Source: Halosimplex halophilum (GTDB lineage Archaea > Halobacteriota > Halobacteria > Halobacteriales > Haloarculaceae). Taken from it: 64,000 nt of DNA. This document shows, piece after piece, positions 1 through 64,000 of the stretch; positions within the stretch are counted from its first letter, which is position 1; the number at the start of each line of letters is the position of its first letter. The translations under genes and the position numbers were made by a program. The stretch lies in the NCBI RefSeq assembly GCF_004698125.1, contig NZ_ML214298.1:248001-312000 (forward strand), given 5' to 3'. The notes under the pieces were generated by a model. That model was not told the origin of the DNA, did not search any database, and worked only from the letters and a program-made list of their open reading frames with translations.

Positions 1-29
1 ACCGCGCGACGGTAGCGGGCTCGCCGCGG

Positions 30-251
30 TCACGACCCCCGCTGTCGCGCGAGGAAGTCGAGCGCCTTCGAGAGCAGCCAGACGATCGCGAGGAAGGGCA
101 ACAGCGGGACCAGCAGGATCACGAGCCCGAGAAAGAGCGCCCAGCCGATCGAGTCCATCTCCGCGTCGGGCCGGGCCTTCGGGCCCGGCGTGACCGTCCG
201 GAGGACCTTCCGCGGCGCGCTCAGTTCCTGCCGATCGGTGGAGTCGCTCAT
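30..251 (-). CDS. Small haloarchaeal membrane protein (DUF7535-like)
   Basis: A 73-residue protein with a basic, proline-containing N-terminal half (TVTPGPKARPDAEMD) followed by one or two hydrophobic helices (about residues 34-62) ending in a short basic tail. This layout matches a small single-domain family widespread in Halobacteria and labelled DUF7535; its function is unknown. The start at 251 is preferred because an in-frame ATG further upstream (323) would add a peptide unlike the family and would run towards the divergent gene that starts at 353. Membrane location is inferred from hydrophobicity only. Confidence 0.7.
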   Translation of the reverse strand: MSDSTDRQELSAPRKVLRTVTPGPKARPDAEMDSIGWALFLGLVILLVPLLPFLAIVWLLSKALDFLARQRGS

Positions 252-352
252 GGGTTCCTGTAGGACGCGCGAAAGGATAAACCCGCTGCCGGGGTCCGGG
301 CAGGGGTCGCCGGTGGGAAACACCCATGCCCTCGCAGTACGAGGTGGCGGGT

Positions 353-2212
353 ATGTCCGATCTCGGGGATTTCACTGACTTCGACGGGAGCGACGAGGAC
401 GAGGGCGACGCGGGCGGGGCGGCCACGGACGCCGATTCCGGGACCGAAACCGACGCGTCGGCGTCCGACCCGACCGGCGCCGACACGTTCGACGCGGGCG
501 AGGCCGACGACGACTTCGAGGCGATGGACGTGACGCCCGCCGGCGAGGACCGCGGCGTCGGCGTCGTCTCCGCGACCGAGGGGCTGCGCATCAGCGAGGA
601 CGGCGAGGAGACGGAACTGCGGGCGTACGTCACCGTCGAGAACCGCTCTGACGTGCGGATCGGCAAGTACCTGCTGATCCCCTACCAGGACGACGAGCGT
701 CTCTTCTGCCGGATCACCGCCCTGGAGTACGCCCAGGAGTTCCGCGCCGACGACGCTACCGAGATCCACGCCCGCCGCGCGATGCGACGGGGCGACATCG
801 ACGAACAGGACTTCAAGTTCGTCGCCACGCTCGACCCCGTCGCGGTCCTCTATTCGGAGGACGGCGAACTCAAACGGCGGATGACCGACCGCGTGCCCAA
901 GCCCGAGACCGTCGTCCGGGAGGCGACCGACAAGTCCGAGATCAAGACCGGCCTCAAGATCCCCGAGGACGGCGTCTTCCTCGGCCACCTCTCCGTGGGG
1001 GGCGAGAAGGTGAAGACCGCCGCCGACCCGCCCCACATCGACTACCGGCTGAAAGACGACTACGGGGACGGCGACCCGCTGGTCTTCCGGCACACGCTCG
1101 TCGCCGGCGGCACGGGCTCGGGCAAGACCCACAGCGCCAAGAACGTCCTCCGACAGTACCTCGCCGACGACCGGACCTACCCCGTCGAAGACGGTGCTCG
1201 GGACGTGTCGCCCGGGCTCGTGATGTTCGACCCGCAGGACGAGTACGCCCAGATGCACGACGACAACCCCGACCTCGACGCCGAGTTCGAACGCCGGCTG
1301 GAACGGGAGGGCATCGCCCACGGCGGGGTCGACGACACCATCGCCTTCGTCCCGAAGGTCCAGGGGGCGTCCTACGCGACCGGCGACCACCGCGCCGAGC
1401 AGGTCGAGTTCACCATCCCCTTCTCGATGGTCCAGGACAACCCCTGGCTCATCGCCGGCTCCAGTCTGAACGGCAACCAGTACAACGCCCTCCAGCTGCT
1501 TCTCAATCGCTTCTCCCGCGACTACGGCCCCGACGGGACCTACCAGCAATTTAAAACGTTCATGGACGACCCGGCGCTGCGGGAGGAACTCGACGAGACG
1601 GGGCGGGTCCACGAGGCCACGTTCAACGCGGTCAAGCGCCGCGCGCTGGGCTTCGACGGCATCTTCGACCAGGACGCCCGCCCGATCACCGAGCGGGTCC
1701 ACGAGTTCGTCCGCGCGGGCGGGATCTCCGTCGTCCCGACCTACCACATCAACAACTCCCGGACCACGGTGACCGTGGTCCTCGCGCTGGCGGCGCTCAT
1801 CGTGGACCAGAAACTCTCGAACGACCCCGACTACGAGCGCATCAAGAACACGCCGCTCGTCCTGGGGCTCGACGAGGCACACAACTTCCTCTCCGAGGTG
1901 GACAGCGTCCAGGGCGAGCAGATCATCGGCAAGTTCACCGAGGCCGCCAAACAGGGCCGCAAGGAGCGACTGGGGCTCTTTCTCATCACCCAGGACCCGC
2001 AGGACATCGCCGACCCCGTGTTCAAGCAGATCAACACGACGGTCGTCCTCAACCTCGGCGACGACGACGCCATCTCGGCGGTGAACATCCCCGCCAACCT
2101 GGAGCAGAAGGTCCCCTACATGGAGAAGGGCCAGAAGGTCGTCTACTCGCCGGACAACTCCGAACCGGTCGAGCTGATCGGTCTCCCGAAGTGCCTGACC
2201 AACCACGAGTGA
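353..2212 (+). CDS. HerA/DUF87-type ATP-binding protein
   Basis: A 619-residue P-loop ATPase of the HerA/VirB4-like group. An acidic, low-complexity N-terminus (about 60 residues) precedes a beta-barrel-like region, then Walker A GGTGSGKT (near residue 251) and Walker B with LGLDEAHNF (near residue 506). A glutamine-rich sensor stretch (LITQDPQDIADPVFKQ) follows, as in HerA-type translocases. HerA proteins pump DNA, often with the NurA nuclease, but no nurA lies beside this gene, so the partner and exact task are open. The ATG at 353 is chosen over 326 because a GAGGTG ribosome-binding-like stretch lies just before it and the protein then starts with the common MSDL. It is divergent from the small membrane protein at 30-251. 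Confidence 0.85.
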   Translation: MSDLGDFTDFDGSDEDEGDAGGAATDADSGTETDASASDPTGADTFDAGEADDDFEAMDVTPAGEDRGVGVVSATEGLRISEDGEETELRAYVTVENRSDVRIGKYLLIPYQDDERLFCRITALEYAQEFRADDATEIHARRAMRRGDIDEQDFKFVATLDPVAVLYSEDGELKRRMTDRVPKPETVVREATDKSEIKTGLKIPEDGVFLGHLSVGGEKVKTAADPPHIDYRLKDDYGDGDPLVFRHTLVAGGTGSGKTHSAKNVLRQYLADDRTYPVEDGARDVSPGLVMFDPQDEYAQMHDDNPDLDAEFERRLEREGIAHGGVDDTIAFVPKVQGASYATGDHRAEQVEFTIPFSMVQDNPWLIAGSSLNGNQYNALQLLLNRFSRDYGPDGTYQQFKTFMDDPALREELDETGRVHEATFNAVKRRALGFDGIFDQDARPITERVHEFVRAGGISVVPTYHINNSRTTVTVVLALAALIVDQKLSNDPDYERIKNTPLVLGLDEAHNFLSEVDSVQGEQIIGKFTEAAKQGRKERLGLFLITQDPQDIADPVFKQINTTVVLNLGDDDAISAVNIPANLEQKVPYMEKGQKVVYSPDNSEPVELIGLPKCLTNHE

Positions 2213-2261
2213 CGGCGCGCGGCGGCGGGCAGGGATGCGCGACGGGAGCGCGCGCCCGGGT

Positions 2262-3254
2262 TCACTTCTCCTGGGCGGGCGCGGTGAACGGCAGCGTCGC
2301 GGCGGTCCGCCGAGTGACCGTCGCGGTCCGGAGGATGAACGCGAAGAGGACCGCCAGCGGGAGGAGACCGACGGCGACCGTCGCGGCGACGAGCACGGGC
2401 AGGAACTGCGGGGGGACCGTGGCGCCGTCCCGCGTGGTGAACAGGAACAACGCGGCGGCGACGGCGACGATCGACGGCAGTCCGGTGTAGAACAGCAGCC
2501 GCGACAGCGCGGCGAGCTCGTTCTGGAGGTAGATCGCCTTGAAGTACTGCCGCGCGATGTCGATGTCCTGGAGCCGCTCGATGAGGCGGTCGATCCCGTC
2601 GGCGACGTGGTCCGGGAGGTCCTCGCCTCCCTCCCACTGCACGCGGCGCAGCCGGTTGATGTCGCGGGCGTAGTTGGTCGTCAGCGTCATCGAGAGGACG
2701 TGGAAGGTCGACGCGGACCCGCCCCGCAGGAGGCCGTCGACGCGGTCGGCGTGGTCGGTCACGTCGTCGACGACGGCCCGGATCTCGGCCTCCGGGCGGT
2801 CCCCGAGTTCCGTAGAGGAGAGCCCGCCGAGCCGCTGGGCCTCCTGGCGCGTGTTCTCGTAGAGGAGCCGGAGGAACCCGAGCGGCTCGACCGGCGCCAC
2901 CTGGCCGGCCGCGTCCTCGACGCCCCGGCGGTAGTCGACGACGCCGTCGATCTGCGACCGCAGCTCGTTGGGGGTCTGTAACTCCCGGGAGAGCAACAGC
3001 TGGTTGATCGAGACGACGACGGTGATGATCGTCATGTTGCCGCTCACAAGCGACCCGAACACGTAGAACAGCGGCTGTCGCTCGTCGAGCGGGCTCAGCG
3101 GCGACAGCGCGGCCGCGGTCAGCGCGAGGAAGGCGGCCGCCGCGACGAGGGCGGCGACGACGACCCGCCGGCCGTCGAGCAGGAACCACTCCTTCAGCGG
3201 TGCGACCGGCGAGCGAGCGCGGCCGCTCCCGGTTGTCTTTCCCCTGGAGGCCAT
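2262..3254 (-). CDS. Haloarchaeal membrane protein of unknown function
   Basis: A 330-residue integral membrane protein. Two hydrophobic segments lie near the N-terminus (about residues 30-55 and 65-90, the second containing NMTIITVVVSINQLLLSREL). A long polar helical region of about 150 residues with many arginines follows, and two more segments come near the C-terminus (about 235-260 and 275-305). The pattern resembles a haloarchaeal family usually left as hypothetical. No catalytic motif is visible. It is convergent with the HerA gene (49 bases between stops) and downstream of the nuclease/ATPase pair only by position; the strand is the same but the 66-base gap allows its own promoter. Confidence 0.75.
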   Translation of the reverse strand: MASRGKTTGSGRARSPVAPLKEWFLLDGRRVVVAALVAAAAFLALTAAALSPLSPLDERQPLFYVFGSLVSGNMTIITVVVSINQLLLSRELQTPNELRSQIDGVVDYRRGVEDAAGQVAPVEPLGFLRLLYENTRQEAQRLGGLSSTELGDRPEAEIRAVVDDVTDHADRVDGLLRGGSASTFHVLSMTLTTNYARDINRLRRVQWEGGEDLPDHVADGIDRLIERLQDIDIARQYFKAIYLQNELAALSRLLFYTGLPSIVAVAAALFLFTTRDGATVPPQFLPVLVAATVAVGLLPLAVLFAFILRTATVTRRTAATLPFTAPAQEK

Positions 3255-3320
3255 CGGATCGGGGTACGGTTCTGACGCCCAAAGGCTCCCCGTTCGCTCC
3301 GTGGCCGGAACCCCGGTCGA

Positions 3321-5267
3321 CTACAGCGGCGTCAGCTCGGTCACGTCCGCGCCCGCCGTCTCGGCCAGCGTGTCCCTCGCGTCGGGCTTGCAGGTCAGGT
3401 ACACTACCTGCCAGCCGGCGTCGACGAGGTCACCGACCACCTCGGCCTGCCGGCGGAGCCGCTGAGGGTCGGCCGACAGGAACGCGTCGTCCATGAGGAA
3501 GAAGCCGTCGCGGCCCTCCATGAGCCGGCGGCCGAGCGCGACGCGGACGGCGAGATACAGCTGGTCGCGCGCCCCGCGGGAGAGCTCGTCGGGCGAGAGC
3601 CGCTCGCCGCTCTCCAGCTCGACGGCCAGCCGGGAGTCGTCGGTCAGCCCCACGTCGACGTAGCGGTCGGCGGTCACCCGCCGGAACACGTCGGCGGCCT
3701 CCCCGTCGGCGAACAGCGTCGTCATCTTCTCGTTCTCGGAGGCGGCCATCCGGTCGAGCACCGTGGCCGCGGCCCGCGAGGCGTCCGCGTCGGCCTCGAT
3801 GGCGTCGACGACCGCCCGTAGCCGGTCGGCCAGATCGCCCAGCGCGCCGAGGTTGGTGACGGTGAGATCCAGCGGCTCGCCGGTGAACGCCTCGAAGCGG
3901 ACGCCGGTGGCGCGCTCGCCGAACCGCTCCAGCTGCCGGCGGTGCTCGCGGAACCGCTCGCGCAGCTCTTGCTCGCGCTCGGCGGCGTCTTCGGCGCGTT
4001 CGCGGGCCGCTTCCAGCTTCTCCTCGGTGAACTCGCGGTCGGCGTCGAAGTCGATCTCGGCGCGCCGGGCGTCGAGGGCGTCCTCGGCCTCGGCGACGAC
4101 CTCGCGGGGGTCGTCGGCGTCGATGTCGAGCCACTGCCGCAGGACCTCCGTGTTGCCCTGGATGACCTCCGCGTGGTTGTCGTGGTCCTCGCGGTAGTCG
4201 GCGATGGCCCCGCGGACCGCCGGCGGGTCGTAGGCGTCGATGCCGACCTCGGCGGCGCGCTCGACGATGGCCGCCCGCTCGCGGTCCAGCCGGGCGACGG
4301 CGTTGCTCGCCGACCGGTAGGCCGCGAGCCCGACGAGCGCGACGACGCCGAACGCCGCGGGCCCGGCGGCGACCAGCCGCGGCTCGCGGATCCCCAGCCC
4401 CAGCGGCACCGCCCCCGCGACGACGCCGGCGACCAGCGCCGCGAGCGTCGCCCGCCGGTACCAGCGCTTGCGCCGCTCCAGCTCGTCCTCGCTGCCGGTC
4501 GGCAGGTCGTCGAGCCGCTCCGCCAGTTCGTCGAGCTCGCGCTCGTCGGGCAGCTCGGCGCGCTCCTCGAGGCTGCGCTCCAGCGACCCCTTCGTCTTGA
4601 CGAGCTGCTCGTAGTCCTCGCGGGCCTTCGCGGCCTCCAGCGCCGCGACCTCGGCCTCGGCCTCGCGGCGCTCGCGGGCGGCCTCGTAGCAGGCCACCTC
4701 GACTGCGTCCAGGTCCTCGGCCTCGGCGCGGTCGAGGTACGCCGCCACGTCGGCGAGCAGGTCGGCGGCCAGCTCGCGCTGTTCGGCGGCGTCGTCGTAC
4801 TGGTCGGACAGCGCCCGGTCGTCGGGCGCCAGCCGGCCGCGCTCGAGGACGCGCTCGCGGACCGTCTCGATGTCGCCGGTCCAGATGCCGACGACGCGGT
4901 CGGTCACCCGGCGGTAGAACGCCCGCTCGTCGAGCACGCGGAGGTCGCCGTCGCGGACGACGAACACGTTGCGGAACTCCGCCGGCGTGGGCTCGAAGTT
5001 GTACCGCTCGGCGTAGCGGTCGAGCAGCGTCTCGTCGTCGGCGAGCTCGAACCGCTCGCCCTCGCCGTCGAGGGCGACGTACCCCTCCGGGCGCTCGTCG
5101 ACCCGCGGGTCGGCGACCCGGCGGTCGCCCGTCAGCGACCGCAACAGCGCCTCCACCAGCAGGGTCTTGCCCGACTCGTTGGGGCCGTAGACGACCTGCG
5201 CGTCGTCGAGCCGGAGCGTCTCCCGGAGCGGCCCGTACCGGTCGACGTGGACCTCGCGCAGCTTCAC
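3321..5267 (-). CDS. SMC/Rad50-like AAA ATPase with hydrophobic hairpin in the arm (YhaN-like)
   Basis: A 648-residue ATPase with Walker A GPNESGKT near residue 30, long coiled-coil arms, an ABC-type signature region (ELSRGARDQLYLAVR) and Walker B FFLMDDAF near the C-terminus. The middle of the arm (about residues 270-320) has two strongly hydrophobic segments joined by a short GIREPR turn where Rad50 has its CxxC zinc hook; no CxxC is present there. This matches the bacterial YhaN type rather than Rad50. The GTG start at 5267 overlaps the TGA of the upstream phosphoesterase gene by four bases, so the two are translationally coupled and probably form a nuclease-ATPase complex for DNA ends, possibly held at the membrane. 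The larger open frame to 6359 is read-through. Confidence 0.82.
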   Translation of the reverse strand: MKLREVHVDRYGPLRETLRLDDAQVVYGPNESGKTLLVEALLRSLTGDRRVADPRVDERPEGYVALDGEGERFELADDETLLDRYAERYNFEPTPAEFRNVFVVRDGDLRVLDERAFYRRVTDRVVGIWTGDIETVRERVLERGRLAPDDRALSDQYDDAAEQRELAADLLADVAAYLDRAEAEDLDAVEVACYEAARERREAEAEVAALEAAKAREDYEQLVKTKGSLERSLEERAELPDERELDELAERLDDLPTGSEDELERRKRWYRRATLAALVAGVVAGAVPLGLGIREPRLVAAGPAAFGVVALVGLAAYRSASNAVARLDRERAAIVERAAEVGIDAYDPPAVRGAIADYREDHDNHAEVIQGNTEVLRQWLDIDADDPREVVAEAEDALDARRAEIDFDADREFTEEKLEAARERAEDAAEREQELRERFREHRRQLERFGERATGVRFEAFTGEPLDLTVTNLGALGDLADRLRAVVDAIEADADASRAAATVLDRMAASENEKMTTLFADGEAADVFRRVTADRYVDVGLTDDSRLAVELESGERLSPDELSRGARDQLYLAVRVALGRRLMEGRDGFFLMDDAFLSADPQRLRRQAEVVGDLVDAGWQVVYLTCKPDARDTLAETAGADVTELTPL

Positions 5268-6325
5268 GCGTGTGTCACCTCGCCGGCCGCGAGCAGCTCC
5301 GCGAGCGTCTCCACGAGTCGCTCCTCGACCGGTTCCTCGCCGTCGACCCCGTCGAACTCGTCGAGGTCCAGGTCGTCGAGCCGGTCGGCGAAGTCGGCGT
5401 AGATGGGGTGGTCGAGGACCGCCGCGACGCCCCGCGTCTCGTTGACCACCGTCGCCGGGCCGGCGGCGGCGTGCAGCCGCTCGTCGAACGTCGACTCGTC
5501 GAGTTCGGTGAAGCCGTCGACCCGGACTTCGAGCGAGCTGCGGTCGGTCTCCTGGCCGTCGACCCACCCCTCGACGCGCTCGATGACGTCGTAGCCGTCG
5601 CCGGGGGCGACGGTCGCCGAGAGCCGGTCGCGGTAGAAGGTGTCGAGCGCGACCGGCTGGACGTTGGCGTCGTCCGTGTCGACGACGACGGCGTGGCGCC
5701 GGCCGGTCTCGGCCCACGAGTGCGAGACCGGCGAACCCGGGTAGATGAACAGGCCGCCGTTGGGGAGTTTCCGCTGGTAGAGCTCGGCGTGGACGTGCCC
5801 CCCGAGGACGAACTCGTAGCCGAGTTCGCCCAGCGTCTCGGTCTGGACGGGGCAGTGAGCCGGTTCGGCCTCGTCGCCGGTCGCGCCCGTCCCGAACCCG
5901 GCGTCGAGCGTGCAGTGCAGGCAGAGGACCGCCTCCTCGCTCGCGCGCTCGCGCAGGTCGAAGAACAGCTCCTCGCCCAGCCGCTCGCGGGCGGGGACGC
6001 CGACGACCTCGCCGTCGCCGACGGTCGCGGCCTCGACGGGGTCGGTCGCGAGCGCCCGGAAGTCCGGGCCGAACTCGACGTTGCCGCCGAAGACCGCGGC
6101 GTCGTGGTTGCCGGGGACCGCCAGCACGTCGAAGTCGTTGTCGGCGAACCGCTCGCGCAGCTCGGGGCGGTGGTCGTCGGCGTCGCCGGCCGACTCGAAG
6201 CAGTCGCCGCCGACGGTCAGGGCGTCGACGTCCTCGCGTTCCGCCGCGGCCAGGAGGGCGTCGAGCGCGGCCAGCGACCGCTCGCCGCGCCCGAGGTGGA
6301 GATCCGCAGTGTGCAGTAGCCGCAT
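5264..6325 (-). CDS. Mre11/SbcD-like metallophosphoesterase (YhaO-like)
   Basis: A 353-residue calcineurin-type phosphoesterase. The metal-binding motifs appear in order: DLHLG at residues 8-12, GGDCFE near 40, GNHD near 72 and GGHVHAE near 165. The C-terminal third is an acidic cap region. In Mre11/SbcD/YhaO proteins this fold is a Mn-dependent DNA nuclease that works with an SMC-like ATPase, and the following gene encodes one with a four-base overlap. A CTTAAG box at 6351-6356 lies about 28 bases before the ATG, predicting an almost leaderless transcript. This is probably a second, non-canonical pair, because the ATPase lacks the zinc hook of a true Rad50. Confidence 0.85.
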   Translation of the reverse strand: MRLLHTADLHLGRGERSLAALDALLAAAEREDVDALTVGGDCFESAGDADDHRPELRERFADNDFDVLAVPGNHDAAVFGGNVEFGPDFRALATDPVEAATVGDGEVVGVPARERLGEELFFDLRERASEEAVLCLHCTLDAGFGTGATGDEAEPAHCPVQTETLGELGYEFVLGGHVHAELYQRKLPNGGLFIYPGSPVSHSWAETGRRHAVVVDTDDANVQPVALDTFYRDRLSATVAPGDGYDVIERVEGWVDGQETDRSSLEVRVDGFTELDESTFDERLHAAAGPATVVNETRGVAAVLDHPIYADFADRLDDLDLDEFDGVDGEEPVEERLVETLAELLAAGEVTHA

Positions 6326-6443
6326 GTGTCCCGTCCGCGGAGCCGAGCGACTTAAGCATTGGTTGCGATCCCGACAGGTGGTGGGCGCCGCCGGGCGCCG
6401 CTCGCCGGCGACGGGACCGCAGCGAGCGGCAGGTCCGCGCGTC

Positions 6444-7247
6444 TCAGAGGCGCAACTCGCGGGCCTCCTCCCAGCGGGGGCCGAACTCGGCGGCGATGTC
6501 GGCCGCGAACTCGGGGTCCTTGAGGTCGATGACCGCGAGCGTCTCGTCCTCGGTGAGCGGGTGGGGGACCTCGATGCAGACCTCGGTGTCGTCGACGATC
6601 TCGAAGGTGCCGGTGACGTTCGCGCTCGTCCGCGTCTCGAAGTTCGCGTGGGGCTGGAGCGCCTCGCGGTAGCGCTCGCCGACCGCCTCGGGGAGCGCGT
6701 CGACCATCTCCGGGGTCAGCAGGACCGACACCGACACCCCCCGCTCGAGGGCGTCCTCCAGCGCGGCGGTGACGCGGGCGGCCACGTCGTCGATGTCGAA
6801 CTGCTGGACCGGGGCGGAGGCGACGACGACGATCCGCTCGTCGGCCGCCGTCAGCCGCTCGACCAGGAGATCCAGCGCCTCCGCGGCGCCGACGCTGGCC
6901 GTCCAGAACGGCTCCTCGACCGGTTCGGCCCCGTCGAGTTCGTCGGTCAGGTCGTCGACGATGTCCTCGTACTGCTCGGCCTGCCGTTCGAGCTCCCGTT
7001 TCTTGCTGTCGAGCAGCCGGTCCAGCGCCGTGTCGGACTCGACGGCGACGTACTTCTTCGGCCGGCTCGCCGTCTGGCTGCGCGCCAGGCTCTGTGTCTC
7101 CAGGCTGTTGAGCACGTCGTAGATCCGCCCCATCGGTACGTCGCTCGCCCGCGAGAGCTCCTTCGCCGTCGTGGGCCCCGACTCCAGCAGGGCGCGGTAG
7201 GCCCGCGCCTCGTACTCCGAGAGGCCCAGGTCTCTCAGACTCGCCAT
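6444..7247 (-). CDS. TrmB-family transcriptional regulator
   Basis: A 267-residue regulator. Residues 1-75 form a TrmB-type winged helix (LGLSEYEARAYRALLESGP, then SDVPMGRIYDVLNSLE). A coiled-coil linker (about 85-125) and a C-terminal ligand-sensing region with phospholipase-D-like strands (RIVVVASAPVQ) follow. TrmB proteins control sugar and central metabolism genes in archaea; the ligand cannot be read from sequence. The start at 7247 is chosen because the domain begins there and an A-rich box (7270-7279) sits 25 bases upstream, giving a nearly leaderless mRNA; the in-frame ATG at 7304 lies before this promoter. The neighbouring DUF255 gene ends 93 bases upstream on the same strand. Confidence 0.85.
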   Translation of the reverse strand: MASLRDLGLSEYEARAYRALLESGPTTAKELSRASDVPMGRIYDVLNSLETQSLARSQTASRPKKYVAVESDTALDRLLDSKKRELERQAEQYEDIVDDLTDELDGAEPVEEPFWTASVGAAEALDLLVERLTAADERIVVVASAPVQQFDIDDVAARVTAALEDALERGVSVSVLLTPEMVDALPEAVGERYREALQPHANFETRTSANVTGTFEIVDDTEVCIEVPHPLTEDETLAVIDLKDPEFAADIAAEFGPRWEEARELRL

Positions 7248-7340
7248 TATCCCCGTCTCGCGCCGCCCAAACAAAAAACAACGGGTGAGTTTCCGCCGAG
7301 GCATCGCCGCCGCCCGTCTCCCCCTGCTCTACCGCCCGCG

Positions 7341-8969
7341 TCAGCCCGTCAGGACGCTTTCGAGTTCCTCGGGGCTGTTCGCCCGGTCCTCGACGTCGCC
7401 GTCGGCGAGGACGACCGCCGCGCCGTCGTCGGCGCGGTCGTCGGCGGGCGCGACGACGGTCTCGTGGTCGGCCAGCCGCAGCGCCGCGCGGTGGAGGTCG
7501 CTCCCGGCGTCGGCCCCGACGGCGACCACCCGCGGGTCGCGCAGGCGGGCCACGGCCGATGCGTAGGTCGCCACCTCGACGCCCATCCGGTCGGTCGCGT
7601 CGGCGAACGCCGACAGCGCGTCCTCGGCCGCGGCCCGGTAGCGGTCGTCGTCGGTCAGCAGCCACGTCTCGACCAGCGCGTCGGCCACGTCGACGTTCGT
7701 GTCCAGCGGGTACAGCGGCCGGTCGAGCAGGCCCGCGCCCGCCGTCGGCCCGTCGCGGAACGCGCCCGATTCGCCCTGCAGTTCCTCGACGGCGTAGTCG
7801 GCGACCGCCTCCATCGGGCCGGGCTCGCCCAGCACCGACGCGCTCGTCGTCAGCCCCGAGAGGACCCGCGCCTGGGAGGCCAGCAGGCCCGTCTCGCCGA
7901 CCTCCCCCGTCTCCGGGTCGCCGAAGTGGACGACGGCGCCGTCCTCGCCGACGAGTTCGGCGAGGACGTGGTCGCGGGCGCGCTCGGCGTAGCGGCGGGC
8001 GCGCTCGTCGTCGGTGTAGGCGGCGAAGGTCAGCAGGCCGTCGACGGCGACGCCGTTGTGGCCGGCGAAGACCGTCCCGTCGACCGGCGGCGCCGCGGCG
8101 TCCTCGCGCTCGGTGGCCTCCCGCCGGTAGTAGGCGTCGTCGCCGCCCTGGCTCGCCGCGAAGGCGTCGCCGGTCCACAGGTCGGTCGTCAGGTACTCCA
8201 CGGTGTCCTCGGCGGTCTGCCGGTAGGCCTCCTCGCCGGTGTAGCGGTAGCCGTGGGCGAACGCCCGGAGGAGGGCGGCGTTCTCGTCGACGAGCTTCTC
8301 CCGCTGGGGCGACCCCCAGTTTCGGTCGTGGGCGAACCGGAAGAAGCCGCCGTCGTAGGTGTCCGCGAGCCGGGTGCGGACCGCTTCGAGCGTCCGGGTC
8401 GCCTGGTCGCGGGCCCGCACCAGCGCGAACTCGATGGTCCGCGGGAGCGGGAATTTGACATCGGTCCCCCACCCGCCGTACTCCTCGTCGTAGGCCGCCA
8501 GCAGCTGCTCGACCATGTGCTCCTCGACCCGCGCGGAGAGTTCGCCGCCCGGCGGTTCGGCGTCGCCCAGTTGCCGGGGGATCGACCCCGCCTCGGCGCC
8601 CTTGCCGTCCCAGGTGCGCCGGACGGCGTCTAAGATCTCGCGGAACCCGTCGATGCCGAGGAAGGTCGCGCCCGTGATGACCTCGCCGTCGGGCGTCGTG
8701 AAGACGGTGGAGGGGAACCCGCCCATGTTGTAGCGGTCGCGGACGCGCGGTCGGCGGTCGACGTTGACCCGCACCGGAACGAACCCGTCGTTGACGTTCG
8801 CGGCGATGCGGGGCTCCGAGTAGGTCGTCTCGTCCATCTCCCGGCAGTCCTCGCTCCAGGGCGCCCACAGCGACAACAGGACCGGCTTGCCCGCCCGCTC
8901 GGCGGTCGCGAAGGCCTCCTCGCCCCACTCGCGCCACTCGACTTTCGTCGCGTCCGCTGAATCGTCCAT
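7341..8969 (-). CDS. DUF255 thioredoxin-fold protein with (alpha/alpha)6 domain (YyaL/SSP411-like)
   Basis: A 542-residue protein of the DUF255/YyaL family. Residues 1-120 have a thioredoxin-like fold (GKPVLLSLWAPWSEDC, later MGGFPSTVF with the cis-proline), and the rest is an alpha-helical toroid like N-acylglucosamine 2-epimerases. Most family members have CHWCHVM at the active site; here the equivalent stretch is WSEDCREM with a single cysteine (C42), as in a shorter haloarchaeal branch, so classical dithiol chemistry is unlikely. Many relatives run to about 700 residues, so this is a compact version. It is cytoplasmic (no signal peptide) and apparently monocistronic. The biological role of the family is unknown. 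Confidence 0.82.
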   Translation of the reverse strand: MDDSADATKVEWREWGEEAFATAERAGKPVLLSLWAPWSEDCREMDETTYSEPRIAANVNDGFVPVRVNVDRRPRVRDRYNMGGFPSTVFTTPDGEVITGATFLGIDGFREILDAVRRTWDGKGAEAGSIPRQLGDAEPPGGELSARVEEHMVEQLLAAYDEEYGGWGTDVKFPLPRTIEFALVRARDQATRTLEAVRTRLADTYDGGFFRFAHDRNWGSPQREKLVDENAALLRAFAHGYRYTGEEAYRQTAEDTVEYLTTDLWTGDAFAASQGGDDAYYRREATEREDAAAPPVDGTVFAGHNGVAVDGLLTFAAYTDDERARRYAERARDHVLAELVGEDGAVVHFGDPETGEVGETGLLASQARVLSGLTTSASVLGEPGPMEAVADYAVEELQGESGAFRDGPTAGAGLLDRPLYPLDTNVDVADALVETWLLTDDDRYRAAAEDALSAFADATDRMGVEVATYASAVARLRDPRVVAVGADAGSDLHRAALRLADHETVVAPADDRADDGAAVVLADGDVEDRANSPEELESVLTG

Positions 8970-9244
8970 ACCCCGGATTGGAACTCGCCCCGGTAAGGCT
9001 CACTGATCGGACTCCGGCGACAGACGAAGTGGCGCGCGCTGTCGCGCGCTCTCGTGTGCGCGACGGAACTGCGCGAGGTCTCCGCGAGCCTGCGAGCGAA
9101 GGCCCGTCAGAGCGTGCTCTAACGGCGGATGAGCACCGCACGCCGCAGGCGCGCGGAGCGCAAGAGGCTGGAGAGGTGTGAGGCTGTCCGCGATGCTGTG
9201 CGGGGCGGGGTGGTCGCGGTGCTGTGCGGTCGCGGTCCCTGGTG

Positions 9245-9329
9245 GACTGAAAGGGCGAGGCGCGCTCGCGTGCAGTTCAGTCGCCTGAGCGGGCGACTAT
9301 CCGCGCGGGCGGTGCCGAGAGCGCGGATA
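9245..9329. repeat. Cluster of three inverted repeats in non-coding DNA
   Basis: Three stem-loops follow each other. GACTGAA at 9245-9251 pairs with TTCAGTC at 9276-9282. GTCGCC at 9280-9285 pairs with GGCGAC at 9292-9297. TATCCGCGC at 9298-9306 pairs with GCGCGGATA at 9321-9329. They lie in the 673-base interval between the DUF255 gene and the zinc-ribbon gene, which otherwise holds GC-rich sequence without a credible gene. The set directly precedes the 57-bp tandem repeat. It could be a structured RNA or part of a dispersed non-coding repeat; no promoter is obvious. Confidence 0.5.
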
Positions 9330-9343
9330 TCCTGCTCAGCGAC

Positions 9344-9571
9344 CGCGAGCGCGCCGAGGGCTTTCAACGCTTCCCGTTTCCTGCGGTTGCAGTCACTGCT
9401 AGCGAGCGCGCCGAGGGCTTTCAACGCTTCCCGTTTCCTGCGGTTGCAGTCACTGCTAGCGAGCGCGCCGAGGGCTTTCAACGCTTCCCGTTTCCTGCGG
9501 TTGCAGTCACTGCTAGCGAGCGCGCCGAGGGCTTTCAGCGCCTGCTGTCTCCTGCTGTCGAAACACCAGCT
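9344..9571. repeat. 57-bp tandem repeat, four copies
   Basis: Four head-to-tail 57-bp units lie at 9344-9400, 9401-9457, 9458-9514 and 9515-9571. Copies 2 and 3 are identical, copy 1 differs at its first base, and copy 4 is diverged in its second half. A further partial start (AGCGAGCGGG) follows. Since 57 is 19 codons, open frames run through on both strands and give artificial repetitive peptides (for example LKALGALASSDCNRRKREA). No start site, ribosome-binding site or homologous domain supports translation, so I treat the array as non-coding. It ends about 70 bases before the zinc-ribbon gene. Confidence 0.85.
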
Positions 9572-9642
9572 AGCGAGCGGGAGGGAGGGTGAGAGTGCGC
9601 CACGAGGCTTATCCCGGTCGGCCACCTCGTTAGAACAGACCG

Positions 9643-9822
9643 ATGGGCATCTTCAACAGGCTCGGCCGGGAGGTCGAGGAGTTCAAACAGAGCGCCAAGC
9701 AGGCGGCCGAGGAGCGCCACGACTACCGATGCGAGGCCTGCGACGCGCGCTTCTCCACCGAGTACGAGGAGTGTCCCGACTGCGGCGCCGAGGCGGTCGT
9801 GGCAGCGACGGACGACGAGTAG
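9643..9822 (+). CDS. 59-residue zinc-ribbon protein
   Basis: A short protein with a helical, charged N-terminus (residues 1-28) followed by two CxxC pairs: CEAC at 30-33 and CPDC at 44-47. This is a compact zinc ribbon of the kind seen in many small haloarchaeal proteins. A TATA-like GGCTTATCCC lies near 9606, about 37 bases before the ATG, giving a short leader. Small zinc-ribbon proteins in Halobacteria often act in regulation or protein binding, but nothing here points to a specific role. It is not linked to an operon: the next gene, on the same strand, begins 61 bases later and encodes an unrelated membrane protein. Confidence 0.8.
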   Translation: MGIFNRLGREVEEFKQSAKQAAEERHDYRCEACDARFSTEYEECPDCGAEAVVAATDDE

Positions 9823-9883
9823 CCGCGGCGCCGTTCCTGTCGCTGGAGGTGATTTTATCAGGCCGCCGCGAGACGCGTCGAGC

Positions 9884-10360
9884 GTGCCAGCGACGGTGTC
9901 GCCCTCGGCCGTGGATCCGCGCCGGTGGTCCCCGCCAGCGGTCGCGCTGGCCGCGGGGCTCGGGCTGGTGGTGGGGTTCGGCTGGCGGACGCTGATATAC
10001 AACGACACGAACCTGCAGGTCGCGATCCAGGTCAGCCCGTTCGTCACCTGGGGGCTGCGCCTCGGGTCGGTCGCGGTCGCGCTCGCTTGGCTGGTCGCGC
10101 CGCCGCGGGTCCGCGGTCCGGTCGCACTCGCGGGCGGCCTCGCCGGCGTCACGTGGCTGGTACCTGCCGTCCTGCTCGGGTTCGGCGCGCCGACCACCGC
10201 CGGCTACCTCACGGTGCTCGGAGCGGTCCTGGTCCTCGTCGCCGGGGGCCTCGAAACGGCTCGTCGGTTCGCTGCCGCTCGCGGGCGACTGAGAACGGAG
10301 ATCGAGAAAGCCGGTTATCGCTCCCGAACCACGACGAACTCCGCCAGATCGCGGAGGTAG
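9884..10360 (+). CDS. Putative membrane protein, four hydrophobic segments
   Basis: A 158-residue protein with hydrophobic segments at about residues 18-34, 52-70, 80-100 and 105-125, then a basic tail. I do not recognise the family. The start is a GTG at 9884; a second GTG at 9896 is possible. Its 3' end overlaps the convergent isoprenyl diphosphate synthase gene by 46 bases, so the last 15 or so residues (arginine/serine/threonine-rich) are probably unconstrained. Absence of homology evidence makes the call moderate, but the regular spacing of hydrophobic helices and high third-position GC favour a real gene. Confidence 0.55.
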   Translation: MPATVSPSAVDPRRWSPPAVALAAGLGLVVGFGWRTLIYNDTNLQVAIQVSPFVTWGLRLGSVAVALAWLVAPPRVRGPVALAGGLAGVTWLVPAVLLGFGAPTTAGYLTVLGAVLVLVAGGLETARRFAAARGRLRTEIEKAGYRSRTTTNSARSRR

Positions 10361-11157
10361 TCCATCGCCTTCGAGTCCGCGGCGTCGACGGCGGCGAGCG
10401 CGTCCAGCGCCACCTGCGATTGCTCGTGGGCCCTATCGTTCGCTTCCTCGGGGGTCAGGTCCGCGACCTGCACGAGCGACGGCCGCTCCATGGCGGCGTC
10501 GTGGCCGGTGGGCTTGCCCAGGTCCTCGGCGTCGGCGGTGGCGTCCAGCACGTCGTCGCGCATCTGGAAGGCGACGCCGACGCGCTCGGCGTACTTGCCG
10601 AAGTTCTCGACGGTGTAGGCGTCGGCCTCGGCGGCGATGGCACCCAGCTCCGCGGCGGCGCGGAACAGCGCGCCGGTCTTCCGACGGGCGAGTTCCATGT
10701 ACTCCTGCTCGCTGGTCGGCCGGGCGACGAGCTCGGTCGCCTCGCCCTCGCCGAGTTCGACCATCGACTCGGAGACGGCCTGCATGGCGCGCTCGTTCGC
10801 CGAGAAGAGGGCGAAGGCCTCGCCGAGCAGCCCGTCGCTGGCGATGATGGCGGGCCCGTGGCCGAACTCCGCCCACGCCGAGGGCGTCCCGCGGCGCAGT
10901 TCCGACCGGTCGATGATGTCGTCGACGACCAGCGACGCGCTGTGGACGAGTTCGATGCCGACCGCGAACTCGACGGCGGTGTCGACGTCGCCGCCCAGCG
11001 CCTCGCAGACCAGCACCGTCACCGTCGGCCGCACCCGCTTGCCCCCCGACAGCACCACGTGGCGAACCTCGTCGCCGAGTTCGTCGGGCTCGACGCCGTC
11101 GAGGACCGCCTCCAGCCGCTCCTCGACGCGCTCCCGACGAGACTCCAGGTACTCCAT
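10315..11157 (-). CDS. idsA: Geranylgeranyl/isoprenyl diphosphate synthase
   Basis: A 280-residue trans-prenyltransferase that condenses isopentenyl diphosphate with allylic diphosphates. It shows GGKRVRP (38-44), the first aspartate-rich motif DDIID (79-83) and the second motif DDVLD (201-205). The residues four and five places before the first motif are Ser and Ala, small side chains that leave the product tunnel open and favour C20 or longer chains rather than farnesyl diphosphate. The products feed archaeal ether lipids, carotenoids (and so retinal for the bop cluster in this window) and quinone tails. It is transcribed alone and its 3' end overlaps a convergent membrane-protein gene. Whether it makes C20 only or C20/C25 cannot be decided here. 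Confidence 0.9.
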   Translation of the reverse strand: MEYLESRRERVEERLEAVLDGVEPDELGDEVRHVVLSGGKRVRPTVTVLVCEALGGDVDTAVEFAVGIELVHSASLVVDDIIDRSELRRGTPSAWAEFGHGPAIIASDGLLGEAFALFSANERAMQAVSESMVELGEGEATELVARPTSEQEYMELARRKTGALFRAAAELGAIAAEADAYTVENFGKYAERVGVAFQMRDDVLDATADAEDLGKPTGHDAAMERPSLVQVADLTPEEANDRAHEQSQVALDALAAVDAADSKAMDYLRDLAEFVVVRER

Positions 11158-11233
11158 CGCCCCACGCTTAGGAACAGCCCCGCAAGTAGCTGACGAAACC
11201 GCCGCTGTGCGCCCGGTGGGCCGACCCGGGCTC

Positions 11234-11283
11234 CCCGTCCGGGCTACGACTCGGCAGTCCTCCCGTCCGGGCTACGACTCGGC
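11234..11283. repeat. 22-bp direct repeat spanning a stop codon
   Basis: A 22-base sequence beginning CCCGTCCGGGCTACGACTC occurs at 11234-11255 and again at 11262-11283, a 28-base period. The second copy contains the stop codon and last two codons (Glu-Ser-stop) of the membrane-protein gene that ends at 11272; the first copy repeats them just downstream. It looks like a short slippage or duplication at a gene end. Confidence 0.7.
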
Positions 11284-12678
11284 GGCGGCCCCGCCGGGGG
11301 CGCCGGCCGCTCCGGACCCGGCCGCTCGCCTCCCGGAACTCTGTGCGGTCAGGGCGACGAGCGGTCCCGCAGCGATCGCACCCGCGACGGCGGCGAAGCC
11401 CATGACGAAGAGCACGAGGCCGAACGGGGTCGACGCGAAGGGGACGTAGGCGGCCCCCGCCACGAACCAGCCGGTCAGCGCCGCGGCGGCGCCGAACAGC
11501 ACCGGGCGGAGCCGGCCGCCGGCGCGGTACGCCGCGAGCGCGCGCCCGACGAGCAGCCCCCCGGCGAGGGGGAGGTGATAGACCGCCAGTTCGACCGCCG
11601 GTTCGAACACGACTGGGTCGCCCAGCAGTGCCTCCAGCGCGGCGTACGCGCCGCCGACGGCGACCAGCGAGGCGGCCCCGAGGGCGGTCGCACCGCGGGC
11701 CGTCCGGAGCAGTCGCGGCGCGAGCGTCCCGGCTCCGCCGGCGACGAGATACACGACCGCGATACCGACCAGCCACTCTCCGGGGGACACCACGGGGACG
11801 GCCACGGCCGCGAGTCCGCCGAGCGCGGCGACCTGCTTCGGATGCACGCCCCGTCCCGACGACAGCAGGCCGTCGATCCCCGCGACGACGACGAACAGCA
11901 CCCCCGCGAAGACGAACGCGGTCGGCACGACGAAACTGCCGAGGTTGCCGAGCCAGATCGGCGCGGTCGTCAGCGCCGTCGCGCCGGCCACGCGCCAGCC
12001 GGCGGTCTCCGAGTCGCCGTAGACGACGTAGAGGTCCTCGTAGAACACCGGTCCGTGTTCCTGGTCGAGCGACCCGTGCCAGGTGACGCGCCCGCCGTCG
12101 ACGGTCGGCGTCGCCTCGGGCGGCGCGTATTCCGAGTCGATCGCTGCGGCGGGGTCGTTCAGGACCGTCGTGCCCGGCGGTCCGACCAGCGTGAACTCGT
12201 CGACGTCGAGGATCCACCCGCCCTGAACCCCGTCCGAGTGGAAGTAGTCGACGACGAGCGTTCCCAGTTGGCGCGTGCCCGCGTCGGGGTCGGTGAACCG
12301 GACGGTGACCGACCGGCCCTCGACCGCGACGGACTCGACGGTCAGCGCCCCCTCCTCGTAGACGTGGGGCAGGCCGCGACCCTCCCGGACGGCCGCGCGA
12401 GCGACCGACTCGGCGGCGTTCGGTTCGGCGAGCGCGTCGGCGTCCGCCCCGTCGAGCCGGTTGGTCACCGTCCACGTCGCCGACCCGTTCGCGTGGACCC
12501 GGACCGTCGCCGTGCTGTTGGCCACGGTCACGTCGTAGCCGCGGTCGTCGGCCGCGTCCGCGAAGCTCGCCCCGCAGGCCCGACAGACCGGGTCCGGCTG
12601 GGGGCTGGCGACCGCCCCCGCGGCGGTCACGGCCGCCAGTACCACGAGCAGGCCGACGGCGACGAGACGCCGGGACAT
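11272..12678 (-). CDS. Secreted-domain plus multi-TM membrane protein
   Basis: A 468-residue protein with a signal-peptide-like N-terminus (residues 1-25), a Cys pair just after it (CRACG), an external beta-rich domain to about residue 210, then six or seven hydrophobic segments to residue 440 and a low-complexity Ala/Gly/Ser tail. The external part has the feel of the DUF7345-type ectodomain also seen in the gene at 15900-17333 (a strand ending in FTLVGPPGT, later a trp-containing W-x-G strand), but here it is joined to a membrane bundle instead of a winged helix. Start 12678 is chosen because the signal sequence begins there; the open frame to 13251 is read-through over the next gene. Function unknown. 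Confidence 0.75.
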   Translation of the reverse strand: MSRRLVAVGLLVVLAAVTAAGAVASPQPDPVCRACGASFADAADDRGYDVTVANSTATVRVHANGSATWTVTNRLDGADADALAEPNAAESVARAAVREGRGLPHVYEEGALTVESVAVEGRSVTVRFTDPDAGTRQLGTLVVDYFHSDGVQGGWILDVDEFTLVGPPGTTVLNDPAAAIDSEYAPPEATPTVDGGRVTWHGSLDQEHGPVFYEDLYVVYGDSETAGWRVAGATALTTAPIWLGNLGSFVVPTAFVFAGVLFVVVAGIDGLLSSGRGVHPKQVAALGGLAAVAVPVVSPGEWLVGIAVVYLVAGGAGTLAPRLLRTARGATALGAASLVAVGGAYAALEALLGDPVVFEPAVELAVYHLPLAGGLLVGRALAAYRAGGRLRPVLFGAAAALTGWFVAGAAYVPFASTPFGLVLFVMGFAAVAGAIAAGPLVALTAQSSGRRAAGSGAAGAPGGAAAES

Positions 12679-12770
12679 GTCGACCCGGTGGCCCACCGCC
12701 GGTAAGTGTCTTCTGTGAATCACGCGCTGGACCGCGCGGCCGCCGACGCGCTCGCCGCTCCGGCCGCCGG

Positions 12771-13961
12771 TCAGGCCTCGTCGAACACCGTCTCGCCGTC
12801 GAGCGCGTACTCGGCGACGGTGTCCAGATCGAGGGTCACGCCGAGGCCGGGCTCGTCGGGCAGTTCGATCCGGCCCTCGTGGAGGATGTCCTCCTCGACC
12901 ACGTCCGCCCACCAGTCCACGTCGCGGGCGTGGTACTCCAGCGCCAGGAAGTTCGAGGCCGAGGCGCCGACGTGGGCGCTTGCCATCGTCCCGACCGGCG
13001 AGGCGACGTTGTGCAGCGCCAGCGGGATGTGGTAGGCCTTGGCCATGTTCGCCATCTTCTTCACCTCGTGCATCCCGCCGTTTTTCGGTACGTCCGGGTG
13101 GAACACGTCGACGCCCTGGTCCTCTATCAGCCGCCGGGCGCCCTCGACGCGGTAGACGTTCTCGCCGGCGGCGATCGTCACCGCCGACTCGTCGGCGGCC
13201 TTGATCTGCATGTCGTCGTTCTCCGGCGGGACGGTGTCCTCCAGCCACCACACGTCCGTCGGGTCGAGCTGGTCGGCCAGCCGGCGGACGGTGTCGGTCG
13301 TCCAGCTCCAGTGGCAGTCGAAGGCCACGTCCGCGCGGTCACCGACCCGGTCGGTCACCGTGTCGACGATCTCCGCGCGGTACTCGATGGCCCGCCCGTT
13401 GAGGTGCTTGTTCCGCGGGTCCTGGACGTGGGCGTCTGGGCTGTCGAGGTCGAACTTGACGGCGTCCCACCCCTCGTCGAGGACCTCCTCGGCCGCGTCG
13501 GCGTAGGCCTCCGGCCGGTAGGCCGACTCGTCGCCGCCCTCCATCGCGTCGTGGAGGTGCTCGCCGGCGTGCACGTCGCAGTACACTCGCACCTCGTCGC
13601 GGTGTTTCCCGCCGAGCAACTGGTAGGCCGGCACGTCCAGCAGTTTCCCCGCCAGGTCGTGCAGCGCGATGTCGATACCCGACAGCGCCGTGACGCCGAC
13701 GCCGTTCATCCCGCCGAGATACGAGGTCCGCTCGTACAGCTCGGTCAGCCGCGCGTCGATGTCGACCGGGCTCTTCCCGACGAGGAACTCCGTCGCGAAG
13801 TCGATGTAGGCGTCGGCCGCCGGCCCCAGCACGGCCTCGCCGGTGCCCGTCACCCCCGCGTCGGTGTACACCCGGACCAGCGTCCACTCGAACGTGGTCC
13901 CGATCTTCGTCGTCTGTACGTCCGTGATCGATACGTCCCGTGCGTCCTCGGGGACAGGCAT
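12771..13961 (-). CDS. Enolase-superfamily sugar-acid dehydratase (mandelate racemase/muconate lactonizing type)
   Basis: A 396-residue enzyme of the mandelate racemase branch of the enolase superfamily. The three Mg ligands are D215 (in AFDCHWSW), E241 (WWLEDTVP) and E267 (AAGENVYR). H217 next to the first ligand and H317 (LALHNVASP) resemble the catalytic histidines of sugar-acid dehydratases such as gluconate, galactonate or xylonate dehydratase, which make 2-keto-3-deoxy acids. The substrate cannot be fixed from sequence. TATAAAA on the + strand at 13984-13990 (TTTTATA on the coding strand) lies about 26 bases before the ATG, so the mRNA is probably leaderless. It is apparently a single-gene unit. 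Confidence 0.83.
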   Translation of the reverse strand: MPVPEDARDVSITDVQTTKIGTTFEWTLVRVYTDAGVTGTGEAVLGPAADAYIDFATEFLVGKSPVDIDARLTELYERTSYLGGMNGVGVTALSGIDIALHDLAGKLLDVPAYQLLGGKHRDEVRVYCDVHAGEHLHDAMEGGDESAYRPEAYADAAEEVLDEGWDAVKFDLDSPDAHVQDPRNKHLNGRAIEYRAEIVDTVTDRVGDRADVAFDCHWSWTTDTVRRLADQLDPTDVWWLEDTVPPENDDMQIKAADESAVTIAAGENVYRVEGARRLIEDQGVDVFHPDVPKNGGMHEVKKMANMAKAYHIPLALHNVASPVGTMASAHVGASASNFLALEYHARDVDWWADVVEEDILHEGRIELPDEPGLGVTLDLDTVAEYALDGETVFDEA

Positions 13962-14055
13962 GTCACCTCATCGCGAACCTCGGTATAAAACGGTCCGCAT
14001 AGCGGAAGGACCGGCCGTGGCTCGACGCGGTGGACGGGTCCGCAACCGCAGGCCG

Positions 14056-15009
14056 CTACCCGCCGAACTCCTCGGTCAGCGCCGGCACCACGTCGAACAG
14101 GTCGTCGACGATCCCGTAGTCGGCGATGTCGAAGATGGGCGCGTTGGGGTCCTTGTTGATCGCGATGATCGTGTCGGCGCCCTTCATCCCCGCTACGTGC
14201 TGGACCGCGCCGGAGATCCCGACGGCGATGTACACGTCCGGCGTCACCACCTTCCCGCTCTGGCCGACCTGGCGATTCTTCGGGAGCCAGCCGTTGTCGA
14301 CGACGGGCCGGGAGGCAGAGACGGTGGCGTCCAGCGCCTCCGCGAGGTCGAAGATGATGTCGAGGTTGTCCTCCTCCTCGATGCCCCGGCCGACCGAGAC
14401 GAGCACGTCGGCCTCGGCGATGTCCACGTCACCGCCCGCGGCCTCCTCGAAGCCCGTCACGGTCGAGCGGACGGCCGACTCGTCGATAGTCACGTCGAAC
14501 GGCTCGACGGCCGCGTCGCCGCCCTTCGGCGCGGCGGGCCACTCGGCGGGCCGGAGCGTCACGGCCGCGCGGTCGGCGTCGACCTCGACGGTCGTCTCGA
14601 CCTTCGAGCCGTACATCTCGCGGGTGACGACCAGGTTCCCGTCGACCGCCAGGTCGACGGCGTCGGTCACCAGCGGCAGGCCCAGCCGCTCGGCGACCGC
14701 CGGCGCGTAGTCCAGCCCGTTGACGGTGTGAGGCAGGAGGAGGTAGTCCGGGTCGAGTTCGGCCGCCAGCTGCTCGACGGCCTGGACGGACACGTCGTGG
14801 TTGAACTCCTCGCCGCGGTCGACGGTGTGGACCCGATCGACGCCCTCGCGGACGAGTTCCTCGCCGAACGACTCCACGTCGCCGCCCACGACCGCGAGGT
14901 GGAGCTCCGAGTCGGTCGCCTCGGCCACCTCGCGGCCGGCGCCCGCGAGTTCGTGACTCACGTCGCGCAGTTCGCCGCGGCGGTGCTCGGCGACGGCCAG
15001 CACCGTCAT
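14056..15009 (-). CDS. etfA: Electron transfer flavoprotein subunit alpha
   Basis: A 317-residue ETF alpha subunit. The C-terminal FAD domain is clear: NRQVGQSGKVV, VGISGAVQH and the conserved AINKDPNAPIFDIADYG. Together with the beta subunit it carries electrons from acyl-CoA or similar dehydrogenases to the quinone pool. It starts four bases inside the end of etfB, a tight two-gene operon. No fixC/fixX or acyl-CoA dehydrogenase gene is beside it, so donors and acceptor must be encoded elsewhere. Confidence 0.92.
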   Translation of the reverse strand: MTVLAVAEHRRGELRDVSHELAGAGREVAEATDSELHLAVVGGDVESFGEELVREGVDRVHTVDRGEEFNHDVSVQAVEQLAAELDPDYLLLPHTVNGLDYAPAVAERLGLPLVTDAVDLAVDGNLVVTREMYGSKVETTVEVDADRAAVTLRPAEWPAAPKGGDAAVEPFDVTIDESAVRSTVTGFEEAAGGDVDIAEADVLVSVGRGIEEEDNLDIIFDLAEALDATVSASRPVVDNGWLPKNRQVGQSGKVVTPDVYIAVGISGAVQHVAGMKGADTIIAINKDPNAPIFDIADYGIVDDLFDVVPALTEEFGG

Positions 15010-15797
15010 TGGCCCACCCCCTGCTCGCGGAGGATCGCGGCGAGTTCACCCGCCGCCTCGTCGGGGCCGCCCTCGAAGACGGTCGCCTCGCCCTCGCTCT
15101 CCGGTTCGTAGGTGGCCGTCCGCCGCAGCGGCGTCTCCAGCGCCGTCTCGTCGAGCCCCAGGTCCGCGAGGCCCTTCACGTCCAGCGGCTTGTTCTGGGC
15201 CTGGCGGATGCCCCGCAGGCTGGCGTAGCGGGGCTCGTTGATCCCCGTCTGGATGGTCAGCACGGCGGGCAGCTCCACGTCGGTCAGCTCCTCGACGCCG
15301 CCCTCCAGCTCCCGGTGGACCGAGGCGACGCCGCCCTCGGTGTCGAGGTCGAGCTGGTTGACCACGGCGGCCCACTCGTCGCCGAGCTTCTCGGCGAGCG
15401 TGACGCCCGTGGCGGCGAAGCTGTCGTCGCCGCTCTGGACGCCCGACAGTATCAGGTCGGGGTCCTCCTCGCGGGCGACGGCCGCCAGCAGGTCGGCCTT
15501 CGTCTCGGCGTCGAGCAGGTCCCGCCCGGCGATCGCGTCGTCCCAGACCCGGACGGCCCGGTCGGCGCCCTTCGCCAGCGCCTTCCGGATGGCCTCCTCC
15601 GAGCGCTCGGGGCCGACGGTGACGGTGACGACCTCCACGTCGTCGCTCGCCTCGGCGATCTGGACCGCCTCCTCGACGGCGTAGTCGTCCCACTCGTTGA
15701 GCTCGTAGGTGAGGTACCGCTCGTCCACGTCGAGCCCGTCGATCTCGAACTCGTCGTCGACGACCGCCACGTCCGTAACTGTGACGAGGACTTTCAT
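15006..15797 (-). CDS. etfB: Electron transfer flavoprotein subunit beta
   Basis: A 263-residue ETF beta subunit, with the nucleotide-binding SGVQSGDDS region and the later typical segment ending IRQAQNKPLDVKGLADLG. It is the first gene of the etfB-etfA operon (four-base overlap). CGTTTAACC at about 15823-15831 on the coding strand lies roughly 28 bases before the ATG, suggesting a leaderless transcript. The beta subunit normally binds AMP; whether this pair can bifurcate electrons is not shown by the sequence I can read. Confidence 0.92.
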   Translation of the reverse strand: MKVLVTVTDVAVVDDEFEIDGLDVDERYLTYELNEWDDYAVEEAVQIAEASDDVEVVTVTVGPERSEEAIRKALAKGADRAVRVWDDAIAGRDLLDAETKADLLAAVAREEDPDLILSGVQSGDDSFAATGVTLAEKLGDEWAAVVNQLDLDTEGGVASVHRELEGGVEELTDVELPAVLTIQTGINEPRYASLRGIRQAQNKPLDVKGLADLGLDETALETPLRRTATYEPESEGEATVFEGGPDEAAGELAAILREQGVGQ

Positions 15798-15899
15798 ACC
15801 CCGACGATTGGCCCGGTCGGCGGTTAAACGTTTCCGAGGGGCGGGCCGTTGTTCGGCGTTTTCGCCGCGAAACGCGCCCCTACCGGGAGAACGGTCGCC

Positions 15900-17333
15900 C
15901 TACTCGGAGTCGAGGTCGGTCACGTCCTCGTCGGGGAACGAGATGAGGTTCTCCCGGCCGATCCGGAGCTTGTCGATCCGGCCCTCCTCGTCCATCGCGG
16001 AGAGCAGCTGCGACACCTTCGCGTTCGACCAGCCCGTCTCCTGGACGATGGCCGCCTGCTTCATCCGCCCGCCGTTCTCCTCGATCAGCCGCTCGACGCG
16101 CTCCTCGTCGCTGAGCAGCTCCTCGTCGATCCCATCGTCCTCGTCGTCGGCCCCGTCGTCCGTCTCCGTGTCGGTGTCGGCGTCGTCGCCAGCGGCCGCT
16201 CCGCTCGCTCCCGCGGCGGCGCCGGCTCCGGCTCCAGCCCCGGCGTCCCCGGCCGCTCCGTCGGCGGCCGAACCGGCCGCCGCGGACGACGTACCGTCGG
16301 CGGATCCGCCGCCGCTCGCCCCGCCGGCGCTCGCGTCCGCCGTGGCGCCGTCGGCGGTCGCCGCGCCCGCGTCGGGTCCGTCGCCCGTGCCGATGAGGCC
16401 GCCGAGGCCGTCGTCGTCCTCGCGGCGCATGTACGCGACGAGGATGGCGGCGCTCGCGCCGCCGACCACGACGACGGCCACGAACGGCAGCGCGCCCGGG
16501 AGGACGCCGTCGCCGTCGCCGTCACCGCCGGGGCTGACTCCCCCGGTTCCGGTGCCCGTTCCGGGGCCGCCAGGCGTCCCGGTCGCCGTGCCCGTCGGCG
16601 GCCGACCGTCCGTCGGCGTCGCCGTCGGGGCGTCGCCGGAGTAGACGATCCACGGGCCGCGGTCGCCGAAGTCCTGGGGCCCCTCCCACCTGGCGACCCC
16701 GGCCGAGAGGTCCGACGCCGCGGCCGGCCCGCTGGTCGGCGCGCTGCTGACGCCGTACCCGCTCGGCGGGACGACGACCAGCGTCTCGCTCGGCGTCAGC
16801 GAGGGGAGCCACACGCCCGAGGAGGTGTTGAACGCGTCGTCGACGGCGAGGCGGTCGCCGCTCGTCGCCCCGAAGTTCGTCCACGTGAACGTGACCCAGA
16901 CGGCGCCGGTCCCGTTGTGCAGCGCGTGGTGGCGCTCGACGTTCCTGACGGTCATCTCCCGGCCGGTCACCCGGCTGGCGTTGGACGCCCCCTCTACGAA
17001 CGTGTCGAGGGCGAGCGGGTCCTCGCTCTCGTTGAACGCGTCGACGAAATCGCGGAAGGCGGCCCGCTCGTCGGCGGTATCGATCGAGTCCGAGACGACG
17101 GTCTTCACCCGCCAGCGGGCGTCGCCGTCGGCGGCCACCTCGACCCGCATCTCGATGTCCCCCTCGTCGAGCGACCCCTCGTGGGGGGCGACGCTCGCGC
17201 CGACCGCCCCGGGGTGGTCGGCGGGACTCGCGGCTGTCCCGCCTCCGGACACCGCGGCCGGGACGAGCCCGAGGGCCCCGATGGGGAGGAGCAGGAGGGC
17301 AGTGACGACGACGGCGAACGACCGCGGGGACAT
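15900..17333 (-). CDS. Membrane-anchored surface protein with cytoplasmic winged helix (DUF7345-like)
   Basis: A 477-residue protein with a signal sequence (residues 1-35), an external domain to about residue 255, a Gly/Thr/Pro-rich stalk, one transmembrane helix (GALPFVAVVVVGGASAAILVAY), a long Ala/Gly/Asp low-complexity linker and a C-terminal winged helix (ERVERLIEENGGRMKQAAI, then TGWSNAKVSQLLSAM). Such proteins may pass an external signal directly to DNA, which is inference. The ATG at 17333 is preferred to 17372: the box TTTTAAT at 17374-17380 covers the upstream ATG and would start transcription near 17350. It is divergent from the secreted protein at 17478, sharing the control region between them. 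Confidence 0.78.
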   Translation of the reverse strand: MSPRSFAVVVTALLLLPIGALGLVPAAVSGGGTAASPADHPGAVGASVAPHEGSLDEGDIEMRVEVAADGDARWRVKTVVSDSIDTADERAAFRDFVDAFNESEDPLALDTFVEGASNASRVTGREMTVRNVERHHALHNGTGAVWVTFTWTNFGATSGDRLAVDDAFNTSSGVWLPSLTPSETLVVVPPSGYGVSSAPTSGPAAASDLSAGVARWEGPQDFGDRGPWIVYSGDAPTATPTDGRPPTGTATGTPGGPGTGTGTGGVSPGGDGDGDGVLPGALPFVAVVVVGGASAAILVAYMRREDDDGLGGLIGTGDGPDAGAATADGATADASAGGASGGGSADGTSSAAAGSAADGAAGDAGAGAGAGAAAGASGAAAGDDADTDTETDDGADDEDDGIDEELLSDEERVERLIEENGGRMKQAAIVQETGWSNAKVSQLLSAMDEEGRIDKLRIGRENLISFPDEDVTDLDSE

Positions 17334-17477
17334 ACTCGACCCATTTCGGGCGGAGCGGAAAACGCTTTTCATTAAAACGTCTCCGTTGCTTTTGAAACGT
17401 CTACGGACCTCTCCGCGTCTCGCGGCGGTATCGGGAGTAGATGGGTTTTTGTAACCGGGGACGAAAGAGGACAGGCG

Positions 17478-18764
17478 ATGCCTTCGAACCGCCCGTTCCT
17501 CCTCGCGGTCCTCGCCCTGCTCGTCGCGGCACCGGCGACACAGGCGGTCGCCGCCGGGTCGCTCGCCGTCGGCCCGGACGCCGCCGAGCGCGCGCCCGAA
17601 CTGTCCGGTGGGTCACCGACCGGCGTCTCCGTCGGGACCGACGCCACGACCACCTTCGCCCCGGGGACGAACACGTCGGGTTACCTCGGGCTCAGCGACG
17701 AGGCCGTCGAGGGCGCCGACCACGAGCGGGCCGGGCTGAACGTCGGCGGGGCCCTCCAGCGCGACGTGGCCGCCCTCCGCGGCGAGTACGCGTCGCACAC
17801 GTTCGAACAGCGGTACGGGAACACGACCGGCGAGCGCGCCCGGCGGGCGCTGCTCCACGAGGAGATCGCCCGCCTCGGCGAGCGCGTCCAGGAACTGGAG
17901 CTCCGGCGCAACCGACTCATCGACGAATACAACGGCGGGGAGATCGGGACCCGCGAGTTCCTGCGGGAGCTGGCGGCGCTCGACGCGAGCGCCCGCGCCG
18001 TCGGCGACCGGTTCGTCCGGATCCGGAGCGCCGCGGGGCTGGAGCTGCCCTCGGACCTGGACACGCGGATGAACAACCTCGAGGGGGACCTGCTCACGCT
18101 GTACGGGCCCGTCCGCGCCCAGCTGGGCGACGCCATGGCCGGCGAGCGCGCGCCCGTGCCCGTCTACACCGTCACGTCGGGGACGGGGATCGTCCTCTCG
18201 TCGCTCGACGGGTCGCAGTTCCACCGCGAGGCGTACCTCGGCCAGAACCGCGAACAGGTCGGGCCCAACCAGTTCGTCACCGAGGAGTCGCCCAACGGCG
18301 TCGGCACCGCCGTCCGGCGGATGACCGAGCTGTACCCGTGGGCCAGCGCCAACGCCCGCTCGGGACCGGACGTCCAGGGGATCGGCAACACATCCATCTA
18401 CTACGTGGAACTGCGCCACCCCCACGGCTCGCTCGGCACGTACCTCGACGGCCGCTCGGAGTCGTCGTTCCGCGAGTTCCAGACCAAGTCACTGGAGGAC
18501 GTTCCCCGGACCGCGACGACCAACACCAGCGAGGGCGTCGAACTGACGGTCAACCGCACGCACGCGACCGGCCCGATGCAGATCCTCGTCAGGGACGAAC
18601 TGACCGGCGACCCACTCGCCGCCAACGTCACGGTCAACGGCCACCGGGTCGGCTCGACCGGCTCCGACGGCGAACTCTGGACGCTCACCCCGAAACAGGC
18701 CGTCCGCATCGAGGTCACGACCGCCGGCGGTCGCACCGTCGACGAACGGTTCTTCGCCCGCTAG
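17478..18764 (+). CDS. Secreted haloarchaeal protein with coiled coil (DUF7096/7094-like)
   Basis: A 428-residue protein with a clear signal peptide (residues 1-26, cleavage near AVAAG), an acidic Asn/Thr-rich surface region, a helical coiled-coil stretch (about residues 115-180, ARRALLHEEIARLGERVQEL) and a C-terminal beta-sandwich resembling a carboxypeptidase regulatory-like fold (LTGDPLAANVTVNGHRVG). No C-terminal anchor is visible. It resembles a haloarchaeal family labelled DUF7096, of unknown function, often found beside DUF7345/winged-helix proteins as here. TATA-like GGGTTTTTGTAA at 17442-17453 predicts a very short leader. The divergent arrangement with the membrane-bound winged-helix protein suggests co-regulation. 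Confidence 0.75.
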   Translation: MPSNRPFLLAVLALLVAAPATQAVAAGSLAVGPDAAERAPELSGGSPTGVSVGTDATTTFAPGTNTSGYLGLSDEAVEGADHERAGLNVGGALQRDVAALRGEYASHTFEQRYGNTTGERARRALLHEEIARLGERVQELELRRNRLIDEYNGGEIGTREFLRELAALDASARAVGDRFVRIRSAAGLELPSDLDTRMNNLEGDLLTLYGPVRAQLGDAMAGERAPVPVYTVTSGTGIVLSSLDGSQFHREAYLGQNREQVGPNQFVTEESPNGVGTAVRRMTELYPWASANARSGPDVQGIGNTSIYYVELRHPHGSLGTYLDGRSESSFREFQTKSLEDVPRTATTNTSEGVELTVNRTHATGPMQILVRDELTGDPLAANVTVNGHRVGSTGSDGELWTLTPKQAVRIEVTTAGGRTVDERFFAR

Positions 18765-18785
18765 ACCGGGCCGGCCTCTCTACCC

Positions 18786-18860
18786 GCTCGCTGCGGTCGC
18801 GAGCCGACTACTCCGAACTTCGGCGACGGTGGTGATCGCCACCTCGGGGCTGTAGGAGGG
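18786..18860 (-). pseudogene. Duplicated 3' end of the downstream methyltransferase gene
   Basis: The 41 bases at 18820-18860 are identical to 19004-19044, the last coding part of the methyltransferase gene, and the flanking 35 bases are similar too (both begin CGCTCGCT and include the stop codon region). Translated on the minus strand the copy reads SPEVAITTVAEVRS-stop against SPEVAITTVAEVPE-stop in the intact gene. It is a remnant about 184 bases downstream of the real end, not a gene. The rest of 18765-18990 holds nothing I recognise. Confidence 0.8.
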
Positions 18861-18990
18861 ACCTGCATCCACCTTTTTCCGCTCGGGTGTCCTCGGTCAC
18901 TCCGCGCACGGCTTCGCCGTCCGCGTCGATCCCTGCGGGTACCGCTCGCGCAAAAACGTGGGTGAAAAAGCGCTCGCTCCGCTCGCGGAG

Positions 18991-19608
18991 CTACTCGGGG
19001 ACCTCGGCGACGGTGGTGATCGCCACCTCGGGGCTGTAGGAGGGCCCCATCGTCACGTGGCGGAACTCCTCGAAGCCGGCCTCGTGGAACATCCGGTCGG
19101 CCTCCTCGGCGCCGTAGAACAGCATGAACGCGTCGGCGAGCTTCTGGAAGACGGTGTTGGAGGGGTAGTTCGGGCCGACGATGAGCACCTGCCCGCCGGG
19201 CTTCGCGATGCGGCGACACTCCGCCAGCGCGGCGACGGGGTCGGGCCAGTACTCGATCGAGCCCGACGACCACACCACGTCGAAGGTGTCGTCCTTGAAC
19301 GGCAGGCGCTCGGCGTCGCCGCGGTAGAAGCTGACGGGGTCGTGCTTGCCGAGCTTCGCCCAGGCCTTCTCCATCTGGTGGACGCTCTGGTCTAAGCCGT
19401 GGACGTTGTCCGTGTGTTCGAGGATGCCCTCGGTGGCGAAGCCGGTGCCACAGCCCACGTCGAGGACGCGGTCGTCGGAAGCGATGTCCACGAGATCCAG
19501 CGCCTCCGTCCGCATCTCCTCGGTCCAGATGAACGGGTTGACCTGGTCGTACACCTTCGAGAGGTACTTGTAGAAGATCCGGGCGCGCGTCTTGTCCTGG
19601 ACGGCCAT
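18991..19608 (-). CDS. SAM-dependent class I methyltransferase
   Basis: A 205-residue methyltransferase with motif I VLDVGCGTG near residue 48, an acidic post-I loop (HGLDQS) and WSSGSIEYWPDP as motif IV/V. The N-terminus (IFYKYLSKVYDQVNPFIW) and the C-terminal hydrophobic part resemble the MPBQ/MSBQ methyltransferases of quinone biosynthesis, so a methyl step on a quinone ring is a plausible role, unproven. ATG 19608 is chosen because the family begins MAVQDK; an upstream ATG at 19635 would add a Pro-rich peptide. It is divergent from the ATP synthase operon. Its 3' end is partly duplicated at 18786-18860. Confidence 0.83.
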   Translation of the reverse strand: MAVQDKTRARIFYKYLSKVYDQVNPFIWTEEMRTEALDLVDIASDDRVLDVGCGTGFATEGILEHTDNVHGLDQSVHQMEKAWAKLGKHDPVSFYRGDAERLPFKDDTFDVVWSSGSIEYWPDPVAALAECRRIAKPGGQVLIVGPNYPSNTVFQKLADAFMLFYGAEEADRMFHEAGFEEFRHVTMGPSYSPEVAITTVAEVPE

Positions 19609-19763
19609 TGGCGGTGGTTGGGGCCAGATCGGCATAGTTCCCCCGTTTTCCGACGCCTCGCGGCGCCGGGACGGCGCGCGCGGTCGGGTCGCCGGCGCTG
19701 TCGACCGCCGTCGCGCGCCCGCGAGGACCACGTTCCGGCGGCGCTCGACCGGGGCCACTTCGC

Positions 19764-19777
19764 AACTACCAAATAGG
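19764..19777 (+). promoter_or_regulatory. Promoter of the ATP synthase operon
   Basis: The sequence AACTACCAAATAGG has the purine/AT-rich TATA pattern of haloarchaeal promoters and lies 30-43 bases before the atpH ATG at 19807, predicting a transcript start near 19800 and a short leader. No other box of this quality is seen between the divergent methyltransferase start and atpH. Confidence 0.5.
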
Positions 19778-19806
19778 CCCTGAACGGATCTCCCCACGAT
19801 TAGCAA

Positions 19807-20139
19807 ATGCCAAGGCCAGAGGTTCTCGACCGAGTCAAAGACGCCGAACAGGAGGCGGACGAGATCGTCGCCGAGGCCGAGGAGGACGCCGAGGAGACGG
19901 TCGCGGAGGCCCGCGAGGAGGCCGACGAGATCCGCGAGCGGGCCCGCGAAGAGGCCGAAGCCGAGGCCGACGAGCGGCTCGAAGACGCGCGCGAGGAGAT
20001 CGAGGCCGAGCGCGAACGCATCCTCGAAGAGGGTGCCGAGGAGCGTGAGGCCCTCGAGGCGCGCGCCGAGGAACGCAAGGAGGAGGTCGTCGAGTACGTG
20101 GTGACACAGTTCGAGGAGGCGGTGCATGCTCAGACCTAA
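19807..20139 (+). CDS. atpH: A-type ATP synthase subunit H
   Basis: A 110-residue protein that is almost entirely a charged Glu/Arg/Ala coiled coil, as expected for the peripheral-stalk subunit H (AhaH), which pairs with subunit E to hold the catalytic head still against rotation. The C-terminus (VEYVVTQFEEAVHAQ) is a short amphipathic helix. It is the first gene of the operon; atpI begins 14 bases before its end in another frame, so translation is coupled. The composition is repetitive but position and length fit the family. Confidence 0.9.
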   Translation: MPRPEVLDRVKDAEQEADEIVAEAEEDAEETVAEAREEADEIRERAREEAEAEADERLEDAREEIEAERERILEEGAEEREALEARAEERKEEVVEYVVTQFEEAVHAQT

Positions 20140-22357
20140 GCGGATGAGCAAGGTGTCCGTGACCGGGGCGCGCTCGGTCATGGGCGACGTCGTCGAGGCG
20201 ACCCACGACCTCAACGTCCTCCACCTCAGCGAGTACGAGGGCCACTGGGACGGCTTCGAGAACGGCGACCCGATGGAGGGCGGCGACGAGGCCTCCGAGA
20301 AGCTCGTCACCGTCCGGTCGCTGCAGTCGATCCTCGGCGTCGAGGACGACGACGCCGGCCCCAGCCGGATCCTGAAGGACGAACAGCTCGAGAGCGAACT
20401 CGAGGAGGTCCGGACGGAGGTCAACGAGCTCGACGACCGCCGCTCGGAGATCGAGAACGACCTCCGCGACGTGCGCGAGCGCATCGACGCGATGGAGCCG
20501 TTCGCGGCGCTCGGCATCGACCTCGACCTGCTGTACGGGTACGACTCGCTGGCCGTCCAGGTCGGCGAGGGCGACGCCGAGTCCGTCGAGCGGGCGCTCG
20601 ACGATCTGGACGCCGCTTCGGAGGTCTTCGCCGGGGACGGCGTCGTCGCCGCGTTCGCCCGCACGGACGAGGACACGCTCCAGAGCGCGCTGGTCGAGGC
20701 GGACGTCTCCGCGCTGGAGGTGCCCGACGGCGAGGGCGACCCCGAGGAGTACCTCGACGAGCTGCGCCACGAGGAGCAGAAGCTCGAGTCCCAGCTCTCG
20801 ACGGTCGAGGGCCAGCTCGAGGACCTGCGCTACGACGTGGCGGGGTTCCTGCTGGCCGCCGAGGAGAAACTCGCCGTCGAGGCCCAGAAGGCCGAGGCGC
20901 CACTCTCCTTTGCGACGACGGACAACGCCTTCGTCGCGGAGGGGTGGCTCCCGACCGAGCGGGTCGAGGAGTTCGAGCGGACCGTCAACGAGGCGGTCGA
21001 CGGGCACGTCCACGTCGAGGAGCTCGAAGTGGCCGCCTACGACCGTCACGGCCACGGCCACACCGACCACTCGGCGCCCGAGACCGAGCAGGCCGGCGCC
21101 GTCGACGCCGAACCGCCGGGCGAGGCGCTGGACGACGACGAGGACTCGGAGGCGGACGCCGAACCCCAGCAGGCGCGTGCCGACGGTGGCACCGTGACGA
21201 TGGGAAGCGACGACGAGCCGCCGTCAGTCCAGGACAACCCCTCGACGATCCGGCCGTTCGAGCTGTTGACGCGGGCGGTCGGCCGACCGAACTACTCGGA
21301 GTTCGACCCGACCTTCCTCCTGTTCCTGACGTTCCCGCTGATGTTCGGGTTCATCATCGGCGACTTCGGCTACGGCGCCATCTACACCGCGATCGGTTAC
21401 TACATCTACGCGAACTTCGATTCGGACGCCTTCGAGAGTCTCGGTATCATCACCGTCGCCGCCGGGCTGTCGACGGCGGCGTTCGGTATCCTCTACGGCG
21501 AGATATTCGGGCTGCACGTGCTCGGCGAGAAGCTGTGGATCGACCTCGTCGGCATGAGCCACCCGCCCATCGAGAAGGGGCTGTCGCCGGCCACCGGCTA
21601 CTGGGCCCGCGCGTGGTTCGTCGTGACGGTGCTGTTCGGTATCCTGCACCTGAACACGGCGTACGTGCTCAACTTCATCGAGAACTACACGCTCCACGGC
21701 GTCAAGGAGGCCGTCTTCGAGAGCGGCTCGTGGATCCTCGCGCTGAACGGCCTCTGGCTGTTCATCTTCAGCCGCGCGTTCGACGGCGCCAAGCCCGACT
21801 TCCTCTTCGAGGTGTTCGGTAGCGGCGACAACGCCGCGTTCCACCTCGGGTTCACCGGGTTCCCGGCCGAAGTCGGGATGGTCGGGGGCGGGATGGTGCT
21901 CGCGGGGATGGCGCTGCTGGCGCTCGGGCCGGCGGCCCACGAGCTCATCGAGATCCACGTCGTGCTGGCCCACGCGCTGTCGTACCTGCGGATCGCCGCG
22001 GTGTTGCTCGCCAAGGCGGGGATGGCCTTCGCGGTCAACCTCCTCTTTTTCGGCGCCTACAACGACCACGGCACGTTCCACTACATGACGGCTCACGGGC
22101 CCGAGTACGTCGTCGAGAACTACGGCGAGGGCGCGATCATCTTCAACGGGATGTTCCACGGGAGCCCGGCGATGCTGGTGTTCGGCGTGCTCGTGTTGAT
22201 CCTCGGGCACCTTGTCGTGCTCATCCTCGGCGTGACCTCCTCGGGCATCCAGTCGATCCGTCTGGAGTACTTCGAGTTCTTCGAGAAGTTCTACGACGGC
22301 AACGGCGAGACGTACTCGCCGTTCGGTCGCGAGCGGGTCTACACCCGCGACCAGTAG
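20126..22357 (+). CDS. atpI: A-type ATP synthase subunit I (a-subunit, proton channel)
   Basis: A 743-residue stator subunit. The N-terminal half (MLRPKRMSKVSVTG, coiled coils near 85-120 and 210-240) is cytoplasmic and binds the peripheral stalks; an acidic His-rich linker (about 300-360) follows; the C-terminal half has seven or eight transmembrane helices including MFGFIIGDFGYG and HVVLAHALSYLRIAAVLLAKAGMA, which carries the conserved arginine that faces the rotor ring. With subunit K it forms the proton path. The start at 20126 gives the family-typical MLRP N-terminus and overlaps atpH by 14 bases. Confidence 0.93.
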   Translation: MLRPKRMSKVSVTGARSVMGDVVEATHDLNVLHLSEYEGHWDGFENGDPMEGGDEASEKLVTVRSLQSILGVEDDDAGPSRILKDEQLESELEEVRTEVNELDDRRSEIENDLRDVRERIDAMEPFAALGIDLDLLYGYDSLAVQVGEGDAESVERALDDLDAASEVFAGDGVVAAFARTDEDTLQSALVEADVSALEVPDGEGDPEEYLDELRHEEQKLESQLSTVEGQLEDLRYDVAGFLLAAEEKLAVEAQKAEAPLSFATTDNAFVAEGWLPTERVEEFERTVNEAVDGHVHVEELEVAAYDRHGHGHTDHSAPETEQAGAVDAEPPGEALDDDEDSEADAEPQQARADGGTVTMGSDDEPPSVQDNPSTIRPFELLTRAVGRPNYSEFDPTFLLFLTFPLMFGFIIGDFGYGAIYTAIGYYIYANFDSDAFESLGIITVAAGLSTAAFGILYGEIFGLHVLGEKLWIDLVGMSHPPIEKGLSPATGYWARAWFVVTVLFGILHLNTAYVLNFIENYTLHGVKEAVFESGSWILALNGLWLFIFSRAFDGAKPDFLFEVFGSGDNAAFHLGFTGFPAEVGMVGGGMVLAGMALLALGPAAHELIEIHVVLAHALSYLRIAAVLLAKAGMAFAVNLLFFGAYNDHGTFHYMTAHGPEYVVENYGEGAIIFNGMFHGSPAMLVFGVLVLILGHLVVLILGVTSSGIQSIRLEYFEFFEKFYDGNGETYSPFGRERVYTRDQ

Positions 22358-22467
22358 GCCGCGGCCGTTCGCCTTTCTGCCGTGTGGTTTCCCGTCCCGG
22401 TAGCCGCTCGTCCGGCGGCGCGAGAGGCGAAAGATGTGCGGACTGGGCGCATCTGCCGTCGGATTTG

Positions 22468-22482
22468 AGAACCTTTATGACC
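22468..22482 (+). promoter_or_regulatory. Possible internal promoter before atpK
   Basis: The 180-base gap between atpI and atpK is the largest inside the operon. It contains GAGAACCTTTATGAC, a TATA-like box about 60 bases before the atpK ATG. An extra promoter here would help make more of the rotor-ring subunit, which is needed in many copies per enzyme. This is inference from sequence only. Confidence 0.35.
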
Positions 22483-22537
22483 TGCATAGAGCAAACGTCT
22501 CCCTGTACGGAAACCAACCCCGGAACTCACCACAACA

Positions 22538-22792
22538 ATGATCGACAACATTCCACAGCTGGCGGAAGTCGCACTGCAGCAGGGCGGTCCCGCACTCAAC
22601 AACCAGGGCGCAGCGGCGATCGCGGTCGGTCTCGGGGCGCTCGCGACGGGCTACGCGCAGCGCGGTATCGGGTCGGCGGCCGTCGGCGCCGTCGCGGAGG
22701 ACGACGACATGTTCGTCCCGGCGCTGATCTTCACAGCGCTCCCGGAGACGCTCATCATTATCGCGTTCGTCACCATCTTCATCGCGCAGTAA
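22538..22792 (+). CDS. atpK: A-type ATP synthase subunit K (proteolipid c-subunit)
   Basis: An 84-residue rotor-ring protein with two transmembrane helices (about 24-48 and 58-82). GAAAIAVGLGALATGYAQRG is the glycine-rich first helix, and FTALPETLIIIAFV carries the proton-binding glutamate (LPE) in the second. The single-hairpin form means one site per subunit, unlike the duplicated proteolipids of some archaea. The N-terminal 22 residues form a short leader-like stretch; haloarchaeal members often have it. It turns with subunits C, D and F as protons pass. Confidence 0.92.
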   Translation: MIDNIPQLAEVALQQGGPALNNQGAAAIAVGLGALATGYAQRGIGSAAVGAVAEDDDMFVPALIFTALPETLIIIAFVTIFIAQ

Positions 22793-22820
22793 CCGCACCG
22801 AGAACCCCCTTTCACTACAC

Positions 22821-23402
22821 ATGAGCCTCGATACAGTCGTAGAGGACATTCGAGACGAGGCCCGCGCACGTGCGGAGGAGATTCGGGCCGACGCCGAGGC
22901 ACAGGCGACGGAGATCATCGACGAGGCCGAAGCCGACGCCGAGGCCATCCGCGAGGAGCGCGCCGAGGAGGTCGAGGCCACGATCGAGCAGGAGCGCGAG
23001 CAGATGCTGTCGAGCGCGAACCTCGAGGCCAAACAGGAGCGGCTCGGCGCCCGCCGGGACGTGCTCGAGGAGGTCCGCCGAGCCGTCGAGGACGAACTGG
23101 CCGCCCTCGAGGGCGACCGCCGCGAGGAGCTGACGCGGGACCTGCTGGACGCCGCCAGCGAGGAGTTCGACGACGCCGACGACGTGCGGGTGTACGGTCG
23201 GGCCGACGACGAGGACCTGCTGACCGACCTCGCCGAGGAGTACGGCTACGAGTACGGCGGCGAGCGCGAGTGCCTCGGCGGCGTCGTCGTCGAGAGCGAG
23301 TCCTCGCGGGTCCGGGTCAACAACACGTTCGACTCGCTGCTGGAGGAGGTCTGGGAGGACAACCTCCGGGAGATAAGCGCCCGCCTGTTCGAAGACCAAT
23401 GA
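22821..23402 (+). CDS. atpE: A-type ATP synthase subunit E
   Basis: A 193-residue peripheral-stalk subunit. The N-terminal half is a charged coiled coil (RDEARARAEEIRADAEAQA) that pairs with subunit H, and the C-terminal half is a globular domain (ECLGGVVVESESSRVRVNNT, with the conserved GG) that caps the catalytic head. Its stop overlaps the atpC start in the sequence ATGA. Confidence 0.92.
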   Translation: MSLDTVVEDIRDEARARAEEIRADAEAQATEIIDEAEADAEAIREERAEEVEATIEQEREQMLSSANLEAKQERLGARRDVLEEVRRAVEDELAALEGDRREELTRDLLDAASEEFDDADDVRVYGRADDEDLLTDLAEEYGYEYGGERECLGGVVVESESSRVRVNNTFDSLLEEVWEDNLREISARLFEDQ

Positions 23403-24457
23403 GCGCGCCCGACTACGAGACCAGCAACTACGAGTACGTCAACGCCCGGGTGCGGTCCCGCCGGGCGTCGCTGTTCGACGACGACGACTACCGGAAACTG
23501 GTCCGGATGGGGCCCGGCGAGATCGCCCGCTTCATGGAGGAGTCGGAGTACGAGACGGAGATGAACCGCCTCGGGGCCCGCCACGACGGGGTCGACCTCA
23601 TCGAGTACGCGCTGAACCAGAACCTCGCCAAGCACTTCGAGGACCTGCTCCGGTGGTCGGAGGGGCGACTGTACGACTACGTCGTCCGCTACCTCCGGAA
23701 GTTCGACGCGTGGAACGTCAAGACGGTGCTGCGGGGCGTCTACTCGGGCGCCGACGCGGCCGACGTCGAGGACGACCTCATCCGCGCGGGCGAGTTCTCC
23801 GAGGCCCTGCTCGGGCGGCTGGTCGAGGCCGAGTCCGTCGAGGACGTCGTCGCCGCCCTGGAGGGGACCATCTTCGAGGAGCCCCTCGAGGCGGCCATGG
23901 AGGACTACGAGTCGACCGGGCTGCTCGTCCCGCTGGAGAACGCGGTCGACCGGACGTTCTACGAGACGCTCATCGAGGGGCTGCCCGAGAACCCCGACCG
24001 GCCGACGGGGCTGTACGTGCAGTTCCTGCGGGCGGAGATCGACTTCCGGAACGTCCGGAACGTGCTGCGGCTCGCGCGGACGGACACGGACATGGACCCG
24101 GCGGAGTACTTCATCGAGGGCGGACGGCTGTTCGACGCCGAGGAGCTGCGCCAGCTGGTCGACGACGAGGCGGCGCTGGTCGAGCGGATCCGCGACAGCA
24201 CCTACGGCGACGACCTGGACGAGGCGCTGCGGGTGCTCGAGGAGGCCGACAGCCTCATCGAGTTCGACCACGCGCTGGACGCGGCGCTGCTGGCGTACGC
24301 CGACACGCTTTCCAACCGCTATCCCCTATCCGTGTGCCCGGTGCTGTCGTACGTGCTCGCCAAGGAGCGGGAGGTCAACAACATCCGCGCGGTCGCGCGC
24401 GGTCGCGAGGCGGGCCTCCCGCCGGAACAGATCCGGGACGAACTGGTGGTACGATGA
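23399..24457 (+). CDS. atpC: A-type ATP synthase subunit C
   Basis: A 352-residue all-helical subunit that links the central shaft to the membrane ring. It begins YETSNYEYVNARVRSRRASL and has the family pattern of three similar helical repeats, ending LAKEREVNNIRAVARGREAGL. The ATG at 23399 overlaps the end of atpE by four bases, and the TGA overlaps the atpF start by four, so this part of the operon is tightly coupled. The longer open frame from 23270 is read-through. Confidence 0.93.
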   Translation: MSAPDYETSNYEYVNARVRSRRASLFDDDDYRKLVRMGPGEIARFMEESEYETEMNRLGARHDGVDLIEYALNQNLAKHFEDLLRWSEGRLYDYVVRYLRKFDAWNVKTVLRGVYSGADAADVEDDLIRAGEFSEALLGRLVEAESVEDVVAALEGTIFEEPLEAAMEDYESTGLLVPLENAVDRTFYETLIEGLPENPDRPTGLYVQFLRAEIDFRNVRNVLRLARTDTDMDPAEYFIEGGRLFDAEELRQLVDDEAALVERIRDSTYGDDLDEALRVLEEADSLIEFDHALDAALLAYADTLSNRYPLSVCPVLSYVLAKEREVNNIRAVARGREAGLPPEQIRDELVVR

Positions 24458-24777
24458 GCCAGGAGATCGCCGTCGTCGGCAGTCCGGACTTCACGACCGG
24501 CTTCCGGCTGGCCGGGGTGCGGGAGTTCGCGGACGTGCCCGACGACGAGAAGGACGAACAGCTCGACGACGCGGTCCGGGAGATGCTCGAGGACGACAAC
24601 GTCGGCATCCTCGTGATGCACGACGAGGACCTCGACCACCTCTCCCGGGGCGTCCGTTCGGACGTCGAAACGAGCGTGGAGCCGGTGCTGGTCACCCTCG
24701 GTGGCGACGCCGGCTCCAGCGGACTGCGCGAGCAGATCAAACGCGCCATCGGCATCGACCTGATGGAGGAAGACTAA
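24454..24777 (+). CDS. atpF: A-type ATP synthase subunit F
   Basis: A 107-residue Rossmann-like subunit of the central shaft: [18 protein letters not shown] at the start, then [15 protein letters not shown] and a C-terminal helix ([14 protein letters not shown]) that regulates coupling. The start overlaps atpC by four bases; the stop is one base before the atpA ATG. The longer frame from 23653 is an artefact of GC-rich read-through. Confidence 0.93.
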
Positions 24778-24778
24778 C

Positions 24779-26557
24779 ATGAGCCAAGCAACAGACACGA
24801 CCGTTCGCGAGGACGGCGTCATCGAGAGCGTGTCGGGCCCGGTCGTCACGGCCAGGGACCTCGACGCGAAGATGAACGACGTCGTCTACGTCGGCGAAGA
24901 GGGACTGATGGGCGAGGTCATCGAGATCGAGGGCGACATCACCACGATCCAGGTCTACGAGGAGACCTCCGCGGTCGCCCCGGGCGAACCCGTCGAGGGG
25001 ACCGGGGCGCCGCTGTCGGTCGACCTCGGCCCGGGCATGCTGGACTCCATCTACGACGGCGTCCAGCGCCCGCTGGACGTGCTGGAGGAGAAGATGGGGT
25101 CGGCGTTCCTCGACCGCGGCGTCGACGCCCCCGGTATCGACCTGGAGAAGACCTGGGAGTTCACCCCCGAGGTCGAGGAAGGCGACGAGGTCGGCCGCGG
25201 CGACATCGTCGGCAGCGTCCCCGAGACGCCCAGCATCGACCACAAGGTGATGGTCCCGCCGGGCGCCCTCGACGAGGGCGAGACCGCCGAGATCGTCTCG
25301 ATCGAGTCGGGCAACTTCACCGTCGAGGACACCGTCGCCGAGCTCGACGACGGCACCGAGATCCAGATGCGCCAGGAGTGGCCGGTCCGCGAGCCGCGCC
25401 CGACCGAGGACAAGCAGACACCGACCGAGCCGCTCACGTCGGGCCAGCGCATCCTCGACGGCCTGTTCCCCCTGGCGAAGGGCGGGACCGCGGCCATTCC
25501 GGGTCCGTTCGGGTCCGGCAAGACCGTCACCCAGCAGAGCCTCGCCAAGTTCGCCGACGCCGACATCGTCGTCTACATCGGCTGCGGCGAGCGGGGCAAC
25601 GAGATGACGGAGGTCATCGACGACTTCCCGGAGCTGCCCGACCCCCAGACCGGCAACGCGCTGATGGCCCGGACCTGCCTCATCGCCAACACCTCGAACA
25701 TGCCCGTCGCCGCCCGGGAGTCCTGCGTCTACACCGGGATCACCATCGCGGAGCACTACCGCGACATGGGCTACGACGTGGCGCTGATGGCCGACTCCAC
25801 CTCGCGGTGGGCCGAGGCCATGCGGGAGATCTCCTCGCGGCTGGAGGAGATGCCCGGCGAGGAGGGCTACCCGGCGTACCTGGCCGCCCGCCTCTCGGAG
25901 TTCTACGAGCGGGCCGGCTACTTCGACAACATCAACGGCACCGAGGGCTCCATCTCCGCCATCGGCGCGGTCTCGCCGCCCGGCGGTGACTTCTCCGAGC
26001 CCGTGACCCAGAACACGCTGCGCATCGTCAAGACGTTCTGGGCGCTGGACTCGGACCTCGCCGAGCGCCGGCACTTCCCGGCGATCAACTGGAACGAGTC
26101 CTATTCGCTGTACCGCGACCAGCTCGACGAGTGGTTCGAGAACAACGTCGCCGAGGACTGGCCCGAGCAGCGCCAGTGGGCCATCGACGTCCTCGACGAG
26201 GACGACGAACTGCAGGAGGTCGTCCAGCTCGTCGGCAAGGACGCCCTGCCGGAGGACCAGCAGCTGACTCTGGAGGTCGCCCGCTACATCAAGGAGGCGT
26301 GGCTCCAGCAGAACGCCCTGCACGACGTCGACCGCTACTGCCCGCCGGAGAAGACCTACCGGATCCTCGGCGCGATCCGGACGTTCAACGACGAGGCGTT
26401 CGACGCGCTCGACGCGGGCGTCCCGATCGACGAGATCACGGACATCGACGCCGTCCCGCGGCTCAACCGCATCGGCACGACGCCCGACGACGAGGTCGAC
26501 GAGTTCGTCGACGACCTCGAGGACGACATGACCGAACAACTGCGCTCCCTGTACTAA
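24779..26557 (+). CDS. atpA: A-type ATP synthase subunit A (catalytic)
   Basis: The 592-residue catalytic subunit. It has the N-terminal beta barrel ([13 protein letters not shown]), the A-type non-homologous bulge region, Walker A GPFGSGKT (near 242-249), the catalytic Glu region [12 protein letters not shown] and [21 protein letters not shown] cut short here only by quoting. Three copies alternate with subunit B in the head and make ATP from ADP and phosphate using the proton gradient. It directly follows atpF with a one-base gap and is two bases from atpB. Confidence 0.96.
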
Positions 26558-26559
26558 CG

Positions 26560-27969
26560 ATGAAAGAATACCAGACAATCACGGAAATCAGCGGTCCGCT
26601 GGTCCACGTCGAGACCGACGAACCGATCGGCTACGACGAGATCGTCGAGATCGAGACCGGCGACGGCGAGACGCGCCGCGGCCAGGTGCTCGACTCCTCG
26701 TCGGACCACGTCGCCATCCAGGTCTTCGAGGGCACCGAGGGCATCGACACCGACTCGTCGGTCCGGTTCCTCGGCGAGACGATGAAGATGCCCGTCACCG
26801 AGGACCTGCTCGGTCGCGTCCTCGACGGCTCCGGGAACCCGATCGACGGCGGCCCGGACATCGTCCCCGACGAGCGACGCGACATCGTCGGCGCCGCGAT
26901 CAACCCCTACTCCCGGGAGTACCCCGAGGACTTCATCCAGACGGGCGTCTCGGCCATCGACGGCATGAACACGCTCGTCCGCGGCCAGAAGCTCCCGATC
27001 TTCTCGGGGTCGGGGCTGCCGCACAACGACCTCGCGCTGCAGATCGCCCGCCAGGCCTCCGTCCCGGAGGAGGAAGGCGAGGACGACGAGGACACCGAGT
27101 TCGCGGTGATCTTCGGCGCGATGGGGATCACCGCCGAAGAGGCCAACGAGTTCATGGACGACTTCGAGCGCACCGGCGCGCTCGAACGCTCGGTCGTCTT
27201 CATGAACCTCGCGGACGACCCCGCCGTCGAGCGGACGGTCACGCCGCGACTGGCCCTCACGACCGCCGAGTACCTCGCCTTCGACAAGGGGTACCACGTG
27301 CTGGTCATCCTCACGGACATGACCAACTACTGTGAGGCGCTCCGGGAGATCGGCGCCGCACGCGAGGAGGTCCCGGGCCGCCGTGGCTACCCGGGGTACA
27401 TGTACACCGACCTCGCCCAGCTCTACGAGCGCGCCGGCCGCATCAAGGGCGAAGAGGGCTCTATCACGCAGATCCCCATCCTGACGATGCCGTCCGACGA
27501 CATCACCCACCCGATCCCGGACCTGACGGGGTACATCACGGAGGGGCAGATCCTCGTCGACCGCGACCTCAACAGCCAGGGCATCCAGCCGCCGATCGAC
27601 CCGCTGCCGTCGCTGTCGCGGCTGATGGACGACGGGATCGGCGAGGGGCTGACCCGCGGCGACCACGGCGGCGTCTCCGACCAGCTCTACGCCGCCTACG
27701 CGGAGGGCGAGGACCTGCGCGACCTCGTGAACATCGTCGGTCGCGAGGCCCTCTCGGAACGGGACAACAAGTACCTCGACTTCGCCGAGGCCTTCGAGGA
27801 GGAGTTCATCGAGCAGGGGTACAACACCGACCGCGACATCGACGACACGCTCGACATCGGCTGGGACCTGCTCTCGATGCTCCCCAAGGAGGAGCTCAAC
27901 CGCATCGACGAGGAGAACATCGAGGAGTACTACCGCGAGGACGTCGAGGCCGAAGTCGCCGCCGACTGA
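26560..27969 (+). CDS. atpB: A-type ATP synthase subunit B (regulatory)
   Basis: The 469-residue non-catalytic nucleotide-binding subunit. The P-loop is degenerate ([10 protein letters not shown] in place of GxxxxGKT), as is usual for subunit B, while [21 protein letters not shown] and the C-terminal domain are intact. It ends the eight-gene run; the next gene on this strand is bat, not atpD, and a T5 tract 21 bases after the stop suggests termination. The start at 26560 gives the family-typical MKEYQTI. Confidence 0.96.
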
Positions 27970-27984
27970 CGCTCCCGCCCGGAA

Positions 27985-28000
27985 CGCACTTTTTCCGCGC
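27985..28000 (+). terminator. Putative T-rich terminator after atpB
   Basis: CGCACTTTTTCCGCGC follows the atpB stop. Archaeal RNA polymerase stops at T-runs in the coding strand, and this T5 is the only such tract before bat. It would separate the ATP synthase transcript from the bacteriorhodopsin cassette. Confidence 0.4.
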
Positions 28001-28110
28001 GTCGCTCGTCCCACAGCGGCCACGCCGTCGTGTACGGACGCGCCTTCGAGTCGTCGTTGCGCCACTCTACGAGGACAACGCTCTTGACGGGTCGACCGGT
28101 ATGTCGGTGC

Positions 28111-30102
28111 ATGACTCGCTCCACTGCGGGGGCGGGACGGCGGGTGCTGTACGTCGACCCCGACGACGAGCGCGCGGCGCCGGTCGCCGACGCGCTCCGC
28201 GAGGCGGGCTACGCCCCCGAACGGGCGCGGGACGCGGCGGCGGCGCTGGACGCGGTCGCCACCGACCCGCCGGCCGCCGTCGTCAGCGAGCGGCGGCTGC
28301 CCGATAGCTCGGGGCTGGACCTGCTGGGCGACGTGCGCGAGCGGACCGACGACCTGCCCTTTCTGATCTTCACCGCGGTCGGCGACGAACACCTGGCCAG
28401 CGAGGCCATCGCGGCGGGCGTGACCGACTACGTGCCGAGAGACCCGCCCGAGAAGCAACTGGGCGCGCTGGTCGACGCCCTCGACGCGGCGATCACCGAG
28501 GGCGACCGCCGGTTCGCCCGGGTCACGGAGGAGCTGAAAGACCGGGCGATGGACGAGGCGCCGGTGGGGATCACCATCGCCGACGGGAAACGGCGGGACA
28601 CGCCGCTGATCTACGTCAACGAGGCCTTCGAGGAGCTGGCGGGCTACGACGAGGCGGACGTGCTGGGGCGCAACTGCAACTTCATGCAGGGCGACGACTC
28701 CGACGAGGCGAAGATCGCCGAGATGGCGAAGGCGATCGACGCCGGCGAGCCCGTCTCGGTCGAGCTCGTCAACTACACCGACGACGGCGAGCAGTTCTGG
28801 AACCGGGTCCACATCGCGCCGATCCACGGCGAGGGCGAGGAGGTGACCCACTACGTCGGCTTCCAGGAGGACGTGACCGACCGGGTCGAGGCCGAGCGGG
28901 AGGCCCAGCGCCAGGCCGAGAAGGCCAGGGCCGAACGCGAGACGGTCGAGGCGCTGCTGGACCGTCTGGACGGGCTGGTGACCGACGTGACGAGCGAGTT
29001 GCTGAGCGCCGAGACCCGGTCGGCGGTCGAGCGGGCGGTGGCCGACCGGCTGGTCGAGACCGACGAGTACGCGCTGGCGTGGGTCGGCGAGGCCGAGCCC
29101 GCGACCGACACCATCCGCCCGGGGACGTGGGCCGGGGTCGCCGACCCGCCGTCGCTGGAACTCCCGGTCGACGGCGCGGACCCGGCGGCGCGGGCCGCGC
29201 GGACGGGCGACGCGCAGTTCGTCGACGCCGACGCGGTGCCGGCGGTCTACGACGGACTGGTCGACGGCGGCGCGGGCGGGCTGGCCGCCCTGCCGCTGCA
29301 GTACGGCGACGTGAGCTACGGCGTGCTCGTGGTGGCGCTGCGGCCCGAGGCCGACCTGCCCGAGCCCGAACAGCGCGTGCTCGCCGCGGTCGCCCAGTCG
29401 ACCGCGATGGCGCTGCACGCGCTGACCTCCCAGCGGCTGCTGGGCTCCGACGACGTGACGGAGCTGGCGTTCTCGCTGACCGGCGCGGACCCCTTCTTCG
29501 TCGGCCTCTCCGGCGAACTCGGCGCGGAGTTCGTCCACACGGGCACGGTCACGCGCGACGCCGGGCCGACGACCTTCTTCTTCGAGACGGACGCCGACCC
29601 CGACGCCGTCGCCGAGGCCGCCGCCGCCCGCGCGGACGTGACCGCGTGTACGCCGGTGACGGCGGGCGACGGGCGGGCGGTCGTGGAGTTCTCCGTCGGC
29701 GAGTCGCCGCTGGTCGACCTCCTGCTCGACCGGGGCGGGCGGGTCGGGGCGATGTCGGCAAGCGACGGCACCGGCGAACTGACCGTCGAGATCCCGCCGG
29801 AGGCCCAGCCGCGGGCGGTCGTCGAGGCCGTCGAGGACCGCGTCGACGGCGCCGACCTGTCGGCCTACCGCGAACACGAGCGCCCGGCCGACAGCCGCCA
29901 GGACGTGCGCGCCCGCATCGACGACCGCCTGACCGACCGCCAGTCGACCGCGCTGCAGACGGCCATCGTCGGCGGCTTCTTCGAGTGGCCCCGCGAGACC
30001 AACGGCGAGGACCTGGCCGCCGCCATGGACATCGGCCGCTCGACCTTCCACCAGCACCTCCGGGCCGCCCAGCGGAAGGTCTTCGAGGAACTGTACGGCT
30101 GA
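28111..30102 (+). CDS. bat: Bacterioopsin activator Bat (pseudo-receiver, PAS/LOV, GAF, HTH)
   Basis: A 663-residue regulator with four parts. Residues 10-125 have a receiver-like fold (RVLYVDPDD, LPFLIFTAVGDEHLASEAI), but the phospho-aspartate is replaced by E60 (VVSERRLPDSSG). Residues 140-270 are a PAS/LOV domain with GRNCNFMQG, keeping the flavin-reactive Cys (C189). Residues 300-460 are GAF-like, and the C-terminal 60 residues are the bat-type helix-turn-helix (NGEDLAAAMDIGRSTFHQHL). Bat activates bop and related genes under low oxygen and light; it sits directly before bop here, with a matching target site at 30260-30274. Start 28111 is chosen because the domain begins soon after; upstream codons to 28030 look non-coding. 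Confidence 0.9.
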   Translation: MTRSTAGAGRRVLYVDPDDERAAPVADALREAGYAPERARDAAAALDAVATDPPAAVVSERRLPDSSGLDLLGDVRERTDDLPFLIFTAVGDEHLASEAIAAGVTDYVPRDPPEKQLGALVDALDAAITEGDRRFARVTEELKDRAMDEAPVGITIADGKRRDTPLIYVNEAFEELAGYDEADVLGRNCNFMQGDDSDEAKIAEMAKAIDAGEPVSVELVNYTDDGEQFWNRVHIAPIHGEGEEVTHYVGFQEDVTDRVEAEREAQRQAEKARAERETVEALLDRLDGLVTDVTSELLSAETRSAVERAVADRLVETDEYALAWVGEAEPATDTIRPGTWAGVADPPSLELPVDGADPAARAARTGDAQFVDADAVPAVYDGLVDGGAGGLAALPLQYGDVSYGVLVVALRPEADLPEPEQRVLAAVAQSTAMALHALTSQRLLGSDDVTELAFSLTGADPFFVGLSGELGAEFVHTGTVTRDAGPTTFFFETDADPDAVAEAAAARADVTACTPVTAGDGRAVVEFSVGESPLVDLLLDRGGRVGAMSASDGTGELTVEIPPEAQPRAVVEAVEDRVDGADLSAYREHERPADSRQDVRARIDDRLTDRQSTALQTAIVGGFFEWPRETNGEDLAAAMDIGRSTFHQHLRAAQRKVFEELYG

Positions 30103-30259
30103 CCGGGCCGCCGTCCCCCTTGGTTTTTATACCCACCACGCCCCCGGACACGTCCCATCGCCCGACTGGAACCGGGCAGTCTGCCGGATCGGTGGCTAAA
30201 CAGCTCCGTACGTCCCGATACCGGGATGCGTAACGGTCACACGCGCGCCGATCGATCCG

Positions 30260-30274
30260 ATCCAACTAGTTTGG
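30260..30274 (+). promoter_or_regulatory. Bat-binding upstream activator sequence (UAS) of bop
   Basis: The 15 bases ATCCAACTAGTTTGG agree, as I recall it, with the Halobacterium bop activator consensus ACCcnactagTTnGG at every defined position except the second. The site ends 43 bases before the bop ATG, and an AT-rich stretch (TACTTTTCTTTT, 30275-30286) follows where the TATA element should be. Position, orientation and the bat gene just upstream all support the call. Confidence 0.8.
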
Positions 30275-30317
30275 TACTTTTCTTTTGGGGCAAAAATCCC
30301 CAGTACTGATCGTAGTC

Positions 30318-31100
30318 ATGCCAGCACCAGGGAGCGAGCAAATCTGGCTGTGGATCGGGACGGCAGGAATGTTCCTGGGCATGCTGTACTTCATCGCCCG
30401 CGGCTGGGGCGAGGAAGACCAGAAGCGCCAGGAGTTCTACATCGTGACGATACTGATCACGGCGATAGCGTTCGTCAACTACCTCGCGATGGCGACCGGC
30501 TTCGGGCTGACGACGGTCAACGTCGCCGGCGAGGAGCTCAGTATCTACTGGGCGCGGTACACGGACTGGTTGTTCACGACGCCGCTGTTGCTGATCGACC
30601 TCGGACTGTTGGCGCGGGCCAACCGCAACCAGCTGACGACGCTGGTCAGCCTCGACGCGCTGATGATCGGCACCGGCGCGGTCGCGACGCTGGCCGGCGG
30701 CAACTTCGTGGCGGGAGGCCTCGGCGACGGCGCCCGCCGGCTGGTCTGGTGGGGTATCAGCACCGGCTTCCTGCTGGTACTCCTGTATTTCCTGTTCGGG
30801 ACGCTCACCGAGCAGGCCCAGGAGCTGGGCAGCGACGTGGGCGCGAAGTTCGCACAGCTGCGTAACCTGATCGTCGCGGTCTGGCTGGTCTACCCGGTGT
30901 GGTGGCTGGCCGGCACCGAGGGGCTCGGGCTGCTCCCCGAGGTCAGCGGGAGCGTCCTGTTCGTCGAGACGGCCGGGTTCATGGTCCTCGACCTCGTCGC
31001 GAAGGTCGGCTTCGGGTTCCTGCTGCTGTCGAGCCGGCAGGTCCTCGACGACGTCTCGGCCGCGACCGGGACCGGCGCCGCCGCGACCGCCGACGACTGA
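30318..31100 (+). CDS. bop: Bacteriorhodopsin (light-driven proton pump apoprotein)
   Basis: A 260-residue seven-helix opsin. The pump residues are all present: D83 ([11 protein letters not shown], equivalent to D85 of Halobacterium), D94 (LLIDLGLL, equivalent to D96), E201 and E217 (release group, E194/E204), D225 (D212) and K229 (K216, Schiff base with retinal). So it should be a proton pump, not a chloride pump or sensor. The segment between the two release glutamates is six residues longer than in Halobacterium bacteriorhodopsin and adds E208. The ATG at 30318 gives the usual short leader ([10 protein letters not shown]). The proton gradient it makes can drive the ATP synthase encoded on both sides. 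Confidence 0.96.
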
Positions 31101-31111
31101 CGCGACCGCCC

Positions 31112-31132
31112 GTCGCGGCCCGGCGCCGCGAC
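31112..31132 (+). terminator. Hairpin after bop
   Basis: GTCGCGG (31112-31118) and CCGCGAC (31126-31132) form a seven-pair GC stem with a seven-base loop, 11 bases after the bop stop. There is no T-run, so it may be a transcript-stabilising or processing hairpin rather than a terminator. A second hairpin, GGTGGGGCCCGC with GCGGGCCACC at 31185-31210, precedes the next gene. Confidence 0.35.
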
Positions 31133-31284
31133 CGGGCACCCCGTCGCCGATACCACGTAGCACGACGCGGACCTGGTGGTAGCTGGTGGGGCCCGCTCCC
31201 GCGGGCCACCGTCGCAGCCGCGGAGTATCACGGCCGAGAATCGGCCCGAACGAACTACGGTCGCGGTTTCCGGAGACCACACCG

Positions 31285-32007
31285 ATGAGCTCGTTGACCT
31301 ACGTCCAGTTCCACGCGCTGTACGTCCTGCCGGTCCTGGCGGCGCTGACTGCGACGGTCCACCACCGCCGCGACAGCGTCGACTGGCGGGTCGGCGCCGC
31401 GGGACTGGTCGTCGTGACCGTCCTCGCGGTGGCGTACACGCTGCCGTGGGACCGCCTGCTCATCTCGATGGGGGTGTGGTCCTACGGCGCCGGGACGGTC
31501 GCGGGCCGCCTGTGGGGCGTCCCCTACGAGGAGATCGCCTTCTTCGTCCTCCAGCCCGCGCTGACGACGCTGTGGACGCTCCACGTCGCCGGCCCGGTCG
31601 TCGAGGGCGTCACCCACACCCGGCGGGACCGGCTGCTCGGCGCCGCGGCGGGGCTGGCCGTCGGACTCGTCGGCCTGCTCGCGCTGACCGCGCCGGCGAC
31701 GACGTACGCGGGCGCCATCCTCGCGTGGGCGGGCCCGGTGCTCGCCCTGCAGTGGGGCGTCGGCTGGCGGTACCTCTGGCGGGTGCGCGCCCGCGTGGCC
31801 GCCGCCGTGCTGGTCCCGTCGGCGTACCTCTGGGCGGTCGACCGGCTGGCCATCCGGGCGGGCGTGTGGACCATCTCCGACACCTACACCACGGGCCTGG
31901 CGGTCGCCGGGCTCCCGGTCGAGGAGATGCTGTTTTTCGTCGTGACGAACTGCTTCGTCGTTCAGGGCGTGGTGCTGTTCCGCTGGGTGGTCGGCCGATG
32001 GCGCTAG
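31285..32007 (+). CDS. crtY: Lycopene beta-cyclase (CrtY-type membrane cyclase)
   Basis: A 240-residue, six- or seven-helix membrane enzyme of the archaeal/fungal CrtYc-CrtYd type. Both half-repeats are visible: TLPWDRLLISMGVWSYG with YEEIAFFVLQP, and later VWTISDTYTTG with VEEMLFFVVTN. It closes both ends of lycopene to beta-carotene, the precursor that the next gene product cleaves to retinal. ATG 31285 is chosen because the first helix starts there; it ends 10 bases inside the blh gene, so the two are co-translated. I do not see a Bat-type activator site directly before it. Confidence 0.9.
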   Translation: MSSLTYVQFHALYVLPVLAALTATVHHRRDSVDWRVGAAGLVVVTVLAVAYTLPWDRLLISMGVWSYGAGTVAGRLWGVPYEEIAFFVLQPALTTLWTLHVAGPVVEGVTHTRRDRLLGAAAGLAVGLVGLLALTAPATTYAGAILAWAGPVLALQWGVGWRYLWRVRARVAAAVLVPSAYLWAVDRLAIRAGVWTISDTYTTGLAVAGLPVEEMLFFVVTNCFVVQGVVLFRWVVGRWR

Positions 32008-33035
32008 CCCGCGAGCGGACCGACGCCCGGGTCCCGCCGGCCGCCCGCGCGCCCCTGCGCGCGCTCGTGGTCTGGATCCCGTGGGTCCCCATCGCCGTCG
32101 CGACGCTCGCGTTCGCGGCCGGCCTCTCCGTCCCGCCGGCGTGGCGGTACGTCCCGCTGGTCGCCAGCGTCGTCGCGTTCGGCCTGCCTCACGGCGCCGT
32201 CGACTGGGCGGCGCTCCCCCGGGCGGCGGCCGGCCGACTCACCACCCGATGGCTCGCGGTCGTCGGCGCCGTCTACCTGGTCGCCGGCGGCGCCTACGCC
32301 GCCGCGTGGTTCCTGGCGCCGCTCGCCGCGGCCGCCGCCTTCCTCGCGCTGACGTGGTTCCACTGGGGCCAGGGCGAACTCCACCCGCTCCGCGAAGTAC
32401 TGGACGCCGACCACCTCGACACCCGCCCGCGGCGCGCGCTGACCCTCGCCGTCCGCGGCGCCCTGCCGATGGGCGTCCCGCTGGTGGCGTTCCCCGGCCG
32501 CTACCGCGCGGTCCTCGGATCGTTCGTCGCCCCCTTCGGCGGGTCGGTGCCCGCCTGGCCATTCGAAGCCGACGCCCGACTCGCCGTCGGCGCGGCGCTC
32601 GCTGGGCTGACGCTCCTCGCGCTCGCGGTCGGCTACCGCGCGGCCGGCGACCGGCGGGCGTGGGCGGTCGACGCCGGCGAGACGGGGCTGCTGTGGACGT
32701 ACTTCCTCGTCGTCCCGCCCGTCTTCGCGGTCGGGCTGTACTTCTGTTGCTGGCACGCGCCCCGCCACGTCGCCCGGGTCCTCGCGCTGGACGACCGCGC
32801 GGTCGACGCGCTGGAACGCGGCCGGCTCGCGCCAGCACTCGGCCGGTTCGCCCGCGAGGCCGCCCTGCCGACGCTCGTCGCCCTGGTCGGTTGCGGGGCG
32901 CTGTGGTGGGCGGCGCCGGCGCCCGAACCGACGCTGGCCGGCGCGACTGGCGTCTACCTCGTCGCCGTCGCCGTGCTGACGCTGCCCCACGTGGTCGTCG
33001 TCACGTGGCTCGACCGATTCGCCGGGTACTGGTGA
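31998..33035 (+). CDS. blh: Brp/Blh-family beta-carotene 15,15'-dioxygenase
   Basis: A 345-residue multi-pass membrane enzyme of the Brp/Blh family, which splits beta-carotene into two retinal molecules. The metal-binding histidines are in FGLPHGAVDW, ALTWFHWGQGE, FCCWHAPRH and LTLPHVVVV. The gene overlaps crtY by 10 bases. It completes the path from lycopene to the chromophore of the opsin encoded upstream. Its name could equally be brp; the two paralogues cannot be told apart from this context. Confidence 0.9.
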   Translation: MALARERTDARVPPAARAPLRALVVWIPWVPIAVATLAFAAGLSVPPAWRYVPLVASVVAFGLPHGAVDWAALPRAAAGRLTTRWLAVVGAVYLVAGGAYAAAWFLAPLAAAAAFLALTWFHWGQGELHPLREVLDADHLDTRPRRALTLAVRGALPMGVPLVAFPGRYRAVLGSFVAPFGGSVPAWPFEADARLAVGAALAGLTLLALAVGYRAAGDRRAWAVDAGETGLLWTYFLVVPPVFAVGLYFCCWHAPRHVARVLALDDRAVDALERGRLAPALGRFAREAALPTLVALVGCGALWWAAPAPEPTLAGATGVYLVAVAVLTLPHVVVVTWLDRFAGYW

Positions 33036-33067
33036 ACGGGGTGTCGGACCCCGTGGTCCAGCGGGCG

Positions 33068-33394
33068 CTACGTCCACCCGTCCGGGAGAAAGATCGTCTC
33101 CCCTTCGACGGCGTCGTCCGGGAGCAGGTCGTCGACCATCCGGACCGCACGAACCAGCTCGCGGGTCGACACGTTCTGGTCCTCGTAGTACAGGACCCCG
33201 CTGTGGCCCTTCCTGTCGACGAAGTCGCTGTCGCTCGTGAGCACGGCGTAGCCCCGGTCGCTCGCGAACTCGAGGAGGTCCGCGTCGGGGCTCCCCAGCT
33301 CGACCGATTCGCCGACCGTCTCGACCTCGAACCCCTCGCTCCGGAGCGCGCTGACGAGCGCGGGCGGCACGTGTTCGTCGCAGAGAACTCTCAC
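33068..33394 (-). CDS. DUF5615 PIN-like toxin-type protein
   Basis: A 108-residue protein beginning VRVLCDEHVPPALVSALR with further acidic residues in VLTSDSDFVD, the conserved acidic set of the DUF5615/PIN-like ribonuclease fold. Its GTG start overlaps the stop of the DUF433 gene by four bases (GTGA), the usual order antitoxin then toxin for this family pair. It is probably an RNase toxin held in check by its partner. The pair is convergent with blh, separated by 32 bases. Confidence 0.8.
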   Translation of the reverse strand: MRVLCDEHVPPALVSALRSEGFEVETVGESVELGSPDADLLEFASDRGYAVLTSDSDFVDRKGHSGVLYYEDQNVSTRELVRAVRMVDDLLPDDAVEGETIFLPDGWT

Positions 33395-33675
33395 GCTCGC
33401 CGCTGGGACTCTTCGGGGTCCGGCTGTGCTTCCCGCGCCGTCTCCGCGGCCTCCCGCTTTCGTCGGCGCCACTCCCGCATCTCGTCGGGGTGGTCGTAGT
33501 AGTACGTGAGCGCGCGGTACACGTCCGCGAGGTCGAGGTCGAACTCGGCCGCGACGGCCTCGGGGGACTGCTCGCCGTCGAGGACCCGGTCGACGACGTG
33601 CAACACGCCGATCCGACGGCCCTCGATGCGGGGTTCGCCGCCGAGGGTGTCCTCCGTCGCGACGATCTCGCTCAT
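33391..33675 (-). CDS. DUF433 antitoxin-type protein
   Basis: A 94-residue DUF433 protein: an N-terminal strand pair (TEDTLGGEPRIEGRRIGVLHVV), then a helix-turn-helix-like part (SPEAVAAEFDLDLADVYRALTYYYDHPDEM), then a charged tail that probably binds the toxin. The A5 on the + strand at 33701-33705 (GGTTTTTACG on the coding strand) is a TATA box about 28 bases before the ATG, predicting a leaderless mRNA. The gene is divergent from atpD. Confidence 0.8.
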   Translation of the reverse strand: MSEIVATEDTLGGEPRIEGRRIGVLHVVDRVLDGEQSPEAVAAEFDLDLADVYRALTYYYDHPDEMREWRRRKREAAETAREAQPDPEESQRRA

Positions 33676-33851
33676 GGGTACCGATCCGTCGTCTCGGCGT
33701 AAAAACCTGTGCTCGCCACACCGACGGACACTCGCTCCACTCGCGTTGCCCCGCGTGGGGCTCTTTCACGCTCTCTGTTCGGGGCGGGGCGGTCACGACC
33801 GCCGACGAGACTGAAAACGGTTAACTGCCTACGCCGACAACCCGGGATCAA

Positions 33852-34547
33852 ATGGCCGAGGACGTCAAACCCACTCGCAAGGAGCTCATGCAGATCGAGG
33901 AGCGCATCGAGCTCTCCGAGCGCGGGCACGACACGCTGGAGCAGAAGCGCGACGGCCTCATCATGGAGTTCATGGACATCCTCGACGAGGCCCAGGACGT
34001 GCGCGCCGACCTCGACGAGAAGTACGAGGAGGCCCAGAACGCCATCAACATGGCCCGCGCGATGGACGGCGACGTGGCCGTCCGCGGCGCCGCCGCCGCG
34101 CTCAAGGAACACCCCGAGATCACCACCGAGTCCAAGAGCGTCATGGGCGTCTACATCCCCCAGATCGACGCCACGAAGGTCTCCAAGAGCCTCGACGAAC
34201 GCGGCTACGGCGTCCTCGGGACCAGCGCCCGCATCGACGAGGCGGCGGAGGCCTACGAGGAACTGCTCGACCAGATCATCCTCGCCGCCGAGGTCGAGAC
34301 GGCCATGAAGAAGATGCTCGACGAGATCGAGACGACCAAGCGCCGCGTCAACGCCCTGGAGTTCAAGCTGCTGCCCGAACTGCGCTCCAACCAGGAGTAC
34401 ATCGAGCAGAAACTCGAGGAGCAGGAGCGCGAGGAGATCTTCCGCATGAAGAAGATCAAGGACAAGAAGGAGGCCGAGGAGGACGAAGAGAAGGAAGCCG
34501 AGGCGGACGAAGAAGCCGAAGAGGACGCCGTCCCGGCCGACGACTGA
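33852..34547 (+). CDS. atpD: A-type ATP synthase subunit D (central shaft), separated from the main operon
   Basis: A 231-residue central-shaft subunit: two long antiparallel helices ([20 protein letters not shown] at the start and [19 protein letters not shown] towards the end) and a very acidic Glu/Asp/Lys tail. It rotates inside the AB hexamer. In most Halobacteria this gene directly follows atpB; here it is about 5.9 kb away beyond bat-bop-crtY-blh and the DUF433/DUF5615 pair. GGTTAACTG at 33819-33827 lies 25-33 bases before the ATG and gives it its own promoter. Confidence 0.94.
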
Positions 34548-34690
34548 CGCTCCCGGGTCCGTTCTCCCCGGTTCCGGTATCTCCGTCCCCTCCTGTTCCC
34601 GTCCGTTCGGTCGTTTCCCCAGCACCGATACGTCCCGTCGGCTCCGTCGTCCCCGGCACCGTTTAGTTCGTCCCGCGCGCACGCACGGGC

Positions 34691-35083
34691 ATGACCTGTC
34701 CCGACTGCGGCGCGCCGACGCTTTCCTTCCCGGTCCCCGAGCGGTACCGCGAGGCACTCCCGGGCGAGCACGCGGCCGCCGAGGTCTGCACTCGCTGTCT
34801 CGCACTCCGGCCCGTGGCGGACCCGCCCGACGAGGTCCCCGACTTCACCGCCATCAGCGACGCGGTCCCGTCGAACGACGACGCGGCCGTCCCGTTCGTG
34901 CTGATGGTCGGGCTGATCCCGTCGCTGGCGACCAACCGCTCGGAGATATCGGAACTGCTGGCGACCGTCGAGCGGGCCGGGACCGACCCGCTGCTCGCGC
35001 TCGACCGCCTGGCGGACGACCCGACCGTCGACGCCGCGGCCGACCTGCGGGGGCGCCGCCGTCAGCTCGAACAGCTGCTGTGA
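34691..35083 (+). CDS. DUF6276 family protein
   Basis: A 130-residue haloarchaeal protein with a rubredoxin-like pair of CxxC motifs, CPDCG at residues 3-7 and CTRC at about 33-36, followed by an acidic helical part (FVLMVGLIPSLATNRSEISEL). The layout agrees with DUF6276, of unknown function. CGTTTAGTTC near 34661-34670 lies about 25 bases before the ATG, suggesting a leaderless transcript. It follows atpD on the same strand but has its own promoter. Confidence 0.75.
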   Translation: MTCPDCGAPTLSFPVPERYREALPGEHAAAEVCTRCLALRPVADPPDEVPDFTAISDAVPSNDDAAVPFVLMVGLIPSLATNRSEISELLATVERAGTDPLLALDRLADDPTVDAAADLRGRRRQLEQLL

Positions 35084-35285
35084 CCGCCGCGTCGGGCGAT
35101 CCGACCCTGGTAGCCCATGCCCGCTCGCCGTCTCCGCTCGGTCCCTACTCTGTTAGGCATACTGCATTTACATCAGGGGGTAGTACACCGATCCGCGGCA
35201 TCGATGCCAGGTGCCGCCGCGACGACACTTAGGACCCGTCGTCGTCTCCCCCCAATCCCCCCCTTACCACCAGCACCCATTTCGC

Positions 35286-35339
35286 GTCGCCGGCCGGGCC
35301 CGGCGGAGGCATCCCCCCGCCTCCCGGGCCGCCGGCGAC
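35286..35339. ncRNA. Long GC-rich hairpin between convergent genes (possible RNA or two-way terminator)
   Basis: Bases 35286-35310 pair with 35319-35339 as a 21-pair stem in three runs (9, 7 and 5 pairs) separated by two small bulges, with an eight-base loop ATCCCCCC. The outer run is GTCGCCGGC with GCCGGCGAC. It sits in the 373-base interval 35084-35456 between the convergent DUF6276 and aRF1 genes. The rest of the interval is C-rich and has no gene that I can support. I looked for SRP RNA and RNase P RNA signatures and saw none. Confidence 0.45.
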
Positions 35340-35456
35340 ACTCTCTGCCTTTCGACGCCGTCGCGGTACACGCGAGTACGCCGGGTTCGACAGCGGCGCG
35401 GCTGATCGGCGAAGCGAGACCGGGAGAATCCGGGAGCGCGAACTGCGCGTCGGTCC

Positions 35457-36701
35457 CTAGACGCCCGTGGAGTACCGCAGGATGCCGGCGATGCCGCCGA
35501 ACGCCGAGAGCAGCTGCTCGCCCTTCTCGAAGTCCGTCGAGACGAAGTACGTCTCGGTGCCGCGCTGGTCGGCCAGCTCCATCAGGTGGTCGATGGCGTC
35601 CTCGCGGTCGCCCTCCATCTCCTCGCCGCAGCGGTCGCAGGTCCGCTCGTCGTCGAGACTCTCCGACTGGCCGAGCAGTTCCCGCTCGGTGTGGCCCTCG
35701 GGACAGTCGTAGACGGCCACGTCCTGGCGGAGGTCCTCGCTGAGCAGGAGCGTCTCGACGGCGCCCATGTTGAGGTTCTCGCGGGTGGGGCCGAACCCGT
35801 AGGTCGCCAGGTCGCCGTCGTGGAGCTCGTCGAAGAACCGCTCCATGTACTTCTTGTCCTGGAGCATCTCGTGCTCGTCGAGCACGTCCTGGGCGGCGTC
35901 GACGAGGTCGTGGAGCCCGGACTCGTCGGTGTAGGCCACGTCGAACTTCCCCAGCACCATGTCGCCGAGCTCGTGGTGGAGGTAGTCGCCGTCGAGGAAC
36001 TCGTCTTTGGTCGGGGAGGGGCCGCCCACGAGGATGCCGTCCATCTCGTGGCGCTCGTCGACGAACAGGTCGTTGGCCATCCCCGCGACCTCCTGGTAGA
36101 AGTTGTCGATGGCCTCCAGGCGCAGGCGGGCGAACCGCTGGGCGGACTGACCACCCTTCCGCTGCTTGCCCGGCACCAGCGAGGAGGCCGACTTCACGGG
36201 CTCGACGCGCTTGCCGCGCAGCCAGCCGACGTTGGCCTCCCGCCGGTCGAGGACGATCAGGCCGAACAGGCCCTTGTCGGCGAGCATCTCCTCCAGCGGC
36301 TCGGTGAGGAAATCACTGTCGCAGTGGTAGCGGAACGACTCGATGGGCTGGGGCGGACTCTCCAGCGTGCGGGTGATCATGTCCGACCGACCGCCGCCGG
36401 TGTCGATGGCGCCCGAGAAGACGACCATCCCGTTCTCCGGCGGGTAGGTGTCGTAGTAGCGCAGCCGGTCCTTGATGGAGGTCAGGGCGTCCTGGACGGC
36501 CGTGCGGGTGTCCTTGGACTTGATGTTCGACGCCTCGGAGTGCTCCTGGGTGACGTGTTCGACGACGCTGCTGACCTGCCGGTCCTCCGGGATGTAGATC
36601 GAGACCAGCTGCGTCCCCGACCCGCTGTAGCCCTTCAGCTCCTCGATGACCTTGCGGAACTCGTATTTCTGTTTGTCCGACTGTTCCTGTTGCTCACTCA
36701 T
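35457..36701 (-). CDS. prf1: Peptide chain release factor aRF1
   Basis: A 414-residue class I release factor of the archaeal/eukaryotic eRF1 type. Stop-codon recognition motif NIKS is at residues 59-62, the peptidyl-hydrolysis motif GGQ at 183-185 (RKGGQSAQRF), and the C-terminal domain has a CxxC minidomain (ERTCDRCGEEM). It reads all three stop codons and frees the finished protein. It is an isolated gene, convergent with DUF6276 and divergent from the small membrane protein downstream of 36989. Confidence 0.95.
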   Translation of the reverse strand: MSEQQEQSDKQKYEFRKVIEELKGYSGSGTQLVSIYIPEDRQVSSVVEHVTQEHSEASNIKSKDTRTAVQDALTSIKDRLRYYDTYPPENGMVVFSGAIDTGGGRSDMITRTLESPPQPIESFRYHCDSDFLTEPLEEMLADKGLFGLIVLDRREANVGWLRGKRVEPVKSASSLVPGKQRKGGQSAQRFARLRLEAIDNFYQEVAGMANDLFVDERHEMDGILVGGPSPTKDEFLDGDYLHHELGDMVLGKFDVAYTDESGLHDLVDAAQDVLDEHEMLQDKKYMERFFDELHDGDLATYGFGPTRENLNMGAVETLLLSEDLRQDVAVYDCPEGHTERELLGQSESLDDERTCDRCGEEMEGDREDAIDHLMELADQRGTETYFVSTDFEKGEQLLSAFGGIAGILRYSTGV

Positions 36702-36988
36702 TGTCCAAACGTGGGGCGCTCGGGGCTAAGTAAGTGTTGACCTCCCCGGAGGGCCGCCGCCCGAGGTGTCGATCCCGGGCGCCGAGAGGCCGGTTTGCGG
36801 TGGCCGCGGCGGCGGCCGGTTCGTGGCGGCCGCGACGGCCGGGAGGTCGGGAACCGGACCTGTGGCGGCCGCAACGCCTAAGAGGGCGGGACCGGCAGGT
36901 TCCCGTACGGACGCGACAGGCCGGGTCGTTCCCCGTGGTGGGCGGGACGACCGGCCGCGAGCGGGACGCGGACCCGCGGGTGGGTGAC

Positions 36989-37438
36989 GTGAGCACGGAT
37001 ACGACAGCGGACGAGCACGGCCGGATCTACGGGCGGGTAGCCGGTGCTGTCGGCGGCGTCGCCGGGCCGGTCGGGGCGTGGTTGCGGGCGTGGTACCTGG
37101 GCGTCGGCCCCCGCTACCGGCCGGTGACCGCCGGGGCGTGGGCGCTGGCGCTCCTCGCGTACGCCGTGGGCGACACGGGACTGACGACGGTCGTCCTCGC
37201 GCTCGGCGGGTTCGAGGCGAACCCGGTCGCCCGCGCGTTCCTCGCGCACCTCGGGTACGCCGGGCTGGTCGTCCAGAAGTCGCTGGCGGTGGCGCTGCTG
37301 GCCGGGATCTGGCGGTACTACCCGACCGTCGGCGATATGCCGCGGGACCCGTGGCGGCTGGTCGTCCCGACGGTCGCGGCCGCCCGCGGGCTCCAGCTGG
37401 TCGCGGTCCACGTCTCGAACGTCCTCGCCCTGGTCTGA
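36989..37438 (+). CDS. Small membrane protein (DUF5658-like)
   Basis: A 149-residue protein with four hydrophobic segments in about residues 45-145. The core GDTGLTTVVLALGGFEANPVAR fits the D-x-x-T ... G-x-E-x-NP pattern of the DUF5658 family of unknown function. The GTG at 36989 is preferred because the sequence before it (GC-rich, with repeated GTGGCGGCCGC-like runs at 36794-36872) encodes no recognisable domain, although the frame is open back to 36734. Function unknown. Confidence 0.65.
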   Translation: MSTDTTADEHGRIYGRVAGAVGGVAGPVGAWLRAWYLGVGPRYRPVTAGAWALALLAYAVGDTGLTTVVLALGGFEANPVARAFLAHLGYAGLVVQKSLAVALLAGIWRYYPTVGDMPRDPWRLVVPTVAAARGLQLVAVHVSNVLALV

Positions 37439-37512
37439 CCGACGGACGGGCGTCCGACGGGCGTCGGAACGGACGGCGCCTTTATGTGGTCCCCGTGATT
37501 TGGAGTAACACA

Positions 37513-38319
37513 ATGGCGGGCTACGTCTGTACGGTCGCCGGTGGGAAAGGCGGTGTCGGCAAGACGACGACGGCGGTCAACGTCGCCGCGGCGATGGAGG
37601 AGGAGGGCTACGACGTGGTCGTCGTCGACGCCGACCTCGGCATGGCGAACCTCGGCGCGATGCTGGGGGTCGAACCCGAGACCAGCATCCACCAGGTCCT
37701 CGCCGGCGGGCGCGCCGTCAGCGACGCGCTGACGGACGTGCAGGGCGGGATCACGATCATCCCCGGCGAGCAGAGCCTGGAGGCGTTCGCCGACGCCGAC
37801 CCGGCGAAGCTCAAGAAGGTCATCAAGACGCTGCGCAACGCCTACGACGTGGTCCTCATCGACACCGGCGCCGGCCTCAGCCACGAGACGACCGTTCCGC
37901 TCGGCCTCGCGGACGGCGTCGTCCTCATCACCACGCCCGACGACGTGGCCGTCGGCGACGCCATCAAGACCGCCGAACTCGCCGAACGCGTCGACGGCGA
38001 GGTCATCGGCACCGTCCTCAACCGGACGACCACCGAGACGGACGTGGAGGCCATCGCCGACCGCTTCGACTCGAAGCTGCTGGCGGTGGTCCCCGACGAC
38101 ATCGAGGCGACCGCCGATGAACCGCTCGTACTCAACGCCCCCGCAAGCCCCGCCGCCGACGCCTACGTGCGCCTGACCGAACACCTGCTCGGCATCTTCT
38201 TCGAGGGGGCGGAGATCGACGACCTCGAGACCGCCGTCGACCGCGAGTGGTTCGTCGACGAGGACGACGAGGAGGACGACGAGGACGACTCCGGCGGCCG
38301 CTTCGGCCTGTTCGGCTGA
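37513..38319 (+). CDS. minD: MinD/ParA-family P-loop ATPase
   Basis: A 268-residue deviant-Walker ATPase: KGGVGKTTTA (residues 11-20), DADLGMANLG with the catalytic Asp, and IDTGAGLSHETT. It belongs to the MinD group, which in Halobacteria position motility and chemotaxis machinery rather than the Z-ring. The C-terminus lacks the amphipathic membrane helix of bacterial MinD and ends instead in a Glu/Asp run followed by GRFGLFG. CCTTTATG near 37479-37486 is a TATA box about 30 bases upstream of the ATG. It is alone in its transcription unit; which MinD paralogue it is cannot be told. Confidence 0.85.
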   Translation: MAGYVCTVAGGKGGVGKTTTAVNVAAAMEEEGYDVVVVDADLGMANLGAMLGVEPETSIHQVLAGGRAVSDALTDVQGGITIIPGEQSLEAFADADPAKLKKVIKTLRNAYDVVLIDTGAGLSHETTVPLGLADGVVLITTPDDVAVGDAIKTAELAERVDGEVIGTVLNRTTTETDVEAIADRFDSKLLAVVPDDIEATADEPLVLNAPASPAADAYVRLTEHLLGIFFEGAEIDDLETAVDREWFVDEDDEEDDEDDSGGRFGLFG

Positions 38320-38454
38320 CCGGCCGTCCGAACCGGCCCACCGCCCGCGGCCGGCGAACCCACCCGTCCCGCCGCACCCGCCTCCGCTCGAACGCGCCGG
38401 CCGCGCCCGGCCACATTCGTCATTCCTATATCCGCCGCTCGAAAACCGGGGAGT

Positions 38455-40212
38455 ATGTATCTCTCCCTGCGCTCGGAGGTCGAGGACGCCCTGCGCACGG
38501 CGCTGTCGGCCCTCGAGCTGCCGACCGAGGACCTGGGCATCGAGCGCCCGCCCGAGGACGTCGACGCCGCCGTCGCCTCCAGCGTCGCCTTCCGCCTGGC
38601 GGGCGAGGTCGGCGCGCCGCCGCCGCAGGTGGCCGCCGACGTGGCGAGCGAGATCGACCCCGCCGACTACGACTACCTCGGCCGGGTCGACACCCAGGGG
38701 CCCTACGTCAACTTCTTCCCCAGCGACCGCTACCTCGCCGAGACCGTCGAGCGCGCCCAGGCCGAGGGGTACGGCCGGCTGGACGACCGCGACACCTCCG
38801 TCGTCGTCGAGCACACCTCGGCCAACCCCACCGGTCCGGTCCACGTCGGCCGCGCCCGCAACCCCATCGTCGGCGACGCGCTCGCCCGCGTGCTCGAGTT
38901 CGCCGGCTACGACGTGGACACCCACTACTACGTCAACGACGCCGGCCGCCAGGTCGCCGTGTTCACCTGGGCCTACGAGACCTTCGACGAGAGCGACCTG
39001 CCCGAGCCCGAGCGCGACAAGCCCGACTACGACCTCGTCCGCTACTACCGCAAGGGCAACGCCTACCTCGACGAGGCGCCCGACTCCGAGGTCGAGGCCG
39101 CCGAGGCCGAGATCGAGGCCATCATGCAGGGCCTGGAGGACGGCGACGAGGCGACCTACGAGCGGGTCAGCGAGGTCGTCGACGGGGTGCTGAACGGGAT
39201 GACCCAGACCTTGGGGCGGCTGCCCGCCGAGTTCGACGAGTTCGTCAAGGAGACGCGGTTCATGCGCGACGGGTCGACCGGCGACGTGGTCGAGCGCCTG
39301 CAGGCCCTCGACGAGGCCGTCTACGAGGACGACGCCTGGCAACTGGACCTGCCGGGCTTCGACAAGAACCTCGTCTTCCTGCGCTCGGACGGCACGACGC
39401 TGTACACGACGCGGGACATCGCCCACCACGAGTGGAAGTTCGAGGAGTACGACCGCGCCGTGACGGTCATCGGCGAGGACCACAAGCTCACCTTCGACCA
39501 GCTCAACGAGACGCTGGAGCTGCTGGGCCGCGACACCGACCGGCTGGACCAGGTGTTCTACTCGTGGGTGAACCTCCCCGGCGGCGAGGGGATGTCCACC
39601 CGCGAGGGGACCGGCGTCGACCTCGACGACCTGCTCGACGAGGCCATCGACCGCGCCCGCGAGGAGGTCGAGGACCGGCTGGACGACCGCCTGCGCGACG
39701 ACGACCTCGACGCCGATGACGTCGAGCGCATCGCCGAACAGGTCGGGACCGGCGCCGTGCGCTACGACATCGTCTCCAAGCAGCCGACCAAGTCGATCAC
39801 CTTCGAGTGGGAGCGGGCGCTGGACTTCGAGGCGCAGTCGGCGCCGTACGTCCAGTACGTCCACGCACGCGCCTGCGGCATCCTCGACGAGGCCGAGAGC
39901 GAGGGGCTCGACCCCGCCGACGCGGTCGACCCCGACCTGCTCGCCACCGACGCCGAGCGGGACCTCCTCCGGACGATCGCCCGCTTCCCCGCGGTCGTCG
40001 AGGAGGCCGGCGAGGAACTGGAACCGCACCGCGTCGCCACCTACACGCGGACGTTCGCCGAGCAGTTCAACGCCTTCTACCGGGAGTGTCCCGTGCTGAC
40101 GGCCGACGACGAACCGACCCGCCGCGCGCGACTCGCGCTGGTCGCCGCGGCCCGCGAGACGGTCGGCAACGCCCTCGGCCTGCTGGGCGTCGCCGCGCCG
40201 GACTCGATGTAA
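38455..40212 (+). CDS. argS: Arginine--tRNA ligase
   Basis: A 585-residue class I aminoacyl-tRNA synthetase that charges tRNA-Arg. It has the N-terminal Add-1 domain, the HIGH-type signature [15 protein letters not shown] near residue 122, the MSTREG form of KMSKS near residue 380, and a C-terminal anticodon-binding helical domain ending [20 protein letters not shown] near 38431 lies about 25 bases before the ATG. Confidence 0.96.
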
Positions 40213-40252
40213 GCCGCCGGGAACCTCGCCGCCCGTCTCGGTCTGTCGCCGC

Positions 40253-40366
40253 TCACAGCCCGCCGAGCGCGATCAGGACGCCCGCCAGCGTCGCCAGCGC
40301 GAGCACCACGAAGACGAACACCCACCAGCCGGGCACGTCGCCGTCGGCGCCGTCGCGCGCGCTCAT
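40253..40366 (-). CDS. 37-residue single-helix membrane protein
   Basis: A very short open frame with an acidic N-terminus (MSARDGADGDVPGW) and one transmembrane helix (WVFVFVVLALATLAGVLIAL) to the end. The pattern of acidic head, VPxWWVF and a single helix resembles tiny membrane proteins found in many Halobacteria next to housekeeping genes. It is convergent with argS (40 bases). No function is known; the call rests on its protein-like sequence and intact start and stop. Confidence 0.55.
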   Translation of the reverse strand: MSARDGADGDVPGWWVFVFVVLALATLAGVLIALGGL

Positions 40367-40530
40367 CGTCCGATCACCACGGCGCCGGCGCTCGCGGGAC
40401 TCCGCCGAGTCGTTGCCATCGCCGGATCAATTCACAGCGTACTGACTAATAGCTGCTGGCCGCGCTCTCGCCGACCGGCACCTATCTGGTTAGGTACGAC
40501 GCTGAGGGCGGGTCGGCGCGTGGGTCGAGT

Positions 40531-42321
40531 GTGAGCGGACTCGCCGCGCTCTCGTCGTGGCTGGCGGTCGGGTCGCTGGCCGCGGCGGGGGGAACGGCCG
40601 CGCTGGTCGCCTACCTGTGGCGCCACCTCGGCAAGCCGGGGGCGGGCTGGTTCGTCGCGACGCTGGTCGCGCAGACGCTGTTCTGTCTGCTGGCGGGGCT
40701 GTCGCTGACCGTCGGGGACCCGGGTGCGCGACTCGTCCTCGAGGCACTGACCTGGGCGGCGCTGACGTGGGTCGGCCCGCTCTTTCTCGCGTTCGCGCTG
40801 GAGTACACCGGCCGGAGCGGCCTGCTCGACGGCTGGACGGTCGTGCCCGTCGCGGCGCTGACTTCGCTCGTCGTCGCGACGGCGCCGGTCAACGACGTGG
40901 TCCTGCGGAACTTCCGGGTCGACCCGACGGGGGCGGCCGCGACGGTGTCCTACGCGCTCGAACCGTGGGGGCTGTTCGCCGTCGCGTTCGGCACGGGCAT
41001 GGCCGGGGTCGCGGTGGCCCTGCTGCTCGACACCGTGTTGAGCTACGGGCCCCTCTACCGGCGCGAGGCCGCCGCCGTCGCGCTCAGCACCGTCACGCCG
41101 ACGCTCGGGGTGACGATGTGGGTCTTCGACCTGGGGCCGGACCCCTCGCTGGCCTTCGTCGCGGTGCTGTTCGTCCCGCACGTCCTGCTCGACGCCTACG
41201 CGTTCGTCGAGAGCGGGATGTTCGAGACGAACCCGACGACCCGCCGGGCCGCCGACCGCACCGCCATCGACGACATCGGGACGCCCGTGCTCGTGGTCGA
41301 CCCCGACGCCCGCGTCGTCGACTACAACGCCGCGGCCGACCCGCTGCTGGAGTCCGGCCGCGACGGGACGACGCTGCTCGGCACCCCCATCTCCGAGCTG
41401 GTCGACCTCGACGCCGACCCGGTCGCCGACGGGGGCGCGGCCGACGGCGCGGTCGCCGGCAGGGCGGACCCGGTCGGGTCGGCGGGCGACCCCGGCGCGG
41501 CGGACGAACTCGTCGCCGTCCGCTCGGGCGGGCGCCGCCGGGAGTTCCTCGTCTCGCGGTCGACGCTGACCGACCCGAAGGGCGCGGCCGTCGGGACGAC
41601 GCTCGTCTTCCAGGACGTGACCCGCGAGCGGCGCCGCGAGCAGCGGCTCGACGTGCTCAACCGGGTCCTCCGGCACAACCTGCGCAACAAGATGACCGCC
41701 GTCGCCGGCAACGCCGAGCTCATCGCCGACCGCAGCGACGACGACCGGCTGGTCGACAGCGCGGACATCATCGAGGGCAGCGCCCGCGAGCTCATCGACA
41801 TCGGCGAGAAGGCCCGGGCGTTCGAGCAGTGTCGCCGCGACGGCCCGCGCTACCGGTCGACCCCGGTCGCGGAGGTCATCTCCGGGGCGGTCGCCGACTA
41901 CCGCGAGGCGGCCGCGAGCCTCGACGTGACCGTCGACGGCGACGCCACGGCCGCGACCGACCCGCGACTGCTCCGGCTGGTCGTCGCCAACCTCGTCGAG
42001 AACTCGGTTGACCACGTCGACGACCCGACCGTCTCCGTGACGGCGACCGTCGACGCCGGCGAGCTCCGGGTGACCGTCGCCGACGACGGCCCCGGCATCC
42101 CCGAGGCGGAGCTGGCGCCCCTCGACGCGGGGGCCGAGACCCAGCTGAACCACGCCACCGGCATCGGCCTCTGGGTCGTCCAATGGAGCGCCGACGCGCT
42201 CGGCGGCTCCGTCTCCTTCGACACCGACGACGGCACCACGGTCACCGTCCGCCTCCCGGACGGCCCCGGCGGCTTCGACGGGAACGGCGCTGGGCCAGCG
42301 TCAGATGACACGGATACATAG
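40531..42321 (+). CDS. Membrane sensor histidine kinase (7TM, PAS, HisKA, HATPase)
   Basis: A 596-residue kinase. Residues 1-215 hold seven hydrophobic helices of the 7TMR-HisK N-terminal type, with LEYTGRSG after helix 3. A PAS domain (about 245-365) follows, then the HisKA helix with phosphorylated H382 (LNRVLRHNLRNKM), then the HATPase domain with N box NLVENSVDH, G1 DDGPGIPE and G2 GIGLWVVQW. The start is a GTG at 40531. No response regulator lies nearby, as is common for haloarchaeal orphan kinases. The gene downstream encodes a transducer-like protein but has its own promoter region. Confidence 0.88.
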   Translation: MSGLAALSSWLAVGSLAAAGGTAALVAYLWRHLGKPGAGWFVATLVAQTLFCLLAGLSLTVGDPGARLVLEALTWAALTWVGPLFLAFALEYTGRSGLLDGWTVVPVAALTSLVVATAPVNDVVLRNFRVDPTGAAATVSYALEPWGLFAVAFGTGMAGVAVALLLDTVLSYGPLYRREAAAVALSTVTPTLGVTMWVFDLGPDPSLAFVAVLFVPHVLLDAYAFVESGMFETNPTTRRAADRTAIDDIGTPVLVVDPDARVVDYNAAADPLLESGRDGTTLLGTPISELVDLDADPVADGGAADGAVAGRADPVGSAGDPGAADELVAVRSGGRRREFLVSRSTLTDPKGAAVGTTLVFQDVTRERRREQRLDVLNRVLRHNLRNKMTAVAGNAELIADRSDDDRLVDSADIIEGSARELIDIGEKARAFEQCRRDGPRYRSTPVAEVISGAVADYREAAASLDVTVDGDATAATDPRLLRLVVANLVENSVDHVDDPTVSVTATVDAGELRVTVADDGPGIPEAELAPLDAGAETQLNHATGIGLWVVQWSADALGGSVSFDTDDGTTVTVRLPDGPGGFDGNGAGPASDDTDT

Positions 42322-42380
42322 TTCTCGGTAGCGCTCCCCATCGCTCACCGGATCGCTATAGCGAACTTAGTCACGGTCTT

Positions 42381-42405
42381 GTCCGTCGCTCCGGTAGCGA
42401 CGGAC
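42381..42405 (+). promoter_or_regulatory. Perfect inverted repeat in the 5' region of the transducer-like gene
   Basis: GTCCGTCGCT (42381-42390) and AGCGACGGAC (42396-42405) form a perfect ten-base inverted repeat around CCGGT. TATA-like stretches (GCTATAGC at 42355-42362 and ACTTAGT at 42365-42371) lie just upstream, so the repeat covers or directly follows the expected transcript start. It may be an operator or an RNA hairpin. Confidence 0.45.
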
Positions 42406-42450
42406 GACCGACGCGGCCGAGTCGACGGGTTCGGCGCGTCGACAGCCACC

Positions 42451-43569
42451 ATGAGCGACACCACGAACGACACCGACGCGGCAGGCGAGGGGACAGCGAC
42501 GAGCGACGGGGACGCCGACCGACCGACCACGAGTGTCGAGGGCGCCGGAGAGCCGGCGGAACTCGACGGGCTCGCGGTCGACGAGGCGGTCGAGCGCGTC
42601 CGCGCCCGCGAGCCCGACCGCGACCCCGAGACCGTCCGCGCCGCGCTCGGGTTCGTCGCCGAGGACGGCGTCGTCAGCCGCGACGCCCTCCGCGAGTCGC
42701 TGAAACTCACCTCGAAGGTGCTCACGACCGCGGAGACGCGGGTGGAACTCGCCGGCATCGCGCTGGACGACGCCCGCGAGGCCGCCGAGTCGGTCCCGGA
42801 CCTCCCGACCGTCGAGGCCCGCCTCGAGGACTTCGCGGCCGAGGTGGCCGCCGTCGAGAACCGCGCCGCCGCCCTCGGGGAGGACCTCCAGGCGGTCGTC
42901 GACGACCGCGCCGATCCCGCCGCCCGGTTCGCCGTCGCCGACGGCCTCCGGCAGGTCGACGAGCGGGCACGCGAGGTCCAGCGGACCGCCGACGAGATCC
43001 AGTTCGACCTCGAGGCGTTCGAGCGGTGGCTCGACAGCCACGCCGTCCGCGTCCGCGACCTCGGCGAGGACCTCGACGCGCTCGCGGCCTCGCTGGACGA
43101 CCTGGCGACCGCGGTCGACGCTATCGAGGCGGCGTCCACCGGCGACGCCGTCGAGACGGCTGCCGGCGAGGCCGGCGGGAACGCCGCCGCCGACAGTGAT
43201 GCCGGCGTGGACGATCCCGCCCGGGCCTGGTTCGACGCCACGTGCAGCCACCGGGCGACCGGCCTCACCGTCGCGGACCTGCGGGCGGAGCTCGGGGATC
43301 TGCGGACGTGGGCCGACCGCGAGGGCGCCGACCCCGTCGGCGAGGGCGGGCTGGACGACCTGGCGGCCCGCCTCGACGACCTCGACGGCCGTCACGGGGC
43401 GCTGGGCGAGCGGCTGGACGCGGCGGCCGAACCCGAGTGGACCGACCGGTTCGGCGAGGCGGTCGCCGCCGTCGAGTCGGACCTGGCAGACTGCGCTCCG
43501 CCGGTCGACTGGGGAGTCGTGCAGTCGACGGTCGAGGAGCACCGCGCCGACATCGGGTCGGACGCGTAG
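42451..43569 (+). CDS. Halo transducer-like helical protein
   Basis: A 372-residue, very acidic, mostly helical protein without membrane segments. After a Thr/Asp-rich N-terminus it has a region (VDEAVERVRAREPDRDPETVRAAL) and long heptad-like helices (residues 90-230) with regular Ala and Leu, resembling the signalling helices of methyl-accepting transducers; haloarchaeal relatives are usually labelled halo transducer protein. No HAMP or MCP hairpin tip is visible, so a real transducer function is doubtful. ATG 42451 is chosen since the frame before it covers the inverted repeat. Confidence 0.65.
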   Translation: MSDTTNDTDAAGEGTATSDGDADRPTTSVEGAGEPAELDGLAVDEAVERVRAREPDRDPETVRAALGFVAEDGVVSRDALRESLKLTSKVLTTAETRVELAGIALDDAREAAESVPDLPTVEARLEDFAAEVAAVENRAAALGEDLQAVVDDRADPAARFAVADGLRQVDERAREVQRTADEIQFDLEAFERWLDSHAVRVRDLGEDLDALAASLDDLATAVDAIEAASTGDAVETAAGEAGGNAAADSDAGVDDPARAWFDATCSHRATGLTVADLRAELGDLRTWADREGADPVGEGGLDDLAARLDDLDGRHGALGERLDAAAEPEWTDRFGEAVAAVESDLADCAPPVDWGVVQSTVEEHRADIGSDA

Positions 43570-43676
43570 CCCGGGGCGCCCCGGTCCGGGCCAGTGCGGA
43601 CCGACGTTCTTCGAGGGATTCGCGGCCGAGAGGGACGGATGTGCGGAAAACGGTCGGCGGGTCGGAGGGCGAGCGG

Positions 43677-44705
43677 TCAGCGGTTCCGCTCGCGGACGGC
43701 GGCGCGGGCGGCCACGTCGGCGACGGCGGCGCCGCGGTCGGCGGTCCGCCCGATGCGGTCGAGCGCGCGCGCCAGCGCGACGGTCGCGGCGGTCGAGCCG
43801 TCGAAGGGGTCGGTCGCCTCGTCGAACAGCGCCGCGTCGACGGCCTCGACCTCGGCGACGGCCCGCTCGTGGCCGTCCAGCGCGACCGCGGTCTGGTCCA
43901 CGTCGGCGTCGTCGAGGACGGCCGTCGTCGCGTCGTCGACGACCGACCGGGCGGCCTCGGCGGCCTCGCGGACGTTCTCGGCCACGGGATCGGGGAGCGG
44001 CTCGGGGAGCCGGCGGGCGGCGTCGGCGAGGCCGACCCCCTGGCGGGCCACCCCTTCCAGCGCCCGGGCGGTCACGTAGTAGTCGAACAGCGTCGGGCGG
44101 GCGAGCCCGAGGCGGTCGATCTCCTCCAGGGAGACGAGCGACCGCGAGAGGTGACGGGCGACCATCCGGAAGAGGCGGTCGGCCTCGTCGGCGCGCCCGC
44201 GGAGCCGCTCGTGGGCCTCGGCGTCGGCGGCGACCAGCGCGTCTGTCGCCGAGCGGTGGATCGACAGCGCGGTGAACTGCAGCTGGACGACCGACTGCCG
44301 GACGGAGACGCTCGCCGCGTCGAGCAGGTGCTGGACGGTGATCTCCCTCTCGGTCTCGACGAGGAGGTCGGTGCCGACGAGGTTCCGGACGACCGAGCGG
44401 GCCGCCCGGCGCTGCTCGTCGGTGAACTCGCCGGCCGGGTCGAGCGTGACCGTCTCGAAGCCGGCGGCGTGGGCCGCCCGGAGCGCGCGCCGGACCAGCG
44501 CTGGCTCCGTCCCGTCGACGGCGAGGGTGGCGGTGGCCAGCTCGTCCACGTCCTTCTCGGCGGCGCGGAGGACGATGGAGTCGTCGCCGTGGGTGGTGAG
44601 ATACAGCTCCATCCCGGCCTCGAGCTGGTGGTCGTTCGCCCACTCCTTGGGGATCGACACCGTGTACGTGCCGCCGCCGACCTGCTGGAGTTTGCGCGTC
44701 TGCAT
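43677..44705 (-). CDS. PhoU-domain regulator with N-terminal AbrB DNA-binding domain
   Basis: A 342-residue protein with an AbrB/SpoVT swapped-hairpin domain at residues 1-47 (TYTVSIPKEWANDHQLEAGM) followed by two PhoU-type helical bundles. PhoU proteins restrain the Pst transporter and phosphate signalling; the DNA-binding domain suggests that this one also acts at promoters. Its ATG overlaps the TGA of the preceding phoU in the sequence TGATG, so it is the last gene of the pst operon. Confidence 0.88.
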   Translation of the reverse strand: MQTRKLQQVGGGTYTVSIPKEWANDHQLEAGMELYLTTHGDDSIVLRAAEKDVDELATATLAVDGTEPALVRRALRAAHAAGFETVTLDPAGEFTDEQRRAARSVVRNLVGTDLLVETEREITVQHLLDAASVSVRQSVVQLQFTALSIHRSATDALVAADAEAHERLRGRADEADRLFRMVARHLSRSLVSLEEIDRLGLARPTLFDYYVTARALEGVARQGVGLADAARRLPEPLPDPVAENVREAAEAARSVVDDATTAVLDDADVDQTAVALDGHERAVAEVEAVDAALFDEATDPFDGSTAATVALARALDRIGRTADRGAAVADVAARAAVRERNR

Positions 44706-45385
44706 CAGTAGAGCAACTCGGGGTCGCTTTCGAGCATGTACAGCGTCCGCGCGGCGACGTTGACCCCGTGGTCGCCGACGCGTTCGAGGTCCCGGACCGT
44801 CAGCAGCAGCCGGGACACGTCGTCCAGTACCCGTTCGGCCGCCCACGAGTCGTCGCCGGCCTCCCGTTCGAGCAGGTCGCGGACGACCCGCTCGCTGGCG
44901 CGCTGACACAGCGCGTCCAGATCGTCGTCCCGCGCGGCGACCGCCCGGCAGGCGTCGGCGTCGCCGTCCTCGTAGGCGTCCAGCGCCGCGGCCACCTGGT
45001 CGCGGGCGTCGTCGCCGATGGCCCGCACGTCCACCTCGTCGGCCGGCCGGTCGGCCGCCAGCGCGTAGCGGCCGAGGTTGGTCGCCAGGTCGGCCACCCG
45101 TTCCAGATCCGTCAGGATCTTGAACGAGGCGGCGACAAAGCGCAGGTCCGACGCGACCGGCTGCTGGAGCGCCAGCAGGTCCACGCAGTCGCCCTCCAGG
45201 GCGAGATAGCGGTCGTTGATCGCGGCGTCGCCGTCGATCACTTCCTCGGCGAGGTCGTCGTCGCCGGTCGCCAGGGCGGTCAGCCCGTCGTCCAGCTGGG
45301 CGAGCGCGTCGTCGCCCAGCGCGCGCACGTCGGCCCGGAGGTCGTCCAGCGCCGCCCGGTATGTCTCGCGCGTCACGGCGATCAC
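44705..45385 (-). CDS. phoU: Phosphate signalling protein PhoU
   Basis: A 226-residue PhoU with two three-helix bundles, each with the metal-binding E/DxxxD pattern ([13 protein letters not shown] and [13 protein letters not shown]). It links the PstB ATPase to control of uptake. The GTG start at 45385 overlaps the pstB stop by four bases (GTGA). The longer open frame to 46198 is read-through across pstB. Confidence 0.92.
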
Positions 45386-46284
45386 CCGAACTTCCCGGTG
45401 ACGTAGTCCTCGACGCGCTGGCTCTCGGGGCTCTCGAAGATCTTCTCGGTGTCGTCGTACTCGACGAGCTGCCCGCCCGTGAGGAACACGGCGGTCTGGT
45501 CGGAGATGCGGGCGGCCTGCTGCATGTTGTGCGTGACGACGACGACCGTGTAGTCCTCGGCGAGGTCCTCGATGAGGTCCTCGATCTTCGAGGTGGCGAC
45601 CGGGTCCAGCGCGCTCGCGGGCTCGTCCATGAGGATCACGTCGGGGTCGACCGCCAGACAGCGGGCGATGCAGAGCCGCTGTTGCTGGCCGCCCGACAGC
45701 CCCATGGCGTTGTCGTCGAGCCGGTCGTTGACCTCGTCCCACAGGGCCGCCTGTTCGAGCGCTCGCCGGACGAGCCGGTCGGCTTCCTCGCTGTCGTCGC
45801 GGCCGGTCAGCCGCGCGAGCAGCCCCGTGTCGAGGTCGCCGTGCTTGCGCGGTCCGTAGGTGATGTTGTCGCGGATGGACTTGGGGAAGGGGTTGGGCGC
45901 CTGGAACACCATGCCGACGCGCTTGCGGAGCTCGACGAGGTCGACGCCGTCCTGGTAGATCTCCCGGCCGTCGAGCTCGACCGAGCCGTCGACGCGGGCG
46001 GCGCTGATCCGGTCGTTCATCCGGTTCAGGCAGCGCAGGAACGTCGACTTGCCACAGCCCGAGGGGCCGATGAGCGCGGTGACGCTCTCCTCGGGGATGT
46101 CCATCGAGACGCCCTGCAGCGCGTGGTCGTCGCCGTAGTGGACGTCCAGGTCCTCGACGCTGAGTTTGGCCTCGCCGGCGAACTCGTACTCGCGCCACGC
46201 CTCGCGGATCCGCTCGTCGGTCTCGCCCGTCGTCGTCTCCGACGAGCGTGCTGTGCCTCCGGTCTTCGATTCTGTCTCACTCAT
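45382..46284 (-). CDS. pstB: Phosphate ABC transporter ATP-binding protein PstB
   Basis: A 300-residue ABC ATPase: Walker [11 protein letters not shown]-loop [11 protein letters not shown] (with the NPFP typical of PstB), signature LSGGQQQRL, Walker [13 protein letters not shown] and the H-loop VTHNMQQ. It powers high-affinity phosphate uptake through PstC-PstA. A 35-residue acidic N-terminal extension precedes the domain. The start overlaps pstA by eight bases. Confidence 0.95.
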
Positions 46285-47926
46285 AGCTCAGTTTGCTCCG
46301 GAAGTACTGTCGCGTGGCGATACCGACCGCGTAGAAGGCGAGGACGACGCCCAGCAGGACTAAGGCCGTCCCCCAGCCGAAGGCGGTGATGTCCTCGACG
46401 CCGGCGCTGCCGCCGGTGCCGGTCAGGATCACCTGCCAGAGCTGGTAGGGCAGGGCGGTCGTCGCCTGGGTGAGTTCGGGATTGGTGACGAACGGCGGCG
46501 ACCACGAGAGCTGGAAACTGTTCAGCACCTTCGCCCGCTGGCCGGCGCCGACGAACGAGCCGCCGCCCATGGTCAACAGCAGGGGCGCGGTCTCGCCGGC
46601 GATGCGGCCCACCCCGAGGATGACGCCGGTGACGACGCCCGGCATCGCCGCCGGGAGGACGACGCTGCGGATCGTCCCCCACTTCGAGACGCCCAGCGCC
46701 GCGCTGGCGTCGCGGTACTCGTCGGGCACCGCGATCATCGCCTCGCGGGCCGTGATGACCACCAGCGGCAGCAGCATGAACCCGAGCGTGATCATCCCCG
46801 CGAGCAGCGACTTCTGTGGCTGGGGGGTAAAGCGGGGCACGAGGAACGTGGCGCCGAACAGGCCGAAGACGATGCTGGGCGTGGACCACAGCGCGTTCGT
46901 GGCGACCTCGACGACGTTCGTGAACCGACCCTGTTCGGCGTACTCGGTGAGGAAGACCGCCGCGCCGACGCCCAGCGGCACCGCGAGGACGACCGCGCCG
47001 ATCACGAGCCAGGCGGTCCCGACGATAGCCGGGAAGACGCCCGTGATGTCGGTAAAGAGGGAGGCGCCGTTCATCAGGAACGGCCAGTAGACCGGCCAGG
47101 TCACGTCGAATCCGAACCCGAACAGTCCGATCGTCGTCGTCGGGCCGACGCCGAGGCCGACCGCGATCCCCTCGGTGACCGGCCCGGCGCCTTTGAACAC
47201 GACGAAGGCGACGAGCGCGACCAGCACGGCGATGATCGCCAGGGCGTTGAGGTAGACGAGCAGGTACGCGCCCAGGTGGCGGCCGCGGGCGCCGAAGCCG
47301 CCGTAGGCCTTCGCTGCCGCCCAGCCGACGACCAGCGACGACGCCATGACAGCGAAGGGCGCGACCGTGCGCGCGAAGAAGGTCACCGACTGGGCGTCCG
47401 GGAAGTTCGACGGCGACCACGACCACTCGGGGCCGACGATCCCGAGCAGGAAGACCAGGCCGAAGAACGCGGCCAGCGCCCCGGCCGGCAGCGTCGAGCC
47501 GATGTCCTCCCGGGGCAGGGCGGTCGCGAAGAAGGCGACGGCGGCGAGGCCGAGCCCGCCGACCAGCCCGCCCGCGAGACCGAGCCCGAGCGTCTCGGCG
47601 GCGACGAGCGCGCCGATCAGCCCCCACAGCGCCGAGAACAGCCCCGCGGCGACGAAGCCGGCGCTCGCCCGCGGGTCGGTCGGGAAGATCCCCCGGTAGG
47701 AGGCCAGCCCGAACCCTGCCACGGCGACGCCCATGAGGACCAGCAGCAGGCCCAGCGTCGTCAGCGTCGGGAGGCCGGCGAGCGTGCCGGTGATCGAGAC
47801 GAGTTCGACCGTGGCCGCCAGCCCGAGGAAAAAGAGGACGGCGGCCAGGCCGACGGTCAGCGCGGCGACCGTCTCGTAGGTCGAGGTGTCCCCGCGGACG
47901 ACCGAGGATTCGGCGGCGCTCGCCAT
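46277..47926 (-). CDS. pstA: Phosphate ABC transporter permease PstA
   Basis: A 549-residue permease, nearly twice the length of bacterial PstA. The C-terminal 300 residues are the canonical PstA ([14 protein letters not shown], the coupling EAA-like loop, [19 protein letters not shown]), while the N-terminal 200 residues add about six extra helices. Similar long forms occur in Halobacteria. The ATG at 47926 overlaps the pstC stop as TGATG; a GTG three bases earlier is possible. Confidence 0.92.
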
Positions 47927-49059
47927 CACTCGACACCCCCGACCTTCCGGTCCATGCGGCGTTCGATCAGCTGCGAGCCGATACTGAGGAAGAGGACGGA
48001 GACGAAGAGGATGCAGCCGGCGACGAACAGCGCGTCCTCCTGGTAGCCGCTGGAGGACCCGTAGTTGGCCGCGATCAGCGAGGTCAGCGTATCGAACCCG
48101 TAGAAGACGTTGTACAGCGGTTCGGCGATCGTCGGCTGGCGCCGAACCATGGCGGTCGCGGCCATCGTCTCGCCGATGGCCCGGCCGACGCCGAGCAACA
48201 CCGCCGCCGACACGCCGGAGAAGGCGGTCGGGAGGGTGACCGTCGTCATGGTCTGCCAGTCGGTCGTCCCCAGGGCGAGCGAGCCGCTCTTCATCGACTC
48301 GGGGACGCTGTTGATGGCGTCCTCGGCGACCGAGACGACCGTCGGCAGCGCCATCAGGCCGACGACGATGCCGACGAACAGGTACGTCCCCTGGCCGACC
48401 AGGTCGAACGCGTCGGAGGCCCAGGGGCTCAACACGGTGAACCCGAGGAAGCCGTAGACGATGGAGGGGATGCCGGCGAGGATCTCGACGCCGGGTTTGA
48501 CGACCTCGCGGACCGCCGGCGGGGCGATCTCCGAGAGGAACAGCGCGGCCGCGACCCCGAGCGGGCCGGCGACCGCGGTCGCGATGACCGTCACGAGGAC
48601 GGTCCCCTGGATCATCGGGAGCATCGAGTAGCGGGGCGTCCCCTGGGCGGGGCTCCAGTCCGTGGTCGTGAACATCTTGAGGCCCGGCACCGTGACGCCG
48701 AAGACCGTCCCGCTCCGGTCGGCCAGGATCGGCCAGGCCTCGTAGAAGATGAAGAAGGTGATCAGCGCGAGGATGACGACCGTCGAGACGGTCATCGCGA
48801 GCGTGACGCCGCGGGCCGCCAGCTCCCGGTGGGCCACCCAGCCGTACGCGACCGCGACCAGGAACCCGAGGAGGAATACCGAGGTGTACGGCGAGGTCGC
48901 GAGGAAGCCGGCGAACGCGCCCGCCAGCGACAGGGCCCCGAGCGCACCCGCGGCCACCGCGTCGTTATCCGTGTCCTGTACGAACGCCGCGAACCGAGCG
49001 AACCGAGACGCCAGTCGGGACTGCCACCCGTCGGAGTCTCGCTGTTGGTTTGTTGCCAT
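47926..49059 (-). CDS. pstC: Phosphate ABC transporter permease PstC
   Basis: A 377-residue permease with a cytoplasmic N-terminal 45 residues and about eight helices; typical segments are GVAAALFLSEIAPPAVREVVKPGVE, shortened here to the motif FLSEIAP, and the coupling loop ALGTTDWQTMTTVTLP. With PstA it forms the phosphate channel. ATG 49059 is chosen because MATNQQ starts the conserved part; it is 63 bases after pstS. Confidence 0.93.
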   Translation of the reverse strand: MATNQQRDSDGWQSRLASRFARFAAFVQDTDNDAVAAGALGALSLAGAFAGFLATSPYTSVFLLGFLVAVAYGWVAHRELAARGVTLAMTVSTVVILALITFFIFYEAWPILADRSGTVFGVTVPGLKMFTTTDWSPAQGTPRYSMLPMIQGTVLVTVIATAVAGPLGVAAALFLSEIAPPAVREVVKPGVEILAGIPSIVYGFLGFTVLSPWASDAFDLVGQGTYLFVGIVVGLMALPTVVSVAEDAINSVPESMKSGSLALGTTDWQTMTTVTLPTAFSGVSAAVLLGVGRAIGETMAATAMVRRQPTIAEPLYNVFYGFDTLTSLIAANYGSSSGYQEDALFVAGCILFVSVLFLSIGSQLIERRMDRKVGGVE

Positions 49060-49122
49060 GATTGTATGCGAAAGGTGGACCGCGACCGGGAGCACCAGAC
49101 CGGCCGCGTCCGGGGACGAACC

Positions 49123-50364
49123 TCAGGCGGTCTCGGGGAGCTTCTCCAGCTCGGCCTCGAGGTCGGCGGTCGGCAGCGGGATGTAGTTGTTGTCCTCGAC
49201 GAACACCTGCTGGCCGAACTGCGTCAGGAACATCCGCATGAACGCGCCCTCGCGGTTGTCAGTGCCGCTGGGGGTGTCCTCGGTGATCTTCGTGTACATG
49301 TGCAGGTCGCGGTTCAGCGGGTAGGAGCTGTCGAAGATGGTGTTCTCGGCGTCCTTGCTGGTCTCGTAGACCGTCCCGTCGAACTCCAGCGCGATGGGCT
49401 GGACCTGCTCGCCGGTGAACGCGAGCGCCATGTACGCGATGGCGCCCTCGTTCTGGCGGACGAGCTGGGCGACGCCCTGGTTCTGGCCCTGGCGGGTGTC
49501 GACGCCCGGCATCTCGGCCTCCGCGTCGCCGAGCATGTTCAGCCGGAAGGAGGTGTCCGTGCCCGACCCGACCGCGCGGCCGATGCAGAAGATCTCCTGG
49601 TCGGGGCCGCCGATCTCCGACCAGTTGGTGATCTCGTCCTGGTAGATCTTGCGGACCTGCTCGGCGGTGAGCTGGTCGATGCCGGCGTCGTAGATGTCCT
49701 TGCTCACGACGATCGGCTGGCCGTCGCGGCCGAGGACGTGGTCGACGACCTCCTCGTCGCGCTTCTCCTCGCTCCAGCCGAGCTCGGCCGTGATGGGGCC
49801 CGAGGAGTTACCGATGTCGACGAGGCCGTTCGTGACCGCTTCACAGCCGGTCCCGGAGTGGCTCAGGCCGATGGTCGCGCGGTAGGGCGGGTTCGAGCGC
49901 TCGCCGGTCGGCTCGAAGCCGTACTGGCTCGCGAAGTAGTCGGCGAGGTGCTGGTCCGTCTCGATCTCCGACCAGCCGGGGACCGACCCCTCGTCGTTGC
50001 TGCCCCAGTACTCGCCGTCGCTCGGCGGGGCGTTGCCGTTCCAGTAGGAGGCGCCCTTGTTCGCGATGGGGTAGACCGTCGACGACCCCTCGCCGGTGAG
50101 CAGCGACGGCTCGTTCGGGCTGCTCGACGACCCGTCCGAGCCGTCCGAGGAGTCCGACCCGTCGCCCGAGGAGCCGTCCGAGCCGTCACCCGAGGAGCCG
50201 TCGGAGGAACCGCTGTCGGGTTCGTTCTCCGGCTCCGGCGTGGCCGTCTCCTCGTCGCCCCCGCCCGCACACCCCGCGAGCCCGGCCGCGCCGACCGCGC
50301 CGGATGTCAGCAGGAACTTGCGCCGCGTTACCCTGTCCGCCGGACGCTCCGAATCGTGCGTCAT
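49123..50364 (-). CDS. pstS: Phosphate-binding lipoprotein PstS
   Basis: A 413-residue substrate-binding protein with a Tat signal (TRRKFLLTSGAVG) and lipobox LAGC, so it is exported folded and anchored by a lipid at the outer face. A Ser/Asp/Gly linker of about 60 residues follows, then the phosphate-binding fold with GEGSSTVYPI, SHSGTGCEA and GRAVGSGTDTSF. It is the first gene of the pstSCAB-phoU-phoU operon. ATG 50364 gives the best Tat signal. Confidence 0.94.
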   Translation of the reverse strand: MTHDSERPADRVTRRKFLLTSGAVGAAGLAGCAGGGDEETATPEPENEPDSGSSDGSSGDGSDGSSGDGSDSSDGSDGSSSSPNEPSLLTGEGSSTVYPIANKGASYWNGNAPPSDGEYWGSNDEGSVPGWSEIETDQHLADYFASQYGFEPTGERSNPPYRATIGLSHSGTGCEAVTNGLVDIGNSSGPITAELGWSEEKRDEEVVDHVLGRDGQPIVVSKDIYDAGIDQLTAEQVRKIYQDEITNWSEIGGPDQEIFCIGRAVGSGTDTSFRLNMLGDAEAEMPGVDTRQGQNQGVAQLVRQNEGAIAYMALAFTGEQVQPIALEFDGTVYETSKDAENTIFDSSYPLNRDLHMYTKITEDTPSGTDNREGAFMRMFLTQFGQQVFVEDNNYIPLPTADLEAELEKLPETA

Positions 50365-50397
50365 CACCCGAGACCAGTCGGGACCCAAGTAAACGGG

Positions 50398-50416
50398 TTT
50401 ATAATAGGGGTACCCC
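50398..50416 (-). promoter_or_regulatory. pst operon promoter with adjacent palindrome
   Basis: On the coding (minus) strand TATTATAAA (50398-50406) is a strong TATA box about 38 bases before the pstS ATG, giving a leader of about 12 bases. Directly upstream, GGGGTACCCC (50407-50416) is a perfect ten-base palindrome that overlaps the BRE position, a good candidate for a phosphate-responsive operator. Confidence 0.55.
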
Positions 50417-50529
50417 CCGGTACGAGGCCCCTCTGAGCGGTACTGTCGGCTGTGTGTGCCAACAGTTTGCAGGGGTCAGTACGGAGCGGTATATAGTCCA
50501 GTGTCGATCGGGAGACGGCGGCGGCCCCA

Positions 50530-50547
50530 CCGCTCGTCGACGAGCGG
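50530..50547. promoter_or_regulatory. 18-bp perfect palindrome
   Basis: CCGCTCGTCGACGAGCGG lies in the 356-base interval 50365-50720 between the divergent pstS and Tat-protein genes. A TATA-like GGTATATAG (50491-50499) lies 30 bases upstream of it on the + strand, but no gene follows that box directly. It may be an operator of a lost gene or a small RNA hairpin. The interval becomes AT-rich from about 50590. Confidence 0.4.
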
Positions 50548-50687
50548 AGCTGCGGCTGTCGGGCTATGGCCATGGACTGATTGGTCATCCCAGGAACCGT
50601 TGAAATGTGTTGGAAGAGACGATCCCGCCCCCAACCTATTGAAAATAATATTTTTAACTATTGTCGTACATCATTCAACCGGAAAAC

Positions 50688-50696
50688 ATATTAATC
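50688..50696 (+). promoter_or_regulatory. TATA box of the AT-rich Tat-exported protein gene
   Basis: CATATTAAT lies 25-33 bases before the ATG at 50721, the spacing of a leaderless haloarchaeal promoter. A second AT-rich box (AATAATATTTTT, about 50645-50656) is further upstream. This spacing decides the start at 50721 over the in-frame ATG at 50661. Confidence 0.5.
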
Positions 50697-50720
50697 AACA
50701 ACTATGATTGTCAATTGCTG

Positions 50721-51347
50721 ATGAAAGGAAACAAATTTGGCCGACGACAGTTCCTGCAATCGACCGCCGCCGCAACGCTCGGGATCTCGGGCGGAATGGC
50801 TGCGAGTGGGACAGCAACAGCGGATGACGATCAGGTCGAGATATTTGTATGGCATAGCGGGGAGAAAACTTGGGATTATCGCATCTATACTGGTTACGGC
50901 GAGGACTCCATAGAAAAGGGCGTTCTGGCCGATGACAATGACAAAATCGCCTCCAACGGAGAATATCTATTGGGAACAATCGAAGGTAATTCGACAGACA
51001 ACTATTGGATGGATGCCGACGATAACGTTGATAAGGTCTACGTCCAGTTTGCAGATTACGGATTTATACAACTCGAGGTAACAGGGACCGACCTCGGCAA
51101 AGCAACTGGTATAACGAGAGATACAAACGAAGACTGGCCGGGATATGATTACGAAATAACCTACGATCATCCAGTGCGGGATCATCCGAGATATACAGAC
51201 GATGGCCAAGATGAATCCGGCAATCCAGCCGAAGGGACTGTCGATCCCATGGACAATGATGGATTCATAGGTGGGCAGCCGAGAGACATAATTTTCTACC
51301 ATCCCGAGGACTCTGACAAGAAGTTAGAGATAAATATTCGCCGATAA
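50721..51347 (+). CDS. AT-rich, Tat-exported orphan protein
   Basis: A 208-residue secreted protein with a Tat signal (FGRRQFLQSTAAATLGISGG, cleavage after about residue 32). The mature part is acidic and rich in Asp, Tyr, Trp and Gly. It holds a short beta-rich region (QVEIFVWHSGEKTWDYRIYT, later DKVYVQFADYGFIQLEVTG). I do not recognise the family. Codon use is visibly AT-rich with many TAT, ATA and AAA codons unlike all neighbouring genes, which points to recent transfer. It lies between pstS and a gene remnant with a CRISPR repeat, in what looks like an accessory island. Confidence 0.75.
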   Translation: MKGNKFGRRQFLQSTAAATLGISGGMAASGTATADDDQVEIFVWHSGEKTWDYRIYTGYGEDSIEKGVLADDNDKIASNGEYLLGTIEGNSTDNYWMDADDNVDKVYVQFADYGFIQLEVTGTDLGKATGITRDTNEDWPGYDYEITYDHPVRDHPRYTDDGQDESGNPAEGTVDPMDNDGFIGGQPRDIIFYHPEDSDKKLEINIRR

Positions 51348-51423
51348 AAGACAGCGATAGAGAAGATAATGATAACACTGTAAATAGGTTGATGTCCAGC
51401 TGCTTAGCGAAAGCATCTGGACC

Positions 51424-51831
51424 ATGTGTTTACCGTTCAGTTCCGGATTACCACGCTCTTCGTTGGCTGAACTTGAGAAAGTGGCACAGCGCGTCGGCAT
51501 GGTGTTCCATGGCCCCCAAGAAACCCTCAACGACCGACAGACCGTCGGCCAGATCGTCCGCGAACAACTGGAAGCGCACGACTGGCCGACGCTGACCGTC
51601 GCAGTCACCGGCGTCGACGAGGCGTCCGTCGTCGGGGACAGCCCGGTAGAAGACCGGACGGACGGCGAGTCGGTCGACGACGCCGAGAGCGCCGATGTCA
51701 CGGTCGATCTCGGTGAGAGCGACCACGAGGTGGCCGTCCGTGAGCGTCTCCCGCTTGACTCGTCGGACGTGAGCGTCTCCATCGACCGCGTTCGGGCCGA
51801 CGACCGTAGCGCTTCTATCGAGCCTTCTTGA
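51424..51831 (+). pseudogene. Fragment of an ABC transporter ATPase fused to acidic sequence
   Basis: Residues 13-52 (LAELEKVAQRVGMVFHGPQE, then TLNDRQTVGQIVREQLEAHDW) match the Q-loop region of Opp/Dpp-type ABC ATPases, where MVFQ-P-LNP-TVG-I is expected. There is no Walker A, signature motif or Walker B. The rest is acidic Ser/Asp/Val-rich sequence of unknown origin. So this is most likely a broken gene; a small real protein starting at the ATG near 51499 cannot be excluded. It belongs to the accessory stretch 50.4-52.1 kb. Confidence 0.45.
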
Positions 51832-51997
51832 GACCCACGAGTGATCGCCACCGAGTACAGCGCGACCGTTCGGGATCGACCCGTTCCCACGCGACTCGGT
51901 CGTCGACCTCCGGGGGGTCAGCGGAGTATCGAGGGTCGACGGAAACGAAGTGAGAACGGTCCCAAAGCATGCGTGAGGACGGTGAACCGGCCATGGT

Positions 51998-52069
51998 GTT
52001 CCAGACGAACCCTCGCGGGGTTGAAGCTACGCCCGGGGGATGTCGTAGTACTGTGCTGTTCGTTTCAGA
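51998..52069 (+). CRISPR. Orphan CRISPR repeat with one spacer and a degenerate second repeat
   Basis: Bases 51998-52027 form a 30-base unit that begins GTTCCAGACGAACCC and ends GGGGTTGAAGC. This is very close to the type I-B repeats known from Haloferax and Haloarcula (GTTTCAGACGAACCC ... GGGTTGAAGC). It has the internal stem AACCC/GGGTT. After a 34-base interval (52028-52061), the length of a normal haloarchaeal spacer, GTTTCAGA at 52062-52069 starts a second, decayed repeat. No cas gene is in the window. It is probably the last trace of an array or a solitary leader-end repeat. Confidence 0.65.
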
Positions 52070-52115
52070 GTCGAATAGACGATACCCCTCGTGACGAGAT
52101 CACCGGGTCAACTGG

Positions 52116-53201
52116 TCACGCCCCGTAGATCTCGTACAGCGCCGCGAGGCCGCCGACGGCGACGACCAGCCAGTAGCTCGCCAGCCGGTAGACCAGGGCG
52201 ACGGCCGCCGCGGTGCTCGCCGGGACCGCCGTCAGCGCGACGAGTAACCCGACCAGGGCGAACTCGACGCCGCCCAGCCCGCCCGGCGTCGGGACGAGTC
52301 CCGCGACGGTGCTGGCGGGGACGACGAACATGACGACGAACAGCCCGAGTTCGACGCCGAGGGTCCGACCGGCCAGGTACAGCGGGAGGGCGAACAGCAC
52401 CCAGCCGACGGCCGAGAGGGCGAGCGCGTACGCGAGCGTCCGCGGCTCGGCGGCGATCCGCTCCAGCTCGGCGTAGAACTCCCGGACCGTCGCCCGGACC
52501 GACCCCACGTCGACGAACGGGAGCAGGTCGCCGACGGACCCGACCGCGACGGCGACGGTGTCCTCGACGCGGTCGCGCTTGCGCCAGACGACGGCGCCAG
52601 CCACCCCGACGGTGCCGACGACCGCGACGAGCGTCCCCGCCAGCAGGTTCGCCCGCCGCGGGAGTCCCCCTCCCAGGGCGAGCCCTCCGAAGCCGACGAG
52701 CGCGAAGCCGACGTACGGGACGAGGTTGATGGTGTCCGCGGAGGTGACGCTCGCCAGCCCCTGCTCGTAGGAGATCCGGTCGTCCGCCGAGAGGACGTAG
52801 GCGATCAGCGGGCCGCCGCCGGCCTTCCCCAGCGGCGTCACGTAGTCGCCGAACGTCGCCGCGAAGTAGGTGACCACCAGCGGCGGATAGGCGGCGTCGA
52901 CGCCGACGAGTTCCAGCAGCTCGTCCCACACCTTCGCCCAGACGGCGAGGCCGGCGACCGACGACGCCATCGCCAGCGCGAGCCACTTCGGGTCCGCGCG
53001 GGCGAAGGTCCGGCTGATCTCCCCCCAGCCGATCACCCGCCCGAACAGGTACAGCAACGCGACGGCGACGCCGAACCCCACGCCGACCTTCGCGAGGGTG
53101 CGCCGGCCGAGTCCCCGGCCGGCCTCCTCGGCGGTCGGCCCCCCGTTCGAGGCCGCCGGCTCCTCGGACTCGCGCCGCTCGCGCTCGATGCTGTCGTCCA
53201 T
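52116..53201 (-). CDS. Flippase-like membrane protein (lysylphosphatidylglycerol synthetase TM region family)
   Basis: A 361-residue protein with about eight transmembrane helices and the family motifs FGDYVTPLGKAGGGP (the conserved P-x-G-x-G-G-xP type loop) and VPTPGGLGGVE. This family (YbhN/UPF0104, related to the membrane part of MprF and AglD-linked proteins) is thought to move lipid-linked substrates across the membrane. Start 53201 is chosen since MDDSIERERR begins the conserved charged N-terminus. It is divergent from the gene at 53363. Confidence 0.82.
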   Translation of the reverse strand: MDDSIERERRESEEPAASNGGPTAEEAGRGLGRRTLAKVGVGFGVAVALLYLFGRVIGWGEISRTFARADPKWLALAMASSVAGLAVWAKVWDELLELVGVDAAYPPLVVTYFAATFGDYVTPLGKAGGGPLIAYVLSADDRISYEQGLASVTSADTINLVPYVGFALVGFGGLALGGGLPRRANLLAGTLVAVVGTVGVAGAVVWRKRDRVEDTVAVAVGSVGDLLPFVDVGSVRATVREFYAELERIAAEPRTLAYALALSAVGWVLFALPLYLAGRTLGVELGLFVVMFVVPASTVAGLVPTPGGLGGVEFALVGLLVALTAVPASTAAAVALVYRLASYWLVVAVGGLAALYEIYGA

Positions 53202-53279
53202 CGGTCGCGTCGGCTCCCGTAGTGCTCGCAGCCCCAAAAGGGGCGACCGCGCAGGAGCGTGGTCCGGTCCGCGTCGAGT

Positions 53280-53287
53280 CTATATAG
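53280..53287. promoter_or_regulatory. Symmetric TATA element between divergent genes
   Basis: CTATATAG is self-complementary and lies between the divergent genes starting at 53201 and 53363, about 79 and 76 bases from each ATG. It could serve both directions. A second + strand box, AAATTATTAGG (53318-53328), is closer to the right-hand gene. The 14 bases GCCCCAAAAGGGGC (53231-53244) form a short hairpin in the left-hand leader. Confidence 0.35.
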
Positions 53288-53362
53288 TTTCCTGTGACGT
53301 AACGTATCGATCGAAGGAAATTATTAGGGAGCGGCGGGCGAGTCGCCGCGTGACGCCCACCC

Positions 53363-53917
53363 ATGGTCACCGCCAGTACCCAGCCGCGTTCGGTCGCACT
53401 GTTCGTCCGCTCGCTGTCGCCGTCGGCGTCGCCCGCGGCCCGCCACGCCGAGTGGGTCAGGGCCCTCGAAGCCGGCGGTCGGGTCGCAGAGGCCTCGGTC
53501 GCCGTCTGGGGGTCGGAGGTCGAACTGTCCGCCCGGGCCCGCCGGACGCCGGCGGGCAAGTGCGTCCTCGACCGGGTCGCCGCCTTCCGGGCGTGGGCCG
53601 ACGAGCGCGGCGTCTCGATGGCTCCCTTTTTCGACACACGGGCGGTCTCCGCGTCGCTGACCGGCGAGGAGTACACCGCGCTCCGGCTGCCGGTCACCTG
53701 CCTCGCCGAGTACGAGGACGAGGAGCTGGTCCACGTCGCCCCCTACAGCACCGGCGAGGCCATCTGCTCGGTCGCCGACCGGCTGCGCCGGCTCGACCGG
53801 GCGGCCGGCGTCGACGAGGACCGCGGCGACGGGACCGCGCTCGCCGAACGACCGACCGACGGGCCCGCGACCGGGTCGGCCGCTGACGCTACGGTCCCGA
53901 CCGTTCGGACGCCGTGA
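53363..53917 (+). CDS. Haloarchaeal protein of unknown function (HTH-domain-annotated family)
   Basis: A 184-residue protein. The first 130 residues form an alpha/beta domain (RSVALFVRSLSPS, ASVAVWGSEVEL, CVLDRVAAFRAWADERGVSMAPFF, then CLAEYEDEELVHVAPY) that recurs in several copies in haloarchaeal genomes and is sometimes annotated HTH domain-containing; I do not see a convincing helix-turn-helix. The last 45 residues are low-complexity Asp/Ala/Thr. Its 3' end overlaps the convergent NmrA gene by 29 bases. Function unknown. Confidence 0.7.
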   Translation: MVTASTQPRSVALFVRSLSPSASPAARHAEWVRALEAGGRVAEASVAVWGSEVELSARARRTPAGKCVLDRVAAFRAWADERGVSMAPFFDTRAVSASLTGEEYTALRLPVTCLAEYEDEELVHVAPYSTGEAICSVADRLRRLDRAAGVDEDRGDGTALAERPTDGPATGSAADATVPTVRTP

Positions 53918-54794
53918 CGCGGTCGCGACCGGCCGCCCCCGTGGGCCGAAACTCCTCGGCGTAGTCGGCGACGAACGCCGCCACGTCGCGGGGCCGTCGG
54001 CCGAGTATCCGTTCGGCGTCGTCGGTGACCCGGTCGGCGAGGCCCACGCGCGCCGTCGTGTAGATCCCGACCATCAGGAGGACGAACGGGAGCGGCTCGC
54101 CCCGCGAGCGCATTCGGCGGACGAACGCGAACACCGACGGGTCGGCGTAGGTGATCGGCCGGTCGAGTACATCGCTGAAGACGGCGGCGACCTCGTCGTA
54201 GGTGAGCGCCTCGGGACCGGTGAGGTCGTAGGCGCGGTCCGCGTGACCGTCCTCGGTCAGGACGACCGCGGCGACCTCGCCCACGTCCCGCGCGTCGACG
54301 AAGCTCGTCGCGCCGTCGCCCGCCGGGACGAAGATCCGGTCGCGCTCGACGATATCCTCGCGGTGGACCTCGACGAGGTTCTGCGTGAAGAAGGAGGCCC
54401 GCAGGAACGTGTAGTCGAGGTCCGTCCCGGCGATCCGCTTTTCGATCCGGTGGTGAGGGATCAGCGGGTTCTTCCCGGCGCCGAGCGTCGAGAGGTACGC
54501 GACCCACTCGACGCCGACGCGGTCGGCCGCCGCCGCGAACTCGCCGATCCGCCCGCTGTCGGCGGTCGGCGGTCGCAGCAGGAAGCAACCGTCCGCGTCG
54601 GCCAGCGCCCCGCCCCACGTCTCCGGCCGCTCGAAGTCGAAGGCGACGTGCTCGGCCGCGTCGGGGAACTGTTCGCGGGCCGCCTCGGGGTCCCGCGACG
54701 CGACGCGGACGGCCGCGTCCCGCTCCCCGAGGGCGTCGACGACGTGGGGGCCGACCGTCCCGGTCGCACCGGTGACGAGGATCCGGTCGGTCAC
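53889..54794 (-). CDS. NmrA/SDR-type NAD(P)-binding protein
   Basis: A 301-residue atypical short-chain dehydrogenase. GATGTVG (residues 8-14) is the Rossmann nucleotide-binding loop, RVASRDPEAA the second strand, and LRASFFTQNL with SFVDARDVGEVAAV are typical of NmrA-like proteins. These either reduce quinones or act as redox-sensing regulators. It forms an operon with the DUF6069 gene, 16 bases upstream. Confidence 0.83.
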   Translation of the reverse strand: MTDRILVTGATGTVGPHVVDALGERDAAVRVASRDPEAAREQFPDAAEHVAFDFERPETWGGALADADGCFLLRPPTADSGRIGEFAAAADRVGVEWVAYLSTLGAGKNPLIPHHRIEKRIAGTDLDYTFLRASFFTQNLVEVHREDIVERDRIFVPAGDGATSFVDARDVGEVAAVVLTEDGHADRAYDLTGPEALTYDEVAAVFSDVLDRPITYADPSVFAFVRRMRSRGEPLPFVLLMVGIYTTARVGLADRVTDDAERILGRRPRDVAAFVADYAEEFRPTGAAGRDRVTASERSGP

Positions 54795-54810
54795 CGCACC
54801 TCACCTCGCG

Positions 54811-55230
54811 TCATCGCTCACCCCGCCAGGAGACGAGCAGCTCGACCGCTATCGCGGCGACGACGACGTGCATGCCCATCAGGACGACGACCCCCGCGAC
54901 CGTCGCGGCGGGGTCGGCGGCCAAAAGCGCCAGGTCCGGGACGAACGAGACGACCAGGACCGCGAGGGCGAGTTTCCGGAAGGTCGCCGCCGGCTCGGCG
55001 ACCCGATTTCGGAGGAGCGCGTAGACGCCGGCCGCCCCCAGCGCGCCGAGCACGGAGAGGAAGACGACCGGCGGGTAGGTGAGCGCCCGGAAGCCGGGTG
55101 CGATCCCGACCCACTGGACGGCCGCGACCAGCGCGGCGTTGGCGGCGGCCGCGAGGACCGCCGCCAGTACCGCACGCACCGGGAGCGAGCGCGCCCGCAG
55201 TGCTCCGGAGCCGGTGTTCGTGGTTGCCAT
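54811..55230 (-). CDS. DUF6069 four-helix membrane protein
   Basis: A 139-residue protein with four hydrophobic helices (about 18-40, 48-70, 85-105 and 110-132). The layout and the stretch AATFRKLALAVLVVSFVPDLALL match DUF6069, a family often placed next to NmrA-like reductases, as here (16-base gap). Function unknown. Confidence 0.75.
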   Translation of the reverse strand: MATTNTGSGALRARSLPVRAVLAAVLAAAANAALVAAVQWVGIAPGFRALTYPPVVFLSVLGALGAAGVYALLRNRVAEPAATFRKLALAVLVVSFVPDLALLAADPAATVAGVVVLMGMHVVVAAIAVELLVSWRGER

Positions 55231-55413
55231 GGGCCCCCTACGGCCGCTACGGGGATAACCTCTGCCCGGGCCGCTGTGCGGGCCGTCGCTGACTCGGGAT
55301 ACCTGCGGGGGCCGCTCGCGTCGACGAACGAGCGAGCCCGACCTGTGGTCGTTCGAGCCCCACTCGACGCCCGTCCGACGTGGGCGGCCGTCGAGCGGAC
55401 CCAACGGGCGGCC

Positions 55414-56664
55414 CTACTCGTCGGCGTTCGCGTCGACCGTGCACGTGACGTGGCGGTCGCGGTTCGCCGCGACGCACGCGTACACTCGCTCGCCGACGGT
55501 CCGCACGACCGGGAGCGACATCACGACGGCGACGGGGTAGAAGACCGCGAAGTGGCGGAACAGGGCTCCGAACGCGTCGTATCCCTCGTGGCTCCGGCCG
55601 CCCCGGAACGCGTACATCGCCGTCTCGAACGCCACGCCGGGTCGGTCGCGGTACTCCGCAGGCGCGGTCGACTGGGAGTAGAACTCGATCGTGTCGGTCA
55701 CGTCCAGCGACTCGAACACGGACAGCGTCCGGGCGCAGAACTCGCAGTGCTCGTCGTACACGACCGCCAGTTCGGCGTCGTTCTCGACCCGCGACAGCAG
55801 GCGTGACCAGTCGGCAAACAGGAGCAGGAACACGATCTGGTCGAAGAAGAACGGCCCCATCACGACCGCGACGACGACGTGCATCCCGAGGAGACCGACG
55901 ACGAACGGCGTGATATCCCGCCTGGCCAGGATCCAGAGCAGGAACCCGGTCTCGAGGATCAGCGTGCCGATCGCGGCCGACTGGAGCAACCAGGGATACT
56001 GCAGCAGGAGGCGGCCGGGCCGGGGATCGACGCCGAAGTACGTCTGGGCCCAGAGGATGTACTGGCCGAGGCTCCGAGCGGTCGCCCACTCCCAGGCCGG
56101 ACCCTGGACGATCTTGGTCACGCCCGCTCCGAAGTAGAGGATCCCGACGGTGAGCAGGCTCCACTTCAGTATCGAACCGGCGGGTTCAGGGTCGGCGTCG
56201 CGCGACGACTGGAGGCTGGCGTTCAACTCCGCCGGACCGGCGGTGCCAGTGGCCCGGATCCCGTCAACCGAGATGCGGTCCTCCGACCGGTACAGCGCGA
56301 AAAACACCATCACGTACACGAGCGTGAAAAGCGCCTGCGACGCGCCGGACGGGTCGAGTGTGAACCGAGCCGCTCCCAGATGCGCGACGAGGACGGCAGT
56401 CGCCGGCGTCAGGTAGCGATGTGAGACGCCGAACGCGAAACAGACCAGTCCGACGAGAGCGAGATACTTCTCCACGACGAGGTACGGCTGGACCCACTCG
56501 GGAACGACCAGCAGGTAGTAGTCGGTCGCGTAGACCTCCCACCGGGAGATAGACGCCCAGTCGTAGGAGCAGAGTTTCCAGACCCCGAGCGCCGCGACCA
56601 GGACTCTCGCGACTGCGACGTTCACGACCGACCCGTTCGAGCCGTCGTAGTAGTTCACGAACAT
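55414..56664 (-). CDS. HTTM membrane domain fused to a DCC thiol-disulfide domain
   Basis: A 416-residue fusion. Residues 1-275 hold about seven transmembrane helices of the HTTM type, related to vitamin-K-dependent gamma-carboxylases. Residues 285-416 are a DCC/DUF393 thiol-disulfide domain with VVYDEHCEFCART, whose CxxC is the redox pair. It is the second gene of an operon: its ATG at 56664 is two bases after the stop of the upstream membrane gene. The operon has a DtxR-like operator. A redox or carboxylase-like reaction at the membrane is likely, but the substrate is unknown. Confidence 0.8.
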   Translation of the reverse strand: MFVNYYDGSNGSVVNVAVARVLVAALGVWKLCSYDWASISRWEVYATDYYLLVVPEWVQPYLVVEKYLALVGLVCFAFGVSHRYLTPATAVLVAHLGAARFTLDPSGASQALFTLVYVMVFFALYRSEDRISVDGIRATGTAGPAELNASLQSSRDADPEPAGSILKWSLLTVGILYFGAGVTKIVQGPAWEWATARSLGQYILWAQTYFGVDPRPGRLLLQYPWLLQSAAIGTLILETGFLLWILARRDITPFVVGLLGMHVVVAVVMGPFFFDQIVFLLLFADWSRLLSRVENDAELAVVYDEHCEFCARTLSVFESLDVTDTIEFYSQSTAPAEYRDRPGVAFETAMYAFRGGRSHEGYDAFGALFRHFAVFYPVAVVMSLPVVRTVGERVYACVAANRDRHVTCTVDANADE

Positions 56665-56665
56665 G

Positions 56666-57304
56666 CTACCGGGCGGTCCCGTTGCGGATGAATTCGCCCT
56701 CGCGCCGCAGACTCGCGACGAGTGTGCGGTCGCGTTCGTCGATGCTACGGCCGGACGCCTCGTACCGGAGTTCGACGGCATAGACCCGCAACCCCACGAA
56801 GTCGTCGTATCTCGCCAGTGTTTCGCCGTCCCAGCGATCCCCCAGCGCGTGCGGCGGAAAGTCTACGTGCGAACGCACGCCGCGGCCGTCGCGGACGCGC
56901 TGACGATAGCGTCTGGCGCGGTCCAGCAGGTACGCGGCAGTGGACTTCGCTTCGGCGTCGCTGTACTCGGTGGCGATGCCGCCACCGAACCTCGTGAGCG
57001 TCCCCGCAGGGCGAGCGGCGTTCCCGTCGTACCGCAGCTCGTTCCCGTTCGCGTCGACCACGTATATCTCGTAATACGCCGTCGGATTCGAACTCGATTC
57101 CGTGTACTTGTGGAGATGAGTGAACGGGAGAAGCGGTGGGAACGGGAGGAGGTTGACGGTCAGGAGGCCGACGAAGAACAACGCCAGGAACGACTTCCGG
57201 ACCTTCGGATCGTCCGAGCGCCGGACGGCGACCAGCACCGCCAATACTGCAGAGACGAACACCGCCGCGACAGAGAGCGGAAAGTACTGCGAGAGGTCGA
57301 CCAT
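56666..57304 (-). CDS. Two-helix membrane protein, partner of the HTTM-DCC protein
   Basis: A 212-residue protein with two N-terminal transmembrane helices (about 10-27 and 37-56) and a polar C-terminal domain rich in Arg and Tyr (IYVVDANGNELRYDGNAAR, HALGDRWDGETL). I do not recognise it. It starts the operon with the HTTM-DCC gene (one base between them). The ATG at 57304 is 22-32 bases from the TATA/operator element, so the mRNA should be leaderless. Confidence 0.72.
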   Translation of the reverse strand: MVDLSQYFPLSVAAVFVSAVLAVLVAVRRSDDPKVRKSFLALFFVGLLTVNLLPFPPLLPFTHLHKYTESSSNPTAYYEIYVVDANGNELRYDGNAARPAGTLTRFGGGIATEYSDAEAKSTAAYLLDRARRYRQRVRDGRGVRSHVDFPPHALGDRWDGETLARYDDFVGLRVYAVELRYEASGRSIDERDRTLVASLRREGEFIRNGTAR

Positions 57305-57314
57305 CACGCGGATA

Positions 57315-57332
57315 TTTTAGGCTCCCCTAAAA
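57315..57332 (-). promoter_or_regulatory. DtxR/SirR-like palindromic operator over the TATA box
   Basis: TTTTAGG (57315-57321), CTCC, CCTAAAA (57326-57332) is a perfect seven-base inverted repeat with a four-base spacer. The DtxR/IdeR box has the same geometry (TTAGG-N4-CCTAA). On the coding strand the element also supplies the TTATTTTAGG promoter box, about 25 bases before the ATG at 57304. A metal-loaded repressor bound here would block TBP. Confidence 0.65.
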
Positions 57333-57417
57333 TAACTTCTGGAAGCACCCCGGGAGGGTATCGTCCCGGGCGTCCTGCAGTCTCTGGGATCGGGCGACTG
57401 ACTGGCCGGACGCCGTG

Positions 57418-58011
57418 CTACGTCTGCCGTTCGCTGATCTCGCCGGCGATGCGGTCGCCGGGGACCCGGAGTTCGCCGGACTCGACCTCGTAGACGTACC
57501 CCGAGACGGTGACCTCCTCGGGAATCAGGTCGGACTGTCGGAGGTACTCGACCTGTGCCGCACAGGCTTCGTCGATGTCGTCGGTCATCTTCACCCAGTC
57601 GATGACGTCGGCGTCACCGATGGTGAGTTCGGGCAGCGACGGGTCGAGATCGATATCCGACAGGTCGCCGGCCTGGGCTTCGAGTCCCTCGCGGACGGCG
57701 TCGTCCGGGGCGCTCATCATCCCACAGTCGGTGTGGTTGACGACGATGATCTCGTCGGTGTCGAAGAAGTTCGTCGTCAGCGCGGCCGAGCGGATGACGT
57801 CGTCGGTGACCTTCCCGCCGGCGTTGCGATAGATCTGGGCGTCGCCGAGTTCGAGTCCGAGTACCTCTTCGACCGGGATCCGTTCGTCCATGCAGGCGAC
57901 GACGAGGAGGTTCTCGTTCGTCGGGATCCCCTCGCGACGGCGGCGAGCCCAGTCGGAGCGCTCCGCGACTGTCTCGTCGACGTGTTCGTGGTGGTTGTGG
58001 TTGTCTGCCAT
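57418..58011 (-). CDS. Beta-class carbonic anhydrase
   Basis: A 197-residue beta-carbonic anhydrase that interconverts CO2 and bicarbonate. Zinc ligands are C40, H93 and C96 (ACMDERIP and NHTDCGM), with the D42/R44 dyad. The N-terminus is His-rich (MADNHNHHEH). The domain between 100 and 150 is more acidic than in bacterial forms. No signal peptide, so cytoplasmic. Transcribed alone, divergent from the pirin gene. Confidence 0.92.
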   Translation of the reverse strand: MADNHNHHEHVDETVAERSDWARRRREGIPTNENLLVVACMDERIPVEEVLGLELGDAQIYRNAGGKVTDDVIRSAALTTNFFDTDEIIVVNHTDCGMMSAPDDAVREGLEAQAGDLSDIDLDPSLPELTIGDADVIDWVKMTDDIDEACAAQVEYLRQSDLIPEEVTVSGYVYEVESGELRVPGDRIAGEISERQT

Positions 58012-58165
58012 CCCTGGACAGAAGGGGCGAGGCGGCAGGAATGTTTGGGTCCGACACGGCCTTGCCGCTGGTCCGGATCGTCAGTGACCGGACGGACCCG
58101 CTGCGGACGCGACCCGCGGCGACTCGCGCGGAACCCATATCCCCGTTGAGAGACTACGATGGGTG

Positions 58166-58930
58166 ATGGACGATTCGCCCGCGGCACGGACCCAGCCCCG
58201 CATCCACACGGCACCGCGAACGGACGTTTCGCAGGACCAGGGCACGTTCCGGATCCACCTCAACTTCCCCGGCCGCGCGGTCCCCGACCACGACGACCAC
58301 GGCTACGGCCCGCTCGCGACCGTCGTCGAGTCGTTCATGGACCCCGGGACGCTCATCCGGATGCACCAGCATCGCAACGAGGAGATCGTCTCCTGGGTGC
58401 CCGAGGGCGTGATGCGCCACGACGACCGGCAGGGCAACGAACTCGTCACCGACCCCGAGCACCTGATGGTGATGAACGCCGGCAGCGGCTTCTGGCACTC
58501 CGAGGAGACGCTGGCCGAGGACCCGCCGCTGCGGATGCTCCAGATCTTCGTCCGCCCGCACAGCCTCGCCCTCGAACCGGGCATCCAGCACGAGCCGATC
58601 CCCGACCCGGTCGCCGGCGAGTGGCGCCACCTGTTCGGCCCCGAGGGCACCGACGCCCCGCTGTCCGTCCGCAACGACGTGGAACTCTACGACTGCCGGC
58701 TCGGGGCCGGCGCCACGACCACGCTGCCCGCCCGGTCCGGGTGGCACACGTATCTGTACGTCTTCGACGGTGCCGTCGACGTCGGCGACGAATCAGTGGG
58801 TTACACCGAGAGTGCACTCGTGACCGGCGACGGCGACGTGTCCGTCACCGCGACCGAGGACTCGACGCTCGTCGCGTTCGTTATCAACCCCGACGCGCCG
58901 GTCACGCGCCAGGGCACGATCGGTCGCTAG
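58166..58930 (+). CDS. Pirin family cupin protein
   Basis: A 254-residue pirin with two cupin halves. The first keeps the metal-binding residues (IRMHQHRNEEIVSWVPEG and NAGSGFWHSE). The second, C-terminal half is more degenerate. Bacterial pirins act as quercetinases or regulators; the role in Halobacteria is unknown. The ATG at 58166 is preferred to a GTG three bases before. CCATATCC near 58136 is a weak TATA box. Confidence 0.85.
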   Translation: MDDSPAARTQPRIHTAPRTDVSQDQGTFRIHLNFPGRAVPDHDDHGYGPLATVVESFMDPGTLIRMHQHRNEEIVSWVPEGVMRHDDRQGNELVTDPEHLMVMNAGSGFWHSEETLAEDPPLRMLQIFVRPHSLALEPGIQHEPIPDPVAGEWRHLFGPEGTDAPLSVRNDVELYDCRLGAGATTTLPARSGWHTYLYVFDGAVDVGDESVGYTESALVTGDGDVSVTATEDSTLVAFVINPDAPVTRQGTIGR

Positions 58931-59326
58931 GGTACTCCCGTTCCGTGTTCGGGCGGCTGTCGGTTCTCGATGCCGTTCGGTCTCTCTCTCTGAGCGGCAA
59001 GACATCGTCTCTATCGGGAGGCTGACTGGAATCGATTCTCGGCGAGCAGTTCGGTCAGTGCTCGTCGTACTCCGGGTCTGAAACGCTCACCGCTCGGGAA
59101 TCCATCCGCGTTCACGCGAGGGTGGCTGTTGATGCTTACCGCTGTGAATCCGAACTCCGGACGAACGGCTCCCTGGTGATTCGACGACTCGCGGCTGGGC
59201 TCGGCCAGGTCGAGGCTACGCTTAACAGGGTCCAGACGAAAATCGACGGTATCGATACCAGCAACCGAGGCGTCCCGGCACGTCTGTGGCTGAGACTGTC
59301 AACGACACCACCGGCACCGACGATCC
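58931..59326. other. 396-base interval without a recognisable gene
   Basis: The interval between the pirin and coiled-coil genes has a lower GC content than its neighbours and several short open frames, none with a start signal, domain or acidic haloarchaeal composition. I see no RNA gene, repeat or mobile-element end. CTTAACAGG near 59221 might be a promoter element for the coiled-coil gene, but it is about 100 bases away. Confidence 0.5.
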
Positions 59327-59635
59327 ATGAGTGAACTACCCGAGATCCCGGACGAGTTCGACAGCGAGGCGGAGTTGAAACGGTACATCGGTCGGCTGCG
59401 CACCCGTATCGAGGTCCTGGACGACGAACGGGACCGCACGGAGCGGGCGGACCTGGAGCTGAAACAGGAGCTGGACGAGCTCGAAGCGATCGTCGCAGCC
59501 AATGACGAGGACCTCGAGCAGGTCCACGCAACACTGCAGGAGCTCGTCGACCGGCTGGAACGCATCGAACTCCACGGCACGCCGAGCGACGTCGGGTTGC
59601 AGGACAACCTGCGAAACCCCGACTTCGACTCCTGA
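59327..59635 (+). CDS. Small acidic coiled-coil protein
   Basis: A 102-residue protein, almost wholly helical between residues 12 and 80 with heptad leucines (LKRYIGRLRTRIEVL, LELKQELDELEAIVA, LEQVHATLQELVDRLERIEL), ending in a short loop. No family is recognised. It is followed after 145 bases on the same strand by the MIT/FtsZ-like protein gene; a coiled-coil partner for a filament-like protein would make sense, but this is inference. Confidence 0.6.
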   Translation: MSELPEIPDEFDSEAELKRYIGRLRTRIEVLDDERDRTERADLELKQELDELEAIVAANDEDLEQVHATLQELVDRLERIELHGTPSDVGLQDNLRNPDFDS

Positions 59636-59780
59636 GGGAGACCACACTCTCAGATGCGATCGGGAGCGTGTGGTTCGAACCGTGGCGAGGACGCTGACCG
59701 GGGAACGGAGACCGCTCGAAACCAACGGGGCGCCCCCGGCGCGGACATGAAGAGCTTGAAGGGTCGGCGCCGGAGAAGCC

Positions 59781-60923
59781 GTGACAGACATGACAGAGTC
59801 GGAGTACCAGGACCGGATCGAGGAACTCGCGGACAGGATCCTGGACCGGTGCAACCGGGCCACGAAGGCCAAAAACGGCGGTGACCCCGCGAAAGCCGGG
59901 GAGCTGTTCGGGGACGCCGCCGACCTCACCGGCCAGGTCATCCAGCTGCTGGACGCAGCGGAGGCGGACCGGTCCCGGATCGAGGACTGGCGAGCCTTTC
60001 GAGCGGAGACACGGCGGGAATCGGAGAACCTGCTGGCGGACGGGGAGAGCGACGTGGACATGCAGACCGTCTTCGACATCCCCGAGCTCTCCCCGAACCT
60101 CGCCGTCACCACCCGGAACACGGAGGCAACCCCTGAACGGAACACCTTCGAAGCCGAGCGGACGCCCTCGGGGGAGGTGGAACTGGACGAGACCCCGTCC
60201 TGGGAACCCGCCGTCGCCGTCGCGGGCGTCGGACCGACTGGCGCGAAAACCGTCGGCGCTATCGACACCGGAAGCGCCGCCCAGATCTATTCGTCACCGA
60301 GTCCCGGCGATGTCGCGGACAGCGATTTCCTGTTTCTGTCGGCGGACCTCCGCGAGTCCGGCGTCCCGGACCGGGTTTCGGACCTCCTGGCGGCCGCTGG
60401 CGATGATACCTGTGTCGTGTTCTTCGCGGAAGGCCGTACCGGGGACCCCGGGGCGTTCGTCGACGCGGTCAACCTGCTCTTCCCCGTCGCCGTGACCGAG
60501 GGCGATGGCCGCCAGTTCGTCTCCACAGCGATCGCCGACTGCTTCGAGTGTATGTTGCGGCCGACGGTTCGGGAACTGGGCAAAGGAGACGTCGCGGCGG
60601 TCGCCGGGACGAACAGGGTGGGGAAGGTCTTCGTCGACAACTGGGCGGACACGAGCCAGCTGGGCGACCTCACACCCGGACCCCGGCTCGACGCTCCCGA
60701 CGCTGTGCTCCTGTTCGTCTGCTACGACGGCCCGTACCCCGCTCCTGCCGTGGAGACCAAAGTACGGGAGTACGAGCGACCCGACGACGCCGCCTTCCTT
60801 TGGGACCCGCGAACCAGCCCCCGGTATCGGGAGCGGGCGCATCTCAAACGGGTCCTTACCGCCGACACCGACCGCCAGACGATGCGCCAGTTACTGCACG
60901 ACGACGGATCGCCCGGCCGGTGA
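59781..60923 (+). CDS. MIT-like domain fused to a degenerate FtsZ/tubulin-like fold
   Basis: A 380-residue protein that I read as two domains. Residues 5-88 form three helices with the spacing of an MIT domain (ELADRILDRCNRATKA, AGELFGDAADLTGQ, WRAFRAETRRESENLLA). Residues 143-362 follow FtsZ order: AVAGVGPTGAKTVGAI (T1-like), SDFLFLSADLRESGVPDRV where FtsZ has its AGLGGGTGTG loop, CVVFFAEG, IADCFECMLRPT, and a C-terminal half VLLFVCYDGP with FLWDPRTSP and LKRVLTA like the FtsZ activation domain. The GTP-loop glycines are lost, so it probably does not hydrolyse GTP. Start is GTG 59781 with GGAG upstream; ATG 59790 is possible. The homology is my own reading and needs a structure search. Confidence 0.6.
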   Translation: MTDMTESEYQDRIEELADRILDRCNRATKAKNGGDPAKAGELFGDAADLTGQVIQLLDAAEADRSRIEDWRAFRAETRRESENLLADGESDVDMQTVFDIPELSPNLAVTTRNTEATPERNTFEAERTPSGEVELDETPSWEPAVAVAGVGPTGAKTVGAIDTGSAAQIYSSPSPGDVADSDFLFLSADLRESGVPDRVSDLLAAAGDDTCVVFFAEGRTGDPGAFVDAVNLLFPVAVTEGDGRQFVSTAIADCFECMLRPTVRELGKGDVAAVAGTNRVGKVFVDNWADTSQLGDLTPGPRLDAPDAVLLFVCYDGPYPAPAVETKVREYERPDDAAFLWDPRTSPRYRERAHLKRVLTADTDRQTMRQLLHDDGSPGR

Positions 60924-61623
60924 GGGGGCCTCGTGGAGCCGTTCCGGTTCGCCCGTCAGCGTCCGCTGGCCAGGCGTTCCCCGATTTCGGGGGTAGCCCC
61001 TCTTCCGCGACCTCTCTCTGTACCGTCTCGATGTCGTATTCCACGCGGCGCAGATCCGTCTCCCAGGTGTCGGTATCGACGACAGCGTACGCGGCCCGGC
61101 TGTCGCCGTCACGGGGCTGTCCCACCGACCCGGGATTCAGGATGAGGCGGTCGTCGATCACCGCCTCGTGCTGGATATGCGTGTGGCCGAGGAAACAGGC
61201 CTCGTAGTCGTCCAGGTGCGGTCTGACCTCCGGGAACCCCCGGGGCATGACGTAGCGGTCGACCTGTTCGGGATGGTCGTGGACCAGGAGGGCGTCGCCG
61301 TCCAGCAGGTCGGTCCTGCGTGGCCTGCTCTGCAACCACACCAGATTCGCCGTGATCAGCTCCTCCTCCGCGTATCGGAGGCCGGCCATCGCCGTCTCGT
61401 TGTCCGTGTACCCCTCCGGATCGAGCGCTTCCCGGTCGTGGTTCCCCTGGATCACCGTCTCGCAGTGCTGCTGAATCAGGTGCACGCACTCGGACGGCCA
61501 CGGCCCGTACCCGACGATGTCGCCGAGGCAGACGAACTCGTCGACGTCGTCGGCCCCGTCCGCGAGGACGGCCTCCAGCGCAGGGCGGTTGCCGTGGATG
61601 TCGGAGATCAGACCGAGGTCCAT
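60856..61623 (-). CDS. Calcineurin-like metallophosphoesterase, 3' end apparently frameshifted
   Basis: A phosphoesterase of the YfcE/MJ0936 type: GLISDIHGN (residues 4-12), CLGDIVGYGPWP, IQGNHDRE, LLVHDHPEQ, LGHTHIQ and NPGSVGQPRDG carry the two-metal site. It probably acts on small phosphodiesters or phosphate monoesters. As written it has 255 residues, but after VAEEGLP the frame gives an unlike tail that runs 68 bases into the convergent gene. One extra G in the run at 60989-60993 would restore a family-like ending PEIGERLASGR and a stop at 60956. The call is firm for the enzyme, uncertain for the end. Confidence 0.82.
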   Translation of the reverse strand: MDLGLISDIHGNRPALEAVLADGADDVDEFVCLGDIVGYGPWPSECVHLIQQHCETVIQGNHDREALDPEGYTDNETAMAGLRYAEEELITANLVWLQSRPRRTDLLDGDALLVHDHPEQVDRYVMPRGFPEVRPHLDDYEACFLGHTHIQHEAVIDDRLILNPGSVGQPRDGDSRAAYAVVDTDTWETDLRRVEYDIETVQREVAEEGLPPKSGNAWPADADGRTGTAPRGPLTGRAIRRRAVTGASSGGRCRR

Positions 61624-61646
61624 ATGCCATCGAGTGCGGCGACCGC

Positions 61647-62501
61647 CTAAAGTATCTCCGTGAAGACGTCGGCCACTGCCTCGGGAAGGGAGTGGAACTT
61701 GTTGTAGGCGACCCGTGTCGGCAGTTCGATCTGGATGCCCTGGTCGTCCTCGGCGAAGTAGTTCATCGAGGCCTGCTTGCTCCTGCCGGCCAGGGCGATC
61801 TCGTTGTAGTCCGTCTCGACGTCGTACTTCGACGGCACCGGACCCCGGATAGCGTCACCGACCCGCTCTCGGAGGTCGTCGTCGGCTCTGCCGCCGACGG
61901 CGACGTAGTCGTACTTGTGGATGTGGAACCCGACTGCGTACCGACAGGCGAACGCCCGCTCCATCAGCTGTCGCAGGCCCGGATAGGCGTCGTACGCCTT
62001 GACGGGTTTCTTGACGTGCCAGCGCTTGAAGGCGTCCTTTTCCTGTCCGGTGTAGTACCCGTGTAGCATCCACGCCGTCGCCGCGATCCCTCGGGTCCGC
62101 AATTTCTTGAACAGGTACTGCCCCATCTCGTCGGTGTTGTACTCAATGTCGCCGCCGTGCGGACAGGTGATGAACACGTCGGCGTCCGCTCGGTCCCACA
62201 GGGTCTCGGCGATATCGCCCGTGACGAACGCCCGATCGCGGCTCTCGATCGGGACCGTCGCTTCGACTGTCCCTGTCTGCCCGGTCTGTGCGTCGATCCG
62301 TTCTAGACCGTCCGCGTTGACCGTGAGTCCGGGCGCGTCGTGGTGGATCCCGTCGACGATAAAGTACGCCTTCGACGATTCACACTCGACTCTGACGTGG
62401 TCGTCTTCCGTTTTCTCCAGGTCGTCGGCCACCCGGCGCGAGAGCCGACACCGGTTTGCGGCCGCTATCTCCGGTGATTCCCCGATACTAGCCTCGGTCA
62501 T
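61647..62501 (-). CDS. Poly-gamma-glutamate hydrolase-like zinc enzyme
   Basis: A 284-residue protein of the PGA-hydrolase/DUF867 type, a carboxypeptidase-like zinc fold. Motifs: TCPHGGDIEYNTDEM (H115 and E120 as likely zinc ligands), GFHIHKYDYVAVGGRADDDL (H195 as the third), and GIQIELPTRVAYN towards the end. Phage and Bacillus members cut poly-gamma-glutamate. There is no signal peptide, so it acts inside the cell, and the true substrate may be another gamma-linked or amide compound. It lies 23 bases upstream of the phosphoesterase gene on the same strand. Confidence 0.72.
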   Translation of the reverse strand: MTEASIGESPEIAAANRCRLSRRVADDLEKTEDDHVRVECESSKAYFIVDGIHHDAPGLTVNADGLERIDAQTGQTGTVEATVPIESRDRAFVTGDIAETLWDRADADVFITCPHGGDIEYNTDEMGQYLFKKLRTRGIAATAWMLHGYYTGQEKDAFKRWHVKKPVKAYDAYPGLRQLMERAFACRYAVGFHIHKYDYVAVGGRADDDLRERVGDAIRGPVPSKYDVETDYNEIALAGRSKQASMNYFAEDDQGIQIELPTRVAYNKFHSLPEAVADVFTEIL

Positions 62502-62516
62502 CGATCCTGTAGGCGA

Positions 62517-62532
62517 TCAGAGGGCCCTCTGA
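62517..62532. promoter_or_regulatory. 16-bp perfect palindrome in a promoter
   Basis: TCAGAGGGCCCTCTGA lies 16-31 bases before the PGA-hydrolase-like ATG (62501). On the coding strand a TATA-like TTGATAAAGAC (about 62537-62547) lies just upstream, so the palindrome covers the transcript start region, the position of a repressor operator. Confidence 0.5.
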
Positions 62533-63812
62533 AGAGTCTTTATCAAGTGCTGTCCTGTTGAAGTATTGTCTCCTGGTCGCGACGCTGTGCCGTCGAGAGC
62601 CGGTTTGAGGCGACGATTCGGCTGTTTCTGGTCCGACGTGAGCGGCAACTCGCTATGGGGGAGGGGGAATCGACACCCCTTGACTGCAGCAGTGACACGG
62701 GAGACTATCTTTCAGTATCACAGGGCCAGTGAGAGATTTTCGCACCCCTCGTTTGGCCGCCTCAACTCACCGCTCGATCGCTTCGCTTCTGTTTCGATAT
62801 CCGCGTCAGCATAGACAGTTACGCCACCACTGGAGGAGGAGGGCGGCCGCTTAGACGACATCCTCCATTCTAGTGGTGTCCATGTCTCTCGCGAAGCTCC
62901 GAAAGTTGTCTGTGTTGATCAAGCTGTTCTCACCTGAATCTCCAGTGGGCGGAGCCTGCCGGGGAAGCCACCGAGCGACAAGACTCGGTCTGTCCCAGTA
63001 GCGTCCGCTGGCGGGAATTCCTGGAGACGCGAACAGTGATAGTTACTCTCCAATCACGATCCATAGCCGTCCAGAATCGCATGCAAGCGGATGGGTATGG
63101 AGCTATGGAGCGACGAGCTAGTCTCGACGATGACATGGGATGACGTTCAGCTCGTTCCAGACCGACGCTGGGGGATCGACACCCGTTATCCGCGAACGGG
63201 TGGCTCGTCAGTGAGACGCCCGAGTGTCACGCTCCTGGGCAGACCATCCTCTCCCTCACTCTGTGCGCGGCTTCTGCAGGTGGCTTCCACTCGGGGTCGA
63301 CCAGCCCGTTCAGTGGCTGCTGACACCGGGCTGACAGCGCGCTTGGTCTACGAGCACTGCTGGGTTATGGAACAGCATGGTGCATCAGGTTGGCGTCAAA
63401 TCGAGTCTCTCCGTATCTCCCCCTACTGACAGCCATTCGCTATTGCGCAGGAACACTGTGCGACCGATCTCATCAACGCTACGCGCTACCCAGTACGTGC
63501 ATACACAGGACCGAACGGAACCTATCCATCCCCTTCCGGTGCTCAGCGACGAGTATGGGCCCACGGAGCGCTATCGAGACCGCCCAGCGACGGCTATGCA
63601 GGTATGGCTTCCAGGAAAACTCGATATGGTGAGCGACAGTGGTGCATCAAGGGGTTAGCCGTCTGGCGGCTCGATGGCTTGCCCACCCTCATCTGGGTGG
63701 CTCCACTGAAGGTCGCATTTCAGGTCCAGCATGGACATAGTCGGCGGGTGGACAGCAACCCCTTGGAGCGTCATCGCAGGCAGCACCTCACGGGATCGAG
63801 TAGTTAGAGTCG
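62533..63812. other. 1.3-kb interval without a convincing gene, probably decayed DNA
   Basis: GC content drops here and all open frames are short, without start signals or acidic haloarchaeal composition. An imperfect hairpin has arms CACCACT (62825-62831) and AGTGGTG (62872-62878). One frame (63091-63429) has a faint helix-turn-helix look (ARSVAADTGLTARLVYEH) but no more. I found no intact transposase, terminal inverted repeats or tRNA. It looks like remains of accessory or mobile DNA. Confidence 0.45.
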
Positions 63813-64000
63813 CTATTTTGAGACTTCCTCGAGCAGCGACTGTGCGTCCGAGACGGTGAACACGTCGGTCATGCCCGGCGCGTCGATCTTGTAATCGCTT
63901 GTCGGCGTCGTGTGGCTGTAGGTGCGGTCGATCCGGGGGTCGCCGTCGCTGGGGTCGTGCAGCGCCTCCATGATATCGACGGCGTCGGACTGGCTAGTGA
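63813..64000 (-). CDS. Partial CDS running off the right edge (C-terminus only)
   Basis: The last 62 codons of a minus-strand gene whose start lies beyond the window. The visible part is acidic and well-formed (SDAVDIMEALHDPSDGDPR, RTYSHTTPTSDYKID, MTDVFTVSDAQSLLEEVSK) and ends with TAG at 63813-63815. The composition is typical of a real haloarchaeal protein. I do not recognise the family. Confidence 0.6.
   Translation of the reverse strand, partial: TSQSDAVDIMEALHDPSDGDPRIDRTYSHTTPTSDYKIDAPGMTDVFTVSDAQSLLEEVSK

Follow-up and report, generated by a model that had tools for sequence, protein, structure and literature searches.

A scattered membrane gene pair carries a DtxR-type iron box in the haloarchaeon Halosimplex halophilum

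Main finding

We analyzed a 64,000-nucleotide stretch of the Halosimplex halophilum genome (hereafter the window) that includes a two-gene operon preceded by a palindrome matching the iron-regulon box of this organism. Our best explanation, to which we give roughly even weight, is that, in this species only, the iron-starvation regulon has come to include a horizontally scattered two-gene module for membrane redox chemistry. At the sequence level, this reading draws on the location of the box between the TATA element and the start codon, at the standard position for the regulon, and on the conservation of the gene pair as a unit. An earlier note on this DNA had proposed a metal-regulated membrane redox operon not described in Halobacteria: its observation is confirmed and its interpretation partly supported, while the rarity of the genes and a general link to metals are not upheld. 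The relevant features are as follows.

55414–56664, minus strand: 416-aa protein with an HTTM/GGCX-like membrane domain (residues ~9–295) and a DCC1-like domain (residues 301–404)
56666–57304, minus strand: S212, 212 aa, with two transmembrane helices (residues 8–29 and 33–52) and a conserved soluble domain
57315–57332, no strand assigned: DtxR-type iron box TTTTAGG-CTCC-CCTAAAA, putative operator of the operon, overlapping the TATA-like element
57326–57336, minus strand: TATA-like stretch, ~25–32 nt 5′ of the ATG

The box and the promoter of the operon

The box (TTTTAGGCTCCCCTAAAA) is, as previously described, a perfect TTTTAGG-N4-CCTAAAA repeat with zero mismatches at 57315–57332. It has no second copy in the 64-kb window, where 0.09 sites are expected by chance at up to three mismatches and nothing comparable was found elsewhere. 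The TATA-like stretch TTATTTTA, read on the minus strand, overlaps the upstream arm of the box, and the S212 ATG at 57304 lies 10 nt 3′ of it. The TATA-to-ATG spacing seen here is typical for haloarchaeal leaderless promoters, and we infer such a promoter for the operon, which agrees with the earlier proposal of a palindrome overlapping the TATA box of a leaderless transcript. Within the operon, a single base separates the S212 stop codon from the ATG of the 416-aa gene. Directly upstream and on the same strand, the window encodes a beta-carbonic anhydrase (PF00484, 57418–58011), which is ~90% identical in two same-genus genomes that both lack the operon at that place.

Genome-wide occurrence of the box

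Scanning the 4.47-Mb genome with the reversed motif as a control yielded 39 box sites at up to three mismatches, compared to 13 for the control. At up to one mismatch, 13 sites were found where 0.03–0.13 are expected from base composition, and only 0.0004–0.0025 copies of a perfect 14/14 match are expected per genome. Most of these 13 sites precede siderophore, FecCD, ferric-binding-protein, Dps, NifU, SufC, ZIP, or DtxR-type genes. The neighbouring genes encode transport functions (PF01497 [Peripla_BP_2] ferric-type binding proteins, a FecCD permease, an SBP, and a ZIP transporter), siderophore synthesis (IucB/IucD; Acetyltransf_8, Lys_Orn_oxgnase), a Dps-type ferritin (Ferritin/Dps), NifU, a short DtxR-type regulator (Fe_dep_repress), and an ABC ATPase that we read as SufC, alongside genes with no obvious iron role (e.g., a sugar transferase, a DUF5059 protein, and a CopD-like protein). 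The gap between box and start codon is 2–12 nt at eight other regulon genes, a range that includes the 10 nt of the S212 operon.

Since its copies lie before iron genes genome-wide and at the same promoter position, the palindrome at 57315–57332 is, by sequence, the DtxR-type iron-regulon box of this organism, which bears out its earlier description as DtxR-like. That reading had been made dependent on the motif being present at metal-transport promoters, and matches were indeed found before FecCD, PF01497, and ZIP genes; as most sites precede iron genes, the feared absence was not seen. In a study of Haloferax (PMC11349517), “ferR regulon” signals are described ahead of all fhu operons, with reference to Leyn & Rodionov 2015.

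Several other loci carrying the box are worth recording. The genome encodes three DtxR-type genes, located at C1:671127, C1:397323, and C1:1329706; one of the three scores under the PF02742 cut-off yet has two boxes upstream. A 123-aa short DtxR-type regulator preceded by two boxes (L025, G000 C1:1329404-1329894) is a candidate autoregulated iron repressor. An unexpected member of the regulon is a bacterial sugar-transferase gene (PF02397) located between two boxes (L023, G000 C3:480466-482102), which adjoins a Dps gene carrying its own box. Two boxes, 36 bp apart, lie directly before a Tat-lipoprotein with DUF5059, with a leaderless spacing of 4 nt (L021, G000 C2:954370-954423). Finally, a CopD-like membrane protein gene that scores under the Pfam cut-off (C2:407060-407932, within L020, G000 C2:405000-411000) has a box 10 nt before it and is a possible new regulon member.

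Distribution of the gene pair and of its iron box

The pairing of S212 with an HTTM(-DCC) gene was detected in 29 of 391 sampled Halobacteria, across 15 of 86 genera, and in 7 of 146 genomes of the same family. None of the seven other genomes of the genus carries it, which suggests that the pair has spread horizontally. Of 38 homologous regions, 37 have a detectable S212 beside the HTTM gene; only L105 lacks it, and this region has no DCC either. The nearest copy (L081) shares 73% DNA identity and has no DCC domain, and within its family no relative closer than genome G216 was found, the G216 copy having lost the DCC domain. Overall, L107 and L109, together with L100, L101, L105, and L081, represent HTTM paralogues without the CxxC motif or without the whole DCC domain. 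Closer alignment pointed to seven named loci, in Natronococcus, Natronolimnohabitans, Halostagnicola, and Halogranum, and a search of genome contigs with a single protein gave no match. In one genome (G017), a contig bears near-identical copies at either end (L078, 7752–9752, and L079, 6570–8572), one of which has S212 and HTTM-DCC joined in a single 667-aa ORF; these duplicates may represent an assembly overlap with an indel.

Near the operon start, every one of the 38 homologous regions, like the seven named loci fetched separately, differs from the box by at least five mismatches at its best site, though the box is present elsewhere in the genome of all 20 operon-carrying relatives tested. 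Three same-genus genomes have no box in their orthologous carbonic-anhydrase regions. Given that 0 of 38 homologous regions carry the box at the operon and 20 of 20 genomes do so elsewhere, iron control seems to have been added recently and in this species alone, being specific to the H. halophilum genome as far as sampled. The core function of the family can thus not be tied to iron, and the proposed metal-linked system does not extend to the family as a general or conserved trait (box at the operon in 0/38 homologous regions and 0/7 additional loci).

The view that such proteins are rare in Halobacteria fails because PF05090 proteins are present in 188 of 341 Halobacteria genomes, in addition to the 29 of 391 with an HTTM-DCC and partner pair. 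Canonical Halobacteria HTTM proteins display an invariant W..FAP pattern in their C-terminal part, and one of them weakly matches DUF5819.

Domains and predicted fold of the 416-aa protein

The DCC domain is readily identified by Pfam (PF04134, residues 301–404, E 4e-14, 54.3 bits against a cut-off of 27.8) and includes the CxxC motif C307-E-F-C310. For the membrane part, the Pfam HTTM model (PF05090) remains below cut-off in both the 416-aa protein and 26 relatives. When compared with 15 bona fide haloarchaeal PF05090 proteins using hhalign, the 416-aa family is matched over 257 columns (probability 96.8, E 2.4e-10), and these haloarchaeal proteins match human GGCX in the PDB (E 0.003); the HTTM-DCC profile searched against PDB sequences gave no match. 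In VIA-align comparisons of the AF2 model, the best 15 rows are all GGCX (Z 9.7–11.3, next unrelated chain 8.8), with model residues 9–322 spanning GGCX 57–339, although a Z of ~11 for a helical bundle can reflect a common arrangement, and the membrane part of the model is weak (pLDDT 50–60), which makes for modest confidence. Based on the hhalign match, the link from PF05090 to GGCX, and the predicted fold, we assign the membrane domain to the HTTM/vitamin K carboxylase superfamily. The fusion of HTTM to a CxxC-bearing DCC domain noted earlier therefore stands, by Pfam for DCC and by profile–profile comparison and predicted fold for HTTM, except that PF05090 itself misses the latter. A literature search found no paper on HTTM-DCC fusions. 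On the alternating-helix and positive-loop reading only, DCC would lie on the cytosolic side.

Conserved residues and candidate chemistry

K184 of the 416-aa protein is invariant in 27 family sequences and aligns with an invariant HTTM lysine, which in turn aligns with K218 of GGCX (a transitive alignment, in which K218 is the second lysine of the VKK motif after adding a 31-residue numbering offset). In GGCX, K218 serves as the catalytic base toward vitamin K hydroquinone, the substrate Glu is held by N159/H160 and Y395, and the Glu-pocket residues are N158/N159/H160 (PMC12589487). Where GGCX has this NNH stretch, the HTTM-DCC family has PSG-like residues, subject to how that loop is aligned. 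The invariance of the K218-equivalent lysine and the absence of the Glu-binding residues point to quinone chemistry on a different substrate, so that the 416-aa protein is probably a quinone-linked redox enzyme and not a Glu carboxylase; gamma-carboxylation is unlikely because those Glu-binding residues are absent. The conserved lysine and the CxxC motif make membrane redox chemistry plausible, and the thiol step may be accessory or even dispensable, since some relatives are without the DCC domain or the CxxC.

The partner protein S212

S212 had been described as an unknown two-helix protein, which holds for its two N-terminal transmembrane helices and leaves out a conserved soluble domain of ~150 residues with the predicted order b-b-a-a-b-b. 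Its topology is probably N-out/C-out. Searches of Pfam, NCBIfam, and PDB folds gave no match for S212, and even the best fold hit (Z 4.5) was not convincing. We also considered S212 as a detached C-terminal domain of canonical HTTM proteins, with which it is collinear over ~145 columns; because 10 of 120 block-shuffled controls score equally high, this kinship is not claimed.

Proposed mechanism and alternative explanations

Under the explanation we favor, a DtxR-type repressor would occupy the box in iron-replete cells and block TBP/TFB, and the operon would be expressed at low iron. The HTTM domain would then bind the menaquinol of the cell (MK-8), with K184 acting as the base that deprotonates it, while the CxxC of DCC would connect cytosolic thiols and the quinone site by electron transfer and S212 would cap the extracytoplasmic face and dock the substrate. 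In this species, the operon would hence provide an iron-free redox (quinone/thiol) activity during iron limitation. Because the Glu-pocket residues are missing, this best reading does not involve Glu carboxylation. A more specific and rather unlikely version is that of a GGCX-fold enzyme with a built-in VKOR-like thiol recycling domain, which would perform menaquinone-linked, non-carboxylation chemistry and, in one archaeon, have been recruited to the iron regulon to spare iron.

The box could be a true iron operator and the membrane protein still not a quinone redox enzyme, if the latter were instead a peptide- or protein-maturation factor of the SdpA/SdpB kind, which we consider unlikely. 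The arrangement of a small transmembrane protein followed by an HTTM protein fits this possibility and presumably resembles B. subtilis SdpAB, as do the soluble domain and probable N-out/C-out topology of S212. However, none of the 26 S212 members (S212 and 25 relatives) matched the Pfam models for SdpA or DUF5819, no conserved small-peptide gene was seen beside the pair among the listed neighbours, and we know of no DCC fusion in the SdpB design. An operon that is not iron-regulated at all, with a box that is coincidental or decaying beside a horizontally acquired pair, would account for the lack of a box in all 38 homologous regions and in the carbonic-anhydrase regions of three same-genus genomes. 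Such a passenger palindrome is nonetheless quite improbable, given a 14/14 match expected 0.0004–0.0025 times per genome and present as a single copy in the window, at the usual distance of the regulon from the start codon and overlapping the TATA element.

The same membrane fold could also belong to a true vitamin K-type carboxylase, in which HTTM would carboxylate its substrate and DCC would regenerate the quinone from its epoxide, in the manner of VKOR with GGCX. Haloarchaea contain menaquinone, and the predicted GGCX fold, the K218-equivalent lysine, and the beta-carbonic anhydrase gene (PF00484) just upstream on the same strand would be consistent with this activity. Yet the positions of GGCX N158/N159/H160 (PMC12589487) align to PSG-type residues, the 416-aa protein has no propeptide-binding domain, and a carbonic anhydrase was not recognised by eye beside the pair in relatives, which makes a carboxylase very improbable.

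Significance and comparison with known systems

The iron-regulated redox module that we favor opens a testable route into a so far unstudied part of the vitamin K carboxylase superfamily, and does so in hosts whose quinone chemistry, iron response, and genetics can all be addressed. The gain of an iron box by a horizontally scattered pair would further be an example of regulon rewiring open to verification by species comparison.

With GGCX and the HTTM domain (PF05090), the 416-aa protein shares its predicted membrane fold, a collinear profile match, and a lysine at the K218 position. Unlike these, it is under Pfam detection, lacks the Glu-binding N159/H160 and the propeptide domain, and ends in DCC, with the S212 partner encoded separately. 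Canonical haloarchaeal HTTM proteins (~500–555 aa) have a homologous membrane domain but a C-terminal domain of their own, with which S212 is collinear at a level that is not significant. The DCC part resembles DCC1-like thiol-disulfide oxidoreductases (PF04134) in its full-length domain match with CxxC, and differs from them in being fused to an HTTM-like membrane domain and in the loss of DCC or CxxC in some relatives. Finally, this genome resembles the haloarchaeal DtxR-family iron regulon (ferR/Idr-type boxes; Leyn & Rodionov 2015, cited in PMC11349517) in carrying such a palindrome before siderophore, FecCD/Peripla_BP_2, and Dps genes, and differs in that its box also stands at a membrane gene pair that is boxless in every relative examined.
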